This document shows, one piece after another, positions 1 to 64,000 of a stretch of 64,000 bases of DNA. Both the position numbers and the translations under genes were made by a program. Source of the DNA: Nitrospirales bacterium. GTDB taxonomy: Bacteria > Nitrospirota > Nitrospiria > Nitrospirales > UBA8639. The stretch is from positions 1 to 64,000 of the forward strand of contig JAJDBP010000036.1 of assembly GCA_029261295.1 (NCBI GenBank), read 5' to 3'. Position 1 is the first letter of the stretch. Every line of letters starts with the position of its first letter. The notes under the pieces are model-generated. The model saw only the letters and a program-made list of their open reading frames with translations. It searched no databases and had not been told where the DNA came from.

Positions 1-94
1 CGGGCATTGTTTGAGCGGAGCGAGTTTGCCCGCCGCCGGGGTTGGCAAACCGCGAGGGCACCCGAAGGGCCATGCCACGGCCAACATGGTTTTG

Positions 95-120
95 CCGACT
101 TTTCCCGAAAGAAAAGTCGG
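95..120. repeat. Perfect hairpin in an intergenic repeat
   Basis: The arms CCGACTTTTC (95-104) and GAAAAGTCGG (111-120) pair perfectly around a 6-base loop. The flanking 1-150 is G+C-rich, unlike the genes around it, and shows no convincing reading frame. It looks like a dispersed intergenic repeat of the kind found in many bacterial genomes. The T tract inside the arm is too short and badly placed for a standard terminator. Confidence 0.5.
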
Positions 121-261
121 TCGGCTGCCGGGCCGAAACCCCGCATCTAAATAGCTCCAGAAGAAAAAAGAGAAATTAATAGCTAACGGTGTTCCCTGAA
201 CAGATCATTCCTGCGTAGGCGAGAATCCAGAATATGAAACGGAGGAAAAGCATAAAGATAG

Positions 262-285
262 ATACCCGCTAAGAACTGCGGGTAT
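262..285. repeat. REP-like inverted repeat
   Basis: ATACCCGC (262-269) pairs with GCGGGTAT (278-285). The preceding phrase around 206-232 (CATTCCTGCGTAGGCGAGAA and on) resembles the widespread REP-type intergenic sequence with alternating 'good/bad' arms. It lies just past the 3' end of ligA. No T run follows, so I call it a repeat and not a terminator. Confidence 0.45.
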
Positions 286-309
286 GACGACTCAGGATAG
301 GAAACATTC

Positions 310-2367
<2,058 letters not shown>

Positions 2368-4263
2368 TTATTCACGAATAAATCGAGCGGCATAACTTCG
2401 GATTTCATGACCGTTTAATACATGAAAGTGACGTAGTCGGGCAACCGTCTGCCCAGAAAACCTATGAAGCGGTAAGGGTACGAGTTTCTTGCCATATTTT
2501 CGTGCGATGTTTCGCCAGGCAGCTTTCAGGGGAACGGGGGAGACGATGGCGACATGAGTTTCATGTGAATGAAAACAGGCGCCTGCCAACAACCGTTCCT
2601 CTAAGGTTGTGGTGAACTGAAAACGGGGATTTTCCCAAATATCTGGAATGGGGCGAGGTGGATATAAAAACATCGTTCCCCCATATAGTGCCTGCCCGAT
2701 CCCTGGCCCAATCATATGAGTCGAAAAAGGTGTGGCATAAAAACATAAGGTCGATTCTTCCTGATGCTCAGCAAACCAGGTTGTTCGCCATGTATACACA
2801 TTAGGATCTGAGGGAACTTCAAAGAGAAAAACCAACACTTCAATGGTGCCTCTAACTGGAGGAGTGACTTTGACTTGTAGGTCAAAGACGGAATGCGACG
2901 GTTTCGTCGCCCATTGGCGAAGAGTTTCTCGAAGATCAATCCCATCTTCCAACGAGGTGCTGAATTGCTCGATTCTCGCCAGATCCGCCCCAAGAATTTG
3001 TTTGCTTTGTTGCCGAACATGCGACGCAAAGGACTCAATGCGCAGGTCTTCAGGCGGCCAGGAACATTGTTGAAAGGGGTTCCATTGATGGGCCCAAGAT
3101 TGTGTGTGCTGAATAGGTGCTTGAGGACGTAAGGTGAGGCTTCTCCAGGCTTGCGGATCGCCTTGCAAACGATTGCGGGCTGGCAAAATATCCCCTTCCG
3201 GATCCTGCAATTCACCAATTCCCATTGTGGCCATTGGTGTCATGGTCAACTGTATTGCGTCTGGTTGGTAGTCATAGGTTTTTGCTGTTTCCAACAACAT
3301 CAAAGCAAAAGCATCGCCTGCCATTTGTTGGGCAGCATGAACAAGAGTAAACAAATCAGGCGTCAGACGATGCTCAAGAAGCGTTCGGTTTCGAACATAA
3401 TGAAAATACCGTTGTAATAATTGAGGGGTAATCCAATTCGCTTCCTGCACGACTGAGGGCGAACGAGAGGCCAGCCAGCGGGATCGGGCTTCCAGCACTA
3501 ATTCTTTTATGCCATCAATAGACAGATGTGTGTCAGCCCTCGCCTCCTCTCTGCGTTGTTCATATAGTTGCGTAACAAAGGGTAATTCCCCCAGGAGGAA
3601 ATAAAGCGAACGTTGCTCAACATTCCACCGCGCAGGACGTCCACTTGGGCGGTCTGGTGCTACATAGGGTAATCGATCGTGATAGGCTTGCCGAACCCAG
3701 GGCCAATCCATGAGTGGGCAAAGGCACAAAATGTTTCGGTAGTCCAATTCCAATTCATGTAACCGGAAGGCCATCCAGGCAATACGGGTTTGTCGCTGGC
3801 TCGCTGCTTCTGGCGCGGGAAAAAATGGAATGGAGGCGGCAGAAAACTTGCTCAGTGGGATAGACTTCAACACATAGGGATCAGGACCTACCCAAGAGGT
3901 TGAGTGGAAAATGCCCACTTCACGATCAACATAAGCACGGTCGATGCTTTCCCCCATGGCCACTCGAATTCCCATGATCACCGGTTGGCAAGGATCTACG
4001 GGCACATAGGAACAAGTTGAATCTCCGTCCGCCTGCGGTTCGGGACAAACGACTAGACTGATGATTGGGAGGGCCGCAACTCCCTCCTCCACCAGAGATT
4101 CAACAGATGGAGGCAAAGGCACGGCAAGACAATCGACTTCCTGGGAAACCATGAGGTCTCGCACGGTCTGAGCCATATCTCCACTACCATGGGCGATAGG
4201 CAAAATCTGAATCTTCGGAGACAGAGTAAATATCGTATCGGATGGCGAAGCAGCCTGAGACAT
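2368..4263 (-). CDS. Large conserved-looking protein of unknown function, partner of MoxR ATPase
   Basis: A 631-residue soluble protein with no signal peptide or membrane segment. I do not recognise it with confidence. The N-terminal part (ILPIAHGSGDMAQTVRDL, then a stretch about proteins or values handled as a list) and an R..WMAFRLHELELDY segment near residue 170 distantly recall TraB/ChaN-like or DUF5682-type proteins, which are often encoded next to MoxR ATPases. That likeness is an impression, not an alignment. The C-terminal third is rich in aromatic residues and histidines. It lies 87 bp after the ATPase gene and 36 bp before ligA on the same strand, so it is probably co-transcribed with the ATPase. 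Confidence 0.8.
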   Translation of the reverse strand: MSQAASPSDTIFTLSPKIQILPIAHGSGDMAQTVRDLMVSQEVDCLAVPLPPSVESLVEEGVAALPIISLVVCPEPQADGDSTCSYVPVDPCQPVIMGIRVAMGESIDRAYVDREVGIFHSTSWVGPDPYVLKSIPLSKFSAASIPFFPAPEAASQRQTRIAWMAFRLHELELDYRNILCLCPLMDWPWVRQAYHDRLPYVAPDRPSGRPARWNVEQRSLYFLLGELPFVTQLYEQRREEARADTHLSIDGIKELVLEARSRWLASRSPSVVQEANWITPQLLQRYFHYVRNRTLLEHRLTPDLFTLVHAAQQMAGDAFALMLLETAKTYDYQPDAIQLTMTPMATMGIGELQDPEGDILPARNRLQGDPQAWRSLTLRPQAPIQHTQSWAHQWNPFQQCSWPPEDLRIESFASHVRQQSKQILGADLARIEQFSTSLEDGIDLRETLRQWATKPSHSVFDLQVKVTPPVRGTIEVLVFLFEVPSDPNVYTWRTTWFAEHQEESTLCFYATPFSTHMIGPGIGQALYGGTMFLYPPRPIPDIWENPRFQFTTTLEERLLAGACFHSHETHVAIVSPVPLKAAWRNIARKYGKKLVPLPLHRFSGQTVARLRHFHVLNGHEIRSYAARFIRE

Positions 4264-4350
4264 AATGTGAATCAGTTCAAAAGTTGTGAACCCGCTTTAC
4301 ACATAAAATGGGATCTAGAGGAAACGCTGCTATTTGGAACGAGTTAACTC

Positions 4351-5307
4351 TTAATGATCTGGGTGAAGCGGAGAATCTTCATCAAAAAAGAAATCCCCTA
4401 GACCTTTGGGCAGGCCTTGTCCACCTAAGGCATGGGAACGACGCTTGGCTAACCCATCAAGATCCAGGGCATCCTCACCTAAGACATTAATAAGAGCTTC
4501 ACGCCAAGCGACATCCCGTGCCAAGGGATGTTGAGGATCTTGCGCCATACGCTTCAATGCATATTGGACCATATGAATGCCATCACGCACAGAAAATGAG
4601 AGATCAAGCTGATGGGATTTTTGGAGAAAATCAACGGTAAGGTTCAAAAGGTCTTCAGGCGCAAAAGGTAAATGATAGTGCAAAATTGCCAACTCATGAT
4701 CTTTGGAGGGGAACTCCACCTTTAAGGTAGGCTGTAACCGAGATAAGATGTAATCTGGGACTTCGTAGGTGGAGGCGTCTTCATTCATGGTGACACAACA
4801 CCGAAAGGCCTCATGTGCCTCAATTTGAATCCCAGCGACGACTGATTCAACTAACCGTCGATGATCAAGTAAGGATGCAAGGGAGGCCCAGCTTTTTTCA
4901 TTCATTCGATTGCCTTCATCAAGTAGGCAAATATTTCCCGTTAGCATCGCCGTCACTAATGGCGACGCTTGATAGATAATCGTTCCACTTTCGGCTATCA
5001 CCGGTGAAACCAGTAGATCGTCAGGCCGAGTGTCGGAAGTACATTGATAAATGTAGAGGTCTTGTTTTCGTTGTTGAGTAGCTGCCATGGCCAAGGTCGT
5101 CTTCCCTACTCCTGGCTGGCCCACGATACGTGGAGACAGAGGCGAATCTTTTTCATCAATCACCAACCAACAGGCAAGTAATTGGCGCAAAATTTCATGA
5201 TCGCCAATCCATTGTTGCCGAAGGGTGACAGGGCGGGCTAAACGAAGAGAAACTTGGCCAACTTGAAATGATTCAGAATTAGAGGATAAAGAATTGTTCT
5301 CTAGCAT
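4351..5307 (-). CDS. MoxR-type AAA+ ATPase
   Basis: A 318-residue AAA+ ATPase. It has a Walker A motif GQPGVGKTT near residue 60 and a Walker B motif [11 protein letters not shown], where MoxR proteins carry DE followed by N(R). The region after it ([11 protein letters not shown]...) corresponds to sensor 1. MoxR ATPases act as chaperones that assemble or activate partner proteins, usually encoded next door. Here the neighbour is the 631-residue unknown protein, and the usual von Willebrand A partner is absent. I chose the ATG at 5307 because an upstream extension to 5406 has low-quality sequence and overlaps the divergent gene's leader. Confidence 0.88.
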
Positions 5308-5533
5308 AGTCGGAAGGCAAACTATCACAACAATTTTTCGAGGGTCAATGAACAAGAAAGAGGTGCTCCAAGTTCTGGCCGAAACTTCAGAGAAGAGGTT
5401 TGACATTACTCAAATTCCGAATTATTCTGTAAGTGAAGATGACTGGATGCCTTTTGTATCTATCTTTTTGTTACGAAAGAAGTTTCTGACAAGAGGATCA
5501 CCGATGAAACTCAATGGAGGAGGAATACGCAAC

Positions 5534-6196
5534 ATGACCCAATTCACGTTAAAGGGAGTCCCCAGAGATCCCCAACCCTCAAGTCGACTGTATTCTTATG
5601 GGAAATTTATCGCTGGAATACTCGTGGTTGGCGGCTTACTGACTGGATGTGTCAGCACGGAAAAATATGAAGCAGAAAAAGCCCGTGCACTGAACTTTCA
5701 GCGACTGTTGGCTCAGGAAGAAAAACGAACCGGGGAACTCAACGTCAAATACCAAGATACTCAACGGAAACTTGGATCACTTGAATCTCAAGGTCGTGAT
5801 TTGAATGCGGAATTAGAAGCACTCCGCGAACAACTCAATCGTTCCCATGACGAGCTTTCCAGAGTAAGAGATGGTGGCATGGCTAAAAGTGATGATTTGA
5901 AACTAGCGGAACCTTCTATTTCAGAATTCGGATTAGATGACTTGGACTTTAAGGATTCCGACCTTGCAAAATTAGAGTCTGATTTAGATCTGGATAGTAA
6001 TGACACCTCTCTAGATTCTATGCCTGAACCCACAAGTGTCGCCATGAGTGATGGCGGTTTCCATACCGTCACAAAAGGCGAAACCCTTTATCGTCTTTCA
6101 AAGCAATACGATGTCACGGTTGATGATTTAAAAGCCTGGAATAATTTGGTCGACAATACCATCCACGTCGGGCAACAACTCGTAGTGAGTCAATAG
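5534..6196 (+). CDS. LysM-domain lipoprotein with coiled coil
   Basis: An exported, probably peptidoglycan-binding lipoprotein of 220 residues. A hydrophobic segment ends in the lipobox LLTGC near residue 38. After it come a charged coiled-coil region (about 45-115), an acidic low-complexity linker rich in D, S and L, and a C-terminal LysM domain (FHTVTKGETLYRLSKQYDVT...). LysM binds N-acetylglucosamine in cell-wall glycan. The ATG at 5534 follows AGGAGG by 10 bases. An in-frame ATG at 5504, also with a purine-rich site, is possible and would lengthen the signal peptide. The gene is divergent from the MoxR operon and is followed by a hairpin terminator. Confidence 0.88.
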   Translation: MTQFTLKGVPRDPQPSSRLYSYGKFIAGILVVGGLLTGCVSTEKYEAEKARALNFQRLLAQEEKRTGELNVKYQDTQRKLGSLESQGRDLNAELEALREQLNRSHDELSRVRDGGMAKSDDLKLAEPSISEFGLDDLDFKDSDLAKLESDLDLDSNDTSLDSMPEPTSVAMSDGGFHTVTKGETLYRLSKQYDVTVDDLKAWNNLVDNTIHVGQQLVVSQ

Positions 6197-6218
6197 TCAA
6201 CTCACGGCTCCTCATTTT

Positions 6219-6266
6219 AAAAGGCTAGAATTCCTTGGAATCGTTTCCATGGGGTTCTAGCCTTTT
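6219..6266 (+). terminator. Intrinsic terminator after the LysM lipoprotein gene
   Basis: AAAAGGCTAGAA (6219-6230) pairs with TTCTAGCCTTTT (6255-6266), followed by a T/C-rich tract. It lies 22 bp past the stop codon and separates this gene from the trp operon. Confidence 0.75.
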
Positions 6267-6337
6267 CTCTTTCCTTTACCTAGCGCAGAACCCCCAATTC
6301 GTTGACACCCTATAGGGTCTATGGTACCGTCGAAACC

Positions 6338-7834
6338 ATGAAAAATGCTTATTATTCAGTGGGTTTTGACGATTTCTGTGGCTTATCCAACCAAGGAAAT
6401 TTGATCCCCATTTACCGCGAAATTTTAGCAGATTTTGATACTCCGGTTTCGGCATTCTCAAAAATTAATATGGGTCCTCATGCCTTTTTATTTGAAAGTA
6501 TTGAAGGCGGTGAAAATTGGGCACGGTATTCTTTTCTGGGGAGCCAACCATCTAAGGTTTTTTGGGAACACGAGGGTGAAGTCATTACCCAGCAAGGTCG
6601 TAAGCGAACCCGAGTCCCATTAAAATCTAATCCCCTAGACCATATTCAGGAGGCGATGGCTGAATATCAGCCGGTTTCTGTTCCAGGATTGCCTCGATTT
6701 GTAGGGGGAGCAGTCGGATTCTTAGCCTATGACGTGGTTCGGTCATTTGAATTTATTCCCTCATATCCAAAAGATGAACCGAAGACCCCTCTTTTTGCTT
6801 TTTGTATCACCGACACACTTTTGATTTTTGATAATGTGGCTCATACCATTAAGGTGGTAGCCAATGCCCATATTCTTTCGAATAAAAAGACAGATCTTCG
6901 GCGGACCTACCAAACGGCTATTGGAAAAATCGAATCGATTATTACCAAGTTACACACGTCACGGAGAAAACCTTCTTCACCTACACGGCGTGTGCCTCTC
7001 AAATTTCAGTCAAACATGACGGCTCCAGAATTTGAAAAAATGGTGCTTCGTACGAAGGAATATATTCAGGCAGGCGATATCATCCAAGGCGTGATGTCAC
7101 AAAGATGGCAAACCACTATTCGAACAAATCCACTAGAAATTTATCGAGCCTTACGTGTCATCAACCCGTCACCTTATATGTTTTACCTTCGCATCGCAGG
7201 CACGGAATTGATTGGAGCGTCACCAGAAGTTTTGGTGCGCTGTGAAGATGGGAAGATTGTCGTACGACCGATAGCTGGGACGAGACCACGTGGGCAAACT
7301 CCTGAGGAGGATGACAAGCTAAAGGCCAACCTTCTAGCTGATCAAAAAGAAATCGCCGAACATGTCATGCTTGTGGATTTGGGACGGAACGATGTCGGGC
7401 GTGTGGCGAAGACCGGAACCGTCCAGGTGGAACGCTTTATGAACGTCGAACGATATTCTCATGTCATGCATATTGTTTCGCAGGTCACGGGTGATTTAAA
7501 TCCTGCCTATTCGGCCTATGATGTCATGAAGGCGTGTTTCCCTGCTGGAACCCTTTCTGGAGCGCCAAAAATACGAGCTATGCAAATCATTGAAGAATTA
7601 GAGCCAACTCGTCGCGGACCTTATGGGGGAGCTGTGGGATATTTCAGCTTTTCAGGGAATATGGATACCTGTATCAATATTCGAACCGTCGTCGCCCAAG
7701 GAAAGAAAGCGTATATTCAGGCCGGAGCAGGCATTGTGGCTGACTCCGATCCCACACGTGAATACGAAGAAACACAAAACAAAGCAGGAGCCATGATGCG
7801 AGCCCTGGAGATGGCCGAGCAAGGCTTAATGTAA
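6338..7834 (+). CDS. trpE: Anthranilate synthase component I
   Basis: Makes anthranilate from chorismate, using ammonia delivered by TrpG; this is the first committed step of tryptophan synthesis. The 498-residue protein has the N-terminal tryptophan-binding motif F-E-S-I-E-G-G (feedback-site family motif LLES) and a complete C-terminal chorismate-binding domain (RPIAGTRPRG, LVDLGRNDVGRV, GTLSGAPKIRAMQ). I chose the ATG at 6338; an upstream TTG at 6302 is unlikely. First gene of the trp operon E-G-D-C-F-B-A. I saw no leader peptide with tandem Trp codons, so control is probably by enzyme feedback, with any transcriptional control unresolved. Confidence 0.97.
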   Translation: MKNAYYSVGFDDFCGLSNQGNLIPIYREILADFDTPVSAFSKINMGPHAFLFESIEGGENWARYSFLGSQPSKVFWEHEGEVITQQGRKRTRVPLKSNPLDHIQEAMAEYQPVSVPGLPRFVGGAVGFLAYDVVRSFEFIPSYPKDEPKTPLFAFCITDTLLIFDNVAHTIKVVANAHILSNKKTDLRRTYQTAIGKIESIITKLHTSRRKPSSPTRRVPLKFQSNMTAPEFEKMVLRTKEYIQAGDIIQGVMSQRWQTTIRTNPLEIYRALRVINPSPYMFYLRIAGTELIGASPEVLVRCEDGKIVVRPIAGTRPRGQTPEEDDKLKANLLADQKEIAEHVMLVDLGRNDVGRVAKTGTVQVERFMNVERYSHVMHIVSQVTGDLNPAYSAYDVMKACFPAGTLSGAPKIRAMQIIEELEPTRRGPYGGAVGYFSFSGNMDTCINIRTVVAQGKKAYIQAGAGIVADSDPTREYEETQNKAGAMMRALEMAEQGLM

Positions 7835-7872
7835 TTGAGGATTGTGAGCGGAACTGGCATTAGGATTTCCTT

Positions 7873-8460
7873 ATGATATTAGTGATCGACAATTACGATT
7901 CATTTACCTATAACCTGGTCCAATATTTAGGTGAACTAGGAGCTGACGTACAAGTTATTCGAAACGATAAGGTAACAAATGAGGAGATTGAGCGGTTGGC
8001 TCCTGCCCAAATGATGATTTCTCCAGGGCCATGTACTCCCAAAGAGGCTGGGATTTCCGTTGACGCCATTTTACGTTTTGCAGGCACGCTCCCCTTATTT
8101 GGCGTGTGTTTGGGGCATCAGTCATTAGCCTATGCCTTCGGTGGTCAAATAGTACAAGCTGGCCGTCTCATGCATGGCAAAACATCAATGGTACACCATG
8201 ATGGGAAAACCCTCTTCAAAGGTCTGCCGAATCCATTTGAAGCAACACGGTATCATTCTCTCATCGTAAAACGTGAGACCCTGCCAACAGACTTTGAAAT
8301 ATCAGCCGAAACCGTCGAAGGGGAAATTATGGGGCTACGCCATCTACCTACTGGGGCTGAAGGGGTGCAGTTCCATCCTGAATCCATTCTGACGACATCC
8401 GGGATTGATCTCTTGAAAAACTTTTTAGCATTTCCCGCGCCCTCTTCTACGCTTTCATAG
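7873..8460 (+). CDS. trpG: Anthranilate synthase component II, glutamine amidotransferase
   Basis: A class I glutamine amidotransferase of 195 residues that supplies ammonia to TrpE. The nucleophile cysteine lies in GVCLGHQ (C79), and the catalytic His/Glu pair lies in VQFHPES near the C-terminus. The oxyanion-strand motif SPGPCTP is present. It starts 38 bp after trpE. TrpG of this family can double as PabA for folate synthesis; no pabB was seen in the window. Confidence 0.96.
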
Positions 8461-8497
8461 CTCAATCCGATACTGTTGTCATTGAGGAAAAACGTTC

Positions 8498-9523
8498 ATG
8501 CCTGGATTAAAAGAATATATTGCCAAATTCCCCGATCACATAGACCTAACCGAAAAAGAGGCTGAAGAAGCCATGCGAGAAATTATGCATGGACACGCCA
8601 CGGATGCTCAGATCGCGGCATATTTAATGGGTTTACGCATGAAAGGTGAAACCATTGAAGAAATAACCGGTTCGGTACGGGCAATGCGAGAACTGGCTAT
8701 ACGTGTTCCAATTAGCAACTCACAAGTGGTTGATACTTGCGGAACAGGCGGAGATAAAAGTCAAACGTTTAATATCAGTACCGCAGCCGCATTTATTGTG
8801 GCCGGGGCAGGCATTACGGTAGCGAAGCATGGCAACCGATCCGTTTCGTCCCGTTCAGGAAGTGCCGATGTCCTCTCAGCTCTTGGCGTAAATATTGATC
8901 TTCCACCACAAAAAGTTGGGGACTGCATTAATGAAATTGGCATAGGTTTTTTATTTGCCCCTCTCTACCATGGTGCTATGAAACATTGCGCGAAACCTCG
9001 CACAGAAATGGGTATTCGAACCTTAATGAATATCATGGGCCCCCTGTCCAATCCTGCAGGTGCCTCCATTCAAGTCCTGGGAGTCTACGACAGCAAGCTG
9101 ACCGAAAAGTTAGCCCAAGTCCTGATGCGGCTAGGCACTCAGCATTGTTTTGTCTTACATGGAATGGATGGATTAGACGAAATCTCTCTCACAGGGCCCA
9201 CTGCGATTTCTGAAGGAAAGAAAGGACGCGTGGCGAGTTATGTCGTTCGCCCAGAAGATTTTGGGCTTCAACCTGTTTCTCCCAAAGAACTCTTGGGTGG
9301 CACCCCCAAAGATAATGCCAAAATCATTCAGGATATTTTTCGAGGAACTCCGGGTCCTAAACGCGATATTATCTTAATGAATGCCGCACCAGCGCTCGTC
9401 GCTTGCCAAAAAGCTCCTACCCTGAAAACGGCATTTGAAGAAGCCGGTCGCATCTTAGATAGTGGCGCACCATTTGAAAAACTAGAAAAACTCATTTTAT
9501 ATACCAAAGACCTGAAGACATGA
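8498..9523 (+). CDS. trpD: Anthranilate phosphoribosyltransferase
   Basis: Transfers phosphoribose from PRPP to anthranilate, the second step of the pathway. The 341-residue length is typical. The PRPP-binding glycine-rich loop is seen as DTCGTGGDKSQTFNIST, followed by KHGNRSVSSRSGSAD and a conserved GIRTLMNIMGPLSNPAG segment. It stands alone, not fused to trpG. Its last codon overlaps the trpC start (ATGA), a sign of translational coupling. Confidence 0.97.
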   Translation: MPGLKEYIAKFPDHIDLTEKEAEEAMREIMHGHATDAQIAAYLMGLRMKGETIEEITGSVRAMRELAIRVPISNSQVVDTCGTGGDKSQTFNISTAAAFIVAGAGITVAKHGNRSVSSRSGSADVLSALGVNIDLPPQKVGDCINEIGIGFLFAPLYHGAMKHCAKPRTEMGIRTLMNIMGPLSNPAGASIQVLGVYDSKLTEKLAQVLMRLGTQHCFVLHGMDGLDEISLTGPTAISEGKKGRVASYVVRPEDFGLQPVSPKELLGGTPKDNAKIIQDIFRGTPGPKRDIILMNAAPALVACQKAPTLKTAFEEAGRILDSGAPFEKLEKLILYTKDLKT

Positions 9524-10365
9524 TTCTTTCACGAATTTTAGACCATAAAAAATCAGAATTGCGCCGAAAACAAAGTCGGGGTTATTTGTCGAGCATGAAA
9601 ACCAGGATTGCCGACCAAACGGCTCCCTTAGGATTTATTCAAGCTTTGGAAACAGGAACATCATCGACAGCCCCCGCATTAATTGCGGAAGTCAAAAAAG
9701 CCTCCCCTAGTCAAGGCCTCATGCGCCCAGAATTTAAAGATCGATTTGATCCTGTCGATATTGCTACACAATATGAAAACGCTGGCGCTCATGCGCTTTC
9801 CGTATTGACCGATCAGGAATTCTTCCAAGGAAACTTGGAGTTTTTAACTTCAGTCAAAAAGGCCGTTCGTCTTCCCGCACTCAATAAAGAATTCATGGTG
9901 GGAGAGATACAATTTTATGAAGCCCGCGCCTACGGAGCTGATTGCGTGTTGTTGATCGTGGCCGGGTTAGATCGTATTCAGCTTGAAGATTTCTTTGTGC
10001 TTGCCACTGAACTCCACCTCGACGTTTTGATTGAAACCCACAACGAAAAAGAACTGGATACCGTACTGGAACGAGTGCCCCAAGCCACGTTGATCGGGAT
10101 TAATAACCGGGATCTCAAGACTTTTTCTACTGATTTGAATGTGACCGAACGGTTAGCTAAACGAATTCCATCTGACAAACTCATTGTCAGTGAAAGCGGC
10201 ATTCATAAACGTGATGATGTCGTGAGGATAGTCGAAGCAGGCGCCAAGGCGATGTTGATTGGGGAGTCTCTTCTTCGGGCTCAATCTATTGAAGTTAAAA
10301 TCAAGGAGTTGCTCCCCACAGCAATCACGTCCACTGAGGAACCCGCCGGAACTCGTTGGGTGTAA
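9520..10365 (+). CDS. trpC: Indole-3-glycerol phosphate synthase
   Basis: Closes the indole ring, converting carboxyphenylamino-deoxyribulose phosphate to indole-3-glycerol phosphate. The 281-residue TIM barrel shows the active-site lysine motif IAEVKKASPSQG, the NKEFMV lysine segment, the INNRDL strand and the phosphate-binding end SESGI...GESLL. The ATG overlaps the trpD stop by four bases. It is not fused to trpF. Confidence 0.97.
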   Translation: MILSRILDHKKSELRRKQSRGYLSSMKTRIADQTAPLGFIQALETGTSSTAPALIAEVKKASPSQGLMRPEFKDRFDPVDIATQYENAGAHALSVLTDQEFFQGNLEFLTSVKKAVRLPALNKEFMVGEIQFYEARAYGADCVLLIVAGLDRIQLEDFFVLATELHLDVLIETHNEKELDTVLERVPQATLIGINNRDLKTFSTDLNVTERLAKRIPSDKLIVSESGIHKRDDVVRIVEAGAKAMLIGESLLRAQSIEVKIKELLPTAITSTEEPAGTRWV

Positions 10366-10414
10366 TGGTTTCATTCTAACGGTCCTTCCATCCTACTCCG
10401 CCAAGTCGATCGCT

Positions 10415-11044
10415 ATGTCTATAAAAATAAAAATCTGTGGTATTACCAATCCGAATGATGCCGTGGCCGCCATAGAAGCTGGGGCCGACGCGTTAGGATT
10501 TGTGTTTTATGAAAAAAGCCCACGCTGTATTGAGCCGACTGTTGCTAAACGCATAATTTCTGCACTTCCGCCATTTATTCATTCCGTTGGAGTTTTCGTG
10601 AATCAAGAACAAGAGACAATCAGAAAAGTCTATGACGAATGTGGGCTGGCCTTTGCCCAATTACATGGTGATGAGACCCCGTTGTTTTGTGAAACCCTCG
10701 GCCGGCCTATTTTACGCGCCCTTCGTCTTCGTGATCGAGGTAGTTTGTTGGCGCTAGCGGAATATAAGGGCCGGGTGGGAGTCAGAGGATTTGTGGTGGA
10801 TGCCTTTTCCTCTGAAGCGTATGGCGGGACAGGGCAAACCGTTGACTGGTCTTTGGCTCGTGAAGTTGCCAAATCAGCTCCCATTCTCCTGGCTGGAGGT
10901 TTGACGCCGAATAATGTCCAGGAAGCCATTCGACAGGTTCAGCCATATGGGGTTGATGTGAGTAGCGGCGTTGAGGAAAGTTCTGGCAAAAAAGATCCCG
11001 AAAAGATTCGGCAGTTTGCCCATGCTGTTCGTCTTGAGTGTTAG
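10415..11044 (+). CDS. trpF: Phosphoribosylanthranilate isomerase
   Basis: Performs the Amadori rearrangement of phosphoribosylanthranilate. The 209-residue single-domain TIM barrel opens with the hallmark KICGIT, where the cysteine is the catalytic base, and has a catalytic aspartate in the VVDAFS strand and a C-terminal phosphate-binding GVDVSSGVE. The ATG at 10415 immediately precedes KIKICGIT, so the longer open frame upstream, which overlaps trpC, is not coding. Confidence 0.96.
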   Translation: MSIKIKICGITNPNDAVAAIEAGADALGFVFYEKSPRCIEPTVAKRIISALPPFIHSVGVFVNQEQETIRKVYDECGLAFAQLHGDETPLFCETLGRPILRALRLRDRGSLLALAEYKGRVGVRGFVVDAFSSEAYGGTGQTVDWSLAREVAKSAPILLAGGLTPNNVQEAIRQVQPYGVDVSSGVEESSGKKDPEKIRQFAHAVRLEC

Positions 11045-11101
11045 ACTCTTCGTCGCTATACTCTCCACTTTTTCAATTTTTAAGTCTTTTCGTTATTTTC
11101 T

Positions 11102-12295
11102 ATGGCAAATTGGCCAAACAAAAATGGGCGCTTTGGACAATTCGGGGGCATGTATGTACCCGAAACCCTCATGCCCGCCATCCATGAACTCGATCAAGCC
11201 TATCGCAAAATAAAATCTGACAAACAATTCCAACAAGAATTTAAAACCTGTTTGAAAGATTTTGTGGGTCGCCCTACTCCCCTGTATTTTGCCGAACGAC
11301 TGACCAAAACCCTTGGTGGCGCTAAAATTTATCTCAAACGTGAAGATCTTTGTCATACCGGTGCCCACAAGATCAATAACACGGTCGGCCAAGCCTTACT
11401 GACACGTCGGATGAAAAAGAAACGCGTCATTGCTGAAACGGGTGCAGGACAACATGGGGTTGCTGTAGCAACCGTGGCCGCTATGTTTGGATTAGAAGCC
11501 GAAATTTATATGGGAACAGAGGATATGGAACGCCAAGCGCTTAACGTCTTCCGAATGCGCCTGCTAGGATCAAAAGTGACAGGAGTGAACGCAGGAAGTC
11601 GAACCTTAAAAGATGCGATTAGCGAAGCCATGCGTGATTGGACGACCAATGTAGGTACCACTCATTACCTCTTGGGTTCCGTTTTGGGCGCCCACCCCTA
11701 TCCTATGATGATTCGTGACTTCCAAGCGGTCATTGGTAAAGAAGCAAGAAAACAAATTTTAACGCAAGCTGGACGACTCCCTCATTGCTTGGTGGCCTGT
11801 GTCGGCGGGGGCAGTAACAGCATGGGACTTTTTTATCCATTCATTAAGGACACGAAAGTCAAAATGGTAGGAGTCGAAGCTGGCGGGCATGGAATTGAAA
11901 GCGGGGAACATGCAGCCCGTTTTTCCGGAGGAAGACCGGGAGTCTTACATGGCACGATGACCTATTTACTCCAAGATCAAGATGGTCAAGTCAATCCTAC
12001 CCATTCTGTTTCAGCAGGCCTCGATTACCCTGCTGTTGGTCCAGAACATAGCTTTTATCATGACTCTGGACGCATTCACTATACTTCGGTCACTGATAAA
12101 GAGGCCTTGGAAGCTTTTGACTTGTTGTCTCAAGAAGAAGGCATTATCCCAGCACTTGAAAGTTCACATGCCGTTGCCGAAGTCGTCAAACTGGCTCCGA
12201 CCATGAAGAAAAATCAGATTCTCCTAATGAACCTTTCTGGCCGTGGGGACAAAGACGTACAACAGATCGCTCGCATGCGAGGAATCCCTTTATAG
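11102..12295 (+). CDS. trpB: Tryptophan synthase beta chain
   Basis: Condenses indole with serine to form tryptophan using pyridoxal phosphate. The 397-residue protein is a TrpB1-type enzyme: it opens with [15 protein letters not shown], has the PLP-lysine motif HTGAHKINN, the phosphate-binding GGGSNSMG loop and the C-terminal NLSGRGDKD. It would form the alpha2-beta2 complex with the TrpA encoded 80 bp downstream. Confidence 0.98.
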
Positions 12296-12298
12296 ATC

Positions 12299-12337
12299 TT
12301 CCTCTCCTTTGTAAGGAGAGGATTGAGGTGAGGTAGA
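12299..12337 (-). repeat. Palindromic intergenic repeat, copy 1
   Basis: CCTCTCCTT (12301-12309) and AAGGAGAGG (12313-12321) form a perfect 9-bp stem with a 3-base loop, followed by an A/G-rich tail. On the minus strand it reads CTACCTCACCTCAAT before the stem, matching the start of copy 2 at 40110. It sits between trpB and trpA inside the operon. It lacks a T run and so should not terminate strongly, but could shape mRNA stability between the two cistrons. Confidence 0.7.
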
Positions 12338-12375
12338 GTTATCAAAGTTCTTGACGAACTATCCAAAAAGAAACA

Positions 12376-13176
12376 ATGACCAATCGCATTCAACAAACTT
12401 TTGAATCCTTAAAAGGCAAAGGGGAAAAGGCCCTTATCCCATATATTATGGCGGGAGACCCTTCTTTGGAGGTGACCGAATCCCTGGTTTTGGCATTAGC
12501 TGAAGGTGGCGCAGATCTGATTGAATTGGGTGTCCCGTTCTCTGATCCCATAGCCGATGGCCCAGTGATTCAACAAGCAGCCGAACGGGCCCTTCAATCA
12601 GGAACAACACTTCAGAGAATTTTCTCGACTGTCCGTTCATTGCGAACGAAAACTCAAGTCCCGCTTATCTTTATGGCCTATTACAACACGATTCTCGCGA
12701 TGGGATTAGAGCAATTTTGTACCACAGCTGTTTCGGCTGGAGTAGACGGCCTCATTGTTCCAGATCTACCTCCCGAAGAATCTGATGCACTGTATCAGGC
12801 AATGCGAGGTGCCGGGGGGCCAGTCATTATTTTTCTCTTAGCCCCTACTAGTACCTCCCAACGACGAATAGAAGTCATAAAACGCACTCATGGATTTATA
12901 TATTATGTCTCCTTAACCGGAATTACGGGTGCCCAACTGACCGATTTAACCCAAGTCAAAAAAAATGTGCAGGCCATTCAAAAAAAATCAAAGAAACCGG
13001 TCGCAGTAGGATTTGGAATTTCGACACCGGAACAAGCGCATAACGTGGCTCAATTTGCAGATGGCGTCATCATTGGCAGTGCCCTTGTTCGCACCATTGC
13101 AGAACAGCATCAAGATCCAACCTTCTTATCCAATATCAAAAATCTCACCGACAATTTCAAATCGGCCCTACGTTAA
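12376..13176 (+). CDS. trpA: Tryptophan synthase alpha chain
   Basis: Cleaves indole-3-glycerol phosphate to indole and glyceraldehyde 3-phosphate, and passes indole to TrpB. The 266-residue TIM barrel has the catalytic Glu/Asp motif ELGVPFSDPIADGPVIQ and the phosphate-binding strand VGFGIS near the C-terminus. It is the last gene of the trp operon. The 238 bp that follow hold no convincing gene or terminator. Confidence 0.97.
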   Translation: MTNRIQQTFESLKGKGEKALIPYIMAGDPSLEVTESLVLALAEGGADLIELGVPFSDPIADGPVIQQAAERALQSGTTLQRIFSTVRSLRTKTQVPLIFMAYYNTILAMGLEQFCTTAVSAGVDGLIVPDLPPEESDALYQAMRGAGGPVIIFLLAPTSTSQRRIEVIKRTHGFIYYVSLTGITGAQLTDLTQVKKNVQAIQKKSKKPVAVGFGISTPEQAHNVAQFADGVIIGSALVRTIAEQHQDPTFLSNIKNLTDNFKSALR

Positions 13177-13414
13177 GATCATCCTCATTTGGCATGACTT
13201 TCTTGTTATGCAAATTTTTTCAGCCAATCTCAATATTTCTATATCATCGTTTTGCAAGGAGAATATGCCAAAACTGGCAGGAAAGTCCTTGAAGCTTTTT
13301 TTCACTCGGGTTACATTGATTTTTTACAAAAAGTGTGCCTTGAATTTTGGTTTTTATAAAATCACTATTCCGAATTGTTGAACTCACTTTTCCTCACGAA
13401 CATCAGGCAACAAA

Positions 13415-16400
13415 ATGACAGCTCAGCCTTTTCGTATTCTTGAAAAATATTGGAAACCAGGCACGAATAAATTCCTGTCGTTGGGTATACTTTTGCTCTT
13501 CATCTTTTTCGGCGCTTTTTTTTATGTGTATGTCTCTGGAAATTATTCCTATCTCGTCGAGCGGAACTTCCGGCTTTTGGCTACCTGGAGCAAGGAGTTA
13601 ACCGAAACATTTGACAATTATGAGAAGAGCTTTCGGTTTCGTGTTCAAGAACAGGAAAGCGCCCGCCTAACTGATTCATCGTCCGGCAGTCAACCTCGTG
13701 GGCTCCATCCAACGTTAACGGATGAAGGTCTGGTGCTTGATGGATTTGCTCCCATCGTCGACACAAAAACCAAAAGTTCAGCCCAGGACAAATCTCACTA
13801 TAAGTTGATGCTGGAACAGCAAACACGAAAACGACTGAGCCTCTTGCCTTTTGTGAAAAACGTCCAACCTCCCAAGGCCTCTCCAGTAACATCAACTGCA
13901 GGGGTAGAACCCAAAGAAGCCCCACCCACGGTCACATTTTCATATGTGCCGAATCAAATGAATGGCCTCATAAAAGCGGAAGCAAAGGAACATGACGGAA
14001 AAGTGACTGCCACAGCCAGTATCGTACTTGGAGATTTACTGAAACATGTAGCTACGGAAAATCTCTATGAAGACGTGTTATTAGCCGATCCTTCCGGAGC
14101 CATTGTCTATCAACAGAAACCCTCCACCTTAAAATTTCTTCATCTAGGAAATCTGGTTCACCATCAACGCACCAAAAATGGATTGCTGAGTAGCGTCTTA
14201 ACTGAAGGAGGGTTGCAACAGGTCAAACTATTAGATTCCAAAAATCTCGGGCATGTCATGAAAACAGCGATGCCTTCTCACTTTCAAGTCACGGTGGGGG
14301 GAAACAGCTATGAAGTGTTCATGCAAGCGGTCGCGTTTCCTTCTATTACGACAGATAAACAATTTCAAGATATTCCCTGGATCATTTGTGGAATTCTTCC
14401 TAGCTCGACATTTCAGGAGCAATACCTGGCCATTCCATTTACGGTCCTGCTCTTTTGTTTATTTTTGTTCATTAGCGCATTTTTAGCCTTGCCATTTTTC
14501 AGCCTGCTTATGATGAACCCACGCGAGCGCTTGACTCGTTTCAGTGTTGTCAGTCTCTTAATTACCAATATCCTTGGAGCAGGAATTGGCACCCTCTTTC
14601 TTTTAGATTTGGGATTTTATAGACAGTCAGTGGCAGATTTCCAGGATCGCCTTACTACCACAACCGACACAGTGGCCGAAGCCTTTCATACGCAACTCGA
14701 TCGTATGGTATGGCAACTTGATTTTTATGATCGGCAATTTAGCGCTTTGCAAGATCGAGAAAAATTTCCAAAGAAAGCGGACTCGAAGGCATGGCTTGCT
14801 CGAGTGAACCTTCCCGATCCCTGCAAAGATCCTAAAGAAAATCCCCTGCCATTCTGCTATCCAAACTTCTCCGTGGCATTTTGGGTAGATGGGGAAGGAA
14901 TCTTACGTGAAACCTGGACACAGGCTGCCACGCCCTATGTAAGAGGCACTCATGATTTGCGCCAACGGGACTATGTCACGAAAGTCCAATTGAGTCCCAA
15001 AAATCTCCATCGACGTTTGATCGACAATCGCTGGTTCGAATTTTATATACAACCATTGATTTCATTAGAATCGAGCAGCAGAAGCGTTGTCGTCTCCCTG
15101 CCACATCAGGCATCTTCCAGTGATCAGTCTCCGACTACCAGATGGGTAGCAGCTATTCAATCAGAAGATTTCTCTCTCCTTAAAGAGCCGGTCTTATCAC
15201 CCGGCACGGGCTATGCGGTGATTGACGATCAAACTGGGTTAGCCGTATTCCATTCAAACGGTCGACGCATGTTGCGAGAAAACTTCCTCGAAGAAACTGA
15301 TAATAACCCGGAAATTTTGGCATTAATTCATGCCAGAACTGAAGGTGCTGTCGAAGGAGACTATTGGGGAAGTGGTCATCGATTTGCCATTAAACCGTTA
15401 TCCGGACTTCCTTGGACTCTCGTTGTTTTTGAAAGTAAAGAAGCATTCCGCATGACAAACTTTGAAGTCCTTCTCTTCTCCTTATCGTTATTTACACTGT
15501 ATATTCTGGCCCTCCTACTGTGGATCAAAGGTCTTACTTTGATCTATTGTCGAGACGCACTGGGACAACACGTTCGATGGACATGGCCGAAACAGGAGTT
15601 GCGGGGAGCCTACCAATGGCTCACTCTTTTTCAAATTGCTACCTTTGTCCTTGGCTTAGCCGCACTATTCGGAATGGATTGGCTAGAGGAATGGGCTACC
15701 ACATCTCGCATGGCTCTTGTTCTATTGCCCTATGCGACCATCTGGCTTGTCATACGAACCCTGTGGAAAGGCCAAGGAGGAACTCCTACAGAAACCTCAG
15801 AGCCTGCAAGCGATCCCTGGGCTTTACTCCAAACATCTCAGTTAATCGGAACGTTCACTAGATTTGGCTTAATGAGCTTTCTTCTTCTTGGCGTGTTTCC
15901 AGCTATTCTGTTTTTTAAAGTGGCACATGATCAGGAAATGCGATTGTTTGCCCAACATCATCTTTGGGGCCTGTCACAATCTCTTTCCCAACAACCCCAG
16001 CGTTCCTGGTTAGCCAAGGGGGCTGGCGAGAACTCCAGGGACTATCAAATGCTCACTTCTCCGATTGGCTGCCTTATAGTCGGATGCCAAACCAATGGAG
16101 AATCACCACCACAATCCAAATCCTTAGCCTGTATGCCAGGGAATAGCCCAACTACCCTGCCTGATATTCAGTATTCCTTACAAAACGTGTTACCAACCTT
16201 TCCTTTATCGACTTGCTTATCCTTTGACTCCACGGACAGAAATCCAAAGGAAGCCATTCACCAATCTTGGCTGGACCGATTTCATCAATTGATTCGTAAA
16301 AGTTCTTTGCAATACCCCATGATTAAGGAAAGTTGGGGATTTTTGAATGCCCCTTCTTCTGCAACGACTGAGGCTTGGACTCAGAACCGTACAAAAGGAC

Positions 16401-17695
16401 ACCAGGAACTGGTACTCCGCATTAATGATTTCCCACAGAGGCAAGGAAACTCCTCAACCTTTAGCCCTCTTCAGCTTTCTCTTTGGACTCCACTTTTCCC
16501 TTGGAACCTGTCATTCAGGCTTTTGGCCATAGGGTTGCTGGCAGGTATTCTTATGATCGTTGGCTATGCAATTCTTCGATATATGATCGGAAAAATCTAC
16601 GCATTTCCATCGTTCTTCCATCGTAGTCATGAAATTGGTGCTGCGGCTCTCCAACTGCCGTCATCTTTAAAGCATCTTTTGATTGTCGGTCCACCAGGTT
16701 CAGGAAAAAGTCATCTGATCAGCACCTTGGGTTCCAGCTGCTCCGTATTAGATATCCATTCAAGTTATGGAAAAGAAGCATGGGCAGAAGACATGGTCGC
16801 CTCTCTCCCTAACCAGACAACCGCCGTCATTCTGGATCATTTCGAATATCAATGGGATAATCTTCTCCATAGAAAAGAAAAGGGCATCCTTGTCGAACGT
16901 CTGCTTGCTCTAGGCTTAAAGATTTGTATTGTGTCGACAAAAGATCCGTTGGAATGGACGAGATCTCCCCTGGTAGCTTCCCTTGATCAAGACATGACAC
17001 ATGCCTATTGGGTTGATCTCCTGGGATCCTTTGGGTTTAGCCATTTTGCCCCTAGTCGAATGGAAGCTCTACTACAGGAATGGCTTCACCCACAAACCGA
17101 ATCTTTGGGAGGAGCAGGTCCAATACTTCCAGTCAAACATTGCTTATATCAAGAGGCACTCCCAACACTTCATTTAGAATGTCTAGGGAAATGGATTCGC
17201 TCCAATCCAGAATGGGCTACATGGACGCCCAGGCAAATGACCGAACAATTTCTCCAACTTGGATGGCCGTATTATCAGTCCCTATGGCAATCTTGCTCCC
17301 TGACTGAAAAAGTCGCGCTCTATCATATTGCGGTAGACGGCTATGTACATGCGGACAATCCAGAATTAATCTCCTTATCTCAAAAAGGATTCATTCGGCT
17401 CACTCCTGACCTACAACTGATGAATGAAAGTTTTCGGCAATGCATTCTGCAATTGGGGGCGAATGCTTATTTATCAAAATGGGAAAAACAGACTCGCACA
17501 GATACCTGGGGACAATTAAAATGGCCGTTTCTTTTTATTTTTGGCGCCGTTCTCCTCTTTTTCTTTTTCACCCAGCAAGAATTCAAAAATTCATTTATTA
17601 CATTAATTTCCCTCTTGCCAATTCTTCTCCCTGCCCTGCCTGATCTACCGGCCCTCTTAACCGTTTCCAAGAATACTCAAAGCACTTCGAGCTAG
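13415..17695 (+). CDS. Giant membrane sensor with Cache-like region and C-terminal P-loop NTPase
   Basis: A 1426-residue inner-membrane protein I cannot match to a named family. Visible order: TM near 22-45; a large extracytoplasmic part; TMs near 337-400; a second extracytoplasmic region about 400-680 that reads like a double Cache sensor (ending GYAVIDDQTGLAVFHSNGR and the closing LSGLPWTLVVFES); a TM cluster about 685-835; another loop; a TM near 1040; then a cytoplasmic NTPase with Walker A VGPPGSGKSH near 1091 and a Walker B-like AVILDHFEYQW near 1140; and two closing hydrophobic segments. The Walker B aspartate is followed by H, not E. It is monocistronic, 238 bp after trpA. I infer signal-driven NTP hydrolysis, but have no direct evidence for a substrate. 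Confidence 0.85.
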   Translation: MTAQPFRILEKYWKPGTNKFLSLGILLLFIFFGAFFYVYVSGNYSYLVERNFRLLATWSKELTETFDNYEKSFRFRVQEQESARLTDSSSGSQPRGLHPTLTDEGLVLDGFAPIVDTKTKSSAQDKSHYKLMLEQQTRKRLSLLPFVKNVQPPKASPVTSTAGVEPKEAPPTVTFSYVPNQMNGLIKAEAKEHDGKVTATASIVLGDLLKHVATENLYEDVLLADPSGAIVYQQKPSTLKFLHLGNLVHHQRTKNGLLSSVLTEGGLQQVKLLDSKNLGHVMKTAMPSHFQVTVGGNSYEVFMQAVAFPSITTDKQFQDIPWIICGILPSSTFQEQYLAIPFTVLLFCLFLFISAFLALPFFSLLMMNPRERLTRFSVVSLLITNILGAGIGTLFLLDLGFYRQSVADFQDRLTTTTDTVAEAFHTQLDRMVWQLDFYDRQFSALQDREKFPKKADSKAWLARVNLPDPCKDPKENPLPFCYPNFSVAFWVDGEGILRETWTQAATPYVRGTHDLRQRDYVTKVQLSPKNLHRRLIDNRWFEFYIQPLISLESSSRSVVVSLPHQASSSDQSPTTRWVAAIQSEDFSLLKEPVLSPGTGYAVIDDQTGLAVFHSNGRRMLRENFLEETDNNPEILALIHARTEGAVEGDYWGSGHRFAIKPLSGLPWTLVVFESKEAFRMTNFEVLLFSLSLFTLYILALLLWIKGLTLIYCRDALGQHVRWTWPKQELRGAYQWLTLFQIATFVLGLAALFGMDWLEEWATTSRMALVLLPYATIWLVIRTLWKGQGGTPTETSEPASDPWALLQTSQLIGTFTRFGLMSFLLLGVFPAILFFKVAHDQEMRLFAQHHLWGLSQSLSQQPQRSWLAKGAGENSRDYQMLTSPIGCLIVGCQTNGESPPQSKSLACMPGNSPTTLPDIQYSLQNVLPTFPLSTCLSFDSTDRNPKEAIHQSWLDRFHQLIRKSSLQYPMIKESWGFLNAPSSATTEAWTQNRTKGHQELVLRINDFPQRQGNSSTFSPLQLSLWTPLFPWNLSFRLLAIGLLAGILMIVGYAILRYMIGKIYAFPSFFHRSHEIGAAALQLPSSLKHLLIVGPPGSGKSHLISTLGSSCSVLDIHSSYGKEAWAEDMVASLPNQTTAVILDHFEYQWDNLLHRKEKGILVERLLALGLKICIVSTKDPLEWTRSPLVASLDQDMTHAYWVDLLGSFGFSHFAPSRMEALLQEWLHPQTESLGGAGPILPVKHCLYQEALPTLHLECLGKWIRSNPEWATWTPRQMTEQFLQLGWPYYQSLWQSCSLTEKVALYHIAVDGYVHADNPELISLSQKGFIRLTPDLQLMNESFRQCILQLGANAYLSKWEKQTRTDTWGQLKWPFLFIFGAVLLFFFFTQQEFKNSFITLISLLPILLPALPDLPALLTVSKNTQSTSS

Positions 17696-17852
17696 CTCCT
17701 TCAATAACAGAGCATCCCCCTTCTTCCTACTAGACCTTCATTTTTTACCTGCTTGCCGGTAGACCTTGCCGAGTAATGTAAAGCTTTGCCAAAAAACTCC
17801 TAAAAAATCATCATTTAAAAGGAATTTCTGAATATTTTCATTCCTATAGTAA

Positions 17853-17867
17853 TGGCACAATTCTTGG
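17853..17867 (+). promoter_or_regulatory. Candidate sigma-54 (-24/-12) promoter
   Basis: TGGCAC, 5 bases, then TTGG matches the sigma-54 pattern (TGGCAC-N5-TTGC) except at the last base. It lies about 50 bp upstream of the small gene at 17920. A second partial copy of the surrounding phrase (GTAACGGCACAGATTC) follows near 17880. Confidence 0.4.
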
Positions 17868-17919
17868 GTATTCTAAAAAGTAACGGCACAGATTCTTTTC
17901 TCATAACCAGAGGTTGTTC

Positions 17920-18120
17920 ATGAATGATGCTGAGTATTTAGACAAAGAAGATCAAGAAAAAGCAGTAGAAATTCGCATAGAAGATGTCATATATCGCTCA
18001 GATGAAAGTCCTGCCGTAGTCTTAGCTATTAAACGAACCTGCTCTCTCAGTGGAGAATGTAAAACTGGCCATGTGACTCTTGGGCAAGAAAACACCCTCC
18101 GCCTCTACCTCGAAACCTAA
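17920..18120 (+). CDS. Small acidic protein of unknown function
   Basis: A 66-residue protein, acidic at its N-terminus, with a cysteine pair (CSLSGEC) near residue 50. No family recognised. The ATG at 17920 follows AGAGG by 7 bases, a good ribosome-binding site, and a sigma-54-like promoter lies upstream; both support a real gene. No signal peptide or membrane segment. It has no same-strand neighbour within reach. Confidence 0.5.
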   Translation: MNDAEYLDKEDQEKAVEIRIEDVIYRSDESPAVVLAIKRTCSLSGECKTGHVTLGQENTLRLYLET

Positions 18121-18256
18121 ACTATTTCTTTTCATACATTTTTTTCTTTTACCTCGCATACACTGAATCGTTTTCCCCTTCGCTCCCTTTATTCACAGGA
18201 TCGAAATTTCAAGGCTCTCATCTTACAGGGGAGGAGAAGGACATAAAATCGGGAAT

Positions 18257-18701
18257 TTACCCAGAATGTAGAACTCTACGAGCTGCCAGGATCTTCATGA
18301 CAGATAATTGATTAGCATGTTTGAAGTATGCTTCAAATTTTTCTAACCCAATACGGCGATCTGCCGCTTTTAGAATATTGCCCATCCCAAAATGATCATT
18401 GGGGAATGGTTTCTTGAGAATGGCATCTTTTGGGGTATCCAGGTAGTCCCGAAGTAGAACATTCAGATCTCGAACTCCATAGGAATACGAATTTCCTCCA
18501 CCTGGATACAGTGTGGTCTTGTCGAGGAAATTTCCAGATGATCTCTTTGCCTAGCCGAACAGTAAATACACCTAAGACTTCAGGAAAAGTTCCATCATTG
18601 TGGGGAGATGTTCGAATATCTGTGCAATGAACCTGTAAGGCCAAGCCTTTAAGGAAAAGATCTTCTATTTATTTTTTGAGTTTAGACCAACGCTTGGCCA
18701 T
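18257..18701 (-). pseudogene. SF0329-like protein gene, broken by a stop and a frameshift
   Basis: On the minus strand, ATG at 18701 starts MAKRWSKLKK, then a TAA; the same frame continues IEDLFLKGLALQVHCTDIR through LGKEIIWKFP. Near 18500 the signal moves to another frame, reading YPGGGNSYSYGVRDLNVLL and on to FGMGNILKAADRRIG, and stopping at 18257. Pieced together it is about 147 residues and strongly recalls the SF0329 family as I remember it (MAKRWSKL start; LGKEIIW; NDxxGxxDILRAADRRIG near the end). At least one nonsense and one frameshift change are needed to explain it. A homopolymer A run sits at the stop, so an assembly error is possible there. Confidence 0.6.
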
Positions 18702-18774
18702 ATTTTTTCAATGAAACCCTACAACTCAAAAAGAAAGTCCATTGAATGATTTCCTAGCGTGTTCTAAGCCCTCT

Positions 18775-19203
18775 CTAACTTTCTGGGAATAATCCTGGCC
18801 AGCCTTTTGGAGGGTTGGTTTGATGATGAAAGGTTGACTTCTCTCTATTAAAACATCGGCGAGACAAATTGGCAAAATCCCCATCCCGCCGTGGGTGCTC
18901 GACATATTCAAGCACTTCTTTGTTTTTAACAAAAAGCAGTAGGGCAATACTGTCACTCGTGGCAATCGTTGATTTCGCTTCGACCGGCCAGGCAAACCCC
19001 AAAAGGTCATATCCATTCTTGGAGGTAGAATACGGTCCAAGAATACAGACCCGGTCCCAAGCCTGTGGAACCACCTTGGCAAGATTCACAAACGTTCTAC
19101 CTGACGATTGAAATTGGCGGGTAATTTCTTCCGACGTGCCTTGTACGGTCGAATCACATGACCCAACCAGGAATAACAAAAAAAATAACTGGAAATATTT
19201 CAT
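18775..19203 (-). CDS. Small lipoprotein, possibly frameshifted near its end
   Basis: A 142-residue protein with a lipoprotein signal peptide (MKYFQLFFLLFLVGSC, lipobox at C17). No family recognised. The ATG at 19203 is preferred over an upstream TTG. The last ~25 residues are proline-rich and unlike the rest. From about 18850 a second minus-strand frame reads smoothly (IKPTLQKAGQDYSQKVREGL and on to a stop at 18726), which suggests a single-base indel near 18830. It lies directly upstream, on the same strand, of the decayed SF0329-like gene; both may belong to one degrading accessory locus. Confidence 0.55.
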   Translation of the reverse strand: MKYFQLFFLLFLVGSCDSTVQGTSEEITRQFQSSGRTFVNLAKVVPQAWDRVCILGPYSTSKNGYDLLGFAWPVEAKSTIATSDSIALLLFVKNKEVLEYVEHPRRDGDFANLSRRCFNREKSTFHHQTNPPKGWPGLFPES

Positions 19204-19474
19204 CAAAAAAAGACGACGTCTAAGCTCAGAATAAAATCAAACCTATCAAAAATGGTTCTTTCGTATAGAGGCTAACTATTATATTTTTTTTGCCACAGAT
19301 AGCCCTTCGGCTGCAAGTTGAATTGGCATTTTCCCGAGATTGGAATTGATCGTATTGTAGATGAATGAGCCCCATCCTAAAATAGACTTGTCCTCATTTT
19401 CACCAGGAGGGCATAAAATTCTCACCCAGATGGTCAATAAATATTGTGAGGAAAAGGCAAGAAAGAATGAAGCA
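19204..19474. other. Intergenic region without a supported gene
   Basis: AT-rich spacer between the small lipoprotein and the epimerase gene. I see no convincing reading frame, RNA gene or clear terminator here. Confidence 0.5.
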
Positions 19475-20395
19475 CTACGCGTAAATGGTGGCCTTCAGTA
19501 ATCTTTGCAAGCCATCCTCTAACGTAGTTATTTGTTGGGGATTTAAACCTGAAAAATACAGGTCAGTGTTCGCTTCGGAAAAGGGAATATCTCCATCCCT
19601 CGCTGGTTCATGAAGAATGTCTAACTTCCGTTTAACGCAACCAGATAAGACATCGATCAGATGAAGTAAGCTCACGCTAGTTCCCGTGGCAATGTTACAA
19701 ACTCCTGTCATTTCCTTCTGCAGGGCCAGAACATTGGCCTTGGCAATGTCTTTTACAAAGATAAAGTCCCTCGTTTGAGATCCATCTCCAAACACCACAA
19801 GAGGTTGTTCCTCTTCAATCATTGAAATAAATTTACTGATGACCCCTGCATAAGAGGATTGTGGATCTTGTCGTGGACCATAAACATTAAAGTAACGAAG
19901 TCCTAAGAGAGAAAATGTACATTCCTGTGAAAATAATGCAGCATACTGGTCGTTGACATACTTCTCTAAACCATATGGAGAACAAGGTGTGGGAAAATCG
20001 GCTTCAGATACGGGCATTTTTTTTGGCTGGCCATACACTGCGGCACTTGAGGCATACACCATTCGTTGCACACCACATGAGCGTGCAGCTTGAAGAACAT
20101 TGACAAAACCGCCAATATTCGTGGAACAAGACTCTGAGGGATTATCTATTGAAGCCTGAACTGAGACTTGGGCTGCTAGATGGAGAACATGCGTGATACC
20201 CACCATAGCCTTCTGAACAGAGGCACCATTTCGAATATCGCCTTCTTGTATTTCGAGCAAATGATGGGTAGGTAAATATTTCCGAGATCCGGCAGAAAAA
20301 TTATCTAAAACACGGACAGGAATATTTGATTCAAGGAGCTGTTCAACTGAATGTGACCCAATAAAACCCGCACCACCAGTCACTAGGACATGCAT
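19475..20395 (-). CDS. NAD-dependent sugar-nucleotide epimerase/dehydratase
   Basis: A 306-residue extended short-chain dehydrogenase of the UDP-glucose/UDP-GlcNAc 4-epimerase group. The Rossmann motif is GGAGFIGS at residues 7-14, the catalytic serine region is YASSAAVYG, and the Tyr-Lys pair is YGLEK. The segment RYFNVYGPRQDP is typical of the family. It would act on a nucleotide sugar for polysaccharide or lipopolysaccharide synthesis, but the substrate cannot be read from sequence. The ATG follows AAGGAGGAG closely. No glycosyltransferase is adjacent, so the product pathway is open. Confidence 0.9.
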   Translation of the reverse strand: MHVLVTGGAGFIGSHSVEQLLESNIPVRVLDNFSAGSRKYLPTHHLLEIQEGDIRNGASVQKAMVGITHVLHLAAQVSVQASIDNPSESCSTNIGGFVNVLQAARSCGVQRMVYASSAAVYGQPKKMPVSEADFPTPCSPYGLEKYVNDQYAALFSQECTFSLLGLRYFNVYGPRQDPQSSYAGVISKFISMIEEEQPLVVFGDGSQTRDFIFVKDIAKANVLALQKEMTGVCNIATGTSVSLLHLIDVLSGCVKRKLDILHEPARDGDIPFSEANTDLYFSGLNPQQITTLEDGLQRLLKATIYA

Positions 20396-20571
20396 GCTCT
20401 CCTCCTTTCTTTAAAGGCTGAGCAAAGTCAATGCCATCCTTAGGGTTCAGACTAATTCCATGGTTCTTGTAAGCCCAAGCGGTTGTTCACCTCAAACGAG
20501 TTCCTTATAATGACCTGAAACATTAATCAATACATGCCATTTTACTTTCAAGTCAGACCTAAGGAGTATGA

Positions 20572-21249
20572 ATGATGGGAACCGCAACCGAAGAAAATGA
20601 AAAGACCGAAGTACAAGATGATCCGAAAGCCCGAGAACTGCTCAAGGCCGCATTTGAAAAAACTGCACGGTGGCAATCAGACTTCAAAGGATTTCAAGCT
20701 GATTTACGGGTCAATGTAAACGGGAAAGAAACCAAGGGAACCGTTACCGTCAAAGGCCCTCGAGATGTCACCGTGGTCATCGATGATGCTGATCTTCAAA
20801 CCTGGGCACAAAATCAAATTGGGATGATTGCGGTTCATCGAGGCCCGCGAAATTTTCAGGAGTCTGATGGCAAACACACCTTAACGCTAGGTGGGGAGGA
20901 AGGACATCCGCTAGGTCAACGACTCAACATTCAGGGAGACGGCATGGGTTCATGGTATCGGATTAAAGATAATCGCATTACCCAAATAAACCGCAATATG
21001 CCTCAAGCGGCTTTTACCATTAACGTCGAAGATAGTGCGATGACTCAAGATCAACAACATCTGACGACGCGATACACCGTCTATTATTTTTCCCCCAAGG
21101 ATAGATCTCTGAAAAATGTCGATAGTTTTTCAGACACTCATATTCGAATAGACAACTCGGACCTTCCCGCTACTCGTCGGATTATTTCCTATGAAGAGGG
21201 AGAAATTGTCGCTCGAACATTAACCTTCGAGAATCACACTATGCTGTAA
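20572..21249 (+). CDS. DUF3386-like protein
   Basis: A 225-residue soluble protein without signal peptide. The N-terminal segment (ARELLKAAFEKTARWQSDFKGFQADL), followed by a V-G-K-x-T-G-T-V-T-V strand and a C-terminal YFSPKDRSLKNVDSF, matches my recollection of the DUF3386 family, known mainly from cyanobacteria. Its biochemical role is unknown. The start is fixed by AAGGAG five bases before ATG; the protein opens MMGTATEE. It is monocistronic and is followed by a hairpin terminator. Confidence 0.75.
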   Translation: MMGTATEENEKTEVQDDPKARELLKAAFEKTARWQSDFKGFQADLRVNVNGKETKGTVTVKGPRDVTVVIDDADLQTWAQNQIGMIAVHRGPRNFQESDGKHTLTLGGEEGHPLGQRLNIQGDGMGSWYRIKDNRITQINRNMPQAAFTINVEDSAMTQDQQHLTTRYTVYYFSPKDRSLKNVDSFSDTHIRIDNSDLPATRRIISYEEGEIVARTLTFENHTML

Positions 21250-21275
21250 GAGATAGGCAAAAAGGAAAAAACAAA

Positions 21276-21321
21276 GAGGGAAGGGAATGAGAACGTGGGT
21301 TCTGTTCCCTTCTTCCTTTTT
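21276..21321 (+). terminator. Probable intrinsic terminator after DUF3386 gene
   Basis: A purine arm AGGGAAGGGAA (21277-21287) pairs with TTCCCTTCTTCC (21305-21316), with one small mismatch or bulge, and is followed by TTTTT. It lies 27 bp past the stop codon. Confidence 0.6.
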
Positions 21322-21380
21322 ATGACACTGATATAATCTCACTTAAGAATCGCAGGAGAAAATTTCCTTACTAGGCAGCC

Positions 21381-22115
21381 TTATTCCCCTAAGCCCTGCC
21401 CACCAGTTCCTCCACCAAAGCCCCCAAAGTTTCCACCAAAGCCCCCCTGTCCCGTCCTCCAATATTCTCCACGTTTCCAACGAGGGAATGGATGCCGGCG
21501 TTCTGGACGAGTAAAACGCCACAGGGCATAGAACATGAGGAACACGGCTGTGAGATTCATCCAAAATCCAGCTGATCGCTTAGATGAACCCTTTGGTGTT
21601 GGAACAGGCGCCTCTCCCGCTAAAGTCACCAAGGTCAGTATTGACCGAGAGATGTTGGTCCCATAGTCTCCTGAAAGAAACATCGGTTGTAAGAAATTCA
21701 TAGAAAGAGTATCCAGTTTTTCAGGAGTGACAACCGCTAAGAGGCTTTTACCTACAACTACCACTGCCTGTCGTTCTTTAACAGCTACCAACAGTAGCAT
21801 GCCGCGTTCCTGTTGAGCCGTCCCTACACGCCAAGCTTCATACAACTTCGAAGCATAATCTTGCGCGTGACGAAGTGGATGAATGCTATCCATGGTCACG
21901 ACGAGCATTTCTACCGCGGTATTGGTTTCTAAATCTTTGCAGACGGCCCGAATCTGTGCATACCATTCATCATCCAAGATTTGCGCATAGTCACTGACAT
22001 AGCCCAATGGCGTTGGCAGCTCTGGTTCCTGAGGAGATAACGCCCAGGATGATGAACCAAGAAGGACCAAAAACGCGACAATCAGTCCAGCCGCTCTTGA
22101 GCAGGAAGGAATCAA
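21381..22115 (-). CDS. TPM-domain exported protein (YgcG type)
   Basis: A 244-residue protein with a signal peptide (hydrophobic residues 9-25, cleavage after SWA), then a TPM domain (about 38-165: GYVSDYAQILDDEW... to FLQPMFLSGDYGTNIS), a membrane helix near 185-203 (WMNLTAVFLMFYALWRF) and a glycine-rich tail (GGFGGNFGGFGGGTGGQG). This is the common layout of the YgcG/TPM group, proposed to act in membrane protein quality control or phosphatase activity; no function is certain. Its start overlaps the stop of the NTase-like gene by four bases, so the two are coupled. Confidence 0.88.
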   Translation of the reverse strand: MIPSCSRAAGLIVAFLVLLGSSSWALSPQEPELPTPLGYVSDYAQILDDEWYAQIRAVCKDLETNTAVEMLVVTMDSIHPLRHAQDYASKLYEAWRVGTAQQERGMLLLVAVKERQAVVVVGKSLLAVVTPEKLDTLSMNFLQPMFLSGDYGTNISRSILTLVTLAGEAPVPTPKGSSKRSAGFWMNLTAVFLMFYALWRFTRPERRHPFPRWKRGEYWRTGQGGFGGNFGGFGGGTGGQGLGE

Positions 22116-22876
22116 AGCCGACCCTCTTGACGGATGTCTTGTATCCTTGTCATGAATCCTTCCAAATTTTGAAGATAGCGTTCATACACCTTCATCCATT
22201 CCAAGGAACCAGGGCTACTCAATCCACGTTTAATTTTAAGTGTATCTAAAAAAATAGTTGGATCGAATTGTAGAGTGCTTGGAAGCGTTTCAAGAAGAGG
22301 GAGATCTTTTTCGATCGACGGTTGTCCGAGGCAATACAACAGACCACGAATAGATGGCATAACAGACGTAATAGACAGCATGAGCAAGGCCTGAATGGCT
22401 TCAATTCGACCTTCTCCCTCAATAAATCGTTGACGTACACGCAGAAGATTGGCCATCAATTCATGTTCACATTGCCAACTTAACCGAGCAGTATTGACCT
22501 GAGTCTTACCAAATGGATCCTGGCCAGATAAGAGGACATGACTCTCAGACATTTGCAAATACTCTAAAGGAAAAAGATTGGGAGACCTGGCCAGATCATC
22601 TTCCGTCATCAGTAAGGGTGCGACAATCTGATGTTTCCCCCATTCTTGATGAAGTGTGCCGGTACGTTTTAAAATTTCAACTGAAAGGTCTCGAACAATC
22701 AAGAGTACATTAATATTTGATCGACCTACGATAAAATCACCTCTTACTGCACTCCCAAAAAGAATGAGCCCTCCTAATTCAGATGTCCATTGTTGATTAA
22801 TCTGGGCGACAAAGCGCGTAAGAATATCTAAAATATCTTCCTGAAGATCTAGTGACTGGAGAGGAGAAAGAGACAT
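22112..22876 (-). CDS. Nucleotidyltransferase-fold protein with altered catalytic site
   Basis: A 254-residue protein whose N-terminus has the minimal nucleotidyltransferase signature: LILFGSAVRGDF then GRSNINVLLIV. In active members the second part is SDIDLLV, with two aspartates that bind metal. Here they are replaced by Asn (SNINV), so catalysis of the usual kind is doubtful. The rest is helical. It sits 11 bp from the FAD monooxygenase gene on the same strand and overlaps the TPM gene. I infer a regulatory or binding role, but cannot name a partner. Confidence 0.8.
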   Translation of the reverse strand: MSLSPLQSLDLQEDILDILTRFVAQINQQWTSELGGLILFGSAVRGDFIVGRSNINVLLIVRDLSVEILKRTGTLHQEWGKHQIVAPLLMTEDDLARSPNLFPLEYLQMSESHVLLSGQDPFGKTQVNTARLSWQCEHELMANLLRVRQRFIEGEGRIEAIQALLMLSITSVMPSIRGLLYCLGQPSIEKDLPLLETLPSTLQFDPTIFLDTLKIKRGLSSPGSLEWMKVYERYLQNLEGFMTRIQDIRQEGRL

Positions 22877-22886
22877 AAAAAACGTC

Positions 22887-24161
22887 CTAGTTCGGTTGAG
22901 TATGAATAGGGATTTGATCGGCTTGTGGATCAGGCAAGAAACCCGCGGCTTGAAAACGGTCTATCCATCCAAACGGGGCTGTTGAGCGCAATCCAGCTGT
23001 GGCGGAAAGGACTTGATACTGCAAGCGCCGATTGCCATCCATGGTCCGAAAAACACGGTCTCTCAGCATTCCAAGAATGGGATTTCCTGTATTCCAAAAA
23101 AAGACTTCTTCATCAGCCAACTGCTGTAACATGGTGACCTGAGATCGACGCGCTCGTTCAAATGGCTTAAGCGAATCCGCAGACCAATCTTGTGATCGTT
23201 CACAATCTTCAAGAACATCTGCCAGGGAAACCGCATCAACCATGGCTTGCATCCTCCCTTGAGAGGCATGAGGATTCATCCCATGGGCGGCATCACCAAT
23301 GAGCACCGCATGATCGACTACCCAAGTTTTAGCTCGCACCCGTCCAGTGCCCATATAGGCTGTTTGCTTCCAATCGACAAATTCATCAAAGAGCTCTCCA
23401 AATTCTGGCGCAATACCTTTCCACTCCTCACGAAGCGGGGCGACCCCCTGTGCTTTTAACCTCACCAGGGAATCCGAGGAAACCATATATAATGCATAGA
23501 CTTTTTTCCCTGCAGCTGGGAACAGACTTAAAATAGTTTGACGACCGACAAAATATTGGCCTTCATTCAACTCTGAAGTCGTATCCAAAGCCGCAACCAA
23601 ATAACTTTCTTTATATCTATGTATTGAAGCAGAAATCCCCATAGCCTCACGGACCTGCGAAAACGGTCCGTCTGCTCCCACCACCACCTTTGCGCGGATC
23701 TGGACCGGTTTCCCCTCGATCTCGGCTTGGACACCAACAATTTTATTGTCTTCCAGAAGAAAGGATTGGAAGGTGCCCTGATACTTAAGGCCATTGGGAT
23801 TTTCCATTTGAAGACAATCGAGAATGGTGTGATGAACCACGTTCGGCCACATCACTAAGGCTTGGTTAAATGGAGCCGGCAACATACCATAATCAATTGT
23901 ACAAAGCCGCTCGCCTCCACATCTAAGAAAGTTGAATAACCTCACGGGTTTCGAGGCCTCTGCCGGGAGTGTTTTCAATAATCCCAAATTATGCAGTAAG
24001 GCCTGTCCGTTGGGTTGAAGAATTTCTCCCCTCAGTCCTTGGGGAGGCCCAGGTGCTTGTTCCAACACCAGATTGGCAATGCCTTTTCTTGCTAAGGCTA
24101 TCCCAAGGACCGCACCTCCACCTCCAGCCCCAACAATAAGAACAGTCGTTGTGAGATCCAT
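22887..24161 (-). CDS. FAD-dependent monooxygenase (UbiH/PHBH-type)
   Basis: A 424-residue flavoprotein. It has an N-terminal dinucleotide-binding motif VLIVGAGGGGAVLGIALA followed by a VLEQ acidic end, a mid-protein VVVGADGPFSQVR (the DG motif that contacts FAD and NADPH), and the C-terminal GD motif AVLIGDAAHGMNPHASQG. This is the class A flavin monooxygenase/halogenase fold, used on aromatic, quinone or polyketide substrates. Neighbours give no pathway, so substrate is unassigned. First gene of a minus-strand set with the NTase-like and TPM genes. Confidence 0.9.
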   Translation of the reverse strand: MDLTTTVLIVGAGGGGAVLGIALARKGIANLVLEQAPGPPQGLRGEILQPNGQALLHNLGLLKTLPAEASKPVRLFNFLRCGGERLCTIDYGMLPAPFNQALVMWPNVVHHTILDCLQMENPNGLKYQGTFQSFLLEDNKIVGVQAEIEGKPVQIRAKVVVGADGPFSQVREAMGISASIHRYKESYLVAALDTTSELNEGQYFVGRQTILSLFPAAGKKVYALYMVSSDSLVRLKAQGVAPLREEWKGIAPEFGELFDEFVDWKQTAYMGTGRVRAKTWVVDHAVLIGDAAHGMNPHASQGRMQAMVDAVSLADVLEDCERSQDWSADSLKPFERARRSQVTMLQQLADEEVFFWNTGNPILGMLRDRVFRTMDGNRRLQYQVLSATAGLRSTAPFGWIDRFQAAGFLPDPQADQIPIHTQPN

Positions 24162-24260
24162 ATTAAATTATCGGACTGGCATGGAAATTCAGCACAAACA
24201 TGTGCAACAATTTGGTCCTACATACTGGCAAGAAATAAAAGTGTGTTATGCCAAAAAATT

Positions 24261-24635
24261 CTACTCAGAAAAAATGGCTTGAAAGTATTCATCGGATTCT
24301 TCCCAAGCTTGGGGGAAAGAACCTGATAGCCAATCCCGCAAATACAATTTTTGTTGGTCCGACAACATACTTTTGATTTGGTGGGTACGTCCTTGGAGAG
24401 GCTGAAGAAACCCGACCTTTTTTATAGGATCTAATGTGGCAGTTCGCACATAGACATTCGTGTAAGCTGAAGGGGTTTCCTCATCGCCATCTCCTTGCAG
24501 CCAAACCGATAGGTACATATCCATTTGCAATCCTGAGCTATCCAAGGCCGGATCAGTATCATGGAATAATTCATTTTCCGTTTGCTCTAAAGGTACCGCT
24601 TCTTCAGCTCGAAATAAGAAATTCCGCTTCCACAT
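24261..24635 (-). CDS. Acidic hypothetical protein
   Basis: A 124-residue acidic soluble protein. No family recognised. It has no signal peptide. The ATG at 24635 follows AAGGAAG by a short spacer, which supports translation. It stands 99 bp upstream of the monooxygenase gene on the same strand and might be the first gene of that transcript. Confidence 0.6.
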   Translation of the reverse strand: MWKRNFLFRAEEAVPLEQTENELFHDTDPALDSSGLQMDMYLSVWLQGDGDEETPSAYTNVYVRTATLDPIKKVGFLQPLQGRTHQIKSMLSDQQKLYLRDWLSGSFPQAWEESDEYFQAIFSE

Positions 24636-24891
24636 GGGGTCACTTCCTTACTTGTTAACATGAACAATTAGGCGAACAGGATACTGTCAAGGGATTTAGA
24701 AGAAAGTCAAGGAACAGACGATCTTTACTTTTTCTCAAGTTAGATATTTAAATTCCCTTCCATTTTGCGGTAGAATCCAAAACAATTCCCTTAGTAAGAC
24801 TTCTGTTTTGAAATCCCCCTCCGATTATGGGAATATTCTTTCAACATTTTGGCCAACTCATTATTCCAGCTAATCGATGGAGGACCAATTC

Positions 24892-25548
24892 GTGAATACA
24901 CCATGCACTAGGGTAAGACTATTATTGAGCCTCATGGGCGGAATTATTTTAGTGGGCTGTCAGGGCACCGGACAGACTGTGAATTTCGAACCCCGCGCTC
25001 TTGTTTCTTCTTCAAAGACCACTTCCGTTCATGAAGAGGATTTGACCATTCTTGTTGAACCCTTTCATGATGCCCGCCCTCAAAAACAACACCTCGGTGC
25101 TCGCACTCATTTATGGGGAGGAGTCACCCATTTCAATGCATGGAATGGCCAAATTAGTGAAGGAATGGCAAATTTGGCAATCAAGTATCTAAAACAACGC
25201 AAGTGGAAGGCATCACGAACTGCTGGTCATGCCGAAGAAAAATCGCCCGCAACCGACGTAACTCTTACCGGAACGGTCTTATCCTTGAATGCTAACGCAA
25301 AAAGTGGATTTGGGTTTACTGATATTACCGTTGATATGAAGGTTCGTTTTGAGGCCAAAAACACCGTTGATGGAAGCACCGTCAGGATGGTACTCGGAGC
25401 CAACGGATCTGATACCGTGGCAACTTTTGACTCCAAAGATGTCGATCGACTGATGAACCTGGTCGCAAAAGATTTGTATCACCAATTGTTTGAAGATATT
25501 GGGGTAAAAAACAAAACCTTTCATTTAAATTCAGGATCTCATTCCTAG
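24892..25548 (+). CDS. Lipoprotein, YajG-like in layout
   Basis: A 218-residue lipoprotein with the lipobox ILVGC near residue 23 and a soluble beta-rich domain (LTILVEPFHDARPQKQHLG..., then a segment on TLTGTVLSLNANA). The N-terminal pattern (value of a paralogue-type 'FxDxRp...lG' motif) resembles YajG and related lipoproteins, but this is not proven. I chose the GTG at 24892 because GGAGG precedes it by 8 bases and it gives a textbook signal peptide. An ATG at 24877 is in frame but has no such site. Confidence 0.72.
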   Translation: MNTPCTRVRLLLSLMGGIILVGCQGTGQTVNFEPRALVSSSKTTSVHEEDLTILVEPFHDARPQKQHLGARTHLWGGVTHFNAWNGQISEGMANLAIKYLKQRKWKASRTAGHAEEKSPATDVTLTGTVLSLNANAKSGFGFTDITVDMKVRFEAKNTVDGSTVRMVLGANGSDTVATFDSKDVDRLMNLVAKDLYHQLFEDIGVKNKTFHLNSGSHS

Positions 25549-25777
25549 CCTTCCATAGAAGAAATATGCAAAAATATTCCAAAGGTTTAAACTACACACG
25601 CATTTTTCTTTATCCACCTACTACATCGGAGGTAAAACCATCTACCAATTCTCATTTCCCTGAATAAGTAAGCCTTCTCCTAACATTTCTAGGATACGCC
25701 TTCTATTTCAACTTCTTTAAAGATTTTTATTTTTTCTGTCTTTATGAGGTGCCCTAACTAGAAATAAGGAGTGGTGA

Positions 25778-26779
25778 ATGAATCGAGAGCCTGCAGATGC
25801 TTCAGTTCCTCAAGCCAATATATTAATTGTTGAGGACGAGCAAGGCCCACGTGAAGCCTTAAAACTCATCCTTTCCCCCTACTTTAATCTCTATACCGTT
25901 GATCGAGCTGAAGTCGCAGAACAAATCCTTGCGACCCATCCGATTGATCTGGTGACTCTCGATCTTAAACTTCCAGATCAACCTGGAACGGATCTCCTCG
26001 CCAAAATTCGTGAAAATGGTCATGATGTCGATGTCATCATAATTACAGGCTACGGAACCCTACAATCAGCTATTGATGCCATTCGGCATGGCGTAGCCGC
26101 CTATATCCTTAAACCATTTAATGTGACAGATCTATTAGAAATCATTAAAAAATCACTAGAACGGCGAAAGCGACTTTCATCACTTCAGGATGCACTTCAA
26201 GCCTTGGGGAAACTCTGGGCCTCTGGTGTTGATGTGAAAACGGCCATGACGAATATTGAAACACTCCTAAGCGCGAAGCATCCCGAACTCATTCAACATG
26301 CGAGCCGAGTAAACTTTTATGCATCCTTACTAACAGAACATCTGGACTTACCCCAAGAAGATCGAGAAGCCATTCATCTTGGGGCCTATTTACACGATAT
26401 TGGAAAAATTGGCATTCATGATCGACTCATTGCGGGGCATCATTCTCTAACCCATCAAGATGAGGAACTCATGAGCTGCCATCCAACAATTGGAGCACAG
26501 ATTTCAAGCGGCATTCCTTTCCATCCTGCAGTAGGACAAATCATCCGCTTTCATCATGAAAAATTTGATGGGTCAGGTTTTCCAGAAGGTCTATCCGGAG
26601 AGGCCATTCCATTTCCGGCTAGGATCGTCGGCCTGGCCAATATTTTCGACAATTATGTCACAGGTCAGGGGATACCCAAAGCGATGCCCGTCCCCGAAGC
26701 ACGAGAGAGTATTCGACAAGAAGCAGGGAAAAGCCTCGATCCAAAACTTGCCGAATTGTTTGCCAAAGTGGTCTGGTAA
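25778..26779 (+). CDS. Response regulator with HD-GYP phosphodiesterase domain
   Basis: A 333-residue cytoplasmic protein. The receiver domain (about 14-130) has the acidic pocket in VEDE, the phosphorylated aspartate D62 (VTLDLKLP) and the conserved KPF lysine. An HD-GYP domain follows: YLHDIGKIGIHD, the second His region HHEKFDGSGFPEG (GYP appears as GFP), and ARIVGLANIFDN. HD-GYP proteins hydrolyse cyclic di-GMP. It is transcribed just ahead of the hybrid kinase (44 bp gap), so the kinase is the likely phosphodonor. Confidence 0.92.
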   Translation: MNREPADASVPQANILIVEDEQGPREALKLILSPYFNLYTVDRAEVAEQILATHPIDLVTLDLKLPDQPGTDLLAKIRENGHDVDVIIITGYGTLQSAIDAIRHGVAAYILKPFNVTDLLEIIKKSLERRKRLSSLQDALQALGKLWASGVDVKTAMTNIETLLSAKHPELIQHASRVNFYASLLTEHLDLPQEDREAIHLGAYLHDIGKIGIHDRLIAGHHSLTHQDEELMSCHPTIGAQISSGIPFHPAVGQIIRFHHEKFDGSGFPEGLSGEAIPFPARIVGLANIFDNYVTGQGIPKAMPVPEARESIRQEAGKSLDPKLAELFAKVVW

Positions 26780-26823
26780 ATAAGCAATGTTCACCTGTGG
26801 TCAAGCCCCTCTCATTCTGAGTC

Positions 26824-29199
26824 ATGAATAAAACGATTCCTACACTAGCTCAATTAACTCACTCTTCGACCACAGAAAAGTGGGAGCAGGCCTTTGATGC
26901 CTTAACTGATCACGTCATGATTGTGGACCAGGAAGGAAATATTGTCTGGGCCAATCAAGCCATTCGCAACCTCGTGGAACCCCAGGTAGGACAGATCGTA
27001 GGACGGCATTACCGATTCCCCTACTATGGGGAAATTCTTCCTCCAAGCCCTCCCCCATGGGAAACCGTGTTAGCCGGTGCTCTTTCAGCCGTTGTCGAAA
27101 CAGCGTTCCCCTTAATGTCAGGGCAATTTCTGGTGTCCTGTTTTCCCTTATTTGATACCCAAGGCACTCAGTGGGGTGCCATTTCGGTTGTCAAAGATAT
27201 TACCGATCGGAAAAGAATTGAAGAAGCCTTAAGAAAAATTGCACAGAGCGATCCAGTCCCAGGAAGCATCGGCTTCTTACGGGCCTTAGTCAAAGACCTC
27301 TGCCAAGCCCTCAATGTCCCCTATGTCATTCTCGCTGACCTTGAAGAACCGAGCCATCCCAACGCTCAAACAGTGGCGGTATTAGCCAATGGAACCTTTC
27401 TCGAAAACTTTTCCTGGACACCACCTACAGCCTTATTGAATGATCTCAGCAGCGTAAAAGGATGTGCCTGGAATAACATTTCCACTCCTTTTTTCCCTCG
27501 AACCTCGGAAGTGTCTTCATGGGAAGTCACAAGTTATATGGGCAATGCCTTGAGGGGGCAAACGGGACAAATTATCGGTCTTCTGGTTGCATTGAGTCCA
27601 GAACCTATTACCAATCCTCATGTCGCTAAATCTATTGTTCAATTATTTGCAGCCAGAGCCGCAAGTGAACTTCAACGAAAAAAAACAGAAGACGCCTTAC
27701 GAGATAGTGAACAACGGTACAGAGCCATCGTCGAAAATGCGTATGATTTAATCATTGAAATCAGCAACCAAGGCAAATGCAACTATATAAGCCCGAACTG
27801 TCCAGCGGTATTGGGGTATGACTCAACGGACATGTTGGGGAAAAGCTTTTTTGACTTTGTTTATCCTGAAGAACGAAAAACCCTTTCCGCATCATTCCAC
27901 ACTCAAATCGAGACACTCCAAGAAATCGATATGACCTGCCGGCTACAAACGAAACAGGGTGAATGGCGATGGTTTGAAAGTCATATCCATCCTTTTCGAA
28001 CCAGTATGGGAATGGTGAAGGGTGTCATTGTGACAAGAGATATTACAGAGCAAAAGCGAGTAGAAGACGAACGCTTACGGGCCACAAAACTTGAATCAGT
28101 TGGTCTATTGGCTGGTGGAATTGCCCATGATTTCAATAATATTCTCACGTCAGTTTTTGCCAATATTGGATTGGCGAAAATGATTTCGACAAAGGAAGGC
28201 TCATCCATTTCCTCGATGATTGAACGTCTGAGTGCAGCAGAGAAAGCCTGCCTCAGAGCTCGAGACTTAACCAAACAACTCTTAACCTTTGCCAAAGGCG
28301 GTGCACCAGTTAAGAGTACGACATCCATTGCTTCCATCATTGGCGACACGGTGGAATTTGCACTCAGGGGATCCAGTGTTCGGTGTTGTTTACATATCCC
28401 AGAACATCTTTGGCCTGTGGTAGTGGATGAAGGTCAAATTAGTCAGGTGTTACAAAATCTCGTGATTAATGCTGAACAGGCCATGTCGGAAGGAGGCGTC
28501 ATCAACGTCACGGTGGAGAACGAATCGATTATTGATTCTTCTGATGTTCCACTCAAACCGGGCAACTACGTTCGGGTTTCAGTTGCAGATCAAGGTATTG
28601 GGATACCCCAGGATCATCTATCAAAAATTTTCGATCCCTACTTTACGACCAAACAAAAAGGGAGCGGTCTCGGTCTGGCCACGACCTATTCAATTATTAA
28701 ACGCCACGAGGGCCACATCAGTGTTTCATCGGCACTTGGGAAAGGAGCGTGTTTCACTCTCTATCTCCCAGCATCATCACAGCAAGAAACCTCTCGAGAT
28801 GAAACGCCAAGTGCCTTGATTTCTGGGAAAGGCCGAATACTGGTCATGGATGATGAAGATGAAATTCAGGAGGTCTTGGGCAAAATGCTCGAGCATCTTG
28901 GGTTTGACGTAGATTTTGCCAATGAGGGAGAAAAGGCCTTGAGCCATTACACTAAGGCTTTTCAAGAAGGCCTGCCCTACGTTGCAACTATTTTGGATCT
29001 CACGATTCCCGGAGGAATGGGAGGAAAGGAGACCCTTCGGCAAATTAAATCCTTCCACCCTGAAGCAGCAGTCATTGTCTCAAGTGGGTATTCAAATGAT
29101 CCCGTGATGGCTCGTTTTCAAGAATTTGGATTTTCCGGAGTCATTGCCAAACCCTACAACCTCGTTGATCTCTCGAAAGTCCTCAGCGAGATTCTCTAG
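26824..29199 (+). CDS. PAS-GAF hybrid sensor histidine kinase
   Basis: A 791-residue soluble hybrid kinase without clear transmembrane helices. Order: PAS (about 20-140), a GAF-like region (about 155-280), a second PAS with PAC (about 295-425, AIVENAYDLIIEISNQGK), dimerisation and phosphoacceptor domain with GIAHDFNNIL near residue 437, a HATPase domain with LVINAEQAM and the G1/G2 loops (DQGIGIPQ, GSGLGLATTYS), and a C-terminal receiver with phosphorylated Asp in TILDLTIPGG. It is paired with the HD-GYP regulator upstream. The signal is probably cytoplasmic or membrane-permeant. Confidence 0.93.
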   Translation: MNKTIPTLAQLTHSSTTEKWEQAFDALTDHVMIVDQEGNIVWANQAIRNLVEPQVGQIVGRHYRFPYYGEILPPSPPPWETVLAGALSAVVETAFPLMSGQFLVSCFPLFDTQGTQWGAISVVKDITDRKRIEEALRKIAQSDPVPGSIGFLRALVKDLCQALNVPYVILADLEEPSHPNAQTVAVLANGTFLENFSWTPPTALLNDLSSVKGCAWNNISTPFFPRTSEVSSWEVTSYMGNALRGQTGQIIGLLVALSPEPITNPHVAKSIVQLFAARAASELQRKKTEDALRDSEQRYRAIVENAYDLIIEISNQGKCNYISPNCPAVLGYDSTDMLGKSFFDFVYPEERKTLSASFHTQIETLQEIDMTCRLQTKQGEWRWFESHIHPFRTSMGMVKGVIVTRDITEQKRVEDERLRATKLESVGLLAGGIAHDFNNILTSVFANIGLAKMISTKEGSSISSMIERLSAAEKACLRARDLTKQLLTFAKGGAPVKSTTSIASIIGDTVEFALRGSSVRCCLHIPEHLWPVVVDEGQISQVLQNLVINAEQAMSEGGVINVTVENESIIDSSDVPLKPGNYVRVSVADQGIGIPQDHLSKIFDPYFTTKQKGSGLGLATTYSIIKRHEGHISVSSALGKGACFTLYLPASSQQETSRDETPSALISGKGRILVMDDEDEIQEVLGKMLEHLGFDVDFANEGEKALSHYTKAFQEGLPYVATILDLTIPGGMGGKETLRQIKSFHPEAAVIVSSGYSNDPVMARFQEFGFSGVIAKPYNLVDLSKVLSEIL

Positions 29200-29222
29200 C
29201 AATTTCCTCACCGTACGTTTGA

Positions 29223-30254
29223 TTAGGAAGATGCGGTACTTCGTAATTCATGAGGAGATAAGATCCCTCGTTCAGTAATAATCCCAGCAATGAGATCAGC
29301 TGGAGTCACATCAAACGCCGGATTCCACACCGACACTCCAGAAGGCGCGATCAGCCGACTCCCATGCACTTGTCTGACCTCTGAAGAATCTCGCTCTTCA
29401 ATAGGAATACCGTCTCCATTCCGTGTCTTCAAATCAATGGTTGAAAGAGGAGCTGCCACATAAAATGGAATCCCATGGGCTTTGGCCAATACGGCGACGG
29501 AATAGGTTCCAATTTTATTCGCCACATCCCCATTCGCCGCAATACGATCGGCTCCGACCACACAACATTGCACTCGTTTTTTTTGCATTAACGCCCCAGC
29601 CATATTATCCGTAATAAGAGTCACAGGAATACCATCTTGTTCCAGTTCCCACGCCGTTAAACGTGCTCCTTGAAGGACTGGTCGGGTTTCATCCGCAAAA
29701 ACGCGAAGATTTTTCCCTTCTTCCCAGGCAGCCCTCACCACACCTAAAGCGGTACCATAACCCGCAGTGGCTAACGCCCCAGCATTACAATGCGTGAGAA
29801 TCGAATCACCATCATGAATAATAGCTGCACCATATTTTCCCAACGTTTGATTGACACGAACATCTTCTTCAAGAATCGCCAGCGCTTCATCCAATAATCG
29901 CTCTTGGACATCCTGTAGATTCGCCAGAGGCACCGCAGCGAGCGCCTTTTTCATTCGGTCCACCGCCCAAAAGAGATTCACCGCAGTCGGCCTAGTGGCG
30001 GCAAGGACTTCAAACACGGTATCCATATGCATCGGAAAACCATCTAAAGTGGCCTGCGTATATTGTCTTGCGCCAAGAGCAATTCCTAAGGCGGCTGTCA
30101 CACCAATGGCCGGGGCTCCACGAACATTGAGATTTCGAATCGCCTCAGCCACACAATGATAATCAGCACATTCCAAAAAACTCACTTCACCCGGCAGGAC
30201 AGCTTGATCCAAAATACGAACCTTATTGTCTTTCCATTCAACGGTTGGAACCAT
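29223..30254 (-). CDS. mtnA: Methylthioribose-1-phosphate isomerase
   Basis: Converts 5-methylthioribose 1-phosphate to the ribulose form in the methionine salvage pathway. The 343-residue protein has the family motifs RGAPAIGVTAA, LTHCNAGALATAGYGTALGV (catalytic Cys) and CVVGADRIAANGDVANKIGTY (catalytic Asp region). The start at ATG 30254 is preferred over an upstream frame at 30302. No other mtn gene is in the window. It follows the AsmA gene by 59 bp on the same strand. It could also be annotated as an eIF2B-alpha-like protein, but the specific motifs favour MtnA. Confidence 0.95.
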   Translation of the reverse strand: MVPTVEWKDNKVRILDQAVLPGEVSFLECADYHCVAEAIRNLNVRGAPAIGVTAALGIALGARQYTQATLDGFPMHMDTVFEVLAATRPTAVNLFWAVDRMKKALAAVPLANLQDVQERLLDEALAILEEDVRVNQTLGKYGAAIIHDGDSILTHCNAGALATAGYGTALGVVRAAWEEGKNLRVFADETRPVLQGARLTAWELEQDGIPVTLITDNMAGALMQKKRVQCCVVGADRIAANGDVANKIGTYSVAVLAKAHGIPFYVAAPLSTIDLKTRNGDGIPIEERDSSEVRQVHGSRLIAPSGVSVWNPAFDVTPADLIAGIITERGILSPHELRSTASS

Positions 30255-30313
30255 CTTTTTGACCTTTCCTCGTTTTTTTGAGAGAAAAATACTCAAATTC
30301 AAATTTATGATGA

Positions 30314-33300
30314 TTATCGTTTTTGTTCAACTGCAGGTTGCCCCGACTCGTTTTGTCCAGAACGGGGAAGCTCTAAGGGAGTGGAGGTCGGTTTCTTGGG
30401 AACCTCTTTCTTCGTCTGAGCAGAGCCAAACACCGTGTTTTTCAAGACATCAAACGCCAATTGGGCCAATCCACCCAATCCTTTCGTGAGTGATTTATTT
30501 GGCATATAGGTAACTGTCGGCTCTTTGATAGGTCCGATGATGCTAAACATGGCCGTGGCAATACCTTTTCGGTCGCCAGAAAAAATGGTCCCAAAAAGCG
30601 GAATGGCTTTGAGCATATCAGAATAGGGGCCAAAGGGACTCACGGCAACGACTCCTTCCAAGAGATCTCGTCTAAAATCATAGGCTCCCGCAAATGTCGA
30701 ATTCATGACCGGACTCCGCAGCCGAAAATCTTTCGATTTGAAGATGCCTTCTTCAATTGTGAGGTTGGCATCGACCGATTTATAGGGAAAACCTGTTTTT
30801 TCAAAATTCACTTTTCCGCGAAGGACATGAGGAAGATTAAGGATTCGGAGAATTTTGGGAATCACGACACCTTTTCGAACATAGCCATCTGAAAGAGAGA
30901 TTTCTAATCCGCCTTCTAAGGTAGGAATAATTCCACGGGGATCACGTCCATGCCCTTGAATCTTCCCGCGAATGTTGATGGGGCCGGAAATAGCATGACT
31001 CTCATCACCCATGGCCTTTAGGACTTTTTCAAAAGGAAGATGATGTCCCTCAAAGGAGGCTCGCACGGCAGCGGGTTTTCCAGGAGGAAGATGCACGAAG
31101 GCTCGGCCTTTCACACTTCCATCTTTTTCAACCATGGCTTGAATATTATCGATGGTGACCAAGTTGGCATCCACCTTCAATTCAGCTGATAATTTATGGC
31201 CAAGGATCCCTTTATACCGAGGGTGTTCAATAAATAGCGACCCTTCTAACTTCCCCTGACTAGCTAGCCATTCAACCCCATCACGCAACACAGATCGCTC
31301 ATCTTTTGGAATGAGCAAATCAATATCAAATTTTGGCGCATTCCAAAGCACACTCAACTGAGGACTGGATTTCCATTGTTTCACAAATCCTGTGACCACG
31401 GCTTCACTATCCCTGATATGAAATTCCAGTCGCTTTAAATCTAGTAAATCCTTATCGATGCGTACACGAACAAAGACGTTTTCCACCGAATCTTGAATGC
31501 CAGGAATCGTCAAGACCCCATCCGTCAGGGCAATCCATCCTTTCATATTCCATTTGGCCCAATCCGATCCAATACCGTTTCCACCTAATTGAATTTCAAA
31601 AATCCCTGATTGAATGGCATTACCGAACATCTGAATCTTGTTTGGTAAGACGCCAATAGAAATGGGGCCAGAATCAAGCCGACCTTCAAAACTCCAATTC
31701 GGACGATATCGGGCAACACCCTGACCCCGCAAACGAATGGGAAGCATGGCCAATTCGATGCGTTCAAATCGAACGGTTCCCCCTGGTCGAACCTGCCCAT
31801 CAAATTCTAAGGTACTGGCTTGTCCTGCTTCTTTGGTTAACACAGACGGAATCGTCAAAGAGGCTTTTTCGCCATCAATAACTCCCTTGACCGAAAGACG
31901 ATGACTTGGACCTCGTAGTGTCACTGACGTGTGAAGTGGTCCCCTAACTTTCAAGCCTGATTGAGATGACGCTGACTGAGGAGTCGGGGAAAGGACCTGC
32001 CCATCGAACCCTGCCGTCACCGTTAAGGGTTCAAACCGAACATCATCTTGATGGATAATCGTTCCATGTAATGTCACAGGGTAGCCATTCATGTCTCCCT
32101 GCATATTTTCCAACACCGTACTATCCGGAGAAAACTGAATCTTCCCATGAACATTGAACACCTGATGGGGGAAGTTTGGAATGGTGAGCACGACGTTGGT
32201 TGGTTGATACTCTCCTTCCTGAAAGGTTAAGCCTGGCTCATTCAACAGCTCTCCAGAAAACCCTAAATGAAGAAGCCCTTGGCCTTGCGAAAACTTTAAG
32301 GCTTGCCAACCAGAAGAATCAGAAGAAGGCGAGCCTAATTGACGAACAAAATCCCACACTTTTTTTGCCGGAACCTGCCCTTGAATTTCAACATCACCCC
32401 ATGCCCCATTTTCCTTTAACAGGAGTACGCCTTTTGTGACATCAACGAGAATTCCATCATAGACACCAGTAGCCTTTGAGACTTGAATTCGATCGGGCTC
32501 AACCACAATGGTTCCTTGAACCTGGTCAGCCTTTGGTAATTCTGGAAAATTGAGAAACCCATTATTCACTTGGAAGGTTCCCGTGACCGATGTGCCAACA
32601 TCGGCTCTGGTGGAACTCGTCACCCGGGCATCCAGAACTTTTAAATCCCCACCCCATTCGCCCTGTTTCCAAAGATCACCAACCGAACCAGGTAACCACG
32701 CCTTCGGTACCGCCTTTCGAACGGTCTCAAGATTCAGGCTAGAAGAACGCAAAGACACAGAGGTCATCTCATGCCCATCCTCCAGACCTTCAATCGAGAC
32801 ATTGCCCCCGAGAGTAAGAGAAGGGTTGGAAAGCGCAATATTTGAAAACTGCAGGTGGGAGGTGAGCCCATTTTTGACCCATTTCACCCGTGAATCCAGG
32901 TTAAGCGTTCCAGGAAATTGCTTAAGAAGTTCCTCCTTGGGGAAAAATTCAGCGAATTGATTGATGGCCACATCTCGGGTCCCAATGGTTCCAGTAAACG
33001 TCATCTGTTCCAAGGATACAGATTGTTGGCCCGACGAAGACAAAGGTACCGTCGAGATAGCCTCAAAGCCACCGGATAATTGAAAAGGCGCGAAACTTTG
33101 CGCCTGACGAAGATTTCCAGACAGCGTCAACGTTGCATGAATGGCTTCTTCCTCATAGGATGTATCAGACATCCAGGTAACATTTTCAATGACGACACCG
33201 CGCACAGTCTCGGAGGGCGATTCATCAATCACTATAATTTTCCCATTTCTCACATCCATTTTCCCCAAGATTAAAAAGGAGGAAAGAGACGAGAGGCCTG

Positions 33301-33676
33301 CTTGCTTATTGGAATGTCCTAAAAAACGCCAAATTCCCATTCGATCTCGCCGAATCTCAATTTCAGGTTGATCCAGAGCAAACTCTTTAACAACAAGTTT
33401 TTTCTGCAACAATTGCCCGATGCCCAGTTCTAAACTCATAGATTTCGCTCGAAACACGGCATGGGAGTCGGCCTGTTCTTTCACCACAATATCGGAAACC
33501 AGAAAATGAGGAGATGGGAAGAACGCTAAAGACGTGCGCCCCACCTGTACGTGAGAGCCTAACGTTTGTTGGATCTGCCCTAGGACCAAAGACTTCAAAT
33601 AATCGGGATTCAAAAACCATGGCAGAATGATGAGCGCCCCAATGAGGAGAAAGGCCCCAAGGCTTCCCCACAGCAT
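30314..33676 (-). CDS. AsmA-family envelope protein
   Basis: A 1120-residue protein with an N-terminal membrane anchor (LGAFLLIGALIILPWFL), followed by a long beta-rich periplasmic body and a C-terminal domain. The early segment IQQTLGSHVQVGRTSLAF...PHFLVSDIVVKE is typical of AsmA proteins. The C-terminus (LRSPVMNSTFAGAYDFRRDLLEG..., then a Q/K/P-rich end) is typical of AsmA-C or DUF3971-type proteins. Members are thought to move phospholipid between membranes. It is first in a two-gene run with mtnA. The start ATG is close to a purine-rich AAAAAGG; no better start was seen. Confidence 0.85.
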   Translation of the reverse strand: MLWGSLGAFLLIGALIILPWFLNPDYLKSLVLGQIQQTLGSHVQVGRTSLAFFPSPHFLVSDIVVKEQADSHAVFRAKSMSLELGIGQLLQKKLVVKEFALDQPEIEIRRDRMGIWRFLGHSNKQAGLSSLSSFLILGKMDVRNGKIIVIDESPSETVRGVVIENVTWMSDTSYEEEAIHATLTLSGNLRQAQSFAPFQLSGGFEAISTVPLSSSGQQSVSLEQMTFTGTIGTRDVAINQFAEFFPKEELLKQFPGTLNLDSRVKWVKNGLTSHLQFSNIALSNPSLTLGGNVSIEGLEDGHEMTSVSLRSSSLNLETVRKAVPKAWLPGSVGDLWKQGEWGGDLKVLDARVTSSTRADVGTSVTGTFQVNNGFLNFPELPKADQVQGTIVVEPDRIQVSKATGVYDGILVDVTKGVLLLKENGAWGDVEIQGQVPAKKVWDFVRQLGSPSSDSSGWQALKFSQGQGLLHLGFSGELLNEPGLTFQEGEYQPTNVVLTIPNFPHQVFNVHGKIQFSPDSTVLENMQGDMNGYPVTLHGTIIHQDDVRFEPLTVTAGFDGQVLSPTPQSASSQSGLKVRGPLHTSVTLRGPSHRLSVKGVIDGEKASLTIPSVLTKEAGQASTLEFDGQVRPGGTVRFERIELAMLPIRLRGQGVARYRPNWSFEGRLDSGPISIGVLPNKIQMFGNAIQSGIFEIQLGGNGIGSDWAKWNMKGWIALTDGVLTIPGIQDSVENVFVRVRIDKDLLDLKRLEFHIRDSEAVVTGFVKQWKSSPQLSVLWNAPKFDIDLLIPKDERSVLRDGVEWLASQGKLEGSLFIEHPRYKGILGHKLSAELKVDANLVTIDNIQAMVEKDGSVKGRAFVHLPPGKPAAVRASFEGHHLPFEKVLKAMGDESHAISGPINIRGKIQGHGRDPRGIIPTLEGGLEISLSDGYVRKGVVIPKILRILNLPHVLRGKVNFEKTGFPYKSVDANLTIEEGIFKSKDFRLRSPVMNSTFAGAYDFRRDLLEGVVAVSPFGPYSDMLKAIPLFGTIFSGDRKGIATAMFSIIGPIKEPTVTYMPNKSLTKGLGGLAQLAFDVLKNTVFGSAQTKKEVPKKPTSTPLELPRSGQNESGQPAVEQKR

Positions 33677-33923
33677 GGTCCTTTTTACAGAAGGTCGCAG
33701 AAGAGTATCCCCACTAAGCCAACACGGTAGGCGGTAAAATGGTGAAAAGAGTGAAAATACAAGGTGTCAATCGTGATGTTGTATCTTACTGGAATTTGGG
33801 TATAAGGAAAGAAGATGTTGTCAGTTTTCCTGTTGTAAAAACCGTTATAATCATTGTACAAAAAATGAGATAAAAAAGAATGGACGATTCTCCAATACAG
33901 GAGGAGATCTGTGCTGCACTTTC

Positions 33924-33953
33924 TTGACCCTTTTGACACAGGTACGATATCCT
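33924..33953 (+). promoter_or_regulatory. Possible sigma-70 promoter for the HD/YjbQ/HtrA genes
   Basis: TTGACC (33924-33929), 18 bases, then TATCCT (33948-33953), about 85 bp before the gene at 34039. The rest of the 33677-34038 spacer is AT-rich with no supported gene. The match is moderate only. Confidence 0.3.
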
Positions 33954-34038
33954 GCCACGTCTAAATTGGAGCGCCCGCAAGCCTTATTTGAGGATCGGCA
34001 CTCTCCCATTTCACCTCTTTTAGATCACAACAATTGAA

Positions 34039-34893
34039 TTGAAGCCATCTCACACTTTCCTCACCCGTGTTCAAGTCTCATCACTCCTGAAGTTGTATGA
34101 TGTGCCCGATCCAGCCAATTCTAAAAAGATACTGATCGGCTATGATAAAGCCCATGCCCATCGCACCGCACGCATGTGTGTGCCGGTCGCAGAAGCATTA
34201 GGACATCCACACCCACGACTCAAACAATTTGAAGCCGCCTGTTTACTCCATGACATGGGACGAGCAGGCCTGAATGCAAAATTATTCGGGACCATCTGGT
34301 CATGGGCGAAACAACAGGGCATTCCCACCAGACCACGAGAATGGCGAGCCAAATATCCGACCACACCCTATGGCAAAGAATCTCAAGCCTTTATCAAGCG
34401 GTACAAACACGCACTTCTCGAACAAGGGCTCAAACTCACACCAGCGGTCAAGGACCATATAGACATGCGATTGGGCTTTTCCAAACGCCTCAAAAAATGT
34501 ATCCGTCCAGTCAAAACCACCTTGTATAGTCTTGAAATCGAATGGGCGCCCTGGATGGAACGAATCATGTTGTATTATTATTACCCGGAAAAATTAGACA
34601 CAGCACCCACGTGGACACATCAATTGGGAGAAATTTTGGTGGCCTGCGAACAACTCGAAGCCTACAGTAATCATCGACGTGGCAAAGATTACTATGCCCG
34701 CTCAGAAGAAAGCTTTCAGGCGGCATTCGCGTATCTTCGCCAACTCACCAAACAAAAGATTGTCAGTCGAGACGTCTTAAATACCATTTGCCGGTTAACT
34801 CGGGAAGGGTGCTTTACCCCAACATTACGACAAGCGCGAGGGGGCACTTTGTCGACCGCCGAACAACGCTATCTGGCCTCAGTGGCAGCCTGA
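34039..34893 (+). CDS. HD-domain protein
   Basis: A 284-residue protein with a metal-dependent HD phosphohydrolase signature (HAHRTARMCVPVAEALG, then CLLHDMGRAG). The remainder is helical with conserved-looking basic and aromatic residues; the substrate is not evident. The start TTG at 34039 is the only in-frame option near the beginning, apart from an internal GTG about 60 bases later. The frame is followed after 6 bp by the YjbQ gene and then HtrA, suggesting a three-gene unit. Confidence 0.78.
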   Translation: MKPSHTFLTRVQVSSLLKLYDVPDPANSKKILIGYDKAHAHRTARMCVPVAEALGHPHPRLKQFEAACLLHDMGRAGLNAKLFGTIWSWAKQQGIPTRPREWRAKYPTTPYGKESQAFIKRYKHALLEQGLKLTPAVKDHIDMRLGFSKRLKKCIRPVKTTLYSLEIEWAPWMERIMLYYYYPEKLDTAPTWTHQLGEILVACEQLEAYSNHRRGKDYYARSEESFQAAFAYLRQLTKQKIVSRDVLNTICRLTREGCFTPTLRQARGGTLSTAEQRYLASVAA

Positions 34894-34899
34894 CCGATC

Positions 34900-35322
34900 A
34901 TGCCGGTTTCCACCCATACGCTACAAGCCGACATGAAGGGTGATTCTCAAATGGAGAATCTCACCGAATCGATGAAGGCCATCCTTAGCAAGTCGGGCAT
35001 CGCCAATGGCACGCTCACCCTCTTTGTGAAGCACACCACCGCCAGCGTCATGATTATCGAAGACGAACCCGGCATTCGAGCAGATACACAACACTATTGG
35101 AATGCCACCATTCCTCCCAAAAAAGACTGGCAGCACAACACCAGAAACCCTGGAGAAGATAATGGGCATTCTCATTTGCGTGGTCAATTGCAAGGCCCAT
35201 CCATCACGATTCCCATCGTCCAAGGAGCGCTCACCTTGGGTACCTGGCAACAAATTGTGCTGATCGATTTTGATACCCGTGCACGAACCCGAGACCTCGT
35301 CGTACAAATCATTGGTGAATAG
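34900..35322 (+). CDS. YjbQ/UPF0047 family protein
   Basis: A 140-residue single-domain protein of the YjbQ family. It has the strand HTTASVMIIEDE, the conserved histidine motif NGHSHLRGQLQGPSITIPI and the C-terminal TWQQIVLIDFDTR. E. coli YjbQ can provide secondary thiamine-phosphate synthase activity, and a few members have been tied to DNA-related functions, so the physiological role is open. It begins 6 bp after the HD gene, with no separate promoter visible. Confidence 0.93.
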   Translation: MPVSTHTLQADMKGDSQMENLTESMKAILSKSGIANGTLTLFVKHTTASVMIIEDEPGIRADTQHYWNATIPPKKDWQHNTRNPGEDNGHSHLRGQLQGPSITIPIVQGALTLGTWQQIVLIDFDTRARTRDLVVQIIGE

Positions 35323-35399
35323 GAAAAAACCATTCGGAACCCACCACCAATGACCTAACCGACTCCGCCTATTTACCCTCTTCTGGCACTCCCAAACAC

Positions 35400-36515
35400 A
35401 TGAACGTCCGTTCCCCACGATATTACCTTTTGATCATCTTCATCGGGATCTTCCTCAACCCCATCAGTTTCCCAGGAGATATGCGAACCGCTTCAGGCAA
35501 CACGAAAAAGAATCCATCCTTCCAACATCTCACCCATGACCAATCACTCAGCACTGAAGAACTCAACACCATCTCCGTCTTCGAAAAGGCCAGTAAATCG
35601 GTTGCCTATATCACCAATACGGCCGTCAGACGAGACTTCTGGTCGCTCAACACCTTTGAAGTCCCCCAAGGATCCGGATCAGGATTTATTTGGAATACCC
35701 AAGGGCACATCGTCACCAACTACCATGTGGTTTATGGCGCCCATTCGATTCAAGTCGTTCTTGATGACCAATCGACCCATGATGCCAAGGTGGTCGGAGT
35801 AGACCCCGACCACGATTTAGCGGTTCTACAGATTAACGCCAATAAAAAACAACTCCATCCACTCGACCTTGGCAATTCACAAAATCTTCGAGTCGGACAA
35901 CATGTACTGGCCATCGGCAATCCGTTTGGACTCGATCACACGCTAACAACAGGAGTCGTCAGCGCCTTAGGCCGATCGATTAAATCGATCAACGACCGCA
36001 CGATCGAAGGCGTCATCCAAACAGATGCCGCCATCAATCCAGGCAATTCAGGAGGACCACTCCTCAATAGTTCAGGAAAATTAATTGGCGTCAATACTCA
36101 AATCATCAGCCCCAGCGGATCGTTTGCCGGGATTGGCTTTGCGGTGCCCGTCGGCATTGTCAAACGAATCGTGCCACAACTCATTCAGTATGGAAAAGTG
36201 ATTCGGCCAGGGTTAGGGGTGTCTCTCATTCCCGATTCCATTGCCAATCGATGGGGCATCAGAGGCATTATCATTGCTCGCGTGCAACCCGAGAGCGCAG
36301 CCGACAAAGCCGGGCTCAAAAGTCTAGAAGAGCTCCGCTCAGGACGAATTCGCCTAGGCGATGTCATTATCTCCATTGACGGCAACCCAGTACAAAGTTT
36401 TGACGACCTCGCCACCATCTTAGACCGCCACAATGTCGGAGACCGCATCAAATTGGGCCTTCGCCGAAACAATAAAGAACGCACCGTCAACATCACCCTC
36501 CAAGCCGTGCAATAA
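35400..36515 (+). CDS. HtrA/DegP-type serine protease
   Basis: A 371-residue periplasmic trypsin-fold protease with one PDZ domain. An N-terminal hydrophobic segment acts as signal or anchor. The catalytic triad is visible as histidine in HIVTNYHVV, aspartate in HDLAVLQI and serine in GNSGGPLLN. The C-terminal PDZ domain spans about 265-370 (AGLKSLEELRSG..., then a glycine/charge-rich end). HtrA proteins degrade or refold damaged envelope proteins. It is third in the HD-YjbQ-HtrA run. Confidence 0.95.
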   Translation: MNVRSPRYYLLIIFIGIFLNPISFPGDMRTASGNTKKNPSFQHLTHDQSLSTEELNTISVFEKASKSVAYITNTAVRRDFWSLNTFEVPQGSGSGFIWNTQGHIVTNYHVVYGAHSIQVVLDDQSTHDAKVVGVDPDHDLAVLQINANKKQLHPLDLGNSQNLRVGQHVLAIGNPFGLDHTLTTGVVSALGRSIKSINDRTIEGVIQTDAAINPGNSGGPLLNSSGKLIGVNTQIISPSGSFAGIGFAVPVGIVKRIVPQLIQYGKVIRPGLGVSLIPDSIANRWGIRGIIIARVQPESAADKAGLKSLEELRSGRIRLGDVIISIDGNPVQSFDDLATILDRHNVGDRIKLGLRRNNKERTVNITLQAVQ

Positions 36516-36580
36516 TCAGTCATTATGTAGCTTCCGCAGCGAAGTACCTGTGCCCTACCCCAACATAATGAACGGGTTTA

Positions 36581-36640
36581 CTACCCAACACTAAAAATTT
36601 ATTTTCAGGAACCCTATACTTTATTTAGTGGGTTGGGTAG
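36581..36640. repeat. Long near-perfect inverted repeat upstream of the SIR2 gene
   Basis: CTACCCAACACTAAA (36581-36595) pairs with TTTAGTGGGTTGGGTAG (36624-36640), a 15-bp stem with a two-base bulge, around a 28-base loop rich in A and T. It lies 200 bp before the SIR2-TPR start. It could be an operator, the hairpin end of a small mobile element, or a terminator for HtrA (no T run). The remaining spacer up to 36838 is AT-rich and holds no gene. Confidence 0.55.
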
Positions 36641-36838
36641 CATTGCTACAATATTGTTGATTTATCAGATTTTTATTTAATCTCCACTACCTCATCAATT
36701 GAGAAATGATAAAGGAGAGGAGCTGGAATTCTTCTAACAATTAATTCAATTCAAAATTTCTTCCTTTTCGAACTCTAAACAATTAGTTGAAATATAAATT
36801 TCATAACAACCAGTTTTTTCCACAAAAAGCTAGAACAA

Positions 36839-39031
36839 ATGCAACCAACACCAGAGCGGCAATTAAATTTAACAACGGCTGTCAAACAGATATATCAAGC
36901 CTGCAAGCTCAATGATGATGAGAAGCCTCCATTTTTCTTTATTGTTGGTGCAGGTCTATCAGTTCCTTCAATCCCCCTTGCTGCCCAGATTGAAGAAGAA
37001 TGTAAACAAATTGCCCTGGATTTTGGCCACAAAGATACGGCTGCATATCTAGGACCTCTCGAAAGGTATTCCTTTTGGTTCGAAAATGCTTTCCAACAAA
37101 GAATCCATCGGCAAAAATATCTGAGAAAAAAAATGGAAAAGAGTCCGATATCCCACGCCACGTTACGACTTGCCCACCTGCTATCAGAGAAAAAAGTTGC
37201 AAATATCGTAGTTACCCCCAACTTTGATGATCTCATAACAAAGGCGCTCCATTTATTTGGAATCCCACATATTATTTGTGATCATTCTCAAACTGTAGAA
37301 CGAATTGATACGGAGAGTTCAGACATTCAGATCATTCATGTACATGGAACCTACTGGTTTTATGATTGCTGCAATTTAAAAGGGGAGATTAACACGCAGG
37401 CTCAACCATCGGAACAAACAACTCGCACGATGAGTGCACTACTGGATAATATCTTGACTCGCCGATCACCTCTCGTAATTGGCTACAGTGGTTGGGACGG
37501 GGATGGAATCATGTCAGCACTGAAGCGCCGTCTCACTTCTCCTCTCCCTTATCGTCTGTATTGGTTTTGCTATCGATTGTCTGATTTAGAACAGTTACCA
37601 GACTGGCTAAAAGCGAATGGGGATGTATTTTTCGTAATTCTGGAACAACCACCGGCCCAACAAAAGATATCGAAACCACGTTGGACCAAAAGAAAAGGTG
37701 AGGGAAATCTAGAATTGACGCTACCATTAGAAGAAAAATCATTTGCCGATAAACCCATCGAAGAAAAAATCCTTCCAGCTCAAAAGGTTCTCGATGAGAT
37801 CAATAAAACATTTCAACTTGGAACTCCAAAACTTCTTGATGACCCGCTGGGATTTCTTGCTAAACATTTTGACCTGTCTTTACCTCAAGACGAAGAAAAC
37901 CCTAAAGAGACAACTCCCTACTTCTTTAGCAGTGTTATTCGTGAGATTGAACAGGCAAGAGAATGTATGAGTTCTAAGAAAAATGAATCGCTTCTTGAGA
38001 CACAACTAGAATTTAAGATAGATGAAATTCGAAATGCGGTTCGTCAATCACAGTACAATCATGCCATCAAAAAAGCCCATGAACTAGAGATTGACCAACT
38101 CCCTGTTAAACAACTTCAGGATCTTTGGGACGTGGTTCTCGGTGCGACAAATGTTCCCTCTGAAAAATTAGAAGAACAGTTAAGTACTTACGAACTCCTC
38201 ATCCAATGTGGAGTCACACTTTCACGCCAAATTCCAGAAAATAAAATTCCTATTCAAATTCACGTTGCCAAGGCTTTGGGCAAGAAAGGTTCCACTCTCA
38301 GCCTTCTTGACCGCCCCGAGGAAGGACTCGCCGTCTATGACGAGGTCGTAACTCGGTTCGGCCAAGCTACCGAGCTGGCGCTCCGAGAGTCAGTCGCTTG
38401 GGCTTTGGGCAATAAGGGTTACATTCTTGGCATCCTCCACCGCCCCGAGGATGGACTCGCCGTCTATGACGAGATCGTAACTCGATTCGGACAAGCTACC
38501 GAGCTGGCACTCCGAGAGCAAGTCGCTAGGGCTTTGCTCAATAAAGGTGTGGCACTCGGCATCCTCGACCGTCACGAGGAAGGACTCACCCTCTATGACG
38601 AGGTCGTAACTCGGTTCGGCGAAGCCACCGAGCTGGCGCTCCGAGAGTCAGTCGCTTGGGCTTTGGGCAATAAGGGTTACATTCTCGGCATCCTCGACCG
38701 TCACGAGGAATCTATCGCGGTCTATGACGAGATCGTAACTCGGTTCGGGCAAGCTACCGAGTCGGCGATCCAAAAGGAAGTCGCCAGGGCCTTGTTGAAT
38801 AAAGGCTTTAGCCTCAAATTTCTTAAAAAACTCAATCCTGCGTTGGCAACTTTCACTCAAATTCTTGAACGATTCGGAGACAGCACAGAACCTGGCATCC
38901 GTCAGCAGGTAGATAAAGCCATTAAAGAACTAGATAAAACCCAAACACTAAAAAAAAGAAAAGCCTCAATTACCAAAAAAACCAAATCTTCAAAAAAGAC
39001 AAAAACAGACAAGACAACTAAAAAGAAATAG
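36839..39031 (+). CDS. SIR2-domain protein with TPR array, candidate phage-defence effector
   Basis: A 730-residue protein. The N-terminal region is a SIR2-like NAD-binding fold: GAGLSVPSIP (37-46), TPNFDDL (126-132), IIHVHG with the catalytic-type histidine (H169) and VIGYSGWDGDGI (213-224). The centre is a helical linker. From about 478 come five TPR-like repeats of 43 residues (consensus RALxNKGxxLGILDRHEEGLAVYDEVVTRFGQATELALREQVA, shown here as a pattern, with shorter variants at the ends), and the tail is lysine-rich. SIR2 proteins with helical-repeat sensors in bacteria are typically NAD+-depleting abortive-infection effectors; that role here is inferred. Codon use is more AT-rich than the upstream HD/HtrA genes. 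It stands alone, followed by a glycosyltransferase. Confidence 0.85.
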   Translation: MQPTPERQLNLTTAVKQIYQACKLNDDEKPPFFFIVGAGLSVPSIPLAAQIEEECKQIALDFGHKDTAAYLGPLERYSFWFENAFQQRIHRQKYLRKKMEKSPISHATLRLAHLLSEKKVANIVVTPNFDDLITKALHLFGIPHIICDHSQTVERIDTESSDIQIIHVHGTYWFYDCCNLKGEINTQAQPSEQTTRTMSALLDNILTRRSPLVIGYSGWDGDGIMSALKRRLTSPLPYRLYWFCYRLSDLEQLPDWLKANGDVFFVILEQPPAQQKISKPRWTKRKGEGNLELTLPLEEKSFADKPIEEKILPAQKVLDEINKTFQLGTPKLLDDPLGFLAKHFDLSLPQDEENPKETTPYFFSSVIREIEQARECMSSKKNESLLETQLEFKIDEIRNAVRQSQYNHAIKKAHELEIDQLPVKQLQDLWDVVLGATNVPSEKLEEQLSTYELLIQCGVTLSRQIPENKIPIQIHVAKALGKKGSTLSLLDRPEEGLAVYDEVVTRFGQATELALRESVAWALGNKGYILGILHRPEDGLAVYDEIVTRFGQATELALREQVARALLNKGVALGILDRHEEGLTLYDEVVTRFGEATELALRESVAWALGNKGYILGILDRHEESIAVYDEIVTRFGQATESAIQKEVARALLNKGFSLKFLKKLNPALATFTQILERFGDSTEPGIRQQVDKAIKELDKTQTLKKRKASITKKTKSSKKTKTDKTTKKK
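38285..38800. repeat. Tandem 129-bp coding repeats in the SIR2-TPR gene
   Basis: Units of 129 bp encode the 43-residue TPR-like repeats. Identical stretches occur at 38372 and 38630, exactly two units apart: both read GAGCTGGCGCTCCGAGAGTC and continue identically for over 40 bases. Alternating units are therefore more alike than adjacent ones, pointing to duplication of a two-unit block. Confidence 0.85.
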
Positions 39032-39163
39032 CATTCACAAAGAGACCCTAAATTCGGGTTTTCAACTTTATACTACACCTGGACAGTGAATTAGATTCCC
39101 ACTCCCTAAAGTATTTGGCCTTTCCACCTTACTCGACTTTCAGTAGAAAACTATGAATTACCT

Positions 39164-40039
39164 ATGCCATTGGTAAGTGCCATAATTCCTGCTTTTAATG
39201 GAACTTCTCGATACCTTCGAGAAGCTATTCTCAGTGTTCTAGGACAAACGTTCCAAGATTTGGAACTCATCATTGTGGATGATGCGTCCGACGACGATCC
39301 TTCTTCGGTAATTCCCTCCGCTCCGAATATTCAATTGTTTAGAAGAACGGTGAACGGAGGGATCGCTGTGGCTCGGAACAGTGGCGCCAACCTTGCCTCT
39401 GGGCAATACCTCTCGTTTTTAGATCAGGATGATCTCTGGGAACCTACGTTTTTGGAAGAGACATTAGCCAAACTATCTGAAAATCCAAAGGCAGCCCTTG
39501 TTCATACGGATGGCTATAAGATTAACGAACAGAACCACATCTTTGAATACGATGGGGCCATGAAACATTACGATACGATTTCTCAAATCCTACGGAATGG
39601 CCACGATACTGCGACGAACGGCACGTTGCTCCGACGGCATTGCTTTACTCAAATCAATGGGTATGACGAACGGCTGACCATTTGTGAGGACCTTGATCTT
39701 GGCATTCGCCTTTTCCAACGCTATCCCTTGATCCATCTACCCAAGGCGTTATATCGGCATCGCCACTATCCTCATAATGCTTCTCGATCTATCCCTTCCC
39801 CTCAAGCCCTCCAAGGGCGAAAGATATTCCTTGAAAAACATGTGCCTTCCTGTACCAGAGGAACAGCGGCGGGGAAGGCTTTGAAAAAGGACTGGGCGCA
39901 GTATTATAGCGACAAGGGAAAATGGCACTTGTCTCAAGGGGAAAGAAAGGCTGCGCAGGCTGCACTCATTACGTCGTTGAGATACCAACCTTTTGCTTAT
40001 AAGACGTATTTAAGGTTGATGCGGGTGGCTCTTCCGTGA
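39164..40039 (+). CDS. Family 2 glycosyltransferase
   Basis: A 291-residue GT-A fold glycosyltransferase. It opens with LVSAIIPAFNG, has a nucleotide-binding IIVDDASDD and a DxD-type FLDQDDLW motif, and the acceptor-side ERLTICEDLDLGIRLF. The C-terminal part is helical with basic residues. Family 2 enzymes transfer sugars from nucleotide donors in cell-surface polysaccharide synthesis. The donor cannot be read from sequence, and the nearest sugar-modifying gene (epimerase at 19475) is far away. Confidence 0.9.
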   Translation: MPLVSAIIPAFNGTSRYLREAILSVLGQTFQDLELIIVDDASDDDPSSVIPSAPNIQLFRRTVNGGIAVARNSGANLASGQYLSFLDQDDLWEPTFLEETLAKLSENPKAALVHTDGYKINEQNHIFEYDGAMKHYDTISQILRNGHDTATNGTLLRRHCFTQINGYDERLTICEDLDLGIRLFQRYPLIHLPKALYRHRHYPHNASRSIPSPQALQGRKIFLEKHVPSCTRGTAAGKALKKDWAQYYSDKGKWHLSQGERKAAQAALITSLRYQPFAYKTYLRLMRVALP

Positions 40040-40109
40040 ATTTTGAAGAATTTAGGGAAAGGGCATTTTCAAAAATGGCTGGCCTGACGAAAATGGGTGG
40101 CTGAGGACT

Positions 40110-40147
40110 CTACCTCCCCTGGCCCCTCCTTACAAAGGAGGGGAATT
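40110..40147 (+). repeat. Palindromic intergenic repeat, copy 2
   Basis: CCCCTCCTT (40123-40131), ACA, AAGGAGGGG (40135-40143): a perfect 9-bp stem with the same preceding phrase CTACCTC as copy 1 (12299, opposite strand). Between the glycosyltransferase and clpB ends. Confidence 0.75.
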
Positions 40148-40207
40148 GATGGGAGAACCTAGAGGTGATATTGACCTAAATTGAAAGTTGTAAGATTTTT
40201 TAAGTCT

Positions 40208-40255
40208 TTACCTTCACCCTAGCCCTCTCCCTTAAAGGGAGAGGGAATTTGAGAC
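40208..40255 (+). repeat. Palindromic intergenic repeat, variant copy 3
   Basis: CCCTCTCCCTT (40223-40233) and AAGGGAGAGGG (40235-40245) form a perfect 11-bp stem, preceded by CTTCACCCTAG. Same family by sequence and location, 80 bp from copy 2. Widespread bacterial intergenic repeats have similar form. Confidence 0.7.
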
Positions 40256-40269
40256 GAGCTAATTTGGTG

Positions 40270-42870
40270 TTAGGTTTCGGGGGTGTCTTTGGCTTCTAGG
40301 GCAAACTTGCCGTCGATGACATCGCCGATGATGGTTTGGCCGTCTACGGCTTTGCCTTGGATGATTAATCTCGACAGTGGTGTTTCGATCACTTGTTGAA
40401 TAAGCCGCTTTAATGGTCTGGCGCCATAGACCGGATCATATCCGCGCGATGCGAGTTCTGAAATGGCTGCCGGCGTTAACTCCAAGGTCATTTGCCGATC
40501 CTCTAATCGGGCCCGCAATCGTCCTAGTTGGATCTCGACAATCGGTCCCAGTTCTTCTTGTGTCAGCGGATGGAAGACTACGACTTCATCGACTCGGTTG
40601 AGGAATTCAGGGCGGAAATGTTGTTGAATTTCCCTGAGGACTAAACTTCGCAGTCCTTCATAATCCATCTTCTGTTGTTGCGCTTCCAAAATTTCCTGAC
40701 TTCCCAGATTAGAGGTCATGATGAGGACGGTGTTTTTGAAGTCCACCGTTCGACCTTGGGATTCAGTCAATCTTCCATCATCAAGAACTTGAAGTAATAC
40801 ATTAAATACATCGTGATGGGCCTTTTCGACTTCGTCAAATAAGATCACCGAAAATGGTTTTCGCCTCACGGCTTCAGTCAATTGACCTCCTTCTTCATAA
40901 CCCACATAGCCTGGAGGGGCTCCTATTAAGCGCGCCACGGTGTGCTTTTCCATATATTCAGACATATCAATGCGAACAAGATTCGATTCATCATCAAAGA
41001 GGGTATGGGCCAAGGCGCGAGCTAATTCTGTCTTTCCCACCCCGGTTGGCCCTAAAAACAAGAAGGACCCAATCGGACGATTCGGATCTTTGATCCCGGA
41101 CCGGGCCCGTAACACCGCATCAGCCACGGCTCGGACGGCTTCGTCCTGACCAATCACCCGTTTGTGCAAATGTTCATCCAGATGGAGAAGTTTCTCTACC
41201 TCACCTTGCATTAACCGGTTCATGGGGATGCCCGTCCACCGACTGACCACCTCCGCAATATCTTCTTCATCCACTTCTTCTTTTAAGAGACGGTTTTCCT
41301 GGTTGTCACCGGTCAGGCGCTCTTCCTCTCCACGCATTTCCTTTTCCAAGCGAGGTAATGAGCCATATCGCAATTCAGCCACCTTATTTAAATCATAATT
41401 TCGTTCGGCTTGTTCAATATCTTGCTTCACGCCTTCCATCGCCTGCCGCAATTCTTGCAGTTTCCCCACAGAAGATTTTTCAATATCCCACTGTGTTTGC
41501 AGTTCGGCGAGGGTCTCTTGTTTGCTAGTTAACTCCTGCTCTAAGTTGGCCAACCGTGTTTGGCTTCCTGTATCCGTTTCTTTTTTTAAAGCTTCCCTTT
41601 CAATTTCTAATTGCAAGACTTTGCGAGAAATCTCATCCATTTCTGCAGGCATACTATCGATTTCCGTCCGCAAACGCGCAGCCGATTCATCGATCAAATC
41701 AATGGCTTTATCCGGCAAAAACCGATCGCCAATATACCGATGCGATAAACGCGCCGCTGCTACCAGTGCCGAATCTTTAATACGAACGCCATGATGCACT
41801 TCGTAGCGTTCCCTGAGGCCACGTAGGATAGAAATAGTATCTTCAACCGATGGTTGATCAACCACTACTGGTTGGAAGCGCCGCTCTAAGGCCGCATCTT
41901 TTTCAATATGTTTTCGGTATTCATCGAGAGTAGTCGCCCCAATTAAATGCAGGTCCCCACGGGCTAACATAGGCTTCAAAAGATTGGCGGCATCCATGGC
42001 CCCTTCTGCGGCCCCCGCCCCTACCACCGTGTGCAATTCATCGATGAATAACAGAATTTGTCCTTGAGATGATTGTACTTCTTTCAGCACGGCCTTTAAG
42101 CGTTCTTCAAATTCCCCTCGAAATTTTGCGCCGGCTACCAAGGCCCCCATATCCAGTACCACCAGTCGTTTTTGTTTGAGCCCTTCGGGAACATCACCTT
42201 TGATAATCCGTTGAGCTAATCCTTCGACAATGGCGGTTTTTCCCACTCCAGGTTCCCCAATGAGAACGGGATTATTTTTGGTTCGTCGTGACAATATTTG
42301 AATAACTCGACGAATTTCTTCATCCCGTCCAATGACCGGATCAAGCTTTCCCTGACTGGCCGCCCGTGTAAGATCACGGCCATATTTTTCCAATGATTGA
42401 TAGGTCCCTTCCGGATCTTGGCTTGTCACACGCTGATTCCCACGCACATGCTGAAGACCGGCTAACACCTTATCGCGTTTCAATCCTAGCGCTTTAAACA
42501 CGCCGCCTTCTTCTACCATGGCCAACAACACATGTTCCACACTCAGGAATTCGTCCCGAAGTTCTTTCATTTCTGTTTCTGCTTTATTCAGGACTTGTCC
42601 CAATCGTGGAGTCAGATGCACCTGCCCTGGGGCTGAACCACTGACTTGTACTTGGGGAATTTTTTGGAGTGTGTGTTCGACAGCTTTACTGACAGCCTGA
42701 GGCGAGACCCCGGCTTGTTCAAGAATAGGTGTGGTCGAACCGTCAGCTTGCTCCAGAAGGGCGACTAACAAATGTTCGACGTCTATGCCTTGATGATTTC
42801 GACGCATCGCTAAACCCGACGCCGCCTGCAAGGCTTCTTGTAATTTGATCGTCATTTCATTGGGATTCAT
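40270..42870 (-). CDS. clpB: ClpB protein-disaggregating chaperone
   Basis: A hexameric AAA+ machine of 866 residues that rescues aggregated proteins with DnaK. The order is a Clp N domain, first AAA (Walker A GEPGVGKT), a coiled-coil middle domain (about 400-520; the hallmark separating ClpB from ClpA/C), second AAA (GPTGVGKTE), and a C-terminal domain. The start at ATG 42870 follows GGAAGAGG and is preferred to the upstream frame at 42912. Length is typical. A palindrome at 42914 could regulate it. Confidence 0.97.
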
Positions 42871-42913
42871 CAGGACACCTCTTCCTTTGATTTTTCTTCC
42901 TTCAACCGACAAC

Positions 42914-42935
42914 AGTCATGATTAAGACCATGACT
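42914..42935. promoter_or_regulatory. Inverted repeat upstream of clpB
   Basis: AGTCATG (42914-42920) and CATGACT (42929-42935) are perfect 7-bp arms around an 8-base spacer. It lies 44 bp before the clpB start. It does not match the CIRCE element (longer arms, 9-base spacer with a different core). Operator or transcript hairpin. Confidence 0.4.
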
Positions 42936-43041
42936 CTATCGTTTTCTGTGTCTTCGTTTCTTCCTATAGAGATAATCATTTCTCTTAGGAATTCAAGGCC
43001 GCATGACGATTTTTCTAAAAAAAGAGAGGGATGACTACGGG

Positions 43042-44694
43042 TTAATCAGCGGGCATGACGGTAACGATTTCTTGATATAGACGATGAACGGCTTCGGTGT
43101 GCTGACGATAATCCACGAGTAACCCTTCAGCGGTCTGTTTGCTGGTGTCCCCTTTCGGATACCCCATTCTTATGGCACATTTGGCAATTTCATCGGTTTT
43201 GGATGGCAGGAGATGGGTCTGCAGTTCATGCACCATTTGAATTTTATTTTCAAGATTTCGTAAGAAAATATATGATGTCTTGAGTTGATGGACAGCCCCG
43301 ACTTTTAACTTTCCGACTCTCATTAATTTGACCAGACTTTTTAATGTTTGGCGATCACGAATCGCAGGATATCGATACCCCCACCGCAATTGCAGTCCTT
43401 GGACAATAAATTCAATTTCTCGAATGCCCCCCCTGCCCAACTTCACATTTCGCTCGAGTTCTCCACGGCGCGTTAACTTGATGACCATTTGCCTTCGCAG
43501 TTCATGAATCGCCTCAAACACTTGGGGAGCCATCTCTCTTGTCCCATAGACAAACTTCCCCATTTTCTTGAGCAGCGATTGTCCAATCCGAAGATCTCCA
43601 GCAATGGGTTTGGCTTTCAAAAACGCCAGTCGCTCCCACGTCCGACCCCGTGTTTGATAATACTGGCAGGCATCTTCTACCGAACAGGCTAATGGCCCAA
43701 CCTCACCTTCAGGACGCAACCGCATATCCACTCGGAATAAGGCGCCTTCCGAGGTGGAGACGGACAACACATTGGTGAGCTCTCTCGCTAACCCATGAAA
43801 ATAATCAGCATCAAGGACGGGCTGTCGTTTGGTGTTTCCCCTGGCACTTTCTTTTTCCGCTTGAAAGACATAAATAAGATCGACATCCGAACTATAATTG
43901 AGTTCCCATCCCCCCAGTTTCCCCATCGCCAACACCGAAAAGCCGACACGGGTTTTTGCCTTGTTTACTGATGCAGTCCGAACATTTCCATTTTGGCCTA
44001 GGAGGTGTTGCTCAACCAATTCATACGCTGACTGAATCACCACAGCTGCTAAATCGGAAAGGACGGTATACGTTTCAATCGGCGTAGCAATACCAAGGAG
44101 GTCACGAATCCCTAGGCGAAGCATTTCTCGTCGTTTCAATCGCCTCAAGGCCTCACATTTGGCGTCATATGTTTTTACTCCCGCTAACATGGCCTCACCT
44201 AGGTTTAATAACTTCGATTTGGTTCGTCGCTGAACGAGGACACGATCATCTTCAATCCAATACACCAATAACGGATCGCGAATCAGCGTCTGCGCCATGG
44301 CCTGACTGTTTCCAAACACCGTCCCCAACACCTCGAGAACGTGCGGCATTTGTTGCAAATATTGGAATAATTGGAGGCGATGAATGCCGGAATCTACATA
44401 GCGTTCCCATTCATTTAACGCCTGATCTGGATCCGCCGTGTGTGATAACCCGGAAAGCAGCCCTGGCAGAAAACTCGCTAGGGTTTTCCTTGTATGCGGA
44501 TCTCCGGCCATAGCTTGTAAATTTTGGTCGGCTCGTTTCCAATCTTGAAGCCCAAACGATTGAAGTAACCGAGCCACTTCAGAGGAAGCGAGATTGCTGG
44601 CCAACAGAATAGGGGTAGGATCAGGAAGAGGAGAAGAAAATTCTCGTTTCCTGAGCACTGTTTTTTGGGAGGTAGGTTTAGTAGATGATTTCAT
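43042..44694 (-). CDS. GlnE-type protein, N-terminal-half (deadenylylase-like)
   Basis: A 550-residue protein equal to about one half of the usual 900-1000-residue GlnE. It has the nucleotidyltransferase core GKLGGWELNYSSDVDLIYVF near 250-276 with an intact D-x-D pair, VDMRLRPEGEVGPL, and the helical end with ERNVKLGRGGIREIEFIVQGLQL. The sequence around YYQTRGRTWERLAFLKAKPIAG resembles the N-terminal (adenylyl-removing) half of E. coli GlnE, as I recall it. It is divergent from the other half (44765), with a 70-bp spacer. It likely controls adenylylation of the GlnA encoded nearby, but the two activities are not proven. Confidence 0.85.
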   Translation of the reverse strand: MKSSTKPTSQKTVLRKREFSSPLPDPTPILLASNLASSEVARLLQSFGLQDWKRADQNLQAMAGDPHTRKTLASFLPGLLSGLSHTADPDQALNEWERYVDSGIHRLQLFQYLQQMPHVLEVLGTVFGNSQAMAQTLIRDPLLVYWIEDDRVLVQRRTKSKLLNLGEAMLAGVKTYDAKCEALRRLKRREMLRLGIRDLLGIATPIETYTVLSDLAAVVIQSAYELVEQHLLGQNGNVRTASVNKAKTRVGFSVLAMGKLGGWELNYSSDVDLIYVFQAEKESARGNTKRQPVLDADYFHGLARELTNVLSVSTSEGALFRVDMRLRPEGEVGPLACSVEDACQYYQTRGRTWERLAFLKAKPIAGDLRIGQSLLKKMGKFVYGTREMAPQVFEAIHELRRQMVIKLTRRGELERNVKLGRGGIREIEFIVQGLQLRWGYRYPAIRDRQTLKSLVKLMRVGKLKVGAVHQLKTSYIFLRNLENKIQMVHELQTHLLPSKTDEIAKCAIRMGYPKGDTSKQTAEGLLVDYRQHTEAVHRLYQEIVTVMPAD

Positions 44695-44764
44695 GAAGAC
44701 AGAAAATTATACGAGACCCAGCCAGGCCTTACAATGCAAGAAGTTTTCAGTATACTGCAATATT

Positions 44765-47023
44765 ATGGATTCTTCTGCTTTGCTCGAACAGGTTCAACAA
44801 CGCGCTCCCCATCTGGCTCCCACGTTGGTGCAAGATTTCTTCTCACAGATGGATCCCGACTACTTTGAGCAATCCCCTCTCGAAACCATTCTTGAACATC
44901 TTGAGCTCACCGCCCAACTCACCTTCGAACAGCCTTGTTCGGTCGCGATCAACACCCTTTCATCAAAACAATATCAAATTCATATCGTCGCGTATGATTA
45001 TTTTTCAGAATTTGCTACGTTTTGTGGAGTCTTAGCCTCCTTCGGACTCGACATTCGAGAAGCGGCCATCTTCACTTCCCGAGAAATTGATTCTCCATCT
45101 AAATCCAATACGACCGCATTCAAAAAACAGAACCCGTGGAAACACCTTTCTCCTAAACGTCCCACTAGTAAATTTTCTCGAAAGTTCGTGGTCGATGTGT
45201 TTCGCGTTCAAGCCTTGAAAGGCTTTTCATTCGATGCCTCCGCCCAGCAGGAATTCAAGAACAAACTGACCTCATTACTTCGATTACTCCAGAAAAATCA
45301 CCTACGGCAGGCACGGCGGCTCGTCAATCGTGGTCTCATTGAAAATCTAAGTCACACACACAATAAGACTAGCGAGCTCGTGCATCCGGTTCATATCACG
45401 TTTTCCAATCCCGCCTCTTCGCCAGATACGGTGTTAGATATCCGGTCAACCGATACTCCAGCATTTCTTTATGCCTTTGCTAATGCCTTGGCCATGCGCG
45501 GCATTTATCTCGTCAAAGCCAAGATCGAAGTCAAAGGGCACCAAGTCTTCAATCGTCTCTATGTCCGTGGCCGTCAGGGTGGCAAACTTCAAAGCCAAGC
45601 GGAGCAGCAAGAGCTACGGACAGCCGCGGCCCTCTTGAAAGAGTTTACCTATTATCTCAGTTGGGCCCCCGACCCTGGAAAAGCGCTCGATCACTTTGAT
45701 CAATTCTTGGATCAACTCCTAGAAGAACCTCAAAAAACATCCACATTGAGTACTTTAGGGAAAGCTTCAACATTAGAGCATCTCGCGCAATTGTTCGGCA
45801 GCAGTGATTATATCTGGGAGGATCTCCTACGACGACAGCATGACAATCTGTTGCCTATGATGCGTCAATTCAAAAAGGGCCCGTTGGTGAGGTCCAAGGC
45901 CGTTTTAGAAAAAGCCTTAACAGCACGGTTGCTAGAGGCCAAGTCGATCTCCAAGAAAAAACAAGAACTCAATCGATTCAAGGACGAAGAACTCTTTCGG
46001 ATAGACATGCGGCATCTCCTCGAAACCAGTTCGCTTCCCGACTTCTCCAAGGCCTTAACCAATTTAGCTGATGTTATTTTAGGACAAGCGCTCGAACAAT
46101 CCTATCAAGTTATCCGGCCCAAAGGCTCAAAGGCCAACGAAGGGTCCATGGCTATTTTTGGATTAGGGAAATTGGGAGGAGGAGAGTTGGGGTATGCCTC
46201 AGACATTGAAATACTCTTTGTCTATGCGAACGCGAAACCATCCAGCTCACGACAACCATCCAAAGTTTCCACCGATTTCTACGAACGATGGTCACAGGAA
46301 TTTCTCCAATGGATCGAAGCCAAGCAAGAAGGCATTTTCCATATTGATACTCGCCTTCGGCCAAATGGCGACAAGGGAACCTTGGCGAATTCGTTAGGCG
46401 AGATTCAGCAATATTATAGTGCCGAAGGCCGATCGGCGCCCTTTGAACGACAAGCCTTCATCAAGCTCCGGTTCGTCGCTGGCAATCCTGCCTTAGGTAA
46501 AGCGGTTGACACTCACCAGAAAATCTTTGTGTATGGAGAAGAGCCATGGGATCTTCAAGCGGCACTCCATCTTCGACAGCGCCAAATGACTGAACTCGTG
46601 ACACCAGGCACCACTCATGTGAAGTATGGTCCTGGGGGCTTGCTGGATGTGGAATATCTGGTGCAATACCTTCAGCTCCTGCATGGACATCATGATCCAT
46701 CCATTCGCACGCCCAACACCTTAGAAGCCATTGAACAACTCTGCCATGTCTCTTTTCTTTCTCTTTCAGAAAGAGAAGCCTTGCGTGAAGATTATCTCTT
46801 TTTGCGACAATTAATCGATGGCTTGCGCATTGTCAGAGGAAATGCCAAAGACTTGGTCCTCCCGCCTTCCGGTTCAGATGAAATGGTATTTTTAGCACGA
46901 CGTTTAGGAATGGGGTCTACGGACTGGCAGAAAAGTGCGAAAACTTTCGAACACACCACGCTTGAGCGAATGGCAAAAATTCACGAGCGCTTCCTGAAGC
47001 ATTTTTCAAAAAACACTGCCTGA
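44765..47023 (+). CDS. GlnE-type protein, C-terminal-half (adenylylase-like), with N-terminal ACT-like region
   Basis: A 752-residue protein. The first 330 residues (HIVAYDYFSEFATFCGVLAS..., then DVFRVQAL and LYAFANALAMRGIYLVKAKI near 230-270) look like two ACT-like small-molecule-sensing segments, as in GlnD and related regulators. The NTase core is GKLGGGELGYASDIEILFVY near 461-487, with the second metal-binding aspartate changed to Glu (SDIE). Later come DTRLRPNGDKGTL and PGGLLDVEYLVQYLQL. This half resembles the C-terminal (adenylylating) half of GlnE. ATG 44765 is preferred; an upstream frame begins inside the divergent gene. Convergent with glnA, separated by hairpins. Confidence 0.8.
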   Translation: MDSSALLEQVQQRAPHLAPTLVQDFFSQMDPDYFEQSPLETILEHLELTAQLTFEQPCSVAINTLSSKQYQIHIVAYDYFSEFATFCGVLASFGLDIREAAIFTSREIDSPSKSNTTAFKKQNPWKHLSPKRPTSKFSRKFVVDVFRVQALKGFSFDASAQQEFKNKLTSLLRLLQKNHLRQARRLVNRGLIENLSHTHNKTSELVHPVHITFSNPASSPDTVLDIRSTDTPAFLYAFANALAMRGIYLVKAKIEVKGHQVFNRLYVRGRQGGKLQSQAEQQELRTAAALLKEFTYYLSWAPDPGKALDHFDQFLDQLLEEPQKTSTLSTLGKASTLEHLAQLFGSSDYIWEDLLRRQHDNLLPMMRQFKKGPLVRSKAVLEKALTARLLEAKSISKKKQELNRFKDEELFRIDMRHLLETSSLPDFSKALTNLADVILGQALEQSYQVIRPKGSKANEGSMAIFGLGKLGGGELGYASDIEILFVYANAKPSSSRQPSKVSTDFYERWSQEFLQWIEAKQEGIFHIDTRLRPNGDKGTLANSLGEIQQYYSAEGRSAPFERQAFIKLRFVAGNPALGKAVDTHQKIFVYGEEPWDLQAALHLRQRQMTELVTPGTTHVKYGPGGLLDVEYLVQYLQLLHGHHDPSIRTPNTLEAIEQLCHVSFLSLSEREALREDYLFLRQLIDGLRIVRGNAKDLVLPPSGSDEMVFLARRLGMGSTDWQKSAKTFEHTTLERMAKIHERFLKHFSKNTA

Positions 47024-47046
47024 GACGATTGATATCGCCTCAGGCA
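47017..47046. terminator. Hairpin at the convergent end of the GlnE-type gene
   Basis: TGCCTGAG (47017-47024) pairs with CTCAGGCA (47039-47046), and an inner CGAT/ATCG extends the stem after one mismatch. The stop codon lies inside the first arm. No T run follows, so termination may be partial. Confidence 0.5.
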
Positions 47047-47051
47047 TGATG

Positions 47052-47078
47052 AAGAGTTTCAATTTCTTAGAAACTCTT
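47052..47078. terminator. Hairpin at the convergent end of glnA
   Basis: AAGAGTTTC (47052-47060) and GAAACTCTT (47070-47078) form a perfect 9-bp stem. It overlaps the glnA stop by two bases and could stop transcription from either side. Confidence 0.5.
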
Positions 47079-48486
47079 ACACGTCGTAATACATGAAGAA
47101 TTCATGGGGATGTGGTCGGAGACGCATCGGATCCACTTCGTTATCCCGTTTATAGGAAATCCAAGCCTCAACTAAGTCTTCAGTAAACACTCCCCCTTTA
47201 AGGAGGAATTCATAGTCATTGGCCAAGTTGTCTAAGGCTTCATCCAAACTCGACGGCAAAGTTTGGATATTCCCTAATTCTTCTGGTTCCAGATCATACA
47301 GATTTTTGTCCATGGCTTCGCCTGGATCGATTTTATTTTGGATACCATCCAACCCGGCCATCAACATGGCGCTGAAAGCCAAATACATATTGCAGGATGG
47401 ATCAGGGAATCGCACTTCAATTCGTTTGGCTTTCGGACTGGGTGAATACATCGGAATCCGAATAGCCGCCGATCGGTTACGGCTAGAATACGCGAGCATC
47501 ACCGGGGCTTCGAATCCTGGCACCAGCCGCTTATACGAATTGGTTGTGGGATTCGTTAAGGCTGCCAAAGCTGGTCCATGCTTGATAATCCCACCAATGT
47601 AATAGAGACATTGTTGCGACACACCAGCATAATCTTTGCCAGCAAATGATGGCTTTCCACCTTTCCAAATACTTTGATGCGTGTGCATCCCTGTGCCATT
47701 GTCGCCAAAGACGGGCTTCGGCATAAATGTGGCCGTTTTTCCATGACGACGTGCGACATTGCGAACAATGTATTTATACATCATCATTTGATCAGCCATT
47801 TTGACCAACGTATCAAAACGCAGATCAATTTCTGCCTGACCAGCGGTGGCCACTTCATGATGATGTTTTTCAACACGAATGCCCGCTTTTTCCATTTCAC
47901 GGCACATTTCGGAGCGAATATCTTGTTGGGAATCAACTGGAGCCACTGGAAAGTAGCCTTCCTTGTGGCGAGGACGAGAACCTAAGTTTTCGCCATCTTT
48001 TCCGGAATTCCAAATACCTTCTTCCGAATCCACAAAGTAATACCCAGAGTGACTATTTTGATCAAAGCTCACGTGATCAAAAATGAAGAATTCTGCCTCT
48101 GGCCCCCAATAGGACGTATCACCAATTTTAGTACTCTTCAGATATTGTTCGGCTCGCATGGCCACACCGCGAGGGTCACGTTCATAGATGGTGCGAGTAA
48201 TGGGATCTTCCACATTACCGATCATGCTCAATGTCGGAATCTCCGTGAATGGATCCATCCGAGCCGAATTGGGATCTGGCACTAATAACATGTCACTGTT
48301 TTGAATGGCCTTCCACCCACGGATGGACGATCCATCAAACCCTGAACCTTCTTTAAATAAATCCAAAGATAATTCGGAAGTAGGAATGGAAAAATGCTGC
48401 CAGGTTCCAACCAAATCAATAAATTTGATATCGACCATTTCGACCTTATTCTTCTTGGCAAAATCCAACACTTCTTTAGGGGTCAT
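47077..48486 (-). CDS. glnA: Glutamine synthetase, type I
   Basis: Makes glutamine from glutamate, ammonia and ATP. The 469-residue protein has the family start, the FDGSSIRGW loop, metal and glutamate motifs ([21 protein letters not shown]), the [17 protein letters not shown] signature and the C-terminal adenylylation motif [10 protein letters not shown] with the target tyrosine. A tyrosine here predicts control by the GlnE-type proteins next to it. ATG 48486 follows AAGGAGGT, an excellent ribosome-binding site. Last of the minus-strand run porin-amtB-glnK-amtB-glnA. Confidence 0.98.
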
Positions 48487-48569
48487 TCACCTACCTCCTT
48501 CTTAAGACATTCGTGTATAAAAACTAAACTCTTGTTCGCTACGCTTTGATACGAGAACTTCACACTTCT

Positions 48570-49877
48570 TTATGAATAGGCTCTTTCACTATGTTGGCTG
48601 AGATCCAACCCCATTTCTTCATCTTGAGGAGAGACTCGAAGCCCAATGGTGAGATCAATGATTTTCAAAATAATATACGTTCCAATCATCGCAAACGCTA
48701 AGGTTACCAAAGCCAGAAAGACTTGTATACCAAACAACTCAGCATTTCCAAAAAACAAGCCTGTCGCCCCAATTGACGCAAAAAGTCCTGTGGCTAAGAT
48801 TCCCATAAAACCTCCGACGCCATGTATTCCGACCACGTCTAAGGAGTCATCATATCCCAGCTTCATCTTCCACACCACCGCGACATAGCACATGGTTCCG
48901 GCAATTAACCCAATGACCATAGCCGACATGGGCCCAACAAATCCTGCAGCCGGAGTAATCGTGGCTAATCCGGCAATAATACCACTGGCAATACCCAGAA
49001 CGGTTGGCTTCCCTCTATGAACCCATTCCGCACACATCCAACTGAGTCCACCTGCCGCCGCCGCAATATGAGTGGCAATAAACGCGACCCCAGCTCCACC
49101 ATTGGCTCCTAAGGCGCTCCCTCCATTAAATCCAAACCACCCAAACCACAACAAACCCGTCCCTAACACCGTCATCGGTAAGTTATGAGGGGGCATGGCC
49201 TCTTTGGCAAAACCTTTACGAGGGCCTAACATCATCGCGCAAACCAGGGCGCCAAAACCCGAACTAATATGCACCACGGCGCCTCCGGCAAAATCTAGGG
49301 CACCCATTTGAGATAACCATCCACCTCCCCACACCCAATGCGCCAAAGGAGAATAAATACATAAGGACCACAAAACGGAAAATGCAAGTAATGCTTTAAA
49401 ATTCATACGTTCGGCTACGGCACCAGTAATCAGGGCCACCGTAATGGCGGCAAACATGAGCTGAAACACCATAAAGACTTGATGAGGAATTGTTGAAGCA
49501 TAGGTCGGACTCGGGTCAGCCCCAACGCCCTGTAACCCTATCCATTCTAGACTGCCAATCATGCCACCCACGTCAGGGCCAAATGCTAAACTATATCCAC
49601 AAATCACCCAGACTAAGGTAATCAAACACAGAATGACGGCCGTATGCATGATGGTGCCTAACACATTTTTACTACGAACAAGCCCGCCATAAAATAAGGC
49701 TAATCCTGGAAGCATCATGCACAAGACTAAAGCGGACGACATTAAAATCCATGCCGTGTCGCCTGTATCTACCTGAAGCGCTCCTCCGTCCTCTGCTAAA
49801 ACAAGAGACGACTCTCCCATTCCAACAACCATTGCCAATACTAGGCCTAGCTTTATGAGCGCGTTGGATATTTTCAT
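48570..49877 (-). CDS. amtB: Ammonium transporter, Amt/Rh family, copy 1
   Basis: A 435-residue membrane protein with 11 predicted helices and a signal-type N-terminus. The twin-histidine pore is present: the first histidine in FAGGAVVHISSG and the second in DVVGIHGVGGF. The start is ATG 49877, preceded closely by AAGGAGG. A GlnK gene follows on the other side, and PII-family proteins gate Amt channels. The two Amt proteins differ over much of their length, so they are old or diverged duplicates. Confidence 0.96.
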   Translation of the reverse strand: MKISNALIKLGLVLAMVVGMGESSLVLAEDGGALQVDTGDTAWILMSSALVLCMMLPGLALFYGGLVRSKNVLGTIMHTAVILCLITLVWVICGYSLAFGPDVGGMIGSLEWIGLQGVGADPSPTYASTIPHQVFMVFQLMFAAITVALITGAVAERMNFKALLAFSVLWSLCIYSPLAHWVWGGGWLSQMGALDFAGGAVVHISSGFGALVCAMMLGPRKGFAKEAMPPHNLPMTVLGTGLLWFGWFGFNGGSALGANGGAGVAFIATHIAAAAGGLSWMCAEWVHRGKPTVLGIASGIIAGLATITPAAGFVGPMSAMVIGLIAGTMCYVAVVWKMKLGYDDSLDVVGIHGVGGFMGILATGLFASIGATGLFFGNAELFGIQVFLALVTLAFAMIGTYIILKIIDLTIGLRVSPQDEEMGLDLSQHSERAYS

Positions 49878-49921
49878 TGTGCCTCCTTCAACCAAACCCG
49901 TGTTAGGAAAATGAATAATGA

Positions 49922-50281
<360 letters not shown>

Positions 50282-50355
50282 TTAAAGACACGAAAAGTCT
50301 TAATTGGTATTCATCAAGTGTAACGCTGGGCCAACAATATGTGAATGTGTCTCGC

Positions 50356-51657
50356 CTAGCCATACGCGCGTTCGCTATGTTGCGTGAGATCCAGCCCAAG
50401 AACTTCCTCTTCCTGACTCACACGCAAGCCCACCACACCATCAACAATTTTCAAAATTATAAACGTCCCCAAACCCGCAAAAATCCACGTGGCACCAACA
50501 CCAACCGCTTGAATGCCCACTTGCTCCGGATTCCCAAAAAAGAGTCCAGTGCCTCCACCCATACTGGCAAATAACCCGGTGGCCAACGCACCCCAGGTAC
50601 CACCAATGCCATGAATACCCAGCACATCTAAAGCATCGTCATAGCCCATTTTATTTTTCAAAAAGACACCCAAATAACAGATGGCTCCGCCACCGAGTCC
50701 AATGAGAATGGCTGAAACAGGACCAACAAACCCGGCCGCAGGAGTAATCGCCACCAAGCCGGAGACCGCGCCACTCGCGGCGCCAAGCATGGTCGGCGTT
50801 CCACGATAACCCCACTCCACTCCTAGCCAGGCCAAGGCTCCAGCCGCCGCCGCGACCTGTGTCGCCACAAACGCACTTGAAGCAATGCCATCGGCAGCCA
50901 AGGCACTTCCCGCATTAAAACCAAACCATCCGACCCACAATAATCCTGCCCCAATAACCGTAAATGGTAAGTTATGGGGACTCATATTATCTGTCCCATA
51001 CCCACGCCGTTTTCCTAACACAAGGGCACAGGTTAAGGCGGCCACCCCGGAACTGATATGCACCACAGTGCCACCCGCAAAATCTAAATCACCGAGTCCC
51101 GCTAACCAACCTCCACCCCAAACCCAATGGGCCAACGGAGCATAAATACACGTGACCCACAAAATAGCAAAAAGCACAAACGCTGAAAATTTCATGCGTT
51201 CAGCTATCGCACCACTAATCAACGCTACCGTAATGCCGGCAAACATCAGCTGAAACACCATAAATGCGAGATGGGGAATCGTCGACCCTTCTGTTGGTTC
51301 AGGACCAACACCTGCTAAGCCAACCAAATCTAAATTGCCAACCATGCCTCCCACATCAGGGCCAAACGCTAAGCTATAGCCCCAAAACACCCAGACCACA
51401 CTGACCAGGCAGATCGAGATAAAACTATGCATCATCGTACTAAGCACATTTTTACTTCGAACCATTCCGCCATAAAACAACGCCAGGCCAGGAACAATCA
51501 TCGCAAGAACTAATGCTGATGAAGTTAAAACCCAACTGGTATCACCTGCACTAAGTGTTGAAACTTCTTCCGCAAATGCATAACTGCTTGAAATGGCGCA
51601 TAAAATCACAATCCCGAAAAAACAAACACCTATTTTGTCTAATCTATAAATGGACAT
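50356..51657 (-). CDS. amtB: Ammonium transporter, Amt/Rh family, copy 2
   Basis: A 433-residue Amt protein with signal-type N-terminus (FFGIVILCAISSSYAFA). The pore histidines are in FAGGTVVHISSG and DVLGIHGIGGT. It ends in SQEEEVLGLDLTQHSERAYG, which matches the end of copy 1 (DLSQHSERAYS). The conserved HSERAY tail in both suggests a PII-contact or sorting role. Located upstream of glnK in the run. Confidence 0.96.
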   Translation of the reverse strand: MSIYRLDKIGVCFFGIVILCAISSSYAFAEEVSTLSAGDTSWVLTSSALVLAMIVPGLALFYGGMVRSKNVLSTMMHSFISICLVSVVWVFWGYSLAFGPDVGGMVGNLDLVGLAGVGPEPTEGSTIPHLAFMVFQLMFAGITVALISGAIAERMKFSAFVLFAILWVTCIYAPLAHWVWGGGWLAGLGDLDFAGGTVVHISSGVAALTCALVLGKRRGYGTDNMSPHNLPFTVIGAGLLWVGWFGFNAGSALAADGIASSAFVATQVAAAAGALAWLGVEWGYRGTPTMLGAASGAVSGLVAITPAAGFVGPVSAILIGLGGGAICYLGVFLKNKMGYDDALDVLGIHGIGGTWGALATGLFASMGGGTGLFFGNPEQVGIQAVGVGATWIFAGLGTFIILKIVDGVVGLRVSQEEEVLGLDLTQHSERAYG

Positions 51658-51684
51658 TGTTTTCCCCTTCCCTCTTTTAAAAAT

Positions 51685-52863
51685 TTAAAAGAGGAATATC
51701 ACTTCAGTGGCTAAGGTCTCTTGATTGTTCGCTGCCCGTTGGCCGTACTGAAAAGAGTTCGCATTTGATTTGTCGTAACGAAATTCAAATCGCGTAATTA
51801 ACGACGGCGTCGGTTTATATTGTAGGGTCGCGGTCCCTTCCCATAACGTTTGAGGGGTTCCGGTCAGAAAACCCTGAGCATCCTCAAATAATTCTCCACG
51901 AAACCGTAGCCCCCACTGGTCATCAAAATCATGGATGACATATCCAGCAATCCCATTCCATCTTGCGTTTGCACCGGCCGGGGCCGTGGACGTTACTGTT
52001 CTCGCCGCATTGGCTTGGTTGGCATAATAGCCTTCCAGCACTAAGGACGTTTGCTTCGTCACTTCAGCGGTGACAATACCTCCAATGAGAAGGCGATCCG
52101 TATTTTTTGCTCCCACAACACCTTCCGGTCCCCAAAATCCGAAAATAGAAAGGCCAAGCCAATCCAATGGCGTAATCCCAAGTAAGGCCTCAACAGATTT
52201 TCCTCGATTTCCATCAGATTGCGCCCCGGTAAAAGAATTAATGGCGCCGATAGAAAAATTCACCACATCATTAAATTCGTAAGAAGCGCGAACACCGGTT
52301 GTCGTAAAAGGCTCCCCAAAACCAAACAACCAGGATCGAGAAAAGTTATGATTGAGAGGACTCTCGATCACTTCATACCCTATCAAGGTATTCATTTTCC
52401 CAATTCGTAAATCAAGGCCATTGCCTACAGGAGCAATATACTGGGCATAGGCTTCTTGGAAATCAAAATCATCCGGGGCTGTTCCCCCAGTCAACTGCGC
52501 ATCTTCACCATAGTTCAGTTTAATGCGAAACCCACCCCGATCAGTATTCGACCCCGCTGATTTGGCTTCTTTCTCAAAAACCATTTGCGCTAAATTTGGT
52601 CGAAAGGAATTCGCATCTGGATCAAAAATTCTCAACGCATTCGCTTGAGAATTCGGGTTATTAAAATTATGCGTATACGACGCTTCCACATATCCATAAA
52701 GGTTAAAATCTTCTTTCGTTAACACCGCAGCCTGACTCACACTGACGAATCCAAAAAGGAGCAGACCCACAATTACGACCATCGAGCACACATTTCTCAT
52801 ATTCCGCATCATATCCTCACAAGTTTTTGGAACAGTTAATGCCAAATAGCTAAACGTCTTCAT
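51685..52863 (-). CDS. Outer-membrane beta-barrel porin (BBP2 type)
   Basis: A 392-residue protein with a signal peptide (hydrophobic stretch MVVIVGLLLFGFVSVSQA, cleavage after SQA), then a beta-barrel with aromatic-rich alternating strands and a terminal phenylalanine (EVIFLF), the outer-membrane signature. The early part FNLYGYVEASYTHNFNNPNS and YGEDAQL are typical of the BBP2 group. ATG 52863 follows GGAGG by 5-6 bases and is preferred to an upstream frame. Adjacent to amtB, it may bring ammonium or other small nitrogen solutes into the periplasm; this is inference from context. Confidence 0.88.
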   Translation of the reverse strand: MKTFSYLALTVPKTCEDMMRNMRNVCSMVVIVGLLLFGFVSVSQAAVLTKEDFNLYGYVEASYTHNFNNPNSQANALRIFDPDANSFRPNLAQMVFEKEAKSAGSNTDRGGFRIKLNYGEDAQLTGGTAPDDFDFQEAYAQYIAPVGNGLDLRIGKMNTLIGYEVIESPLNHNFSRSWLFGFGEPFTTTGVRASYEFNDVVNFSIGAINSFTGAQSDGNRGKSVEALLGITPLDWLGLSIFGFWGPEGVVGAKNTDRLLIGGIVTAEVTKQTSLVLEGYYANQANAARTVTSTAPAGANARWNGIAGYVIHDFDDQWGLRFRGELFEDAQGFLTGTPQTLWEGTATLQYKPTPSLITRFEFRYDKSNANSFQYGQRAANNQETLATEVIFLF

Positions 52864-53013
52864 GCAACCCTCCTTGGTTACGGCAGCCACCTTCCAGTTG
52901 CTACCTGAATATTTCATGTTCACGACCAATCGCCACGCGTCATTGTCGTGACCATATGTCTGAATACCTTGTTAAAAACCGAACCACCATCTAGGTCAAA
53001 CGGCAAAAAAAAA

Positions 53014-53040
53014 TCCTCAGCCAGAAATTCTGGTTGAGGA
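53014..53040 (-). terminator. Strong intrinsic terminator, minus strand
   Basis: On the plus strand, TCCTCAGCCAGAA (53014-53026) and TTCTGGTTGAGGA (53028-53040) pair with one G-T type mismatch, preceded by nine A residues. On the minus strand this is a hairpin followed by nine T's, a textbook terminator. No clear minus-strand gene lies upstream, between it and the MscS start. Confidence 0.85.
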
Positions 53041-53150
53041 CTCCGTCGTCCGATCCATATTGGTTGGTATTCTGAGACGTCATTGTCTCAAATCACCGAC
53101 TGTGAAAGATTTTTTACCATTGAAATGGCAAGGTGTCAAGGGAAGACACT
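53041..53150 (-). ncRNA. Candidate structured leader or small RNA upstream of the porin-amt-gln genes
   Basis: Ahead of the minus-strand terminator lie three short perfect hairpin arms: GTGTC/GACAC (about 53133-53149), CCATT/AATGG (53117-53128) and TGAGAC/GTCTCA (53073-53090). No good reading frame is seen. With the terminator 150 bp before the porin start, this could be an attenuating leader or a free small RNA. I do not recognise a known riboswitch class. Confidence 0.45.
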
Positions 53151-53375
53151 GACAAGACTCGCCAACGAACCTCCATTCCTGACTGAAATCGGAGCAAAAG
53201 CTAAGGGGCATTCCTCGTGAACAGGGCCTTCTCATTGAGGCCAACAATCGGTGAGTAGCTGCCCACGTCACTTGGCATTGGCCCCAACCCTTGTAAGAAT
53301 ACCAAAGAACCACCTTTTGACAAGAGACAAACAGCCGCAACCTCTCATAACGATTAGTAAGAAGGAGTACCGTGT

Positions 53376-54299
53376 ATGGATCAATTTTTCTCTCAACAAC
53401 TCACGCCCTTCCTGGCCCTCAAATCCATGGCGATGCTCGAAGGCAGTCTGCGTATTCTCGTCATTGCGCTGGTAGCCTATATCACGATTCGAGCGATACT
53501 ATTTGGCTTAAAAAAATTTGAACAGATACTACTGACCTGGCGAGAGCGTGAGGATAAGGAACGCATCGCCAATGAGAAGCGTGTGAAGACCCTCACTGGA
53601 TTAGTCCGAACGATTTGCCTCACTCTCGTCTGGGTCATTGGAATCGTCATGAGTCTGGATCAAATTGGGTTGGATATTACGCCCATCTTAGCGGGAGCAG
53701 GGATTGTAGGCTTAGCGGTGGGCTTTGGTGCACAAAATTTGGTGCGCGATGTCATTAATGGGTTTTTCATGATTCTGGAAAATCAAATTCGCGTGGGAGA
53801 TGTGGGAGTCGTCAATGGTACTGGGGGGTTAGTGGAAGCCATCAGCTTTCGCACGATCACGTTGAGAGATCTATCCGGGACCGTGCACATATTCCCAAAC
53901 GGCACGGTGACGACCTTAGCGAATATGACCAAAGAATGGTCCGCCTATGTTATGGAAATTGGCGTGGCTTACAAAGAAGAGACCGACCGCGTTGTGGAAG
54001 TGATGAGTGAAGTTGGAGAAGATCTCCGAAACGACTTGAAATTTTCTAAGAAGATATTGGAGCCGATAGAAATTATGGGGGTGGATGCGTTTGGAGAGTC
54101 AGAAGTCGTGATTAAAGCAAGAATTAAAACTTTGCCCATCGAACAGTGGGCGGTGGGACGGGAATATCGGCGGCGCCTAAAACACGCATTTGATCGAGAA
54201 CACATTGAAATTCCTTTCCCCCATCGCACGCTGGTCATGGGAGAAGCCAGCCCACCCTTTCACGTCACCAGTTCACTCATTCCAACGATGTCAGCCTAA
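53376..54299 (+). CDS. MscS-type mechanosensitive channel
   Basis: A 307-residue small-conductance mechanosensitive channel. It has two or three N-terminal membrane helices, then the pore-lining helix GLAVGFGAQNLVRDVINGFF, followed by the beta domain (IRVGDVGVVNGTGGLVEAI) and a C-terminal alpha/beta domain. It opens under membrane stretch during osmotic downshock. ATG 53376 follows AAGGAG by 8 bases. It is transcribed alone and away from the nitrogen cluster. Confidence 0.95.
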   Translation: MDQFFSQQLTPFLALKSMAMLEGSLRILVIALVAYITIRAILFGLKKFEQILLTWREREDKERIANEKRVKTLTGLVRTICLTLVWVIGIVMSLDQIGLDITPILAGAGIVGLAVGFGAQNLVRDVINGFFMILENQIRVGDVGVVNGTGGLVEAISFRTITLRDLSGTVHIFPNGTVTTLANMTKEWSAYVMEIGVAYKEETDRVVEVMSEVGEDLRNDLKFSKKILEPIEIMGVDAFGESEVVIKARIKTLPIEQWAVGREYRRRLKHAFDREHIEIPFPHRTLVMGEASPPFHVTSSLIPTMSA

Positions 54300-54337
54300 A
54301 GCGTACGGGCCAAGGCTTCCCAAAAATCACAAAAAAA

Positions 54338-54366
54338 CAGGCGACTGGGAATTTCCCAGCCGCCTG
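54338..54366. terminator. Bidirectional terminator between MscS and PEP-CTERM genes
   Basis: CAGGCG-A-CTGGGAA pairs with TTCCCAG-C-CGCCTG around a one-base centre (54338-54366). On the minus strand it is followed by seven T's, so it clearly serves the PEP-CTERM gene; in the other direction the T stretch is weak. Confidence 0.85.
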
Positions 54367-54396
54367 TTATAAGACCGCACCCGTTTAAAAAATATC

Positions 54397-55146
54397 TTAG
54401 GCTTTTTTAGCTTTTTTCATCCGCCACAGTCCAAGACCGGCTAACCCTGACCCAAAGAGGACAATGGTACCCGGTTCTGGAACCGCACCAGTTGTTCCGG
54501 TTGTTCCCGTGGTGCCTGTCGTTCCGGTCGTGGGAAATTCAACAACTAATTTTTTCAATTTAAAGGAATCTCCGACTCCGCGCGCACCAATATGAAACAT
54601 GGTACCTGTCACATCTCCGCCTAAATTGGAAAATACATAGGTGGCAGTTCCATTATTCGATCCATTCGATATAAAAATGGTATTCCCCTGCCCTACTCCA
54701 TCGGTAAACAAACTAAAATCATCCTGATCATTGGCGTCGGTTCCCGAACCGTCCCAATGGGTCACCGTCATAGACAGCAAGGTGACTTCACTCAAAAAGG
54801 TAAACTTCACATCTTCGTCCGGTCCAGTGCTATCAATGAGATGTTGATCAGGACTACACCCGGTTGCCGCACCGCTTCCACTAGGGCCCTCAGAGCACAC
54901 GACCAGTCCTGAGCTATTGGCTCCAACATTCGTGCGGGTGGGGGCAACGGTAGAGTTGGTGCCCCCAACAAACCCACCAACCGTCACCGTTTGGTTGGTT
55001 GAATTAGAGGTAAAATTAAGATCGCCTGTAGTCCAGGAATTGCTCGAAGAAAAATTAAACGTTTCGGATACGGCATGAGCCTGCGAGGCGACCAACATAC
55101 ACGACAGCGCTAACGCAGACGTGAGTAGTGTTCTTGAATGTTTCAT
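54397..55146 (-). CDS. PEP-CTERM sorting-domain exported protein
   Basis: A 249-residue secreted protein with signal peptide (hydrophobic segment, cleaved after AHA), a Thr/Ser/Asn-rich beta domain, a TG repeat linker (GTTGTTGTTGTTG) and the C-terminal VPEPGTIVLFGSGLAGLG helix with a basic end, the PEP-CTERM sorting signal cut by exosortase. Such proteins are attached to extracellular polysaccharide. No exosortase is in the window. ATG 55146 has GAAGGGGAAAAG upstream, and the longer frame to 55332 lacks support. It ends 31 bp before a terminator and has a sigma-54-like promoter. Confidence 0.93.
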   Translation of the reverse strand: MKHSRTLLTSALALSCMLVASQAHAVSETFNFSSSNSWTTGDLNFTSNSTNQTVTVGGFVGGTNSTVAPTRTNVGANSSGLVVCSEGPSGSGAATGCSPDQHLIDSTGPDEDVKFTFLSEVTLLSMTVTHWDGSGTDANDQDDFSLFTDGVGQGNTIFISNGSNNGTATYVFSNLGGDVTGTMFHIGARGVGDSFKLKKLVVEFPTTGTTGTTGTTGTTGAVPEPGTIVLFGSGLAGLGLWRMKKAKKA

Positions 55147-55221
55147 CAGCTTTTCCCCTTCCCGTGGGATACAGATCAATGAAAAGATAAAAGTATAAAA
55201 AAAATGAATTGACCTGGTCTT

Positions 55222-55247
55222 ACCTACGCTCATTAAAACACGTAGGT
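55222..55247. promoter_or_regulatory. Inverted repeat in the PEP-CTERM gene leader
   Basis: ACCTACG (55222-55228) and CGTAGGT (55241-55247) are perfect 7-bp arms around 12 bases. It lies between the sigma-54-like site and the start codon, in the expected 5' leader. Operator or RNA hairpin. Confidence 0.4.
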
Positions 55248-55293
55248 TACTTTCCGCACCAACTGACCAGAATGCTTCTATATATATAAGGTT

Positions 55294-55309
55294 AGCAAGA
55301 TAGCTGCCA
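55294..55309 (-). promoter_or_regulatory. Sigma-54 promoter for the PEP-CTERM gene
   Basis: The minus strand reads TGGCAG, 5 bases, TTGCT, matching the consensus TGGCAC-N5-TTGCW with one change and exact spacing. It lies about 150 bp before the start codon. PEP-CTERM/exosortase systems are often linked to the PrsK/PrsR two-component system and sigma-54, which fits. The 55310-55646 spacer beyond it is AT-rich, with no supported gene. Confidence 0.6.
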
Positions 55310-55646
55310 AGTTTTTTTTCGCATATTATCAATATGTTAGGTCTCTCACTTAAAGTCGTTTGTATATTATTGTCGAGATTTACAACAACATCTTTTTTGT
55401 TGGCAATCTATTCCGTTATTTGAGTTTTTTCATTCCAGAGTATTTTTTTCACAAATCTCCATAAACAAAAGAAATTGTGAATCTTTAGACAGTAAATAAC
55501 AAAAATGTACTTAGGAAGATTGTACTATGTCGACTGAGAGAACAATTCAAGGACGTTTTGTTAGCCATCCCGACGATCAATGACCAAAAAAGGCGAGAGG
55601 AAAGAAAAATAATTTAACCAGAGGCTGGCCAGGTTTTCCCATATAG

Positions 55647-56048
55647 TTAAAAAGGAGGGGTGCGGTCGTTCGATTCTGTTGCGGCAACCCGATAACCCCA
55701 CGCTAAACACCCCCACCCGATTAGAAAGGCCAGGCCTCCCAGCGGAGTGAGCATGCCAAGGGTCCGTATATCTGTGAGGGCCATCGTATAGAGACTTCCA
55801 GAAAAGATGAGAATCCCAATAAAGAAACTCCACCCGGCTTTGAGAAAAACTCGCTGATGGGACCATTGTAGACTTAACCCAGCAATGAGCATGGCTAAGG
55901 CATGCACTAAATGGTAGCGCACCCCCGTTTCAAACACGGTCATCATTTTTTCTGAAAGAATCGGCCTGAGGCCATGGGCACCAAATGCCCCCGCGGCCAC
56001 CCCAATCCCTGCTGTGATAGCTCCAATCATTAAAATCCGTGTACGCAT
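55647..56048 (-). CDS. DUF423 small membrane protein
   Basis: A 133-residue protein of the DUF423 (YgdD-type) family, with four membrane helices. It opens with ILMIGAITAGIGVAAGAFGAHGLRP, the family signature, and has VFETGVRYHLVHALAML. Function unknown. Start ATG at 56048 (MRTRIL) is favoured by GAAGGAC at a workable distance; an ATG at 56054 is also in frame. It is downstream of the DUF2061 gene on the same strand. Confidence 0.88.
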   Translation of the reverse strand: MRTRILMIGAITAGIGVAAGAFGAHGLRPILSEKMMTVFETGVRYHLVHALAMLIAGLSLQWSHQRVFLKAGWSFFIGILIFSGSLYTMALTDIRTLGMLTPLGGLAFLIGWGCLAWGYRVAATESNDRTPPF

Positions 56049-56077
56049 TTTCATGTCCTTCAAGTATTCAGCATCAG

Positions 56078-56299
56078 TTATGGGGAACTGGTTGGGGGAA
56101 TTTCCCGCCCCCACCCGACCGTTTGCCAAATTCGTTCATGGCCCCAATACAACCCTATTTTTATGAGCGAATCACTCGCGCCCGCAAACAAGGCCATCGA
56201 GACTTCTCCTGAAATGACCCAGACCACGATGGTGGTGACTAACGTCGCAATCACGCGCCAACTCATGCCTTTCACGACACTCCGTAAATGTGTTTCCAT
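56078..56299 (-). CDS. DUF2061 small membrane protein
   Basis: A 73-residue membrane protein with the DUF2061 pattern: SVVKGMSWRVIATLVTTIVVWVISG, then FAGASDSLIKIGLYWGHERIW. Two helices. Function unknown; members often occur near sulfur- or redox-related genes. It ends 29 bp before the chosen DUF423 start. Confidence 0.85.
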   Translation of the reverse strand: METHLRSVVKGMSWRVIATLVTTIVVWVISGEVSMALFAGASDSLIKIGLYWGHERIWQTVGWGREIPPTSSP

Positions 56300-56401
56300 A
56301 TGAAGCCTCTTACCCTATCAATTAATATTCGATGGAAATAACTTTTTTTCAAAAATGTCCGTTGTGAGTGCTCTATTCCCTATTTATCCCTCAGGGAGCC
56401 T

Positions 56402-56851
56402 CTACTTTTTCTTGGCTTTCGTTCCTTTTTTCGCATACACAAAATCCTCTAACGAATAATGATCGAGTACCGAAGCAATCGCATTTCTCACGTCTAACAT
56501 AATGCCCTGTATTGGACAGGTGGCTGTATCGGCATGCGGGCAATCTTCACATTTGTGATACGCGGTTTGACTGACACAGGCGATGGGCGCTAACGGCCCA
56601 TCTAAAATTCGAATGATTTTTCCTAATGTAATTTCCTTGGGATCCTTAATCAGAAACACCCCGCCATTGATGCCCCGACGACTCCCAATCAATCCGGCAT
56701 TCTTCAGGGCTAAGAGGATGGTCTCTAAAAACCCTAATGGAATGTTTTGTCGCTCGGCTAACCCTTTTCGTTGCACCAGCCCATGCCCATATTCTTGGGT
56801 TAATTCAATCAAGGCCCGTAAACCATATTCACTTTTTTTGGAAAAACGCAT
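56402..56851 (-). CDS. Rrf2-family transcriptional regulator
   Basis: A 149-residue winged-helix regulator. It has the DNA-binding segment MRFSKKSEYGLRALIELTQ..., IPLGFLETILLALKNAGLIGSRRG, and a cysteine cluster (CVSQTAYHKCEDCPH...C) fit for an iron-sulfur cluster, as in IscR and NsrR. It likely senses Fe-S status, NO or redox. No isc/suf gene is adjacent. A palindrome just upstream may be its own operator. Confidence 0.92.
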   Translation of the reverse strand: MRFSKKSEYGLRALIELTQEYGHGLVQRKGLAERQNIPLGFLETILLALKNAGLIGSRRGINGGVFLIKDPKEITLGKIIRILDGPLAPIACVSQTAYHKCEDCPHADTATCPIQGIMLDVRNAIASVLDHYSLEDFVYAKKGTKAKKK

Positions 56852-56866
56852 GAAACACCATGAAGT

Positions 56867-56877
56867 TAACTAAGTTA
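56867..56877. promoter_or_regulatory. Palindrome upstream of the Rrf2 gene
   Basis: TAACT-A-AGTTA, an 11-bp palindrome with central A, lies 15 bp before the ATG. A TTATACCAT-like region follows it. It is a candidate autoregulatory site of the Rrf2 protein. Confidence 0.4.
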
Positions 56878-56930
56878 GTAAACAATTATACCATAGATCG
56901 TATCATTCACGCTATGCCACGACCATTATT

Positions 56931-58571
56931 TTACGGTGAATGAAAGGCGCAAGGGCGACGTTGGACTTCAGGCAAGTTACAAATTCTTCCATCCACACGC
57001 GGAGCAATCGGATTCTCACTCTCATGAAGAAGCGATTGAATTCGTTCTTTGAGGGAGAAGAGGACGGAGGTCCACTTGAGACCTTTAAGCATATGATATC
57101 CGTCCCCGCCTTTACTCAAAAATTTGTTGGTGACAATCTGAAGCGGTCTATCAGGCAGCTCTTTTAATTTTCCGTTGTGAAAAAGTTTAAGGTTCTGAAT
57201 ACGCTGGCCTTCCGGATTGCGAGGATCATGTTGGTACGCTAATCCGCTGACTTGAAGCCAATGCCCTTGCCCCACCCAATCTTCTGCGGATCGTTCCAAT
57301 ACGGCCTTCAATTGTTCCTTGGACAGCTCTGTTCGTACTAATTCACTGTCGTAAAACAAGAGTTCTTCTATTTGGCGCCGAGTGATGGGACCCGAAGGAA
57401 TAGTTTGGTTCACCCTGAGAGCGCCGGAATTGAGAAACGCGATATCCGCATCGCGAGAAGCGGCACGAACATGATCAACCACCCAATTCCCTAAATTGGT
57501 TTCATATCGACGAATTTCTAATTCCTCTCCATTTAAAGGAACAGCCGTCTTTCCAACGATTGCCTGAAGACAACCACCCTCTTCATGGTTTTCAGAACAA
57601 AACCATTTCTCATGGTTGGTTAAAATTCGATCGACATTCCCCAGCATAATTGGGTCCGGGGCAAGCTTTCCACGCTTGAGAAATCGATAACCAAAAGAGA
57701 TATATGGCTTTTCCCCGATCATCTGTATGCGCACGACTGTAGCCGTCCGCGCATCGGCATCGGCTTTCAAAATCCAACGCCCATCGACTTCGATATGATG
57801 CCGTTGATGTTCATGACCCCCAATGATCAGATCTGGCCCCGACTCCCCTAGCTCCTCAAGAATTTCACGATCTTTATCGAGAGCAAGATGCGTGAGGGCG
57901 ATCACAACTTCGGCTCCTCGCTCACGTAAGTTTTTTGTCTGCTCACGTGCAACTTCCACTGGATTTAGAAATTGATCTACATACCCAATTTGGGCCGCCG
58001 ACTTTCTATCAGTCGTGAGACCAAACAGGCCCACACGGACATCCCCACTTTCGACTATCCTGGAAGCCGTTAAATTCTTCGAAGCTACGACTGACTCCCC
58101 ATTTTCTTGAGTAAACTGGATATTCGCCCCTAACCATTGAAACTCTGATCGGTCAATATGGGTTTGTAAGAGCGCAGCATCTTTTCGTAATGATCGATCA
58201 AATTCATGGTTTCCAAAGACCACGAACATGCGCGGATCAAATTTTCCCGTCGCCCCATCAAGCGCATTCATCATCTCGACCATATGAGCCCCTTGCGTCC
58301 ATTCCGAAACCAGCGAGGAAAATAAAAAATCTCCCGCATGGAGAAAGAGCAAATCAGGGTTTTGTCGCTCCAGTTGGTCCCGGAGTGTTCGAATAAGACT
58401 AAGGCCGCCGCGTTGTCCTTCCTCCACCCCTTCAATCCGATACACATCATTAATAGCCAGAACCACCAGTTCACGATCAGACTGAACCTGGGCACAGACG
58501 AAGAACGGAACGATAAGGAACGTGAGCATAAACGCAGTCGCCACCAAGCCCTTCACACAGCATTTCATCAT
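56931..58571 (-). CDS. 5'-nucleotidase-family metallophosphoesterase, exported
   Basis: A 546-residue protein with a signal peptide (hydrophobic, cleavage after VCA), a metallophosphoesterase domain (first motif INDVYRIEG, then LHAGDFLFSS, FGNHEFDRS, ALTHLALD and GGHEHQRHH) and a C-terminal 5'-nucleotidase domain (FLNSGALRVNQTIPSG). The usual first motif NDxHG is replaced by NDVYRIEG, so one metal ligand histidine is missing. Periplasmic nucleotide or phosphoester salvage is likely. The ATG 58571 is preferred over upstream TTG. Confidence 0.88.
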   Translation of the reverse strand: MMKCCVKGLVATAFMLTFLIVPFFVCAQVQSDRELVVLAINDVYRIEGVEEGQRGGLSLIRTLRDQLERQNPDLLFLHAGDFLFSSLVSEWTQGAHMVEMMNALDGATGKFDPRMFVVFGNHEFDRSLRKDAALLQTHIDRSEFQWLGANIQFTQENGESVVASKNLTASRIVESGDVRVGLFGLTTDRKSAAQIGYVDQFLNPVEVAREQTKNLRERGAEVVIALTHLALDKDREILEELGESGPDLIIGGHEHQRHHIEVDGRWILKADADARTATVVRIQMIGEKPYISFGYRFLKRGKLAPDPIMLGNVDRILTNHEKWFCSENHEEGGCLQAIVGKTAVPLNGEELEIRRYETNLGNWVVDHVRAASRDADIAFLNSGALRVNQTIPSGPITRRQIEELLFYDSELVRTELSKEQLKAVLERSAEDWVGQGHWLQVSGLAYQHDPRNPEGQRIQNLKLFHNGKLKELPDRPLQIVTNKFLSKGGDGYHMLKGLKWTSVLFSLKERIQSLLHESENPIAPRVDGRICNLPEVQRRPCAFHSP

Positions 58572-58725
58572 GATCAACAATACCAAAACACCCTTCTTAG
58601 TTCCTTCCTGGATATATAACGACTTTACCGGTTCTGCCGTTTCCTAAACATAGCCCTGGGATTAGGTAGGAGTCCACTGGGACATGGAGAGAGAAATTTG
58701 GTCTTCCCCTGATTCTGTCGACAGG

Positions 58726-58845
58726 TTAGTAAAGTGTTTGTAAGTACTGTTCAGCATACACTCCTGGGGCCAATCCCTCGGAATAGGAATGCCTCCGGCG
58801 GCGATTATAAAACCGTTCAATATAGTCAAAGATATCTGTTCGCGC
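58726..58845 (-). pseudogene. IS3-family transposase C-terminal remnant
   Basis: Translation of the minus strand gives RTDIFDYIERFYNRRRRHSY then GLAPGVYAEQYLQ and a stop, the well-known IS3-family integrase end. It is cut at 58845, where the IS256-like element begins. About 38 residues survive. No matching upstream part was seen beyond the IS256 element. Confidence 0.85.
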
Positions 58846-60170
58846 GGGCCTGTCAAGTTACTTGTGTAACTGCTTGTGGGTTAATCTCTTATCGGGACTC
58901 GATCTCCTAAGCGGATCGCAAATTGATTGAGTGCCCGTTTCCACTTCGAAATAGGCATCGTCCATTTTTTTCGCAATCCGTTGCATCCCCAGATAGAGCA
59001 CTTTCAATATGGCCTCATCAGTCGGGAAGGCTCCTCGCTTTTTAAGTACCTTGCGTAATGAGAAATTGAGGGACTCAATCAGATTGGTGGTATAAATGAC
59101 TGTTCGAATTTCTGGAGGGTAATAAAAGAACACCGTCAGCCGCGCCCAGTCCCGTCGCCAGTTCGTACTAAAGTGGGATTGGTAGCATCCCACGTCAGAG
59201 TTAACTGCTCTAACGCATCTTCTGCTTCTGCAAGCGTCGACGCTCCGTAAATCCCCCGCAGATCCCGCGCCACGGGCCGCCGCTCTTCCGGGCGACATAC
59301 CGCAAGGATTGCCGGATTTTATGCACAAGACAGAGTTGAACATGAGTCTGCGGGAAGACCGTCTCCAAGGCTTCCGGGAGGCAGGTCAACCTATCCACAC
59401 AGGCCACAAAGCAATCCGTTATGCCACGCCGCTGCAAGTCCGGAAAGACCGCTAACCAAAACTTGGCGCCTTCGGTTTCACCGACCCAGATCCCCAACAA
59501 TTCTTTCTCGCCCTGCAGATTCACCCCCAAGGGCACATAGACCACTTTGGTCTTAACGGCTCCCTCGTGCCGGGATTTCACAAACAGACAATCAAAGTAG
59601 AGAATGGGATACCCCCCCTCCAAGAGCCGACTCTGCCACAGCCGGACATCATCTAAGACCGCATCCGTAATGGTGGAGATGAGCGTCGGGGAGACCTCGG
59701 GCCCATACACCTCTTCGAGATGCCCTTGGATTTCCCCAGTCGTGAGTCCATGGGCATACAGCACCAAGACTTATCGTCAAAGCCCTCCAAACGCCGCTCA
59801 CGTTTTTTGACCACTGACGGCTCGAAGGTCCCTGCTCGATCCCGCGGGACCTCGAGCTCTACGGCGGCTTGATCCGTCTGAACGGTCTTGGCACTGGTAC
59901 CATTCCGTGTATCCTCACCTTTTGGCCTGGAGCGGGCATGAGGGACATAGCCCAGATGATTCGTTCGTTCGGCCAGCGGCGCTCGTTGCACTATCCGTTT
60001 CGTCAACCCTTTTAATAACCCATTTTCCCCAAGAATATCCTTGGGCGAATCACAGTCCTTCAATAAATCATCTAACAACGCATCAGTTTTCGTGTGGTGC
60101 TTGGTCATCAGTCCTCCTTATTCAATAGAACAGTCATGATAACCAGTTACACACTTAATCTTACAAGCCC
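58846..60170 (-). mobile_element. IS256-family insertion sequence, decayed
   Basis: About 1325 bp with imperfect terminal inverted repeats. Left end (58846-58873) begins GGGCCTGTCAAGTTACTTG and includes TGTGTAACTG; the right end, read inward, begins GGGCTTGTAAGATTAAG and includes TGTGTAACTG (60142-60170). A mutator-type transposase gene, frameshifted, fills it. No 8-9 bp target duplication was found, suggesting flanking rearrangement. Confidence 0.8.
58858..60108 (-). pseudogene. IS256-type transposase, frameshifted
   Basis: Three pieces in different frames make one transposase. The N-terminal piece starts MTKHHTKTDALLDDLLKD at 60108 and runs to RRLEGFDDK. Near 59770 a lost base shifts to VLYAHGLTTGEIQGHLEEVY, with YFDCLFVKSR as the first DDE region and VACVDRLTCLPEAL the second. 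Near 59290 another shift gives RRPVARDLRGIYGASTLAEA, and near 59170 a third gives DWARLTVFFYYPPEIR, TTNLIESLNFSLRK (third acidic motif) and the C-terminus. At least three indels are needed, so it is inactive in this copy. Confidence 0.85.
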
Positions 60171-60354
60171 GGTCCTGGAAGCGCGTCACTCGACATAACA
60201 ATATCGCCCTCGACGCAATCCGCAGGCCTTCTGGACTTGGGGAAGGCGTCAAGTTTTACTCTCATGGCATTAAGTTGATAAAGCTAAATTCGCTATACAT
60301 AGGTTTGCCCTTCCCATCAAGGACTTGTACAATTCCAGCAACGTGTTTCTTGGC

Positions 60355-60723
60355 ATGATTATAGAATATATCCATCTAATTTTAATTGTGTCGGGAGTGG
60401 CCACGATGGTGGTTATCGTCCAATTCATCGCCCCACGTCCTGCTCTAAAACTTTTCTTTGAGGTTGAGACTTTTGAGGCTTCTACACTTCTCTTGGCTAG
60501 ACATTGGGGTTTACTTATCTTTTTAGTTGGTGGGTTGCTTGTTTATAGCGCCTACGATCCAACTACGCGCGATCCTGTCCTTGTCGTGGCAAGTCTTGAA
60601 AAAATAGCCTTTTCCGGCCTTGTGTTCTTTGGTCCTGGAAAAAGGACGGCAATCGCAACAATTGCAGCGGCCGGTGACTCGGCCTTTGTAGTGCTGTATC
60701 TTTTGTATTTCTTGGGACTCTAG
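60355..60723 (+). CDS. Small four-helix membrane protein
   Basis: A 122-residue hydrophobic protein with about four membrane helices (IHLILIVSGVATMVVIVQF; GLLIFLVGGLLVYSA; IAFSGLVFF; FVVLYLLYFLGL). No family recognised. The start is uncertain: ATG 60355 lacks a ribosome-binding site, while TTG 60325 and GTG 60343 are in frame upstream. It lies between the IS256 element and the patatin gene. A GGCCAAAG/CTTTGGCC hairpin follows at 60775-60800. Confidence 0.55.
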   Translation: MIIEYIHLILIVSGVATMVVIVQFIAPRPALKLFFEVETFEASTLLLARHWGLLIFLVGGLLVYSAYDPTTRDPVLVVASLEKIAFSGLVFFGPGKRTAIATIAAAGDSAFVVLYLLYFLGL

Positions 60724-61297
60724 TGAGAATCAAGCCCTGTGGCCCTGAAAATTTTATTATCTTTTCGCTGCCGTGGCCAAAGATTGCTGATCCTTTGGCC
60801 GTCCCTAATTAATATCGCGTAGGGGGCCTTCGGGAAGTCGTATTGAGCCACCACCTTTGGTGGGAATCCACACCGACACTCCGAAGGTGAAGCTTCTCCC
60901 CCTCCGGGACAGCGGTACTTTCTCTGACAAGCTGTTGATCAAGATACAGATGTGCGTGATATCTTAGTCCATCCACCTGGCAATCAGCGCGCGGTGGAGC
61001 AGTTTTTTTCGAAGACTCTTGAAAGATGAAGCAAGCGGATCTAGGCGAGTTGTGACCAAGAATCTGCTGAACTATGCGGTCACACCGTAGCTCGTTATGC
61101 CCTCTGCCACTCACAATAACCCGTATGGTCAAATATAACTCGACCTAACAATTTCTCGAAGATTTCCCTCAAAACCTCAGGCCTCCGCTTCCACTTGTCT
61201 CTCCCCACCTCGATCTCCAATACTCCACACCAAAATTAATGCCATGATCAGGGAAAAGGCAATGGATTACTTATGCCCGCTGGCAACCCAATAATTC
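60724..61297. other. Region with one weak reading frame
   Basis: A minus-strand frame at 60809-61132 could encode 107 residues (LYLDQQLVRESTAVPEGEKL in the middle). It has no recognised motif, ribosome-binding site or clear neighbour role, and may be a remnant. I do not call it a gene. The rest holds the 60775-60800 hairpin and no other feature. Confidence 0.4.
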
Positions 61298-63169
61298 TTA
61301 GTTGGCTCTAACACGGTGCCACTCCTCGAGCTTTTGCATCGTATATCGGTAACCAAGATCAGCAAGGTCATCAATTGCTTTCGGGTCAAATTGAAGTGTT
61401 CCAAACTTTCCCACTGGAGGGTCTAAGTAAAGAGCGATTGTGGTTCCCCAGCGGTCCAACATTTCTCGTCGACTATGAATGGTGGCAAGCTCACTCGCCC
61501 GGTTGAGAATACTGCCAATGTTTGGAACCTTAATTGTTGGCTGAAGGGGATTGATTCTGCTCCATAGGGTTTCCCAGCCAGAAAGACTAGCACCGTAAGG
61601 AGGGTTGTTGGCCAGATCTTCTTGGAGACCCACATCCACAGCAATAACCAATCCATCCTGACAAAACCTGGTCATTTCATCAATTGGTAGGTTGTTCAGC
61701 AACCCCCCATCTACGAGAAGATCTCCCTCATCCGGCACCGGAGGGAAAATCCCTGGAAGGCTGGTACTGGCACGAAGGCTTCTCCACAGTGAGCCTGTAC
61801 GGTGAATTTTTATTTTGGCGGAAGTTAAGTTGGAAGAAACACAGAAAAATGGGACCCATAAATCCTCGATCTGTGTAGCGCCAAACTCTTTGGCAAGACC
61901 CCTGGCTGCCCGGCGACCAGCAAATAAGGCCGTAATGGGAAGAGTGTAGTCGAGGAGAGACCGATAGTGTAGCTTGGTTAATTTGATCATGGTCTCATAA
62001 TCGAATTCAAAGGCAAATTGGGCTGCAAAGGTCGCCCCCGAACTGGTCCCACAAACGAAATCGACCGGGATGTTAGCTTCTTTCAGAGCCCGAATCACGC
62101 CTATATGAGCGAATCCGCGGGCTCCACCCCCACCAAGGACCAGGCCTATAGCGCGGCCATTAAGGGTCCGCGCCAGGCGTTCAAAATCCGAATTGGAATC
62201 CCAGCGAAGATGGTAATGCCTCTCCACTTGTCGTGAAGCAAGCCAAGGGAGAGTCTGAGTAGGCCGTTGACTGCCATTTGGGTGGATCAGAATCAGAGTT
62301 TGTTGAACAAAAGAGGTCTCAGCTCCCCGACGTAGGAGGGCCTCCTCAATCTGACCACGTGCAGGGTCTCGTCCTTCCTGTCCTAGAATAAGAATATGGT
62401 CAGCTCGCCGAATACACCTCTTAGTCCATTCCGTGACCTGAGGGTCAGATTCAAAGAGGATGAATTTAAACTTGTCCTCTTGGTCATTTAACCAATCATC
62501 CATTTGGTTGGGGGTAATGGCTTCTGGATTTTCCTGGTCGCTTCCCCTACCCCAGGTGGTTTCGAATCGGCGGCTACTCAAATGCAACGTTGCCCCAAAA
62601 GTGTTCAGGGCGGCTGCAAGTCGTGTAGTGAAATCGGTTAGAGGTAAATTTTGGCTGGTAGGCACCACGGCAATATTACATAATGGGGTTCCTGCACGGA
62701 GTCGATTTCTTTCTCCCAGCCGTTTTTGGCTTTCTCCCAGACGTTTAGCAATTATTTTTGCGACATTAATCATGACCCGTGGATTTTTTTCTACCACATG
62801 GTGGTAAGCTTCAACGGAGAGGGTGACAAGATGGGTATCACGGATAGCCCGAACCGTGGCCGACCGTGGTTCCTTTGTTAGAAGGGACATTTCCCCGACC
62901 ATCTCACCACGACCGAGCTCAGCAATGAACTCTTCTCCGCCTCCTTCACTTTCAACGAGGACGCGAAGCCGTCCATTGATGACAATGTACAAACCGTCCT
63001 CAATCTCCCCCTGACGAAAGAGCGTTTCATTGGGGAACAAAAAAATCCATTCGACTGCGGCTGCAATCTCGTACAGTGTTGCCTCATCCACCTCGGAAAA
63101 TAATCCGGTAGAGCGGAGGCGAACGACAAGATCGGTGTTTGACAGATAGAAAGGTGAAAAATTCTTCAT
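61298..63169 (-). CDS. Cyclic-nucleotide-binding patatin-like phospholipase (NTE type)
   Basis: A 623-residue protein. The N-terminal cyclic-nucleotide-binding domain (about 15-135) has GEMVGEMSLLTKEPRSATV, the phosphate-binding cassette pattern. The middle resembles the extra region of NTE-family proteins. The C-terminal patatin domain has the oxyanion loop GGGGARGFAHIGVI, the nucleophile serine motif GTSSGA and the Asp motif LLVDGGLLNNLP. It would hydrolyse phospholipid or lysophospholipid under nucleotide control. ATG 63169 is the start. Flanked by transposase remnants on both sides. Confidence 0.92.
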   Translation of the reverse strand: MKNFSPFYLSNTDLVVRLRSTGLFSEVDEATLYEIAAAVEWIFLFPNETLFRQGEIEDGLYIVINGRLRVLVESEGGGEEFIAELGRGEMVGEMSLLTKEPRSATVRAIRDTHLVTLSVEAYHHVVEKNPRVMINVAKIIAKRLGESQKRLGERNRLRAGTPLCNIAVVPTSQNLPLTDFTTRLAAALNTFGATLHLSSRRFETTWGRGSDQENPEAITPNQMDDWLNDQEDKFKFILFESDPQVTEWTKRCIRRADHILILGQEGRDPARGQIEEALLRRGAETSFVQQTLILIHPNGSQRPTQTLPWLASRQVERHYHLRWDSNSDFERLARTLNGRAIGLVLGGGGARGFAHIGVIRALKEANIPVDFVCGTSSGATFAAQFAFEFDYETMIKLTKLHYRSLLDYTLPITALFAGRRAARGLAKEFGATQIEDLWVPFFCVSSNLTSAKIKIHRTGSLWRSLRASTSLPGIFPPVPDEGDLLVDGGLLNNLPIDEMTRFCQDGLVIAVDVGLQEDLANNPPYGASLSGWETLWSRINPLQPTIKVPNIGSILNRASELATIHSRREMLDRWGTTIALYLDPPVGKFGTLQFDPKAIDDLADLGYRYTMQKLEEWHRVRAN

Positions 63170-63368
63170 TGAGGTTTCCGATGGTTTTTTACCTGCGACG
63201 GTTTATCATGATTTTCTTTAAAAAGTTGGGGGTTTGCCTTGACCCGCAAAAAAAAAGGCGAGAAATTGGCAAGAGGCGCGTAAAAAGAATCAGACGGCTG
63301 ACTCCTTTGGTTTTTGTCTGCACTCCATTCACATACCTCATCCAACGATACATATCTGCTATCAGTTT

Positions 63369-63653
63369 CTAATGTTTCACTTGGCGAAACGCTTGCTCCG
63401 CTACTAACAGCACCTTCCAGATTACGACCGTCGCCTTCTTCACTCGCTTCAATCACTTCGCCGCATCCGTGCGGAGCCGAGCGGCGGAAAATGGGGACGC
63501 GACCGAATTGATCGTCCGCACATACTGCCAGTGTACCTTCGGGGATCGGTAGAAAGTCACCATACGTTCCCAGGCAGCCTCCACGCATTCGGCGGCTACA
63601 GCGTAGCTGTGTGGCACACACCAGTGCACGAACTGCTCGCGTCGCCGTCCACT
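63369..63653 (-). pseudogene. Mutator/IS256-type transposase C-terminal remnant
   Basis: The minus strand reads EAAWERMVTFYRSPKVHWQY, then RTINSVASPFSAARLRTDAAK, a TGA stop, and LKRVKKATVVIWKVLLVAEQAFRQVKH to a TAG. This is the typical end of mutator-family transposases (V-E-S-P-F-A..RLRT..K). The in-frame stop and missing N-terminal part mark it as dead. It is not a copy of the IS256 element at 58846, whose C-terminus differs. Confidence 0.75.
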
Positions 63654-64000
63654 TCACGACGATTCGAACCCTAAAGCAGGACGTTCATTCTTCCCTCACC
63701 CCGCTTGTCCTGGCATCTCCAGGACTCTTCCAAACGAAAATGGCGTCATTTGGCAACCCTGCCCTGGCCACAGTTGTAGTATCACCCCCAATGCTAGTCA
63801 TGCGAATTGTTGAAATGGCTTCCCGACCTTAATGACCCGTGGCGGCGGCGGGTGGTTTCCAGACAAGCTGTCCCGGCGGATCTGAATGTGATTCTATCGC
63901 CTTGGGGGTTTATTTTTCCAATAATAATCAAGCAAACTTCTCGCAGTTTTGCAATAATCTGTCCGACGGAAAGAGTACAGTTTTCAACTTCCCTCCATAT
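63654..64000. other. Window end without a supported gene
   Basis: Several short open frames exist on both strands; none has a recognisable motif or a convincing start. It may include remnants of the mobile elements nearby. Confidence 0.4.

Follow-up and report, generated by a model that had tools for sequence, protein, structure and literature searches.

The window analyzed here is a 64,000-nucleotide stretch from the Nitrospirales bacterium assembly GCA_029261295.1 (contig JAJDBP010000036.1, positions 1 to 64,000), in which two genes for GlnE-type nucleotidyltransferases lie on opposite strands, separated by a spacer of 70 bp (Table 1). An earlier note, made from the DNA letters alone, had described this arrangement, and both genes lie where it had placed them. 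The spacer contains two sigma-70-like promoter matches, overlapping and back-to-back (2 found versus 0.3 expected from shuffles; consensus match only). A longer frame for the plus-strand gene, opening with TTG at 44594 (809 aa), was dismissed, since alignment with relatives, and with it conservation, starts at ATG 44765, upstream of which several relatives have stops. GlnD and PII are both encoded in the genome, with the PII gene 3 kb from the GlnE pair; no fused GlnE was found there, the sole further PF03710 match being GlnD itself.

Table 1. Positions of genes, domains and signature motifs at the split glnE locus (window coordinates)
Feature	Position	Strand	Evidence or remark
AR half of GlnE (deadenylylating type)	43042..44694	-	ATG start, 550 aa; Pfam, structure relative, tree
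Nucleotidyltransferase domain of AR half	43567..44331	-	PF03710 positions 3-251
AR signature N266-YSS-D270-V-D272 (SSDVD, D-x-D kept)	43879..43899	-	N266 = E. coli N169 class residue
Divergent spacer	44695..44764		Exactly 70 bp
ACT-AT protein	44765..47023	+	ATG start, 752 aa; GlnD-type ACT module followed by adenylylating GlnE half
Helical linker, aa 19-50 (MDPDYF..PLETI.EH)	44819..44914	+	Homologous to GlnD segment before ACT1; helices in model
ACT1, about aa 66-176, with disordered insertion aa 109-137	44960..45292	+	AlphaFold, structure match, profile-profile
ACT2, about aa 209-298, DTPAFLY at β1-α1 turn	45389..45658	+	AlphaFold, structure match, profile-profile
Nucleotidyltransferase domain of AT half	45776..46507	+	PF03710 positions 2-249
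SDIE, aa 479-482, catalytic D-x-E signature of ACT-linked AT halves	46199..46210	+	E482 invariant 20/20
C-terminal helical domain (PF08335-like) of AT half	46613..46993	+	Pfam
glnA, type I glutamine synthetase, likely substrate	47077..48486	-	TIGR00653 4.9e-206
GlnA Tyr397 codon, adenylylation site (NLYDL)	47296..47298	-
Ammonium transporter gene	48570..49895	-	PF00909 1.8e-129
PII (glnK/glnB) gene	49922..50260	-	PF00543 3.6e-33; T-loop Tyr51 kept
Second ammonium transporter gene	50356..51657	-	PF00909 1.3e-129

The two proteins are homologous halves, each with a PF03710 domain and a PF08335-like helical domain, as in the E. coli-type enzyme (AR-R-AT), but encoded by two divergent genes instead of a single chain. 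The 550-residue protein matches PF03710 (GlnE, 2.7e-60) and PF08335 (3.7e-25), and its best solved relative is the E. coli AR domain (1v4a, 2.5e-50); the 752-residue protein matches the Pfam GlnE model at 1.6e-42, and both match GlnD_UR_UTase. Plain phmmer and NCBIfam cannot discriminate the AR and AT halves: the 752-residue protein has a slightly higher score with 1v4a (AR) than with 3k7d (AT). The assignment was therefore based on class residues and a rooted tree. The full model of the 752-residue protein aligns with both structures (TM 0.82 by target for 1v4a and 0.70 for 3k7d). The residues that separate the halves are N169 (AR) and G697 (AT) in E. coli numbering (PMC4454073). Asparagine occupies the first position in the smaller protein (N266), and glycine the second in the larger (G476, near SDIE; 20/20). 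An unrooted tree was unable to decide, and the decision was taken from a tree rooted on GlnD, in which the Nitrospiria AR halves group with classical N-halves (93), the ACT-AT halves group with classical C-halves (94, not starred), and all ACT-linked AT halves form a single clade (100*). The earlier reading of a deadenylylating-type half with D-x-D and an adenylylating-type half with SDIE is borne out. The Nitrospiria AR halves also sit apart from most other ACT-system AR halves in trees, with moderate support and long branches, and different sources for the Nitrospiria AR and AT were considered as a possible reading of these positions.

The halves differ at the catalytic signature, with D-x-D in AR and D-x-E in AT, as in every ACT-linked AT half examined. 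SD-x-E is found in all Nitrospiria rows and in all 24 ACT-linked AT rows from outside Nitrospirota, and SD-x-D in 15/15 classical C-halves and all AR halves. Apart from this Asp-to-Glu change, which could lower the activity of the AT half, the active site is conserved.

The N-terminal region of the 752-residue protein has no match to Pfam ACT models at E 1, and because Pfam misses it, current annotation hides the ACT part; the assignment was made from GlnD models, profile comparison, and structure. The GlnD model TIGR01693 matches the region at positions 619 to 844 of 850 (1.1e-21), and profile-profile comparison against the GlnD linker, ACT1, and ACT2 gave 99.7% over 234 columns (column-shuffled control, 0.7%). 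The AlphaFold model contains two β-α-β-β-α units that match solved tandem ACT proteins (VIA Z of 11.8 for aspartate kinase, 10.2 and 9.4 for threonine deaminase, and 8.3 for CASTOR1). What had been put forward as ACT-like stretches are thus real ACT domains, and neither of the findings that would have told against the earlier proposal, the lack of an ACT fold or a full-length GlnE elsewhere in the genome, was encountered. Helices and one ACT unit (model residues 2 to 186) also superpose on the N-terminal ACT region of the 180-kDa glutamate dehydrogenase (9hv0, Z 10.4), an unrelated enzyme whose likeness is structural only. The module shares with the C-terminal regulatory part of GlnD its helical linker and tandem ACT domains, but it is fused to a GlnE AT half in the order ACT then AT, has an extra helical hairpin between the ACT domains, and is accompanied by no HD (uridylyl-removing) domain detectable with Pfam. 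Many ACT domains use a glycine at the β1-α1 turn for ligand contact. Unlike in GlnD, this glycine is mostly replaced in Nitrospiria (at ACT2, Ala in 17/20 rows and Gly in 3/20); in the window, ACT2 has A233 and ACT1 has DYFS with no glycine, and the pocket may therefore differ from that of GlnD, whose ACT pair is considered a glutamine sensor (PMC3173338).

A survey of Nitrospirota of the kind that the earlier note had suggested showed that the divergent AR/ACT-AT pair recurs across class Nitrospiria, with ACT-AT in 82/89 genomes sampled; elsewhere in the phylum, GlnE is of the ordinary fused type. The ACT-AT module is found in about twelve phylum-level groups and in three architectures, namely the split pair, AR-ACT-AT, and a permuted ACT-AT-AR, the fused forms being usual outside Nitrospiria. 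Because ACT-AT and AR form a single chain in most other phyla, the split is the less surprising finding and not the key feature of the system: the identities proposed earlier stand, but the weight then placed on the split does not. A glnA gene lies at most about 1 kb from glnE in 13/30 Anaerolineae and also in Glassbacteria, Myxococcota, and Fibrobacterota records, and the adenylylation tyrosine is kept in every best glutamine synthetase protein that could be read (27/27 in Anaerolineae), including the GlnA of the window. Among 31 Anaerolineae genomes with ACT-GlnE, GlnD was found in none and a clear PII in 5, compared to PII in 35/35 and GlnD in 29/35 Nitrospirota genomes with classical GlnE, a contrast that sets side by side two lineages differing in much else.

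In the textbook control of bacterial glutamine synthetase, the signal passes from GlnD through PII to GlnE. We consider it likely that the two genes of the window encode a rearranged glutamine synthetase adenylyltransferase, an AR half and an ACT-gated AT half acting on GlnA, with glutamine as the probable ligand. The best reading of the sequences is a GlnE variant whose AT activity would be gated directly by the ACT ligand. Glutamine, or another nitrogen-signaling amino acid, would bind the tandem ACT domains and so release or order the adjacent nucleotidyltransferase domain, which could then adenylylate Tyr397 of the neighboring GlnA, such that GlnA activity would fall under nitrogen-rich conditions. 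The AR protein would reverse the modification, perhaps still set by PII; because it is separate and divergently transcribed, it could be set independently. Direct small-molecule sensing, as suggested in the earlier note, gains comparative support from the occurrence of ACT-GlnE in genomes that lack GlnD and, for the most part, a clear PII; in the window's genome, which has both PII and GlnD, such sensing need not take the place of PII. Since both are present in this lineage, the ACT domains would add an input there.

For the same reason, the GlnE of the window may still be PII-controlled, and the pair could be an ordinary PII-controlled enzyme that happens to be split, with the ACT module serving as a scaffold (for oligomerization or for binding AR or GlnA) and sensing nothing. 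The nearby PII gene with its conserved Tyr51 and the replaced ACT glycines are consistent with this, but about a dozen groups retain the ACT-AT unit across three architectures, and it occurs in genomes with no GlnD and, in most cases, no clear PII, where PII control is impossible; we regard such a scaffold as unlikely. Somewhat less improbable, though still doubtful, is that the module responds to an amino acid different from glutamine, or to several together, in the manner of feedback inhibition of glutamine synthetase (e.g., by Ala, Ser, His, or Trp). The turn residues are altered relative to GlnD, and other amino acids, among them isoleucine and arginine, regulate the tandem ACT relatives found in the PDB; against this, the likely substrate is glutamine synthetase, and the nearest relative found by sequence is the GlnD pair, the presumed glutamine sensor (PMC3173338).

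The replacement of the second catalytic Asp by Glu in every ACT-linked AT half examined raises a further alternative, that this half is no longer a GlnA adenylyltransferase but a pseudo-enzyme or a modifier of another protein, such as PII. We judge this highly improbable: another enzyme of the fold, kanamycin nucleotidyltransferase, works with a D-x-E pair, the remaining active site is conserved, a neighboring glnA that retains its tyrosine is common, and many genomes with ACT-AT have no clear PII to modify.

Returning to an ACT-gated adenylyltransferase, we lean toward a broader proposal, held less firmly than that for the window itself: about a dozen phylum-level groups would share a second class of GlnE whose AT half is switched directly by a GlnD-derived ACT sensor attached to it. 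Glutamine would then control glutamine synthetase in a single protein step, with neither PII nor GlnD involved, and in Nitrospiria this unit would have become detached from the reversing half. No description of a GlnE with ACT domains, of a split GlnE, or of GlnE in Nitrospira was found in the open-access literature, and a 2015 survey of GS-ATases makes no mention of ACT in its text. If true, a GlnE carrying a GlnD-type sensor of its own would shorten the control chain to one step and explain how GlnA adenylylation is controlled in lineages without GlnD or PII, and direct glutamine sensing by GlnE would become testable on soluble proteins. The organisms concerned, among them Nitrospira relatives, planctomycetes, and Anaerolineae, are important to the cycling of nitrogen in wastewater and soil.

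The earlier note had described two GlnE-type genes on opposite strands in place of one fused enzyme, and the window does carry such a pair, diverging from a 70-bp spacer. Each gene encodes a GlnE nucleotidyltransferase domain followed by a helical domain (GlnD_UR_UTase in Pfam), and the spacer holds two overlapping sigma-70-like promoter matches pointing apart (consensus match alone). The pair is neighbored by glnA, an ammonium transporter, PII, and a second ammonium transporter; GlnA keeps its adenylylation tyrosine (residue 397) and PII its T-loop Tyr51. The check for a full-length GlnE elsewhere came back empty: a PF03710 search of the genome (listed completeness 100%) found no further GlnE, the third, weak match being GlnD, and both PII and GlnD are present in this genome. 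Elsewhere in the window, a SIR2-TPR gene, possibly a lone defense gene, and two long open reading frames (ORFs) were recorded.

Features in the window and in relatives' records
Feature	Position	Strand	Remark
AR gene	43042-44694	-	550 aa, GlnE-type
ACT-AT gene	44765-47023	+	752 aa, GlnE-type
Linker-ACT1 part	44765-45664		Portion superposing on glutamate dehydrogenase
SIR2-TPR gene	36839-39031	+	730 aa, SIR2-like domain then TPR repeats; PADLOC matches to Argonaute-system SIR2 proteins (2.8e-23)
ORF	13415-17695	+	1426 aa; no Pfam match at 0.001
ORF	2368-4263	-	631 aa; no Pfam match at 0.001
AR fragment, Nitrospira record	L100:1905-3289		AR C-terminal helical region, short, near pair
AR fragment, Nitrospira record	L104:9836-12242		AR C-terminal helical region, short, near pair

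Sequence search fails to tell the adenylyl-removing (AR) and adenylylating (AT) halves of GlnE apart, and a 2015 survey agrees; by its account they differ in one class-specific residue, Asn169 in AR (required for AR activity) and Gly697 in AT (PMC4454073). The 550-aa protein, whose best PDB relative is the E. coli AR domain (1v4a, 2.5e-50), has Asn266 at the first position; the 752-aa protein has Gly476 at the second, invariant in 20/20 relatives. In a GlnD-rooted tree of single GlnE halves, classical N-terminal (AR) halves group with the Nitrospiria 550-aa proteins (support 93) and classical C-terminal (AT) halves with the ACT-linked halves (support 94, not starred). Because class residues and tree agree, the original assignment of the 550-aa protein to the AR type and the 752-aa protein to the AT type stands.

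An ACT-like N-terminal extension had also been proposed for the 752-aa protein, and is upheld. Pfam ACT models do not match this region, but residues 21-287 match the final 230 positions in GlnD profiles (TIGR01693, 1.1e-21), and profile-profile comparison aligns the module to GlnD proteins across 234 columns at 99.7% probability (column-shuffled control, 0.7%). The homology spans a pre-ACT1 helical segment ('YF..PP..IA.H'), ACT1, and ACT2, as in the regulatory part of GlnD, although the 752-aa protein has an additional helical hairpin between ACT1 and ACT2. AlphaFold models residues 1-300 with two beta-alpha-beta-beta-alpha units (mean pLDDT 83, pTM 0.81), resembling the tandem ACT proteins aspartate kinase (Z 11.8), threonine deaminase (Z 10.2; isoleucine-bound regulatory domain, 9.4), and CASTOR1 (Z 8.3). 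The linker-ACT1 part of the model also matches the ACT region at the N terminus of the 180-kDa glutamate dehydrogenase (superposition Z 10.4), which hints at a helical-linker-plus-ACT unit common to nitrogen enzymes.

The catalytic site of the AT half is distinctive as well. SD-x-E occurs in every examined ACT-linked AT half (all Nitrospiria rows plus 24 halves from beyond Nitrospirota) and in 17/20 additional Anaerolineae proteins, the other three being missed by the motif pattern; SD-x-D occupies the site in 15/15 classical C-halves and all AR halves. Since the superfamily accepts Asp-x-Glu as a pair, as in kanamycin nucleotidyltransferase, we read D-x-E by analogy as probably a variant rather than a dead site. 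Classical GlnE combines SD-x-D in its AT half with a single chain, and the window's GlnE has neither; it is therefore a new GlnE variant and not a classical member. No account of an ACT-linked GlnE was found in the open-access literature searched, though subscription journals may contain one.

The divergent pair is present at all fully examined Nitrospirales loci, and the order clpB - AR / ACT-AT - glnA - amt - PII - amt is frequently retained in the window's family. In the phylum sample, full-length ACT-AT occurs in 82 of 89 genomes of the window's class (our count); the matches listed outside this class cover the catalytic part alone, in fused frames mostly of 1,040-1,080 aa. The additional AR fragments in two Nitrospira records resemble decayed duplicates.

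Scanning 84,980 species genomes and dissecting the domains of the matches showed ACT-AT to be more widespread, mostly in MAGs (taxon names as in source records). ACT-linked AT halves form a single clade with full support, in three kinds of arrangement: AR-ACT-AT chains of ~1,230 aa (planctomycetes, Anaerolineae, Verrucomicrobia), permuted ACT-AT-AR chains of ~1,190-1,310 aa (spirochaetes, fibrobacteria, Myxococcota [Deltaproteobacteria], Omnitrophota), and separate proteins. The latter are same-strand neighbors in Entotheonella and one unplaced Proteobacteria MAG, distant in Acidobacteria (AR adjoining glnA), and divergent in Nitrospiria. ACT-AT was also found in Caldilineae (like Anaerolineae, Chloroflexota) and Glassbacteria. 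In one Glassbacteria record (L085), ACT-AT directly follows glnA and no AR half was found anywhere in the genome; either the MAG is incomplete or adenylylation there lacks AR as removal enzyme. In an Omnitrophota genome (that of L108), a GlnD-like match lies within an uninterrupted 5,870-codon frame (G302:C205), an oddity that a different genetic code or the assembly might explain.

The best glutamine synthetase in ACT-GlnE genomes outside Nitrospirota keeps the tyrosine wherever readable, including 27/27 Anaerolineae. By hand count, glnE and glnA lie within ~1 kb in 13 of 30 Anaerolineae genomes, and also in Glassbacteria, Myxococcota, and Fibrobacterota records. Among 31 Anaerolineae genomes with ACT-GlnE, none has GlnD over cut-off and five have a clear PII (E < 1e-20), some others having weak PII-like matches; Nitrospirota with classical fused GlnE have PII in 35/35 and GlnD in 29/35 (a large difference, Fisher p ~1e-13 for each contrast, although genomes within each group are related and amount to two lineages, not 66 independent cases). 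The comparison shows that ACT-GlnE can occur where PII control is impossible, a situation in which it has no case of classical GlnE. PII without GlnD over cut-off is the pattern in genomes of Glassbacteria, Verrucomicrobia, and spirochaetes.

In GlnD, glutamine sensing is ascribed to the ACT domains (PMC3173338). Most economically, the AT half would sense nitrogen through its ACT module, a GlnD-type module moved onto the enzyme that GlnD ordinarily controls remotely, so that high glutamine would directly promote AMP transfer to GlnA. The ligand is the main weakness of this glutamine-sensing reading: the turn glycine found at many ACT sites is replaced by alanine in most Nitrospiria rows (17/20) and is missing from ACT1, so the pocket may be altered. 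The earlier interpretation was right on anatomy and is plausible on function. In Nitrospiria, where PII and GlnD are retained, the ACT module would provide a further input that is fast and local, and either expression or PII could set the separate AR protein.
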